Position numbers and translations under genes: made by a program. DNA of 23,159 nt, taken from IMG/VR virus record IMGVR_UViG_3300035670_001283, positions 1 through 23,159 of that record; one strand, written 5' to 3'. Under the pieces are notes generated by a model, which saw only the letters and a program-made list of their open reading frames with translations, was not told the DNA's origin and made no database searches. How positions within the stretch are numbered: the first letter of the stretch is position 1; each line of letters begins with the position of its first letter. The stretch comes from a virus. Positions 1 to 23,159 of this stretch are shown here, piece by piece.

Positions 1-1
1 G

Positions 2-73
2 GTAATTCGCGACCCCGATCTCCGGATAGCGACAGCAAATCGCAAACAGTCTTTTGATAGTAGGAACCAATGA
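2..73 (+). CDS. 3' end of an upstream gene (partial)
   Basis: An open frame enters from the left edge and gives a 23-residue C-terminal tail ending in ...RKQSFDSRNQ. Its TGA overlaps the ATG of the small terminase in an ATGA arrangement, the same junction used throughout this window, and this is the main reason to believe it. The tail is polar and charged and shows no recognisable domain. Another reading is that this is the untranslated leader of the terminase operon. Confidence 0.4.
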   Translation, partial: VIRDPDLRIATANRKQSFDSRNQ

Positions 74-576
74 TTGCAAATAAACAACAACTCGCAAGCA
101 TTCTCGGAAAGTCGGAAGAATGGCTTACGCAGATGCAAAAAGACCAAACCTTTCCGGTGCTCGAGCGGGGCCGTGGTCGCGCTGGCAGTAAGTACGAGAC
201 GCAAGACGTGATTACTTGGATGCAGACTCGGCAGGTCGAAAACCTTATCGGCGACAAGATTGACATTGAGGAAGCGAAGCGGCGCAAGATGGCGGCAGAG
301 GCGTCGCTTGCGGAAGTCGAGCTCGAAACGGTGCAGGGCAAACTCATCCCAGCAGATCAAATCGAGAAAGAATGGTCTGAGCTCATAATGAATTGTCGTG
401 CCAAACTGTTAAGCATTCCGTCGAAAGTCTCTCCCGAAATCTTTGCGGCTGACGATCTGACCACCGTTAAGGTTTTACTTAAGCAAGCACTTCAAGAGGC
501 ACTCAATGAGTTATCAGTCGGCGGCTCGTCTTTTAGCGAAGATCCGGACGCTCTTTCTACCACCGCCGGACATTAA
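70..576 (+). CDS. Terminase small subunit (Nu1-like)
   Basis: This 168-residue protein looks like a Nu1-type small terminase, which recognises the packaging site on phage DNA and delivers it to the large subunit. Residues 1-55 resemble a winged-helix/MerR-like DNA-binding domain (start MIANKQQLASILGKSEEWL, then an RGRAGSKYETQDVITWM stretch). Residues 60-100 form a charged helix rich in Glu, Lys and Ala, typical of the oligomerisation region. The start has an AGGAA ribosome site at 62-66. The gene overlaps the large terminase by 71 bases, which suggests coupled translation. The identity rests on the fold pattern plus position directly before a GpA-type large subunit; the sequence itself is only moderately diagnostic. 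Confidence 0.85.
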   Translation: MIANKQQLASILGKSEEWLTQMQKDQTFPVLERGRGRAGSKYETQDVITWMQTRQVENLIGDKIDIEEAKRRKMAAEASLAEVELETVQGKLIPADQIEKEWSELIMNCRAKLLSIPSKVSPEIFAADDLTTVKVLLKQALQEALNELSVGGSSFSEDPDALSTTAGH

Positions 577-2341
577 GGTTTCGGACTGGGCCGACGAAGA
601 AAGGCGACTTTCTCCCGAAGCCTCTGCCGAGCCCGGTCAATGGCTGACGAGCAGGGCCGAGTATCAGCGGGGCATTATGGATGCGTTCTCGGACCCGAAC
701 ATCGAGACCGTCGTCATCATGAGCTCGGCGCAGGTCGGCAAGACGGAGATCCTCAACAACGTGATCGGCTACCACGTCAGTCAAGACCCGTCTCCGATGC
801 TGGTCGTGCAACCCACGCTTGATATGGCTCAGACGTGGAGTAAGGACCGGCTGGCTCCGATGTTGCGGGACACGCCGATTTTGCAGGGCTTAGTCAAAGA
901 CCCGAGGGCGAGAGACTCCGGCAACACGACGCTTCACAAGATCTTTCCCGGTGGTCACATTACTGCTTGCGGTGCAAACTCTCCGAGCTCGCTTGCGTCT
1001 CGACCGGTTCGGCTGGTGCTCTGCGATGAGGTTGACCGGTATCCCGTCTCTGCCGGCTCCGAGGGCGACCCAGTCAGTCTCGCTCGGAAAAGGGCAACAA
1101 CCTTTTGGAACCGCAAGATCGGACTGTTTTCGACCCCGACGAACAAAAGCAACTCCCGCATCGAGACTGCTTACGAGGAATCCGACAAGCGGCTTTTCTA
1201 TGTCCCGTGTGGCCATTGTGGACACAAGCAGGTCTTGAAGTGGGCGCAAGTGCGCTGGGAGCCCGACCGACCCGAGACTGCGGCTTATGCTTGCGAAGAC
1301 TGCGGGACGCTTTGGTCAGATGCGGAGCGGGTGCGATCGATCCGGCAGGGCGAATGGGTTGCGACTTCAAGCTCTCGACGGGTTGCGGGTTTTCACCTAT
1401 CCGCCCTTTATTCGCCGTGGACAAACTTAGAGGCCGGCGTGACCGAGTTTCTTGAGGCCAAAAAGCAACCGGCTACTCTGCGGGTTTGGGTAAACACCTA
1501 TTTGGGAGAACCGTGGGAAGAAGCTGGGGAGGCGGTGGACGATTACGCCATTGCGGAGCACCGAGAGGACTGGGGCGAGATGGTCCCGAAGGAAGTCTTG
1601 ATGCTGACCGCAGGGGTTGACGTGCAAGACGACAGGCTTGAGGTTGAGATCGTCGGCTGGGGCCGAGACGAAGAAAGCTGGTCGATTGACTACCGCACCA
1701 TTTATGGCGACCCGAGCTCTCCGGCGGTTTGGTCTGATTTGGACTCAATTCTTGCTCAACGGTTTGAGCGCGAAGACGAGCGAGAGCTTACCGTTCGTGC
1801 GGCTTGCATTGACTCGGGCGGTCACCATACGAGCTCGGTCTACAACTATGTCCGGCCTCGGGAGGGCAAACGATTTTTTGCTATTAAGGGCGTCGGCGGC
1901 GAGGGCAAGCCTTTGGTCGGCAAACCCACCCGCAACAATATCGGGAAGATCAGACTCTTTCCGGTTGGCGTGGACTCGGCGAAGGATTTGCTTTTCTCTC
2001 GGATGCGGATTAAGGAGATCGGTCCCGGCTATATGCATTTCCCACTATCTCGAAGCGACGAATACTTTCGGCAACTGACCGCAGAGAAACTCGTGACGAG
2101 ATATCACAAAGGCTTTTCTCGGCGCGAATGGGTGAAGATTCGACCTCGAAATGAGGCTCTCGACGTGCGGGTTTATGCGATGGCGGCTCTCGGAATACTC
2201 AACTTGAACCTAAACACGCTCGCTAATCGAGAGTTTATGGCCCGAGAAAACCCACCCGAAAAGCCGGAACCTATGCCGACCGCAAGAAATTCACGCCGTT
2301 TGCCGCAAAAAAATAGTAGTTTTGTCAACGGTTGGCGTTAA
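506..2341 (+). CDS. Terminase large subunit (lambda GpA family)
   Basis: This 611-residue packaging motor ATPase and nuclease cuts concatemeric DNA and pumps it into the prohead. The Walker A-like SSAQVGKT lies at residues 73-80 and the Walker B LVLCDE at 170-175. A CxxC...CxxC zinc-ribbon-like element (C235, C238, C263, C266) follows, as in many GpA proteins. The C-terminal RNase H-like nuclease begins near AGVDVQDDRLEVEIVGWG (about 369), with a second acidic strand at CIDSGG (about 435). The length is normal for the family. The start is supported by AGAGG seven bases upstream. GpA-type terminases usually cut at cos sites; no cos site could be identified here. Confidence 0.97.
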   Translation: MSYQSAARLLAKIRTLFLPPPDIKVSDWADEERRLSPEASAEPGQWLTSRAEYQRGIMDAFSDPNIETVVIMSSAQVGKTEILNNVIGYHVSQDPSPMLVVQPTLDMAQTWSKDRLAPMLRDTPILQGLVKDPRARDSGNTTLHKIFPGGHITACGANSPSSLASRPVRLVLCDEVDRYPVSAGSEGDPVSLARKRATTFWNRKIGLFSTPTNKSNSRIETAYEESDKRLFYVPCGHCGHKQVLKWAQVRWEPDRPETAAYACEDCGTLWSDAERVRSIRQGEWVATSSSRRVAGFHLSALYSPWTNLEAGVTEFLEAKKQPATLRVWVNTYLGEPWEEAGEAVDDYAIAEHREDWGEMVPKEVLMLTAGVDVQDDRLEVEIVGWGRDEESWSIDYRTIYGDPSSPAVWSDLDSILAQRFEREDERELTVRAACIDSGGHHTSSVYNYVRPREGKRFFAIKGVGGEGKPLVGKPTRNNIGKIRLFPVGVDSAKDLLFSRMRIKEIGPGYMHFPLSRSDEYFRQLTAEKLVTRYHKGFSRREWVKIRPRNEALDVRVYAMAALGILNLNLNTLANREFMARENPPEKPEPMPTARNSRRLPQKNSSFVNGWR

Positions 2342-2365
2342 AATGATGGAACTCATGAGGGCAGA

Positions 2366-2953
2366 ATGGCGAATTTATTTGATCCCGCACAATCTCCGAC
2401 AGTAGAACCCGAGAAAGTCGTCGTCGGCGACTTCATTCAATGGCGTCGAACCGACCTCGGCTCGGACTATCCGAACACCGAATACACGATGACCTACGTC
2501 GCTCGGATTACCGCTGGCGGCGCGTCTGAGATCCAAATCACCGGTACGGCATACGAAGGCGGGTATCTGTTCACCGTTCCGTCTGCGACCTCCACCAACT
2601 TCACCGCAGGTTTCTACCACTACCAACTTGAGGCGATCCGTAACTCCGACTCGAATCGGATTGTGCTCGAAACTGGTTTCTTCACGGCGGTTGTTGATCT
2701 CGACGTTAACGGCTCGGACCCTCGGACTCATGCCGAGATCATGCTGGCAAAGATTAAGAGTCTGCTCGAGGGTAAGGCCGACGCCGACGTGGCGAACTAT
2801 TCCATTGCGGGGCGGTCACTCACAAAGCTCTCGTTTGATGAGCTCATTAAGGCTCGCGACTACTATCAAGAAGAATACAATAAGGAGGTCCGAGCGCAGA
2901 GAATCGCAAAGGGGCAACCTACCGGCGCAACTGTAAAGGTTAGATTTCTATGA
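2366..2953 (+). CDS. Head-tail joining protein with gpW-like C-terminus
   Basis: This 195-residue protein sits between large terminase and portal, the place of gpW in lambda. The N-terminal 110 residues are beta-rich and Ig-like in feel (alternating hydrophobic strands, many Thr, Ser and Gly). The last 80 residues are helical and match the gpW pattern: a helix ending in LLEGKA, then YSIAGRSLTKLSFDELIKARD and a basic end. gpW is normally about 68 residues, so this looks like gpW with an added domain that may sit at the head-tail connector. A GAGGG site lies upstream of the ATG, and the end overlaps the portal start by 4 bases. The gpW assignment is inference from motif and position. Confidence 0.65.
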   Translation: MANLFDPAQSPTVEPEKVVVGDFIQWRRTDLGSDYPNTEYTMTYVARITAGGASEIQITGTAYEGGYLFTVPSATSTNFTAGFYHYQLEAIRNSDSNRIVLETGFFTAVVDLDVNGSDPRTHAEIMLAKIKSLLEGKADADVANYSIAGRSLTKLSFDELIKARDYYQEEYNKEVRAQRIAKGQPTGATVKVRFL

Positions 2954-4614
2954 AATTTTCCGACCGGCTGAAACGGTTTTTTCAAACTAAGAAGCGGGTC
3001 GCCAAGCGCGAGTATGCGGGAGCGGCAAACGGGCGACTCTTTGCTGACTTTCTGACAAGCACTCGGTCACCCGACTCTGAGATCCGATACGCTCTCAAAG
3101 TCTTGCGGAACCGATGCCGAGATCTCTCAAGAAATAACGAATACGCTCGACGCTACCTCAATTTGCTGAAGACCAACGTGATCGGCGAAAAAGGCATAAA
3201 TCTGCAAGTCAAAGCGAAAAACGAAGACGGCAGTTTTGACCGTATTGGTAACACTATCGTCGAAAATGCGTGGTCTAAATGGTCTCGGCTGGGCAATTGT
3301 ACCGTCGATAAGAAGATGAATTTCGTTGACGCTCAAAACCTCTTTATCGAGAGTTTGGCGCGGGATGGTGAAGTCATCATCCGGATGGTCAATTACAACA
3401 ACCCCGACAAATTTGCGATTGAGTTTATCGAGCCGGACCTACTTGACGACGAAAAGAACGACGTTCTCAAAGATGGCAAGCGCATTCGGATGGGCGTGGA
3501 GCTCGACGAGTATCGCGCCCCGTTAGCATATTGGATGCTGACCGAGCACCCCGGCGATATGGAATACTCTGCTCGCTACACTCGGACCCACATTCGGGTT
3601 CCGTCCGAAAAGATTCTCCACGTCTATATGCCGGACCGCGCTCAACAGACTCGGGGCGTCCCGTGGATGGCCTCTGCAATTCAGTCTCTAAAAATGCTCC
3701 ACGGATACCGCGAGGCCGAGCTTGTCGCGGCCCGAACCGGTGCAAGTAAGATGGGCTTTTTCACGTCTCCGAGTGGCGACGGGTTCACCGCAGATGATAC
3801 GGAAGAACAGTTTGTTCCGATTCTGAATGCCGAGCCCGGTACATTCCACCAACTCCCGCAGGGCGTGGATTTTAAAGCATTCGACCCGACTCACCCAACG
3901 ACCGCATTCGGCGACTTTGAGCGAGCGATTCTGCGGGGCATTGCTTCCGGCCTCGGGGTTTCGTACTACGCGCTGGCGAACGATTTGACCGCAGTTTCTT
4001 ATTCCAGCATTCGTGCGGGAGAGCTTGCGGATCGTGACTTTTACAAAACGCTTCAGCAAGTAACGATCCGGCACTTCGTCGAGCCGGTCTTTAGGGCGTG
4101 GCTTTTGCAAGCGATGACCGCCGGAACAGTCATTCTCCCCATTACCAAATACGGCAAGTTTGCCGACAACGCTCACTTCAGAGCTCGCGGTTTTGCGTGG
4201 GTCGATCCTCAAAGGGAGATCACCGCAAACGTGCTGGCCCTTAACAATGGCATTCTCAGTCTGCAAGACATTGCGAACAACTACGGACGCGACGTGGAGG
4301 AAACCTTCGAGCAGATCGCAATGGAGAAAGAGCTTGCGGGAAGCTACGGGATTGAAATGGCCTTCCAACCGTTTGGGCAGAAGCTACCGGTGCAACCGAC
4401 TATTATTGGCGATCAAGAAGAAGATCCACCCGAGACTGAGGGCCGAATGGAGCAGACGATCAACATTCACCCAGTCTTACACGGTAACTTCGAGGTTAAG
4501 TCGGCTCCGATGGAACTGAACTTGAAGGTTCAGACTGAGGTCAAGAAAGAGACGAAGAAGATTAAACTCGTGCGGGACGCTAAAGGCGTCGTTACCGGAG
4601 CGGTGGAGGAATAA
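2950..4614 (+). CDS. Portal protein (lambda gpB family)
   Basis: This 554-residue protein forms the dodecameric ring at the capsid vertex through which DNA enters and leaves. It shows the lambda-type portal pattern: a basic N-terminus, then a helical segment (ALKVLRNRCRDLSRNNEYARR) and NVIGEKGINLQ. The conserved core follows (NFVDAQNLFIESLARDGEVII, LHVYMPDRAQQTRGVPW and a GLGVSYYALANDLTAVSYSS-like segment near residues 335-360). The acidic, Glu- and Lys-rich C-terminus is also usual. AAAGG precedes the ATG, which overlaps the previous stop (ATGA). No head protease is fused directly to it; that activity is in the 5633 gene. Confidence 0.95.
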   Translation: MKFSDRLKRFFQTKKRVAKREYAGAANGRLFADFLTSTRSPDSEIRYALKVLRNRCRDLSRNNEYARRYLNLLKTNVIGEKGINLQVKAKNEDGSFDRIGNTIVENAWSKWSRLGNCTVDKKMNFVDAQNLFIESLARDGEVIIRMVNYNNPDKFAIEFIEPDLLDDEKNDVLKDGKRIRMGVELDEYRAPLAYWMLTEHPGDMEYSARYTRTHIRVPSEKILHVYMPDRAQQTRGVPWMASAIQSLKMLHGYREAELVAARTGASKMGFFTSPSGDGFTADDTEEQFVPILNAEPGTFHQLPQGVDFKAFDPTHPTTAFGDFERAILRGIASGLGVSYYALANDLTAVSYSSIRAGELADRDFYKTLQQVTIRHFVEPVFRAWLLQAMTAGTVILPITKYGKFADNAHFRARGFAWVDPQREITANVLALNNGILSLQDIANNYGRDVEETFEQIAMEKELAGSYGIEMAFQPFGQKLPVQPTIIGDQEEDPPETEGRMEQTINIHPVLHGNFEVKSAPMELNLKVQTEVKKETKKIKLVRDAKGVVTGAVEE

Positions 4615-5027
4615 TGGCAATCACAAGCGCAATTTGTAACAGTTATAAGCAGGAAATCTTAGAGGGCGTTCACGCCTCCACCGACACCTATAAGATTGCT
4701 CTGTTTGAATCCAATGCGAATCTTAGTGCGGCAACAACGGCCTACTCAACCTCGGGAGAGGTTTCGGGGACCGGCTACGTTGCCGGCGGCGAAACGCTGA
4801 CCGGATTCTCTTCGGGTCTCTCCGGCTCGACCGCATTTTTGACGTTCACCGATCCTTCGTGGGCCGATTCCACGATCACCGCTCGCGGTTGCATGATCTA
4901 CAACTCCAGCAAATCGAACAAAGCGGTTGCGGTCTTCAACTTCGGGCAAAACGTCTCTAGCGTAAACGGCACGTTCACGGTGGACTTTCCCGGAACTGGC
5001 GCGTCAAGTCTTATCCGGATCGCATGA
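4614..5027 (+). CDS. Beta-rich phage structural protein
   Basis: This 137-residue protein is rich in Ser, Thr, Gly and Ala, with regular short strands. It carries a pattern I associate with virion proteins of marine and other environmental phages: an N-terminal SYKQEILEGVHAS segment, GYVAGGETLTGFS, and RGCMIYNSSKSNKAVAVFNFG. The precise role is not known to me. Its place between portal and capsid genes suggests a capsid decoration or neck protein. The start overlaps the portal stop (TAATG) and the end overlaps the next start (ATGA), so it is translationally coupled on both sides. Confidence 0.75.
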   Translation: MAITSAICNSYKQEILEGVHASTDTYKIALFESNANLSAATTAYSTSGEVSGTGYVAGGETLTGFSSGLSGSTAFLTFTDPSWADSTITARGCMIYNSSKSNKAVAVFNFGQNVSSVNGTFTVDFPGTGASSLIRIA

Positions 5028-5632
5028 TTCTTTTTGACGACGGTTTCGGTCTTTTTGACGACGCCGCAGGGGATTTCGATGATGCCGGTGTAGTTAACTC
5101 GACCGCAGTCGTCACCGGCATCGAAGCAACCTCCGCGTTTCAAACCGTTACCGCAAGCGGCATTCAGTCACCCACCGCGATAGTATCGGGCATCGAGCTT
5201 ACTTCAGCATTCGGAACGGTCTCGGGATTTGCGGGATCAAAAATTGAGCTTGCGGGATTGGAAGCCACCGCTAGCGTTTCGGAGGTTATTGCGCTGGGGA
5301 CCGGATCGGGAATAGCTACGGTCGAAGGTGTAGCGTCTAACGCTACAACCGGAACAGTCACCGCAGTCGGTCAAGCGGTCAAGAAAGGGAGAAAGAGAAA
5401 TGCTAAATTCCTTCCGTTCACGGCAAGACCCGTCACGATACAACGCGATGGTCGAGCGCAGATTGCAACGCAAACTCTCGAAAGCGGGTTTGCTGAACTC
5501 ACCGCCGCAGGAGCCCACAACGCTCGCGCAAATGTCAGAGGCTTGCAACTCAAAACAGTATGTCGGATTCCGAGCGTTGATGCGATAATCAATCCATCTG
5601 ACGACGAACTCATTTGGTTATTGGCGGCATAA
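5024..5632 (+). CDS. Repeat-containing structural protein with acidic FDD head
   Basis: Residues 1-22 of this 202-residue protein are almost entirely F, D, G, L and A (FDDGFGLFDD, then GDFDDAG). Residues 26-117 hold about four degenerate copies of a roughly 22-residue beta-type repeat of the form tAxVsGIEaTSAFgTVtasG. A basic linker (KKGRKR, 121-125) follows. A second repeat-like part (residues 140-185, for example ARANVRGLQLKT) keeps the same character, which argues that this frame is coding to the end. The repeats suggest a trimeric or fibrous virion appendage, perhaps on the head. The FDD motif recurs in the gpJ-like tail protein at 14945. The function is otherwise unknown. Confidence 0.75.
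   Translation: MILFDDGFGLFDDAAGDFDDAGVVNSTAVVTGIEATSAFQTVTASGIQSPTAIVSGIELTSAFGTVSGFAGSKIELAGLEATASVSEVIALGTGSGIATVEGVASNATTGTVTAVGQAVKKGRKRNAKFLPFTARPVTIQRDGRAQIATQTLESGFAELTAAGAHNARANVRGLQLKTVCRIPSVDAIINPSDDELIWLLAA
5400..5588 (+). CDS. Candidate overlapping small ORF
   Basis: A 62-residue frame lies wholly inside the 3' part of the repeat-protein gene, in another phase. It is preceded by a purine-rich GGGAGAAAGAGAA tract that could serve as a ribosome site. The product is basic and protein-like (MVERRLQRKLSKAG, then EPTTLAQMSEACNSKQYVGF). I do not recognise it. The host frame seems genuine because its repeats continue through the overlap, so this is either a true overprinted gene or a chance open frame. 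The ribosome-site context is the only positive evidence. Confidence 0.25.
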   Translation: MLNSFRSRQDPSRYNAMVERRLQRKLSKAGLLNSPPQEPTTLAQMSEACNSKQYVGFRALMR

Positions 5633-8455
5633 ATGGCAACTTACAAAGGCGAAGAAATTGACACACGACCGACGGCGGCAATGGCTGAGGAGGCGCAACG
5701 GGGACTTGACTGGCGTGCCGAGTTTGGGCGTGGTGGGACTGCGGTTGGTGTCGCTCGTGCGAACCAATTGCGTCGGCGCGAGGAACTTAGTGTCGATACC
5801 GTTCGACGTATGGCATCGTTCTTCGCGAGGCATGAAGTAGATGCAGAGGCAGAAGGCTTTCGCCCCGGCGAAGAGGGTTATCCATCTGCCGGACGTATTG
5901 CCCACGCTCTTTGGGGTGGGGACGCCGGCAAAAGCTGGGCAAATGAAAGGGTGAGCAGAATGGATACTATTGACAACCGAGCCGCACCGGATGCGCTATC
6001 AATTGGCGACTTTGTTCGCTGGGATTCTTCGGGCGGTCTCGCTCGGGGCCGGATTGAAAGAATCGTGCGGGATGGAGAAATCAACGTCCCCAACTCCGAC
6101 TTTACGGTGACCGGCACTCCTGAAGATCCCGCCGCTCTGATCCGGATTTTCCGAGAGAATGAAGAAGGGTGGTCACCGACTTCGGTCCGAGTGGGTCACA
6201 AATTCTCAACCCTCACCAAAATCGACGCTCTGCGGGGCTACACCGAGAAGCGACCGTATCCAAACGAACACGCCGCACGTTTAAGTGATCCCGATGAATA
6301 CGATAGTTTCCGCAGAGAAAACGACGCTGGTGGTGCGGGAATTGATTTTATTTACGGCATCAAAGAGGGCGAGAGCGAGCTTCAAGCGATCCGATTCGAC
6401 AAAGAAATGTTTTCGGTGGCTCAAGCTCAAGAATGGCTTGCGGAAAACGACTTTTCTCCGATATTATTCGAGGAAGCTATCGAAGAACGGAACCAATCAA
6501 TGCAAGCTATTGACAAGCGACATATAAAGAATATCGTCGAAACCGAGGACGAGGTCATTATTTCGTTTGCCAAAATGCACGACGAACCCACCGAGGAAGT
6601 CACCGAGGAAGTCGAAGGCGTGGCTGACTTGATTGAAAACGATATTTATGAGGGTTCTTTCTTTCCCGCAGAGAGGAAGGGCGAGAAACTCGTGCATCGT
6701 GCGGCTGATATGGAGGCCATTGTTGGCGAAGATCGCCGCGTGATGATGAGCGTATCTTCGGAAATGCCGGTCGAGAGACTCGGTGGAATGGAAATCTTAG
6801 ATCATTCTGAGGGCTCGATTGACTTGAGTTTCTTAAACTCCGGTCGGGCTCCCCTGCTTTTAGACCACGATCCGACCCAGCAGATCGGCGTGGTGGAGAA
6901 TGTAAGTCTCGATGGTGCGGCCCGTAAGTTACGGGCGAAGGTTCGCTTTGGAAAAGGTGAGCGGGCTAGCGAGGTTTATGATGACATTGTGGACGGTATT
7001 CGCGGCAACGTGAGCATCGGCTATTATGTCAAGAAAGTGTCGAAGATGGATGGCGGCTACCGCGCAACGTCTTGGCAACCTTTGGAGGTTTCAATCGTAT
7101 CTATTCCCGCTGACTCGTCAGTCGGCGTGGGTCGGTCGGCTGAGGCTCCGCAACCCGTTCGTATCGAAACCATTTCTCAAAAAGGAACTAATATGTCTGA
7201 GCAAAACACGGGCGCGGTCACCGCAGAGGCCGCAGTCGCAAAGCGCAACGCTGAACTCAAGCAGATTTCAGAGCTTGCCGCACGTCACAACAAATCTAAC
7301 CTCGTCGGCGACGCCATTGAGCGCGGCATGAGCTACCCCGAGTTTCAGGGCTACCTGCTCGAGCGTGGTCTTGACAAGCCTCTCCACGCTCCCGATGTTG
7401 ATCTCAACAAGTCAGAGCGTCAAACCTACTCACTTCTTCGCGCAATTGACTCGGTCGCCAAACACGGTCGCGTTATGGGCTTCGAAGGCGAGGTTTCGTC
7501 TGAGATCGCTCGCAAATCCGGCAAAGAGGCTCGCGGCTTTTATGTCCCTCAAGCTCTGTTCAGCAAGCGCGACATTCTGACAACGTCACCCGCTAACGGC
7601 TCCAACATCATCGCCGAAGATTATATGGCTGGTGAGTTTGTGGATGCTCTTCGCGCTAACCTCGTGATGGGTACTCTCGGTGCTCGCATGATGACCGGCC
7701 TCAAAGGTGATGTGGCAATTCCCAAAATGGGAACCACCGCAACCGTCGCTTTTGTTGCTGAAAATAGTGCTCCCTCCGAGTCTGCCCAAACGTTCTCGCA
7801 GATCACGATGGTTCCCCGCACTCTCGCTTCGTTTGTTGACATTTCCCGCAAGCTGGCGATCCAGTCGGACCCGAGCGTTGAGCAGATTCTTCGCGAAGAT
7901 ATGCTCCAGTCGTTTGCTCGCAAGATCGACGAGGTTGCTATTGAGGGCGGCGGTGCTAACGAGCCGACTGGTATTCTCGGCACGAACGGCATTGGCTCGG
8001 TTGCTATCGGTTCCAACGGTGGCGCGGTAACCTACGCAAAGCTGGTGCAACTCGAGCGCGAGGTTGCTATCGACAACGCTCTTAATGGTCGCCTCGGTTT
8101 CTTGACGAATGCCAAAGTGGTTGCGGCGATGAGGTCTATCTCACGTCAAGCGTCCGGCGTCGAGGGCAACTTCATTCTGAACGACACCAACACTCTGCTC
8201 GGCTACAACGTCACGAGCACTAATTTGGTTCCTTCAGACCTCACCAAAGGCACAACGTCGAACACCTGCTCGGCAGTTATCTTCGGCAACTTCGCTGACG
8301 TGCTTATCGGTATGTGGAATAGTCCTGATGTTTTGGTCGATCCTTATACTGGGTCTAGTGCTGGAACTATCCGTATTTCGGTGTTCCAAGAAGTCGACGT
8401 TAAGCTCCGTCACGCTGAGTCGTTCTCGGCGATCAAAGACGTCACAACGGTCTAG
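5633..8455 (+). CDS. Fusion of prohead protease and HK97-fold major capsid protein
   Basis: This 940-residue protein joins several parts. Residues 1-109 form a domain seen in phage proteases (DTRPT, GLDWRAEFGRGGTAVGVARA, FFARHEVD, PSAGRIAHALWGGDAG). Residues 120-197 look like the hypervirulence-associated Tudor-like domain (IGDFVRWDSSGG, EDPAALIRI). An acidic linker (about 280-330) precedes a serine protease of the HK97 gp4 type, with likely catalytic H412 (LLLDHDP), S461 (GNVSIGY) and the signature EVSIVSIPAD at 485-494. Residues 521-940 are the capsid protein: a helical scaffold-like N-arm, then the shell fold from about GFYVPQALFS (635). The protease would remove the N-arm in the prohead. 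An internal start at 7193 may also make capsid protein alone. Another Met with AAAGG upstream is at 5960. Confidence 0.93.
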   Translation: MATYKGEEIDTRPTAAMAEEAQRGLDWRAEFGRGGTAVGVARANQLRRREELSVDTVRRMASFFARHEVDAEAEGFRPGEEGYPSAGRIAHALWGGDAGKSWANERVSRMDTIDNRAAPDALSIGDFVRWDSSGGLARGRIERIVRDGEINVPNSDFTVTGTPEDPAALIRIFRENEEGWSPTSVRVGHKFSTLTKIDALRGYTEKRPYPNEHAARLSDPDEYDSFRRENDAGGAGIDFIYGIKEGESELQAIRFDKEMFSVAQAQEWLAENDFSPILFEEAIEERNQSMQAIDKRHIKNIVETEDEVIISFAKMHDEPTEEVTEEVEGVADLIENDIYEGSFFPAERKGEKLVHRAADMEAIVGEDRRVMMSVSSEMPVERLGGMEILDHSEGSIDLSFLNSGRAPLLLDHDPTQQIGVVENVSLDGAARKLRAKVRFGKGERASEVYDDIVDGIRGNVSIGYYVKKVSKMDGGYRATSWQPLEVSIVSIPADSSVGVGRSAEAPQPVRIETISQKGTNMSEQNTGAVTAEAAVAKRNAELKQISELAARHNKSNLVGDAIERGMSYPEFQGYLLERGLDKPLHAPDVDLNKSERQTYSLLRAIDSVAKHGRVMGFEGEVSSEIARKSGKEARGFYVPQALFSKRDILTTSPANGSNIIAEDYMAGEFVDALRANLVMGTLGARMMTGLKGDVAIPKMGTTATVAFVAENSAPSESAQTFSQITMVPRTLASFVDISRKLAIQSDPSVEQILREDMLQSFARKIDEVAIEGGGANEPTGILGTNGIGSVAIGSNGGAVTYAKLVQLEREVAIDNALNGRLGFLTNAKVVAAMRSISRQASGVEGNFILNDTNTLLGYNVTSTNLVPSDLTKGTTSNTCSAVIFGNFADVLIGMWNSPDVLVDPYTGSSAGTIRISVFQEVDVKLRHAESFSAIKDVTTV
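7182..7195 (+). promoter_or_regulatory. Internal ribosome binding site and ATG before the capsid domain
   Basis: AAGGA (7182-7186) stands six bases before an in-frame ATG (7193-7195), inside the protease-capsid fusion. The ATG falls exactly at the junction between the end of the protease domain and the capsid N-arm. The upstream reading frame does not need this purine-rich run for any recognisable motif. Confidence 0.6.
7193..8455 (+). CDS. Major capsid protein from the nested internal start
   Basis: If translation starts at the internal ATG, the product is a 420-residue HK97-fold capsid protein, a normal length for a stand-alone capsid gene with its N-terminal delta (scaffold) arm. Codon choice changes near this point by eye: CGC, CGT, GCT and CTC become common where the upstream part uses CGG, CGA and GCG. 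That is expected if only this part is made in very large amounts. A 1:1 protease:capsid fusion would make hundreds of proteases per head, so separate capsid synthesis makes sense. Lambda C/Nu3 is a known precedent for nested in-frame head genes. Not proven here. Confidence 0.5.
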   Translation: MSEQNTGAVTAEAAVAKRNAELKQISELAARHNKSNLVGDAIERGMSYPEFQGYLLERGLDKPLHAPDVDLNKSERQTYSLLRAIDSVAKHGRVMGFEGEVSSEIARKSGKEARGFYVPQALFSKRDILTTSPANGSNIIAEDYMAGEFVDALRANLVMGTLGARMMTGLKGDVAIPKMGTTATVAFVAENSAPSESAQTFSQITMVPRTLASFVDISRKLAIQSDPSVEQILREDMLQSFARKIDEVAIEGGGANEPTGILGTNGIGSVAIGSNGGAVTYAKLVQLEREVAIDNALNGRLGFLTNAKVVAAMRSISRQASGVEGNFILNDTNTLLGYNVTSTNLVPSDLTKGTTSNTCSAVIFGNFADVLIGMWNSPDVLVDPYTGSSAGTIRISVFQEVDVKLRHAESFSAIKDVTTV

Positions 8456-8474
8456 TCTCCGTCACAGGGACGAG

Positions 8475-8508
8475 GGGGGTCGGCTCCAAAGGCTGACTCC
8501 CTTTTTTT
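8475..8508 (+). terminator. Rho-independent terminator after the capsid gene
   Basis: A 10-bp stem (8475-8484 with 8492-8501, including two G-U pairs) closes a seven-base loop and is followed at once by seven T (8502-8508). It begins 20 bases after the capsid stop. It should end or reduce transcription after the capsid gene, so downstream genes need read-through, antitermination or another promoter. I saw no clear promoter just downstream. Confidence 0.85.
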
Positions 8509-9045
8509 ATGCGATCTCTAAACAGTTACAAAGACATTCACAAAGGCGAGACGTGCGCCGTTCTCGGCGGTGCGGTAACTCTGCCGGCTGATCTGAGGGC
8601 GATACCGCAAGTCGATATTCTCATTGGGGTGAATCAACACGCGCTGATCCTCCCGCTCGACTATGTTTGCTTTCTCGACAGGCATATGTGGGACTATGTG
8701 GAGGGCTTTAGGGACATTCTGAAAGTCACGCCGCTCAACAAATTCGCAAGCCGAGACGACGTTATCCACGCGGGCGAAGCTCCTCCGATAGGCTTTTCGG
8801 GAGCTCTTGCGGTATGGGTGGCTGGGGTTATGGGGTTTGATCGGATTTATGTTTGCGGAATGGATCAATACGAGGATCGCGGTGACGGGCGAGAATATTG
8901 GTGGGAAGGACCGCAGACAAAACGGTCGGTCACACATACGACTGCGAGAGACAGTTTGCAAAGGTGGAAAGATTTCGTAAACAGTTTAGAATGTAAGGAC
9001 CGAGTGCAATTCGTCTCGGGCCGACTTAAGGAGCAAATCAAATGA
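8509..9045 (+). CDS. MptE/DUF115-like protein, possible sugar-modification enzyme
   Basis: This 178-residue protein has a Rossmann-like pattern of the DUF115/MptE-like type, related to motility accessory factor and sugar-transfer proteins. A first strand and glycine turn (TCAVLGGAVTLP, 15-26) is followed by VNQHALILPLDYVCFLDRHM (41-60) and GFSGALAVWVAGVMGFDRIYVCGMD (95-119). Its biochemical role in phages is unknown. Next to a glycosyltransferase and an FkbM methyltransferase it probably helps glycan modification. The ATG follows the terminator T-run directly with no Shine-Dalgarno sequence. No other ATG, GTG or TTG in frame could replace it without cutting the fold, and TGA closes the frame upstream. 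Confidence 0.7.
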   Translation: MRSLNSYKDIHKGETCAVLGGAVTLPADLRAIPQVDILIGVNQHALILPLDYVCFLDRHMWDYVEGFRDILKVTPLNKFASRDDVIHAGEAPPIGFSGALAVWVAGVMGFDRIYVCGMDQYEDRGDGREYWWEGPQTKRSVTHTTARDSLQRWKDFVNSLECKDRVQFVSGRLKEQIK

Positions 9046-9263
9046 AGGTTGAAATCATTTCGGCGGTACATTGGGATGGTCACCACCGCGAGAGCGGCGA
9101 CGTCATCGAAGTGAAAGAGTGGGACGCCAATTGGCTGATCTCCCGCAAGAAGGCGAAACCCTATGATGGGACCGCACCGATCATCAATCGAGTGGTCGCA
9201 CTTGAGACGAGCGAGCAACCAAAGCTGACAAAGCGAACGTGGAAAAAGTCGTCTGTGTTCTAA
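9042..9263 (+). CDS. Small conserved phage protein
   Basis: This 73-residue protein begins MKVEIISAVHWDGHHRESGD and continues WLISRKKAKPYDG. The pattern resembles a small beta-barrel-like protein common in phage head-neck regions (a KVEI..V..DG....GDVVEV form), whose role I cannot name. A perfect AAGGAG lies nine bases before the ATG, which overlaps the previous stop (ATGA). The C-terminus (about 55-73) is basic and likely disordered, and overlaps the glycosyltransferase start by 25 bases. Confidence 0.7.
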   Translation: MKVEIISAVHWDGHHRESGDVIEVKEWDANWLISRKKAKPYDGTAPIINRVVALETSEQPKLTKRTWKKSSVF

Positions 9264-9823
9264 GATCGGGAGGCGAGTATAAGCCCGAGCACGTCTACAA
9301 GCTCAAAAAGATGGTGGATGAGCACGTCGGCCTACCTTTTTACTGTTTGTCCGATCAACCGCTTGATTGTGCTTACCTGCCGATGGCCCAAAAATGGCCT
9401 AAGTGGTGGGCGAAAATGGAGCTCTTTAGGCTCCGGCCTCCGGTGCTTTACCTCGATCTCGACACGATTATTAGAGGGACTCCGACCTTTTTGGAAGAAA
9501 TGCGGTCCAAAGATTTCGTTATCATGCGCGACGTTTATCGGGGCAAGCGGGATCACAAAGCGATGCAGTCGTCGATTATGTACTGGCAGATCGACATGAC
9601 GTGGCTTTATGATCGCTATATGGATCAACCCGACTTTAAGGACGCCGGCGGCGATCAGTCTTACATTGAGCAGAATGTTCGTGCGGAATACTTTCAAGAC
9701 TTCACAAACGAAGTGGTTTCCTATAAGGCCGACGTCTGCAAGCGCGGTCCTTTTCCTTCAGATAAGGTGGTGATTTTTCATGGACAACCTCGACCGTGGG
9801 AACAAGCAATTCTCCCTTATTAA
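9239..9823 (+). CDS. Glycosyltransferase-like protein with DxD motif
   Basis: This 194-residue protein matches small GT-A-type nucleotide-sugar transferases found in phages. It has an N-terminal strand (EKVVCVLRSGGEY), then CLSD (36-39), WWAKMELFRL (56-65), and VLYLDLDTII (69-78) with the DLD metal and sugar-nucleotide motif at 73-75. GGDQSYIEQ (137-145) and the closing IFHGQPRPWE (179-188) complete the pattern. It probably transfers a sugar to a protein or glycan; the substrate cannot be read from sequence. The start is GTG at 9239, with no strong ribosome site, inside the end of the previous gene. Translational coupling is likely. Confidence 0.8.
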   Translation: MEKVVCVLRSGGEYKPEHVYKLKKMVDEHVGLPFYCLSDQPLDCAYLPMAQKWPKWWAKMELFRLRPPVLYLDLDTIIRGTPTFLEEMRSKDFVIMRDVYRGKRDHKAMQSSIMYWQIDMTWLYDRYMDQPDFKDAGGDQSYIEQNVRAEYFQDFTNEVVSYKADVCKRGPFPSDKVVIFHGQPRPWEQAILPY

Positions 9824-10427
9824 TAAATCGGGGTGGTGGGTTCCCGAGGCAGATGCGTGTTGCTTTCAGATCGTACAAAGGGAGGTCAATGATCTCCAGC
9901 AAATCCTACCGCTCTGCCGCGACTTTCGTCGGGTTGTTCAAGCTGGCGGCAACATCGGAATATGGCCCAAACGACTCGCTTACGACTTTGAAACAGTATC
10001 AACATTTGAACCAGATCCGGCGAATTATTGTGCGCTCGTGGAGAACACCAAAGAGATCGACAACATCGTCGCGACCAATGCGGCCCTCGGGGATTGTGCG
10101 ACTCGTGCGGGAATCGACCATATTGACCCGCAGAATATTGGCGCGCATCAAATCAAAGAGGGCAACGACTTCGACGTGCTGACGGTGGACTCATTTGGCT
10201 GGGAGGACGTTGACCTGCTCCAATTGGACGTGGAGGGGTTCGAGCACTTCGCGATTTTGGGTGCGGCTGAGACCATCCAACGCTCGGGGCCGGTGATCGT
10301 TTTAGAGCTCAAAGGGCTGGGCAAAAGGTACGGCGTAGAAGACTCGGAAACGGTCGATTTTCTTGCCGGTTTGGGGTATAAGGTAACAAACAGAATACAC
10401 CGCGACGTTATTTTTACGAGGGCATGA
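9780..10427 (+). CDS. FkbM-family methyltransferase
   Basis: This 215-residue protein is an S-adenosylmethionine-dependent methyltransferase of the FkbM type, often found methylating sugars or glycans. RVVQAGGNIGIWPKRLA (51-67) is motif I and FEPDP (76-80) is the acidic ribose-binding strand. DLLQLDVEGFEHFAILGAA (145-163) followed by PVIVLELKG (171-179) is the characteristic FkbM core. Motif I has Q-A-G-G where D-x-G-A is usual, a small deviation. The gene overlaps the glycosyltransferase by 44 bases, making a three-enzyme unit with it and the MptE-like gene. Confidence 0.88.
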   Translation: MDNLDRGNKQFSLINKSGWWVPEADACCFQIVQREVNDLQQILPLCRDFRRVVQAGGNIGIWPKRLAYDFETVSTFEPDPANYCALVENTKEIDNIVATNAALGDCATRAGIDHIDPQNIGAHQIKEGNDFDVLTVDSFGWEDVDLLQLDVEGFEHFAILGAAETIQRSGPVIVLELKGLGKRYGVEDSETVDFLAGLGYKVTNRIHRDVIFTRA

Positions 10428-10735
10428 TGGCAGTCGAAAGCGCAGACGATAGAGCGATTTTTGTTGGGATTGACGACTTCGGCACGAGTGCGACGTTTAC
10501 CCATTCCGGTACACCGTCAACTGTTTCGGGCATTTTCGACAACGATTTCATTGAGGTTGATGCCGGCGGCGGGGTTCCATTTGCGATGCAACAACCGCGT
10601 TTTGTTTGCCGGACCTCTGACGTCTCCACCGCAGTCGAAGACGATACGCTTGTGATCTCCGCAGTCACCTACAAAATAAAGGTGCGGCAAGATGACGGGA
10701 CCGGCATGACCACGCTTATTTTGGAGAAACAGTAG
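10424..10735 (+). CDS. Head-tail attachment protein (lambda FII-like)
   Basis: This 103-residue protein sits between the capsid/accessory block and the tail genes, as lambda FII does. The pattern matches: an opening DDFGTSATFTHSGTPSTVSG, a strand IFDNDFIEVDAGGG, then PRFVCRTSDVS and a short final beta-hairpin (YKIKVRQDDGTGMTTLILE). The FII protein caps the portal channel and forms the tail docking surface. It may begin at either of two adjacent ATGs (10424 or 10427); the first overlaps the previous TGA. It shares one base with the next gene. Confidence 0.8.
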   Translation: MMAVESADDRAIFVGIDDFGTSATFTHSGTPSTVSGIFDNDFIEVDAGGGVPFAMQQPRFVCRTSDVSTAVEDDTLVISAVTYKIKVRQDDGTGMTTLILEKQ

Positions 10736-11178
10736 TGGCGCACGTTCGTAAACAGATTCGCGACAATGTGGTCACCACGCTGACCGGTCTGACGACCACT
10801 ACCACCAACGTCTACCGCACCCGTATCTACCCGCTGGCGACCGGCAAATTGCCGGGGTTGGCTATCTACACCAACTCGGAGAGCTCGAGCTATGAGACGC
10901 TTACCATACCCCGTACACGCTCCCGAACTCTTGAACTTATGGTGGAGGGCTATGTTTCGGGGACGGCTAATTTGGACAATACTCTCGACCAAATTGCGGT
11001 CGAAGTGGAGGAAGCAATGGAGACCGACCCTACTCGAAACAATCTCGCGAAGGACACGCAACTTACCAGCACCGAGATCGAGCTTGTCGGCGAGGGTGAA
11101 AAGGTTGCTGGGGTGATCCGCATGACCTTTGAAATTATGTATTTCACGCTGGAAGATGATGCGGAAGTCGCCGTTTAG
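10735..11178 (+). CDS. Tail terminator (gpU-like)
   Basis: This 147-residue protein follows the FII-like connector and precedes the tail tube gene, the usual position of the tail terminator. It starts with a helix (VRKQIRDNVVTTLTGL), then VYRTRIYPLATGKLPGLAIYT, a strand-turn pattern common in minor tail proteins of this kind. A long central acidic helix (DQIAVEVEEAMETD) and a final beta strand (RMTFEIMYF) follow. The start is GTG at 10735, overlapping the previous TAG by one base. The protein would cap the finished tail and join it to the head. The assignment is by position and fold pattern. Confidence 0.75.
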   Translation: MAHVRKQIRDNVVTTLTGLTTTTTNVYRTRIYPLATGKLPGLAIYTNSESSSYETLTIPRTRSRTLELMVEGYVSGTANLDNTLDQIAVEVEEAMETDPTRNNLAKDTQLTSTEIELVGEGEKVAGVIRMTFEIMYFTLEDDAEVAV

Positions 11179-11183
11179 ACTTA

Positions 11184-11198
11184 AAATAACAGTTATTT
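11184..11198 (+). repeat. AT-rich perfect dyad before the tail tube gene
   Basis: AAATAAC and GTTATTT are perfect inverted repeats around one A, in the 44-base gap before the tail tube gene. In RNA it would give a weak six-pair hairpin with a three-base loop. It could be a protein-binding site or an mRNA-stabilising element, or it could be chance. There is no T-run directly after it that would make it a terminator. Confidence 0.35.
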
Positions 11199-11222
11199 CT
11201 CACCACCAAAGGAGTATTTTTT

Positions 11223-11612
11223 ATGGCAACGCATAAGGGTTCAGAGGGTACGGTAAAAAGCGGTGCAAACGCTATTGCCGAAATCCGCAGTTATACAATA
11301 ACCGAGACCGCTGACGTTCTCGAAGACACGACGATGGGCGACACCTCCCGCACCTATCTCTCGTCGCTGAAGACCTTCACCGGTTCGATTGACTGTTTTT
11401 GGGATGAGACCGACACGAACGGACAACTTACGCTTGATCCCGGAAGCTCGGTCACGATCAACATTTACCCCGAGGGAAGCACCAGCGGAGACACCTATTA
11501 CACCGGTACGGTTCTCATCACAGAGAAATCCATTACCGCAAGTTTCGACGGAATGGTCGAGGCGAGCTTCAGCTTTCAGGGAACCGGCGCACTTTCTGAG
11601 ACGACGGTCTAA
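11223..11612 (+). CDS. Major tail (tube) protein
   Basis: This 129-residue protein matches phage tail tube proteins. It starts MATHKGSEGTVKSGANAIAE, with TITETADVLEDTTMGDT, SIDCFWDETDTNG, INIYPEGST and a closing SFSFQGTG, the usual order of strands in this family. Many copies stack as hexameric rings around the tape measure to form the tube. It has the strongest ribosome site of the tail block (AAAGGAG at 11208-11214) and is one of the few genes here with a real upstream gap, which fits a need for high expression. It ends in a TAATG overlap with gpG. Confidence 0.92.
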   Translation: MATHKGSEGTVKSGANAIAEIRSYTITETADVLEDTTMGDTSRTYLSSLKTFTGSIDCFWDETDTNGQLTLDPGSSVTINIYPEGSTSGDTYYTGTVLITEKSITASFDGMVEASFSFQGTGALSETTV

Positions 11613-11953
11613 TGAGTCTCGGAGCCAAAATCGCCGCTCGGCGGCAACACAAGCGGGTTTGCGTCATCGTTCCCGAGTGGGGCGAAGATGGACCGCTGGA
11701 ACTGTTTGCGGGTGCTCTAACGTGCTACGACCTCGACCGAATTCAGAAAAAGCACAAAGATTTTCTGAGCTCACAGAGTATCGAGGGAATGGTGGATCTC
11801 ATTATTCTTAAGGCCGAGAACGGAGACGGTGATCGGTTGTTCACGCTTGAGGACAAGCCTCATTTAATGCGGGAACCTTTGTCGGTGGTGACGAGGGTTG
11901 CGGCTGAAATGATGGGCTCGGTCACAAGCATTGAGGACCACGAAAAAAACTGA
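11612..11953 (+). CDS. Tail assembly chaperone, short form (gpG-like)
   Basis: This 113-residue protein between the tail tube and tape measure genes takes the place of lambda gpG. Such chaperones coat the tape measure protein and recruit tube subunits, and are not in the finished virion. It ends ...SIEDHEKN at a TGA placed immediately after an A-AAA-AAC slippery heptamer, so the short form is made when ribosomes do not shift. The longer shifted form is listed separately. The acidic helical middle and position agree with the family. Confidence 0.85.
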   Translation: MSLGAKIAARRQHKRVCVIVPEWGEDGPLELFAGALTCYDLDRIQKKHKDFLSSQSIEGMVDLIILKAENGDGDRLFTLEDKPHLMREPLSVVTRVAAEMMGSVTSIEDHEKN

Positions 11954-12117
11954 AAAGCGATTCGCTGAGGTTTAACCTCATCGCCTTAGCGGATCGCTTG
12001 CACAAGAGCATTTCGGAGATGGAGCAGATCACGCTCGATGAGTTTAATGAGTGGATGGCGTTTTTCAGACTGAGAGACAATGAACGAAACCCAAATCCGA
12101 ATAAGCGCAATAGATAA
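11612..12117 (+). CDS. Tail assembly chaperone, -1 frameshift form (gpGT-like)
   Basis: After a -1 shift on AAAAAAC (11944-11950), reading continues CTG AAA AGC... for 55 further codons to TAA at 12115-12117, giving about 168 residues. The extension is protein-like (LKSDSLRFNLIALADRLHKS, then ISEMEQITLDEFNEWMAFFR) and matches the helical T-type extension of chaperones in many siphophages, which binds tube subunits. It is too short and lacks a start for separate translation, so frameshifting is the natural reading. Its end overlaps the tape measure start by 38 bases, as T and H do in lambda. Confidence 0.88.
11944..11997 (+). promoter_or_regulatory. Programmed -1 ribosomal frameshift signal
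   Basis: The slippery heptamer A-AAA-AAC (11944-11950) is in the correct phase and is followed directly by the zero-frame stop TGA. Six bases after the heptamer begins a strong structure. Its outer stem is GCGATTCGCT (11957-11966) with AGCGGATCGC (11988-11997), one G-U pair. An inner hairpin GAGG-TTTAA-CCTC (11967-11979) is stacked inside it. Spacing and stability fit known stimulatory elements. Known family behaviour (gpG/gpGT) supports function. Confidence 0.88.
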
Positions 12118-13777
12118 CACGAAGAAGGCTTTTGACTCAATTCGTGGAAATCTTGCGGGGCTTAAGGATCAAGTCTTTTCAGTTAAGGGGGCTATTGCTG
12201 GCCTCGTGAGCGGTGCGGTCGGAACCGGATTCTTACAAGCAAACCGTTCGTTTCAATCTCTACAAGCCTCACTAATTACCTTTACCGGTTCCGCAGAGGC
12301 GGCAAATGCTCAGTTTGCGGTACTGCAAGAATTTGCTAAGACAACCCCGTTTGGTCTTGAGGAGGTTGTCGGCGGTTTCAACAAGCTGGTTGCGCGGGGT
12401 ATGCAACCCACCATTGAGTCGTTTCAAGCCTTTGGAAATATTGCGGCGGGAACCGGTAAATCGCTAGATCAGTTTATCGAGGCGGTCGCGGATGCGGTCA
12501 CCGGTGAGTTTGAGCGACTAAAAGAGTTTGGCGTAAAGGCAAGCAAAGAAGGCGATAACGTCAAGTTTACGTTTGGCGGCATGACCACCGCAGTCGCAAA
12601 CAATGCAACCGCGATTGAAGGCTACCTTCGGACATTGGGCGAGACTAAATTCGGCGGGGCGATTCTCCGACAAGCTGACACGCTCAACGGCGCGATCTCG
12701 AATCTCGGCGACTCATTCTTTCAACTAGCGACCGCGATTGGTGAGAGTGGCGTGAATAATGCACTCGTCGCCATCATCCGGAATATGTCCGAATTTGCCA
12801 ACATTCTGACCGGTGCTTTTAAGCCGGAAAACGAAAAGCGGATCAACAAGCTCCAACTCGGCATTAATGAACTTAGCAACGCATTGGCAAAGATTGATGC
12901 GAGAGAATCAAAGGGACTCGGTGACATTGTTGACCGCAACCGAATCCAACAACAATTAGATATCCTAAAGGCAGAGCAAAAAGAGCTTAAAAAGTATGAG
13001 GCTTCGCTAAATACAGTCGCTCAAACGCGGGACAAAGTCACTAAGCCGCAAGAGGATGGTGGCAAGAAAAAGCTATTTCCCGACCTCATCCCGTTTATGG
13101 ATGCGGCGAAGGAAAAAATACGAGAGCTCGACGAGGCTTTTGCATTAGAAAATCCTCCCGAGATTATTGGATTCTTCGACGCAATCAAAGAGCGGATTGA
13201 CGACTTCGACTACGACAACATTAAAGGCGGCAAGACCGCACTTGAGCAATATGCACTTGCGGCTCGCAATCTTAGTAACCAATTGGATAATGTTGCGGTC
13301 CGAAGTTTGCAGGGCTTAGAGGACGCTCTTGCTGGGGTCTTTATGGGAACGGTTACGGTCAAAGATGCGTTTAGGTCGCTGGCGACCAGCATCATTTCGG
13401 ACCTCATTCGGATCTATATTCAGAGGACCATCACCGGCCCGATTGCTGACGCTATTTTTGGACCTCTACAAACTGCGGGGGTTTCCGCTCGTGCGATGGG
13501 CGGTCCGGTCTCAGTCAACCGACCTTATATGGTTGGCGAGCGGGGGCCGGAGTTATTTGTGCCAAATTCAAGTGGCTCAATCGTCGCAAACAATAAACTT
13601 GAGGGTGGTGGAGGTGGTACTGTAGTGGTCAACCAAACGATCAACCTCTCTGCGGGAGTCTCGCAGACTGTACGGGCTGAAGTGATGAATATGATGCCAA
13701 AGATTTTGGACGCGACTAAGGGTGCGGTCGCAGATGCGAAGCGACGCGGTGGAACATTTGCGAAGGCGTTTGTGTGA
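12080..13777 (+). CDS. Tape measure protein
   Basis: This 565-residue protein sets tail length and is threaded through the tube. It opens with a helical repeat-like start (IRISAIDNTKKAFDSIRGNL), then a Gly/Ala-rich hydrophobic segment (GAIAGLVSGAVGTGF, about 37-52). The core typical of lambda-like tape measures follows: FQSLQASLITFTGSAEAAN, EFAKTTPFGLEEVVGGFNKL, TGEFERLKEFGVKA. The C-terminus has the usual glycine-rich signature (GGPVSVNRPYMVGERGPELF, then GGGGGTVVVNQTINL). At about 1.5 angstrom per residue the tail would be near 85 nm, a rough estimate. The start lies inside the chaperone extension with a weak GAGAG ribosome site. Confidence 0.93.
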   Translation: MNETQIRISAIDNTKKAFDSIRGNLAGLKDQVFSVKGAIAGLVSGAVGTGFLQANRSFQSLQASLITFTGSAEAANAQFAVLQEFAKTTPFGLEEVVGGFNKLVARGMQPTIESFQAFGNIAAGTGKSLDQFIEAVADAVTGEFERLKEFGVKASKEGDNVKFTFGGMTTAVANNATAIEGYLRTLGETKFGGAILRQADTLNGAISNLGDSFFQLATAIGESGVNNALVAIIRNMSEFANILTGAFKPENEKRINKLQLGINELSNALAKIDARESKGLGDIVDRNRIQQQLDILKAEQKELKKYEASLNTVAQTRDKVTKPQEDGGKKKLFPDLIPFMDAAKEKIRELDEAFALENPPEIIGFFDAIKERIDDFDYDNIKGGKTALEQYALAARNLSNQLDNVAVRSLQGLEDALAGVFMGTVTVKDAFRSLATSIISDLIRIYIQRTITGPIADAIFGPLQTAGVSARAMGGPVSVNRPYMVGERGPELFVPNSSGSIVANNKLEGGGGGTVVVNQTINLSAGVSQTVRAEVMNMMPKILDATKGAVADAKRRGGTFAKAFV

Positions 13778-14388
13778 TTACTTATCCTCTCTCCCTCCCA
13801 ACGACTGCCGGCATTGCAAAGGTGCGGCTCACCGCAAACGATATTGTGGGGATCTCGCAGTCACCTTTCACGGCGTCCCAGCAGGTCTATAAATATCCCG
13901 GACAATTTTGGGAAGCTGACGTTACTCTTCCAGCTATGAAAAGGGCCGACGCTGAGTATTGGGTCACTTTTCTGATGAAGCTAAACGGTCCGTTTGGCAC
14001 GTTTCTTTTGGGCGATCCGCTCGGGGCTACCGCTCGAGGCGTGGCGACAGGCACTCCGCTGGTTAACGGTGGCTCGCAAGTCGGCAACGAGCTCGTCACG
14101 GACGGGTGGACGGTCTCGCAAACCGGCATTCTAAAGGCCGGCGATTACATTCAATTGGGCTCGGGTGCTACCGCTCATTTGTATAAAATTTTAGACGACG
14201 CAAACTCGGACGGTTCCGGCAATGCGACGTTTACCATTTGGCCTTCTTTGCGGAGCTCTCCGTCTGACAATGCGGCAATCACCGTTTCGGCGCCAAAGGG
14301 CAACTTCAGACTCACCACTCCGGCGGCGTGGGATATTGACGAAGCAAGCATATACGGAATGACCTTCGGGGCGCGGGAGGCTCTCTAA
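13774..14388 (+). CDS. Tail-tip protein (distal tail-like)
   Basis: This 204-residue protein directly follows the tape measure, where distal-tail or gpM-like proteins lie. Visible patterns are YKYPGQFWEADVTLP (about 40-54), FGTFLLGDPLGATARGVATG (74-93), WTVSQTGILKAGDYIQLGSG (110-129), and a final WDIDEASIYGMTFGAREA. These are familiar from siphovirus tail proteins of Proteobacteria phages. The part from about 93 to 180 resembles an inserted beta-barrel. The start is GTG at 13774, overlapping the tape measure stop (GTGA). It likely forms a ring at the tail end that links tube and hub. Confidence 0.7.
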   Translation: MITYPLSLPTTAGIAKVRLTANDIVGISQSPFTASQQVYKYPGQFWEADVTLPAMKRADAEYWVTFLMKLNGPFGTFLLGDPLGATARGVATGTPLVNGGSQVGNELVTDGWTVSQTGILKAGDYIQLGSGATAHLYKILDDANSDGSGNATFTIWPSLRSSPSDNAAITVSAPKGNFRLTTPAAWDIDEASIYGMTFGAREAL

Positions 14389-14945
14389 TGTCTCGCTCGC
14401 TCCCTGCCGCACTCGCGACCGAGTTTGGCAAAGATCAACTAGAGCTTTTCTATGCGGTCGAGCTGGCCTTCAGTAGTGGCACGATTCGCTTTTGGACGGG
14501 ATACGGCGAGATTGAGGCAGATGGTGAAACGTGGTCCGGTTCCGGTCTCGTCATGCAAATCTCAAGCTCAACGGAAAACACCGACCTTTCTGCAAACGGT
14601 TTAAGTCTGACTTTCTCTGGGCTGAACACTACGGTTGTCAGTTTTGTTTTAGGTGAGAACTACCGAGGCCGAATTGCGAAGGTTTATGTTGGCGCACTCG
14701 TGAGCAATGTCGCGACCGACCTCTATCAAGTTTGGTCCGGCAGAATGGACACAATGACCATTTCCGAGAACGGGCAGACCGCAACGGTTCAAATCACCAT
14801 TGAAAACATTCTGATTGATCTCGAGCGACCACGTTTGCGACTCTATACGGACGAAGAACAAAAGACACGCTTTCCCAACGATCAATCTCTGAGTGGGGTT
14901 GCTGGCCTTCAAGACCGTCAAATTATTTGGGGCCGAGCCGGATAA
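14388..14945 (+). CDS. Baseplate/tail-hub-associated protein
   Basis: This 185-residue protein begins SRSLPAALATEFGKDQLELF, has a beta-rich middle (VYVGALVSN, YQVWSGRMDTMTISENGQTA), and ends with a conserved signature (LIDLERPRLRLYTDEEQKTR, then LQDRQIIWGRAG). That ending is widespread in tail-tip proteins of siphophages. The N-terminal half resembles the DUF2163/phiJL001 gp84 type of hub protein, though I cannot verify this. It starts at the stop of the preceding gene (TAATG) and ends in TAATG with the gpJ-like gene, consistent with coordinated tail-tip assembly. Confidence 0.75.
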   Translation: MSRSLPAALATEFGKDQLELFYAVELAFSSGTIRFWTGYGEIEADGETWSGSGLVMQISSSTENTDLSANGLSLTFSGLNTTVVSFVLGENYRGRIAKVYVGALVSNVATDLYQVWSGRMDTMTISENGQTATVQITIENILIDLERPRLRLYTDEEQKTRFPNDQSLSGVAGLQDRQIIWGRAG

Positions 14946-17900
14946 TGTCATTCTTCAAGAACCTATTCAAAGTCATCGTCATTGCGGCGGTGGTTGCAAC
15001 CGGAACGTACTATTTGTTGCCGGCGGCAGTTCCCGCGGGGGTTTCGTTTGCGGCCTACGTTACGGCCTCTGCGGTTATTGCCGGCTCAACCTATGCGGTC
15101 TCTACACTTCTTGCGGGGACTCCCAAATCTTTCGATCTGTCTGCGCAAATCCGAGGACAACTCGTCACGACTCGGAGCCCCAACGACGCGACACGAATTG
15201 TCTACGGGAAGACCCGTCTCGGTGGACCCATTTTGTATGTGAGAACCTCCGGCGATAAGAATGAAACACTTCATATGGTTATCGGGATTGCGGGTCATTC
15301 ATGCTGGCCTTCCGGCTACGATCTACAAACCATTTTCGTTGACGACGATCCCTTTACGGTGACGTGGAACGGTACGGTTGGGGAGATCAACTACAAAGGC
15401 TCGACGACTGCGATCACGCTTCAAAAGACATTCCCCGCAAGCCTTTTGGCTGGGTTGGATGCGTCATCCTATACTTTCTCGGGACTGCAAGCGGTGGTCG
15501 TCAAACTAATTTACGATCAAGACAAATTCCCGAACGGTCTCCCAAATCTTACGTTTGAGGTTTACGGCAAAGAGCTCGAAGATCCGCGCACCTCCACCAC
15601 CGCATACTCGTCAAATGCCGCGCTAGCTATTCGTGATTATTTGCTCAATACAGATTACGGTATGGGCGTCACCGCAAACGAAATCGACGAGCAATCATTT
15701 GAGGATGCCGCAGACGTTTGCGACGAGCAAGTCAATACGAAGACTTATCCGGTTGCGAGCACTTTGGTTAATGTGCGGAACAAACTGCAACTTAATAACA
15801 CCGATTTGGCTGGGCTAATGGGAACTATTGTCATCACCGGAACGCTTACCGGAACGGCGACCGGCTTATCGGCTGGGACGTATTACATACGAAACCCGAG
15901 ATCGCTATACAAAGGCTCGGGGTTTGTGCTTCAAACCGGCCCGAATCCGTTCTCTTTTGAATGCGACATTTCCGCAACTGAAGACGGTGCTCTGATTGCT
16001 CTAACGGAAGGCACGACGACCGGATTGACGATTGAGGTTGTCACCTCGAGCGAGTCACGTTATACGCTAAACGGGGCGTTTCAGACCTCTGAGCAACCGC
16101 AAGAAATTCTCTCCAAAATGCTCACCACTTGCGGGGGCAAGCTGACTTATCAGGGCGGCAGATGGGTGATTAAGGTCGCCAAATATTACGCTCCGACGAT
16201 CACTCTGACCGAGGCCGACGTGGTTGGAGAAATCTCGGTGCAAGCGTCCCAGTCACGCAGAGACATTTTTAATGCGGTCAAAGGGCTTTACTCGGAGCCG
16301 GCTGAGTCTTATCAACCCTACTCGTTTCCTTCCGTCACAAATGCGACCTACGAGGCCGAAGATGGCGAGCGCATTTGGAAAGACGTTCAGTTTCCGTTTA
16401 CAACCTCATCGGCAACTTGCCAAAGGCTTTCCCGAATCGAGCTTGAAAAGGCGCGGCAACAAATCGCGGTCAATGTGTCGTGCAATATTCGAAACGCTTT
16501 TGCGCTGGCTCCCGGTGATACTGTTAACCTCACGTTTGAGCGGTACGGGTGGAGCTCTAAGGTCTTTGAGGTGCTTACGTGGGAGTTTAGTTTCGCAGAT
16601 GGCGACAACGGCCTCACGCCTATCGTTAATCTAACTCTGCGGGAAACGGCCTCGGGCATCTACGATTGGTCTTTGGATGAGACGCAGATCGACCTCGCGC
16701 CAAATACGAATCTACCAAACCCGTTTGTTGTCAATCCTCCCGGCCTCGCGATCTCTGACACTCTCATTGTGAATGCCGAGCAAGTGGTCACGAAGCTGGT
16801 CGTTGAGGTGACGGGCGAAAACACCTTTCAAGACTTTTACGAGGTGCAAGCGAAGTTATCCACAGACACGCAATACATTAACCTCGGTGAGGCGACCGGA
16901 AACATATTTGAGCTCGTGGGTGCGCGGGATGGTCTCGTCTACAACGTAAGGGCGCGGTCTTACAACGCTATTGGGGTGCGCTCGGCCTTCGTGGAGGGCT
17001 CGCATCAAGTCGTGGGCAAAACCGCACCACCGCAAAACGTGACGGGTTTCGGGGTCAACGTGGTGGGGACGGAGGCGCATTTGTCGTGGGTTCCGGTGAC
17101 CGATCTCGACCTCTCTCACTACCGTATCCGCCATTCAAGCCTCACCACCGGCGCGACTTACTCCAATGCGGTTGACATTGTGCAGAAGGTTCCGAGGCCG
17201 GCCCAGTCGGTCGTGGTTCCCGCAATGACCGGAACTTACTTCATTAAGGCGGTGGACAAGCTCGGCATTCAGTCAATCGCTTCCACGTCTTCGGTCGTGC
17301 TGATCGACACGATCCCGAACCTCAATCTCGTCGAGACGATTACAGAGAGCCCCACGTTTGCGGGAGCGAAAACAGAGTGCTTCGTGAACGACTCGGGTCT
17401 TTTGGTGCTGGATACCGCAAGCGATTTCGACGACATTTCCGGCCTTTTCGATGACGTGGACGGTGACTTTGACGGTGGCGGCGGTACTGTTTCGACCGAG
17501 GGCGAGTATATGTTTGCGAATTCGGTCAATTTGGGTGCGGTTTATACGAGTCGGGTGACTGCGGTTTTGGAGACGCAGAGGGTCGATTATGTGGACACCT
17601 TCGATAGTGCGGAAGGATTGTTTGATGATCGCGAAGGACTGTTTGACGGTGATGCCAACGAGCAGGGCGACGTGAATGTGGCTCTCTATGTCCGGCGTAC
17701 AACCGACGACCCGACCGGCTCACCGACCTTTACGGATTGGCGCGAGTTTGTGGTGGGGGATTATCTCGGCTGGGGCTTAGAGTTTAAGGCGGTGCTCACG
17801 TCCAATGATGCCAACGCGAGCCCCGGCATACAGTTATTGCGGGTAACCGTGGATATGCCCGAGCGCAGTCTAAGCGACGAAGATTTGACCTCGGGAACAG

Positions 17901-18112
17901 ACGCCGGAGGTTATGTCGTGGCGTTCTCTAACCCGTTCAAAGAGTCTCCCGCGCTGGGGATCACCGCACAAAATTTAGCATCGGGTGACTTTTACGAAAT
18001 ACTCTCAAAATCGGCTTCAGGCTTTACAATAAGGTTTAAGAATTCGGGCGGGACGGTCGTGAGCAGAACCTTTGACTGGGTGGCCCGAGGTTATGGCGAA
18101 CTAATCACTTAG
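14945..18112 (+). CDS. Central tail (host specificity) protein, gpJ-like
   Basis: This protein of about 1055 residues is placed and built like lambda gpJ, the tail-tip fibre that contacts the host. Residues 5-60 are strongly hydrophobic (VIVIAAVVATGTYYLLPAAV, then more Ala/Val/Gly), as in tail-tip proteins related to gpI. The gpJ core follows: SFDLSAQIRGQLVTTRSPND, RIVYGKTRLGGPILYV, LAIRDYLLNTDYGMGV, and CGGKLTYQGGRWVI. A fibronectin type III-like domain lies at about 695-790 (SWVPVTDLDLSHYRIRHSS). Two acidic FDD motif regions occur near 826 and 885. I chose ATG at 14945 because it overlaps the previous TAA; a TTG six codons earlier (14927) is less likely. Confidence 0.88.
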   Translation: MSFFKNLFKVIVIAAVVATGTYYLLPAAVPAGVSFAAYVTASAVIAGSTYAVSTLLAGTPKSFDLSAQIRGQLVTTRSPNDATRIVYGKTRLGGPILYVRTSGDKNETLHMVIGIAGHSCWPSGYDLQTIFVDDDPFTVTWNGTVGEINYKGSTTAITLQKTFPASLLAGLDASSYTFSGLQAVVVKLIYDQDKFPNGLPNLTFEVYGKELEDPRTSTTAYSSNAALAIRDYLLNTDYGMGVTANEIDEQSFEDAADVCDEQVNTKTYPVASTLVNVRNKLQLNNTDLAGLMGTIVITGTLTGTATGLSAGTYYIRNPRSLYKGSGFVLQTGPNPFSFECDISATEDGALIALTEGTTTGLTIEVVTSSESRYTLNGAFQTSEQPQEILSKMLTTCGGKLTYQGGRWVIKVAKYYAPTITLTEADVVGEISVQASQSRRDIFNAVKGLYSEPAESYQPYSFPSVTNATYEAEDGERIWKDVQFPFTTSSATCQRLSRIELEKARQQIAVNVSCNIRNAFALAPGDTVNLTFERYGWSSKVFEVLTWEFSFADGDNGLTPIVNLTLRETASGIYDWSLDETQIDLAPNTNLPNPFVVNPPGLAISDTLIVNAEQVVTKLVVEVTGENTFQDFYEVQAKLSTDTQYINLGEATGNIFELVGARDGLVYNVRARSYNAIGVRSAFVEGSHQVVGKTAPPQNVTGFGVNVVGTEAHLSWVPVTDLDLSHYRIRHSSLTTGATYSNAVDIVQKVPRPAQSVVVPAMTGTYFIKAVDKLGIQSIASTSSVVLIDTIPNLNLVETITESPTFAGAKTECFVNDSGLLVLDTASDFDDISGLFDDVDGDFDGGGGTVSTEGEYMFANSVNLGAVYTSRVTAVLETQRVDYVDTFDSAEGLFDDREGLFDGDANEQGDVNVALYVRRTTDDPTGSPTFTDWREFVVGDYLGWGLEFKAVLTSNDANASPGIQLLRVTVDMPERSLSDEDLTSGTDAGGYVVAFSNPFKESPALGITAQNLASGDFYEILSKSASGFTIRFKNSGGTVVSRTFDWVARGYGELIT

Positions 18113-18121
18113 GGGTAAAAA

Positions 18122-19441
18122 ATGGCTCAACACGACTATGTAATCGCGAATCAGGGTTTCCCTGCTTTCCGATCTGACCTTAACAACGCTCTTGCGGCGG
18201 TGGTCTCTAACAACTCGGGAGCAACCGAGCCGACCACAATGTTTGCTCATCAAATATGGGTGGATACTGCGGCAGACCCGAGCATTCTAAAAATCCGCAA
18301 TGCTGACAATGATGCGTGGATCACGATTGGAACGATTAACCAAACCGCAGATACGTTCACGCTGACCTCTGCGGTCTCAGCAACAACCCTAAACACCTCT
18401 GGGCAAGTCGTGTTCAACGATGCGGGGGCCGATGTCGATTTTCGGGTAGAGGGTGATACAGACGCTAATCTATTGTTTGTGGATGCGAGTGCGGATAAGG
18501 TTGGTATTGGTACGAGTAGTCCTGCTGAGAAATTGTCTCTTAATGGCAATTTTGTTATGAATAACGGAGGTGGCGGTGGTGGCTCAGATATATTAACAAT
18601 TACAAATGCGTCCGGCAGTCCGTTAATTAACGCAACAAGCAACGCTACTGCGCTAACATTTGGCACAGGCGGCTCAGAGCGTGTGCGTATCGACTCCAGC
18701 GGTAACTTGATTATTGGGAAAACTACTGCATCTATTGGAACTGTTGGTATTTATAACGGAGCAGATGGTTTAGTTCAAATAACAAGAGATGGCGCAGAAC
18801 CGCTAATTGTAAATAGACTGACAAGTGATGGAACTTTAGTTTCTTTGAGACAGGCAGGCACAGAGGAAGGCTCCATCTCAGTATCAGGCACACTTGTTTC
18901 ATACAACGGTGGTCACTTATCTCGCTGGGCGCAACTGACAACCCCCAAAGATCACACGCCTCTGTTCAAAGGCACGGTGATGTCAAACCTCGATGAGATG
19001 AATGTTTATATCGCACCGACAACCTACTGGACTGAAGAAGACGAGTTGCCAGTAGACGAGAAAGGCAACCCAACTGTTGCGGTCGGTGATGTAAAAGAAG
19101 AAACCTCTGTTAGCGACAATGAGCAGTTAAACAAAGTCAAAGTCTCGGATGTTGAGGGCGACCCCAATGTTGCTGGAATCTTTATTAACTGGACTTATGA
19201 CGAGGCTCACGAGATTGACGAGATAAATCTTGGGATGACTGGCGATGCAATTATCCGCATTGCTGAAGGTATAACGGTTGCCCGTGGTGATCTGCTTATG
19301 AGTGCTGGTGACGGTACTGCCAAACCACAGGGCGATGACATTGTGCGGTCTAAAACGATTGCTAAAGTAACCTCAACTCATGTGACTTGCACCTATGAAG
19401 ACGGTTCGTATTGTGTGCCCTGCGTACTAATGGCGTGTTAA
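18122..19441 (+). CDS. Tail fibre / receptor-binding protein
   Basis: This 439-residue protein follows the gpJ-like gene. The N-terminus (residues 1-75, DYVIANQGFPAFRSDLNNAL) is an attachment-type domain seen in phage fibres. The middle has fibre motifs (KVGIGTSSPAEKL, SERVRIDSSGNLIIGKT) and a Gly run. The C-terminal 150 residues (SDVEGDPNVAGIF, GDAIIRIAEGITVARGDLLM, IVRSKTIAKVTS, ending CVPCVLMAC) resemble the conserved end of many fibres and may act as an intramolecular chaperone. That is inference. From about 18480 the text is visibly richer in A/T and uses TTA, ATT and GGT codons unlike its neighbours, which suggests exchange by recombination. AGGGG precedes the ATG. Confidence 0.82.
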   Translation: MAQHDYVIANQGFPAFRSDLNNALAAVVSNNSGATEPTTMFAHQIWVDTAADPSILKIRNADNDAWITIGTINQTADTFTLTSAVSATTLNTSGQVVFNDAGADVDFRVEGDTDANLLFVDASADKVGIGTSSPAEKLSLNGNFVMNNGGGGGGSDILTITNASGSPLINATSNATALTFGTGGSERVRIDSSGNLIIGKTTASIGTVGIYNGADGLVQITRDGAEPLIVNRLTSDGTLVSLRQAGTEEGSISVSGTLVSYNGGHLSRWAQLTTPKDHTPLFKGTVMSNLDEMNVYIAPTTYWTEEDELPVDEKGNPTVAVGDVKEETSVSDNEQLNKVKVSDVEGDPNVAGIFINWTYDEAHEIDEINLGMTGDAIIRIAEGITVARGDLLMSAGDGTAKPQGDDIVRSKTIAKVTSTHVTCTYEDGSYCVPCVLMAC

Positions 19442-19506
19442 TGATGGAACTCTACATAGCCTTTGGCATTGCAGTCTCGGCTGGCGTTGCTGTGATGTGG
19501 AAATGA
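19441..19506 (+). CDS. 21-residue membrane micropeptide (candidate)
   Basis: The stop of the fibre gene overlaps an ATG (TAATG) that opens a 21-codon frame. The product is one hydrophobic segment (ELYIAFGIAVSAGVAVM) with a single acidic residue near the start and a final WK, a good single membrane helix. It lies at the head of the lysis region. Its small size, coupled start and hydrophobicity support a genuine small gene, but there is no strong Shine-Dalgarno site. A lysis-related role is inference. Confidence 0.45.
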   Translation: MMELYIAFGIAVSAGVAVMWK

Positions 19507-19541
19507 TTCTGTTTTCTGCGGAACTCTGAGAACATATAGGT

Positions 19542-19766
19542 ATGCAAGAAGTTACCCACAAGCAGATATACGACCGTCTCGTTGAGGTTGAAAAGAAGGT
19601 CGATGAATTGGACCGCAACACCGTGAAGGTGGTCGAAGCGTTCGATTCTGTAAAGGGTGCGTTTACTGTTTTGGGATGGATAGCCTCTGCCGCAAAACCT
19701 ATTTTGTGGATTGTTGCGGGATGCACCGCTCTTTATGCCGTGTTTGAAAACTTTGTGCGGAAATGA
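19542..19766 (+). CDS. XhlA-like lysis-associated membrane protein
   Basis: This 74-residue protein has an N-terminal amphipathic coiled-coil (QIYDRLVEVEKKVDELDRNT, about 8-27). A hydrophobic helix follows (about 42-68, VLGWIASAAKPILWIVAGCT and onward) and a short basic tail. This is the layout of XhlA-type haemolysin/holin-associated proteins. It probably sits in the inner membrane and assists lysis. It is separated from the fibre gene by the micropeptide and a short gap. The ribosome site is weak. Confidence 0.7.
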   Translation: MQEVTHKQIYDRLVEVEKKVDELDRNTVKVVEAFDSVKGAFTVLGWIASAAKPILWIVAGCTALYAVFENFVRK

Positions 19767-19769
19767 AGC

Positions 19770-20261
19770 GTGGACCCAGTAACTATCTTTGCAACGGTTT
19801 CAACCTTATGGGCCGGAGTCCAAAAAGCCGTTCAGTTTGGACGGGAAGCGCAAGACATACTCGGGCAACTCTCGCAATGGGCGCAAGCGGTCGATGACCT
19901 CGATCAAGCGATCCACAAAGAGAACAAGAAGCCGAAGCTATTCCAAAAGTTAAAGCTGGGCAATGCGACCGCAGAGGCTTTCGACGAATACACCGCACGA
20001 GTCAAGCTAAGAGAATACGAGGCCGAAATCCGGCATATGTTTTTGTATGGCTCCCTTCAGCATTTGGGGATGGATGGCCTCCGAGAGTTTTACGAGATAC
20101 GCCGCAAGATCCGTGAGAAATCTATCCGAGAGCGGCAAGAATTACAGCACCGCCGCAAAGAGCTCGTTGAGTACTTGATGACTGGGGGTTTGATCGTTCT
20201 CATTTTGGGTGCGGGTGGACTGCTTTTGTGGTTGATGATTTCTCTCTTAATAGGGGGCTGA
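19770..20261 (+). CDS. Unknown lysis-region protein with C-terminal membrane helix
   Basis: This 163-residue protein is highly charged and helical in the middle (YEIRRKIREKSIRERQELQH, about 108-127). One hydrophobic segment lies near the end (LMTGGLIVLILGAGGLLLWL, about 137-156). The N-terminus (DPVTIFATVSTLWAGVQKAV) is mildly hydrophobic. I associate this plan with a family of unknown function common near the lysis genes of marine phages. The long charged domain attached to a C-terminal anchor could be on either side of the membrane. The start is GTG at 19770, four bases after the previous stop. Confidence 0.7.
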   Translation: MDPVTIFATVSTLWAGVQKAVQFGREAQDILGQLSQWAQAVDDLDQAIHKENKKPKLFQKLKLGNATAEAFDEYTARVKLREYEAEIRHMFLYGSLQHLGMDGLREFYEIRRKIREKSIRERQELQHRRKELVEYLMTGGLIVLILGAGGLLLWLMISLLIGG

Positions 20262-20262
20262 A

Positions 20263-20463
20263 ATGTTTCTTGCGGTCACGTTCATGTGCTTAGTCTCCGG
20301 CGATTGTCAATTCTTTCACGACCATTCTCTGACGACCCAACGAGAGTGCGAGCTCCGCAATGAAATGGTGGCAAAGCGGATGGAGGCCGACGATAATGTT
20401 AGTGCCTATAAGATGATTTGCATAAAAATACCGGAACCGATACATGCTCGACATTCTTTCTAA
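20263..20463 (+). CDS. Small cysteine-containing protein with hydrophobic N-terminus
   Basis: This 66-residue protein opens MFLAVTFMCLVSGDCQFF, a short hydrophobic stretch that could be a signal or anchor. A charged helical part and a final KMICIKIPEP follow. Four cysteines (9, 15, 29, 53) could form disulfides if exported. The pattern recurs in small proteins next to phage lysis genes, but its function is not known to me; an unusual spanin-like role is a guess. It begins just after the previous TGA and overlaps the holin start by 20 bases. Confidence 0.6.
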   Translation: MFLAVTFMCLVSGDCQFFHDHSLTTQRECELRNEMVAKRMEADDNVSAYKMICIKIPEPIHARHSF

Positions 20464-20944
20464 ACTTGCTCCAACTGCGGCAACTCTGCTTACCGGTCCT
20501 CTCGGGGGAATGGCGGTCGATGCTATCGGGAAAGCTCTCGGTCTTGAGGGCGCAACGCAAGACAAGATCAAAGAGGTGATGAGCTCCGGCAACATGACTC
20601 CCGAGCAGGTCGCGGCGATCAAGAAGGCCGAGGCCGATCTGCAACTCAAGCTGAAAGAGCTCGACATCAAACTCGAGGAGGTGCAAGCCGCAGACCGCAA
20701 CTCTGCTCGGCAGATGTTTAAGGAATCCGGTTCGTGGGTTCCGGCGGCATTGTCGGTCGTGACCATTGCGGGATTCTTTTTCTTGCTAATTGGTGCGGCG
20801 GGTAACTTTTTTGAGCTCACCGGTTCGGACGTGATGATGTTGTTGCTGGGCGTACTCGCTCGAGAAACCGCTTCCGTGTATCAGTTTTGGCTCGGGTCTT
20901 CGTCCGGCTCCCGCCAAAAGACAAACATGATGGACAAGAAATGA
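20444..20944 (+). CDS. Holin (GTA 3TM-holin type)
   Basis: This 166-residue protein matches the GTA_holin_3TM superfamily. The N-terminal segment is hydrophobic and glycine-rich (APTAATLLTGPLGGMAVDAI, about 8-27). A charged helix follows (AAIKKAEADLQLKLKELDIK, 57-76) with AADRNSARQMF. Two membrane helices come next (AALSVVTIAGFFFLLIGAAG at about 101-120, and DVMMLLLGVLARETA at about 128-142). Such holins open the inner membrane to release the endolysin. The adjacent endolysin gene overlaps its stop by 4 bases, which supports the role. Confidence 0.82.
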   Translation: MLDILSKLAPTAATLLTGPLGGMAVDAIGKALGLEGATQDKIKEVMSSGNMTPEQVAAIKKAEADLQLKLKELDIKLEEVQAADRNSARQMFKESGSWVPAALSVVTIAGFFFLLIGAAGNFFELTGSDVMMLLLGVLARETASVYQFWLGSSSGSRQKTNMMDKK

Positions 20945-21375
20945 AACTCGCACCACACTTTTCACTCGCTGAAATGACTGCGTCCGAGACTGCGGCCCGC
21001 AATGGCTGGGACAACACGCCGAGCGAAGACGAGATTCGCAACCTTACTCGCACCGCACAACTGCTGGAAATGGTGCGGGATACCGTCGGCAAACCCGTAC
21101 TCGTGAACTCTGCTTTCCGGTCTAAGCAGGTGAATGACGCCGTAGGCTCGTCAGATCGCTCTCAGCACCGCTTAGGATGTGCGGCTGATTTTCGCGTCCC
21201 ACAGATGACTCCGAGGGAGGTTGTAGAGGCTTGTATCGCCGCAGAGCTACCCCTCGATCAAATCATCGTCGAATTTGATGCGTGGACCCATATTTCGGTC
21301 CCCAACGACCCCGCAACGGCTCCCCGCCGGCAAGCTCTCATTATTGATAGGAACGGCGCAAGACCGTTTGCTTAA
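20941..21375 (+). CDS. Endolysin, M15-type peptidase
   Basis: This 144-residue protein belongs to the M15A-type peptidase group (D-Ala-D-Ala carboxypeptidase-like) that cuts peptidoglycan cross-bridges. It starts KLAPHFSLAEMTASETAARN and has VLVNSAFRSKQVNDAVGS (53-70). The zinc ligands are probably H76 and D83 (SQHRLGCAADF) and H117 in WTHISV, with acidic residues E111 and D113 nearby. No signal peptide is visible, so export through the holin is expected. I chose the ATG at 20941, which overlaps the holin stop (ATGA). The longer frame from 20887 lies within the holin coding region and adds nothing family-like. Confidence 0.93.
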   Translation: MKLAPHFSLAEMTASETAARNGWDNTPSEDEIRNLTRTAQLLEMVRDTVGKPVLVNSAFRSKQVNDAVGSSDRSQHRLGCAADFRVPQMTPREVVEACIAAELPLDQIIVEFDAWTHISVPNDPATAPRRQALIIDRNGARPFA

Positions 21376-21378
21376 GAC

Positions 21379-21395
21379 TTAGGGAAATCCCCTAA
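21379..21395 (+). other. Hairpin directly after the endolysin gene
   Basis: TTAGGG (21379-21384) and CCCTAA (21390-21395) pair around a five-base loop, four bases after the endolysin stop. There is no T-run on either strand next to it, so it is not a standard intrinsic terminator. It could mark the 3' end of the late mRNA or slow degradation. Confidence 0.4.
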
Positions 21396-21399
21396 AGAT

Positions 21400-21422
21400 A
21401 CTGTTTGACATTTGCAAACAGT
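21400..21422 (+). promoter_or_regulatory. Operator-like dyad over the -35 region
   Basis: ACTGTTTG (21400-21407) and CAAACAGT (21415-21422) form a perfect eight-base inverted repeat around seven bases. It covers the -35 hexamer and the first half of the spacer. A dimeric repressor bound here would block RNA polymerase. No regulator gene is seen in the window, so the function is inference. Confidence 0.5.
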
Positions 21423-21434
21423 CTGATTTATACT
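21405..21434 (+). promoter_or_regulatory. Sigma-70-like promoter for the right-hand operon
   Basis: A consensus TTGACA (21405-21410) and a near-consensus TATACT (21429-21434) are separated by 18 bases. Transcription would start about 21441 and leave a leader of roughly 44 bases before the AAGGAG/ATG of the first small gene. It is the only clear promoter I found and lies in the only gene-free gap of about 100 bases. Confidence 0.75.
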
Positions 21435-21441
21435 TTCTCCA

Positions 21442-21465
21442 CGGTCGAGAATTTCTCCCAGACCG
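21442..21465 (+). promoter_or_regulatory. Second dyad at the expected transcription start
   Basis: CGGTC (21442-21446) and GACCG (21461-21465) flank an inner dyad GAGAA-T-TTCTC (21447-21457). It begins about where the transcript should start, so it could be a second operator or a 5' hairpin that protects the mRNA. Its centre is about 41 bases from the first dyad, close to four DNA turns. Confidence 0.4.
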
Positions 21466-21484
21466 GTTAAAAGGAGATAGTCAA

Positions 21485-21802
21485 ATGAGCAAGTACACAG
21501 TCTTTCAAATCAATCTTTCTGACGAGCAATACGAGAACAACGCAATTCGCGAACTGTATCTCGACACCATCATGTCACCCACGGACAACGCAATTGCCGC
21601 CGCTCGTGATCTTTATGAGGTGGTTGCAGATATTGAGGCCGACTCTTTAAGCGACGTCTTTGAGATTGGCAACATTGGTCCCGAGAATAAGATCACCCGC
21701 AAAGCTCCGATGCACTCGCTTTCGGTTGGCGACATTATTCTTTGCGAATCCGGCAAAGTAGTTTACGTCGCGCCTATCGGCTTTCAGCCCATCAATTTCT
21801 AA
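21485..21802 (+). CDS. Small protein of unknown function, first gene of the right operon
   Basis: This 105-residue acidic protein has the opening KYTVFQINLSDEQYENNAIR, a helical middle (AAARDLYEVVADIEADSL), and an end MHSLSVGDIILCESGKVVYV followed by APIGFQPI. The final part looks like a small beta-barrel and recurs in unnamed phage early proteins. The start is unambiguous: AAGGAG at 21471-21476 in a leader after the promoter. As the first gene behind a strong promoter it should be well expressed early or in mid-infection. I cannot assign a function. Confidence 0.8.
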   Translation: MSKYTVFQINLSDEQYENNAIRELYLDTIMSPTDNAIAAARDLYEVVADIEADSLSDVFEIGNIGPENKITRKAPMHSLSVGDIILCESGKVVYVAPIGFQPINF

Positions 21803-21807
21803 ACAAC

Positions 21808-21821
21808 GGGGCTCCGGCCCC
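21808..21821 (+). other. GC-rich hairpin ahead of a small membrane gene
   Basis: GGGGC and GCCCC pair around TCCG in the 33-base gap after the 105-residue gene. No T-run follows. An alternative pairing, CTCCG (21812-21816) with CGGAG (21825-21829), would cover the ribosome site of the next gene. The two pairings exclude each other, so this could tune translation, or it may only be an RNA-stability hairpin. Confidence 0.35.
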
Positions 21822-21835
21822 TATCGGAGGATTTT

Positions 21836-22000
21836 ATGTCACCACTTTTAAAAGAAGCACTCAAGCGCGAAAATGCATTTCGCGAGATCGAGTCGCGCAG
21901 AAACGACTTTACCGACGACGAGCTCAAGCTCAACTGGCTCGACGGTCTCGGGGTTTGCTTCGTGCTAATAGCTATTTTTGTTATGTTGAACTTTATTTAA
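21836..22000 (+). CDS. 54-residue single-pass membrane protein
   Basis: A CGGAGG ribosome site (21825-21830) precedes an ATG that opens 54 codons. The first 35 residues are charged and helical (LLKEALKRENAFREIESRRN, then DFTDDELKLNW). The last 18 are strongly hydrophobic (GVCFVLIAIFVMLNFI), a C-terminal membrane anchor. It ends 12 bases before the next gene, which has its own CGGAGG. Good ribosome site, spacing and protein character make it very likely a real gene. The function is unknown. Confidence 0.75.
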   Translation: MSPLLKEALKRENAFREIESRRNDFTDDELKLNWLDGLGVCFVLIAIFVMLNFI

Positions 22001-22012
22001 CGGAGGATACAA

Positions 22013-22504
22013 ATGGACGGAATAGTCAAAATAGGCGGGAAGGATTATCAAACAGTCGCTTACCGCATCAAGCGCATGAGGGCCGATCATCCCGATTGGC
22101 AAATCCATACTGACCTTTTGGTACACGACGCTGATCGCGTGGTTTTTCGTGCGGAGGTTGCTGACGCCGCTGGGGTTACTCTCGCAATTGGTCACGCAGA
22201 GGAATTCAGAGCGCAGGGCCGGATCAACGCAACGAGCGCACTCGAGAATGCTGAGAGCTCCGCAATAGGCCGAGCATTGGCTCACGCCGGCTGGCTGGGG
22301 TCTGACATTGCAAGCGCAGACGAAATGCTTTCGCCTAAGATGCAAGCACCCAAACCGACTCCAAAGGCCGACAACCTTAAGGTCAAGTTTGATGAGGTTA
22401 AGACCGAGGACGAGCTCAAAAGCCTTTGGGAGTCGATCCCGAAGAATCTGCGGCTTGCGGTCACCGAATATAAGGACGCCGCGAAAGAGAGGGTGATGAA
22501 ATGA
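22013..22504 (+). CDS. Putative single-strand annealing-like recombination protein
   Basis: This 163-residue protein has the pattern DYQTVAYRIKRMRADHPDWQ (11-30), VVFRAEVADAAGVTLAIGHA (43-62), then INATSALENAESSAIGRALA (71-90). The last segment is a familiar signature of small phage proteins often placed in recombination or replication gene sets, and it looks distantly like the Erf/Rad52-type annealing proteins. I cannot confirm that relation from sequence alone. Residues 105-163 are a charged helical tail. CGGAGG precedes the ATG, and the stop overlaps the next start (ATGA). Confidence 0.6.
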   Translation: MDGIVKIGGKDYQTVAYRIKRMRADHPDWQIHTDLLVHDADRVVFRAEVADAAGVTLAIGHAEEFRAQGRINATSALENAESSAIGRALAHAGWLGSDIASADEMLSPKMQAPKPTPKADNLKVKFDEVKTEDELKSLWESIPKNLRLAVTEYKDAAKERVMK

Positions 22505-22716
22505 ATTGGTTCATAGGTTTCATGATTGGGATTTTCTTAACCGCCGGCTACCACCGCATTCAAGAAGGTCACGAAGCAAAACAAGCCAAACAGTTTATTG
22601 ATTTCGAGGAAATGATTGCGGCCTACAACAAAGGCGCAAGCGACGTTCTCCGTCTTAATCCTATTGACCCTCGGCTCGAGTCAACGTGCGTTCAGTTATG
22701 GGGGATGAAGCAATGA
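22501..22716 (+). CDS. Small protein with N-terminal membrane helix
   Basis: This 71-residue protein begins NWFIGFMIGIFLTAGYHRI, a probable membrane anchor. A polar part follows (QEGHEAKQAKQFIDFEEMIA) and an end with one cysteine (ESTCVQLWGMKQ). It overlaps the preceding and following genes by ATGA, so it belongs to the same operon. No function recognised. Confidence 0.65.
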   Translation: MNWFIGFMIGIFLTAGYHRIQEGHEAKQAKQFIDFEEMIAAYNKGASDVLRLNPIDPRLESTCVQLWGMKQ

Positions 22717-22913
22717 TTACCCTTTCTTTTGAGTGCAATACCGCAGATGACGCAAAGACCTACATAAACGCTCCCGAGGCCAAATGTGCCGCACAAGAAT
22801 TTCGCGAGCGACTCCGGTCGAAGATCAAACACGGCGAGCATAGCCCCGAGGTGCTTGCGGAGCTCTTATCTGTGCAAGAACACTTTTATGACTCGGTGGG
22901 GGAGTACCTATGA
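22713..22913 (+). CDS. Small unknown protein
   Basis: This 66-residue, mainly helical and charged protein has visible patterns ITLSFECNTADDAKTYINAP and EFRERLRSKIKHGEHSPEVL. I took the ATG at 22713 because it overlaps the previous TGA; an upstream GTG at 22686 would add nine residues inside the previous gene and has no support. No family recognised. Confidence 0.65.
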   Translation: MITLSFECNTADDAKTYINAPEAKCAAQEFRERLRSKIKHGEHSPEVLAELLSVQEHFYDSVGEYL

Positions 22914-23149
22914 ACGAGATCGACTTAGACGCCTATACCAAAACCATACTCGACACGCATTGGAAGGAGCTCAACCAACGCGGCCTAATCAACCTCAAAA
23001 AAGGCTCGGAAAAAAAGGGGTGGAAGGGATTGAATAGGCTTGAAAAGCAAGAATTGTGGGTTTTTTCTAAGGTCAATCGAATCAGCAAAGATCGCTTTTT
23101 CGACATTGTTGGAGAGGTTGAAGACTACTTGCGGAGGAAAAACGCATGA
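22910..23149 (+). CDS. Small basic protein of unknown function
   Basis: This 79-residue protein is rich in Lys, Arg, Asp and Glu and is likely helical (DAYTKTILDTHWKELNQRGL, then RLEKQELWVFSKVNRISKDR). Basic, small and within an early-type operon, it could bind nucleic acid, but nothing specific shows this. It overlaps both neighbours by ATGA, and an AGGAG-like tract near its own end serves the next gene. Confidence 0.65.
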   Translation: MNEIDLDAYTKTILDTHWKELNQRGLINLKKGSEKKGWKGLNRLEKQELWVFSKVNRISKDRFFDIVGEVEDYLRRKNA

Positions 23150-23159
23150 TTGATTGCAC
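23146..23159 (+). CDS. Start of the next gene (cut by the window edge)
   Basis: ATG at 23146 overlaps the previous TGA and is preceded by GGAGG (23133-23137). Only four codons (MIDC) are present, so nothing can be said about the product. Confidence 0.5.

Follow-up and report, generated by a model that had tools for sequence, protein, structure and literature searches.

Genes and features at the locus

The window, by which we mean the whole stretch of viral DNA that was analysed (an IMG/VR virus record of 23,159 bases), carries a tail terminator, a tail tube protein, gene G and a tape measure protein in this order. The tail terminator was assigned to PHROG 4204 by profile search, and the other features of the junction are collected in Table 1. 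The G/T gene pair lies between the tail tube and tape measure genes, which is the lambda-type G/GT layout, and the end of T shares 38 bases with the tape measure gene.

Table 1. Features of the gene G/T junction and the adjoining tail genes
Feature	Positions	Strand	Evidence or remark
Tail tube protein	11223-11612	+	PHROG 1407 (8e-16); Phage_tail_2 (weak)
Gene G, tail assembly chaperone (predicted), 0-frame product of 113 aa	11612-11953	+	ORF; PHROG 344; fold model
Shine-Dalgarno-like GAGG, probable 5' stimulator	11933-11936	+	motif spacing; GAG codon bias
Slippery heptamer A_AAA_AAC	11944-11950	+	sequence; canonical heptamer in relatives
0-frame stop TGA, directly 3' of the heptamer	11951-11953	+	sequence
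T extension in the -1 frame, 55 codons plus TAA (12115-12117)	11950-12117	+	sequence; protein conservation; PHROG 337
5' arm of 17-pair stem	11955-11971	+	MFE fold; synonymous-recoding test; covariation
Alternative local hairpin GAGG/CCTC (nested hairpin of the first-pass annotation)	11967-11979	+	competes with the top of the long stem
11-base loop of stem	11972-11982	+	MFE fold
3' arm of 17-pair stem	11983-11999	+	MFE fold; covariation
Tape measure protein, lambda-type	12080-13777	+	Tape_meas_lam_C (8e-13); TMP_3 (1.5e-11); PHROG 1716 (3e-59)

The G protein of the window by itself has no Pfam match and matches PHROG 344 (tail assembly chaperone) weakly (1e-3); 12 of 16 members of the G family match that profile, the best at 1.3e-7. 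Similarly, PHROG 337 (tail protein) is matched by the T extension of 12 of 14 members, the best at 5e-7, while matches of the extension to Campylobacter phages (E 0.6) were taken as chance. The structure model of G (pLDDT 83), in which residues 104-113 leading into the slippery site are disordered, has as its best solved-structure match the HK97 tail assembly chaperone gp13 (PDB 2OB9; chain 2OB9_B, E 7.9e-4, TM ~0.6). It differs from gp13 in sequence, with 18% identity and nothing significant in a PDB sequence search with the G profile. By profile and modelled fold, the product of gene G is thus predicted to be a tail assembly chaperone.

The slippery junction and its two reading frames

The last codons of gene G are GAA AAA AAC TGA, so A_AAA_AAC stands in the phase required for a -1 slip. 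The heptamer touches the zero-frame stop, as the first-pass annotation of this DNA had claimed, and it is the sole A_AAA_AAC on the plus strand of the window. After a slip, the -1 frame would continue with CTG (from 11950) AAA AGC GAT TCG, giving a predicted GT fusion of 168 residues with the junction HEKN-LKSDS. The same annotation had described the -1 extension as a protein-like stretch of 55 residues, and this is what we found: the frame is open to its TAA, and an alignment of relatives shows that the extension is conserved as protein. Independent initiation of T appears unlikely from the reading frames, because no ATG lies near the start of T and its frame is closed by stops just 5' of the heptamer, of which the nearest is a TGA at 11932. 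The expectation that gene callers would list the 0-frame form only is borne out by deposited Roseobacter and Pelagibacter phage records, which show the chaperone and then the tape measure gene with nothing between.

Conservation of the junction among relatives

Relatives were gathered by G and T protein searches of IMG/VR, named phages and one bacterial genome. Both parts were recognised in 525 loci, and in every one of them the T region lies in the -1 frame relative to G; about 80 of these loci were found by a DNA-pattern scan for which the heptamer was a requirement. Among the 445 loci selected by protein, all have a canonical heptamer at the junction; it is mostly A_AAA_AAC, with A_AAA_AAT in 8 and G_GGA_AAC in 31. 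Many of the contigs are near-copies, and the distinct junction sequences number 300 in all; in every one of them the zero-frame stop is adjacent to the heptamer or one codon later. Hundreds of relatives thus conserve the heptamer, the stop and the extension, and together with the gene order, the PHROG 344 and 337 matches and the fold match to 2OB9, this supports the earlier reading of the pair as gpG and gpGT.

A different origin of the long form is conceivable, namely RNA polymerase slipping on the seven-A run during transcription, in place of ribosomal frameshifting. The heptamer does lie within A7 in 263 of the 300 unique junctions. However, 16 unique junctions have G_GGA_AAC with no A run longer than three and another 20 have A6 only, with the -1 layout unchanged, and we therefore reject transcriptional slippage as very unlikely. 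Transcriptional slippage in bacteria has been described for runs of 9 (PMC5009743), and a selected downstream RNA hairpin and a Shine-Dalgarno-like site, both presented below, make sense for ribosomes.

Several groups of relatives show variations of the junction. One subgroup (L108, L112, L139, L141, L150, L176 and L196) has G_GGA_AAC one codon before the stop, and in some G_GGA_AAC members a shorter outer stem encloses a perfect nested hairpin (ATGAGGTTYAACCTCAT), a different geometry at the same site. A distant relative, Sinorhizobium phage phi3LM21 (L537, positions 1492-1504), was seen by eye to have A_AAA_AAC GAC TGA at the corresponding junction and a -1 extension that matches; in its deposited annotation, T is a separate hypothetical protein. 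The Roseobacter CRP-822-type phages (PMC12629253) share with the window a homologous chaperone (45-49% identity), an A_AAA_AAC-stop junction and a homologous -1 extension, but that extension is unannotated in their records, and frameshifting is unmentioned in the paper on the group (PMC12629253). They also differ in having no equivalent hairpin, while the slippery site and GAGG are kept.

A selected hairpin downstream of the slippery site

The minimum-energy fold downstream of the heptamer is a continuous stem of 17 pairs (-27.3 kcal/mol). The first-pass annotation had proposed instead 10 pairs (11957-11966 with 11988-11997) enclosing a nested hairpin of 4 pairs (11967-11970 with 11976-11979). 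The complementarity for this form is present, but at -19.0 kcal/mol it is about 8 kcal/mol weaker than the long stem, and the best 12+5 form reaches only -22.5 kcal/mol. In the alignment of relatives, moreover, the nested GAGG/CCTC pairs are kept in 59.5% of cells versus 89.3% for the outer stem. Being both weaker and less conserved, the 10+4 form was rejected as the main fold.

Whether such a stem is selected can be judged from synonymous recodings that keep the T protein and the codon usage of the window. None of 2000 recodings folds as stably as the window hairpin (z = -5.9), which also ranks first in stability among the 9244 stretches of 50 bases that were sampled from the two strands. The recoding test was run on 74 non-redundant relatives, which fall into two branches. 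In the branch with LADRL-type extensions (the LADR branch, with DR at extension codons 15-16), the mean z is -3.2 and 55 of 63 relatives pass at 5%. In the branch without DR (LAELL, LASHL and similar, including the Roseobacter CRP phages), 1 of 11 relatives passes, at a mean z of -0.57. The stem-loop is thus under selection in the window and the LADR branch, and selection on it was not found in the LAELL/LASHL branch. The hairpin is not strictly required for the mechanism, because the sister branch keeps the slippery site without it.

An Rfam search over 11600-12300 gave no family match; a single sub-threshold hit lay elsewhere, at 11624-11652. A role of the hairpin as a terminator was considered and dropped, with no terminator-like site nearby on the plus strand.

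Covariation in the stem

Stem covariation in related phages, which the first-pass annotation had named as a check, was found, and the relatives covary as the long 17-pair stem. Codon 5 of the extension varies (Pro/Ser, Gln/His or Leu), and in 185 of 213 unique rows its middle base pairs with the Ala-14 wobble base (GCG, GCT or GCA). Corrected with a tree built from the upstream G sequence only, 5.5-6.2 independent pairs change in the same way and 0 in the opposite way (median p 0.031), and control pairs of the same two codons show no trend. Codon 3 and the wobble base of Arg-16 go in the same direction, more weakly. Further up the stem, GCG at Ala-12 accompanies CGC at Arg-7 in 21 of 22 rows versus 12 of 159 rows with other Arg codons (Fisher 5e-18, uncorrected for relatedness); after tree correction, 5.1 pairs go the same way and 0.2 the opposite way (median p 0.06, near the floor for six pairs). 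This last pair is synonymous on both sides and supports, from the aligned codons, the upper part of the long stem over the nested hairpin. The tree-corrected significance of any single covarying pair is moderate only.

When the window is aligned with L213, a prophage closely related to it, 15 of the 17 stem pairs are retained. One of these is a complete compensatory exchange (G-C to C-G), and in four others a change on one side still allows pairing; the two A-U pairs at the base are gone. RNAalifold on the gap-free alignment of 55 relatives yields a weak consensus (5 pairs, -0.99 kcal/mol), since the register of the upper stem differs from one relative to the next, and it was set aside as stand-alone evidence.

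These data bear on three other views of the hairpin. It might be a mere by-product of the conserved protein sequence (DPLR...ALADRL) and not a selected RNA structure: GAT encodes Asp-4 and GAT CG belongs to Asp-Arg-15/16, and part of the pairing (GAT with ATC) is therefore fixed by the protein. Synonymous recodings nevertheless lose the stem, in the window as in the 63 LADR relatives, and wobble bases covary in it; the recoding tests and the covariation together refute the by-product view for the family, leaving it extremely unlikely.

A second view is that the stem alternates between two states, the 17-pair helix and the nested GAGG/CCTC hairpin, thereby tuning the shift rate. Both pairings are possible in the window and in close relatives (AGGTTTAACCT), and the nested hairpin is perfect in the fold of the G_GGA_AAC subgroup, but the energy deficit and poorer retention of the nested pairs given above count against it, and we hold such switching to be decidedly improbable.

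Thirdly, the stimulator could be an RNA pseudoknot in which loop bases pair downstream of the stem, a point that the first-pass annotation had left open. The loop of the window contains CTCATCG, which can pair with CGATGAG near 12035-12041, about 35 bases past the stem, and 10 of 300 recodings do as well. This candidate is specific to the window: in 64 relatives, pairing of the loop with downstream sequence does not exceed that of synonymous recodings (mean z -0.19, with 5 of 64 passing at 5%), and the loop's best partner changes position from one relative to another. A conserved pseudoknot is thus unsupported, and we consider a pseudoknot stimulator quite unlikely; in having no conserved loop-to-downstream helix, the signal also differs from pseudoknot-stimulated ones. 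We return below to the plain 17-pair hairpin.

The upstream Shine-Dalgarno-like site

The GAGG upstream of the heptamer fits the spacing at which Shine-Dalgarno-like sites are stimulatory (as defined in PMC4066793), and a motif of this kind lies at the stimulatory distance in 264 of the 300 unique junctions. Part of it is fixed by the protein, in which Glu is followed by Asp or Glu. The codon for Glu-108 is GAG in 59 of 65 relatives, as opposed to 231 of 599 other Glu codons (p 8e-17, uncorrected for relatedness), a bias that points to selection on the GAG codon.

Proposed mechanism

With high confidence, we predict that the junction directs programmed -1 ribosomal frameshifting of the lambda G/GT type. 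The majority of ribosomes would read gene G to its TGA and release the 113-residue chaperone. A minority would slip back by one base: the GAGG probably holds the ribosome from behind, the 17-pair hairpin, starting 4-6 bases downstream, would resist it in front, and the Lys and Asn tRNAs on A_AAA_AAC would re-pair as AAA AAA. Translation of 55 more codons would then yield GT, with 168 residues. The lambda system suggests that G may coat the tape measure protein and that the few GT molecules may recruit the tail tube subunit; mature lambda virions contain neither G nor GT (PMC5009743).

In E. coli, A_AAA_AAC shifts inefficiently, yet insertion elements make use of it (PMC4066793). Such a weak site fits a need for strong stimulators and a low share of GT. 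As a tentative and rather speculative extension, the relatives may represent one chaperone family with two routes of stimulation (a strong selected hairpin together with a Shine-Dalgarno-like site, or the Shine-Dalgarno-like site without a hairpin), in which the top of the hairpin in the window's group might alternate between two exclusive pairings and so tune the ratio of G to GT.

Comparison with known systems

The heptamer of lambda is G_GGA_AAG, whereas it is A_AAA_AAC here. Otherwise the resemblance to lambda G/GT is close: the location before the tape measure gene, the short G product, the -1 extension overlapping the next gene, the canonical X_XXY_YYZ heptamer and the chaperone role suggested by fold and profile are all the same. 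The extension here is only 46-56 residues long, however, and the heptamer is flanked by a strong selected hairpin and a Shine-Dalgarno-like site, which are further differences. The lambda frameshift and its relatives in long-tailed phages are attributed to Xu, Hendrix and Duda (2004), as cited in PMC5009743.

The order of the signals recalls E. coli dnaX, which has a Shine-Dalgarno-like site upstream, an A_AAA_AAN heptamer and a stem-loop a few bases downstream. In dnaX the heptamer is A_AAA_AAG, shifting reaches ~50% and the product is shorter (PMC5009743), while a longer product is predicted here. Since the heptamer is A_AAA_AAC and not A_AAA_AAG, the working would be dnaX-like although this is not a dnaX element. 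The junction is consequently best described as belonging, on good evidence, to the known lambda-type G/GT class, with its signals arranged as in dnaX.

To our knowledge, tail-chaperone frameshifts are widespread, usually without a demonstrated stimulator, and the fusion is missed by gene callers. What is new is the evidence, at the level of the family, that one branch has a selected hairpin and another lacks it: 300 distinct junctions of a single family provide direct evolutionary evidence for a stimulatory hairpin. The contrast between the branches amounts to a natural experiment on the trade-off among hairpin, Shine-Dalgarno-like site and heptamer, and the findings offer annotators of these marine phages an easy rule by which the absent GT protein can be added.

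Host and other parts of the window

A prophage in the last ~27 kb of a 582-kb bacterial contig (JAGYIT010000017.1; L213, L534-L536) of the Akkermansiaceae MAG M30B22 is collinear with most of the window at ~82-92% DNA identity, and murA and ilvC lie further in on that contig. Assuming that the contig assembly is not chimeric, this suggests a host in Verrucomicrobiota. The named relatives of the phage infect Roseobacter.

Within the head/connector module, positions 8509-10427 of the window hold a block of non-structural genes, comprising a 178-aa ORF of unknown type, a glycosyltransferase-like ORF recognised by eye and an FkbM-family methyltransferase (1e-13); about 9303-10524 of that block is without alignment to the otherwise collinear Akkermansiaceae prophage. 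At 5633-8455, a 940-aa ORF apparently joins a prohead-protease-like part and the major capsid protein in one frame, and relatives likewise annotate a single very long major capsid gene.
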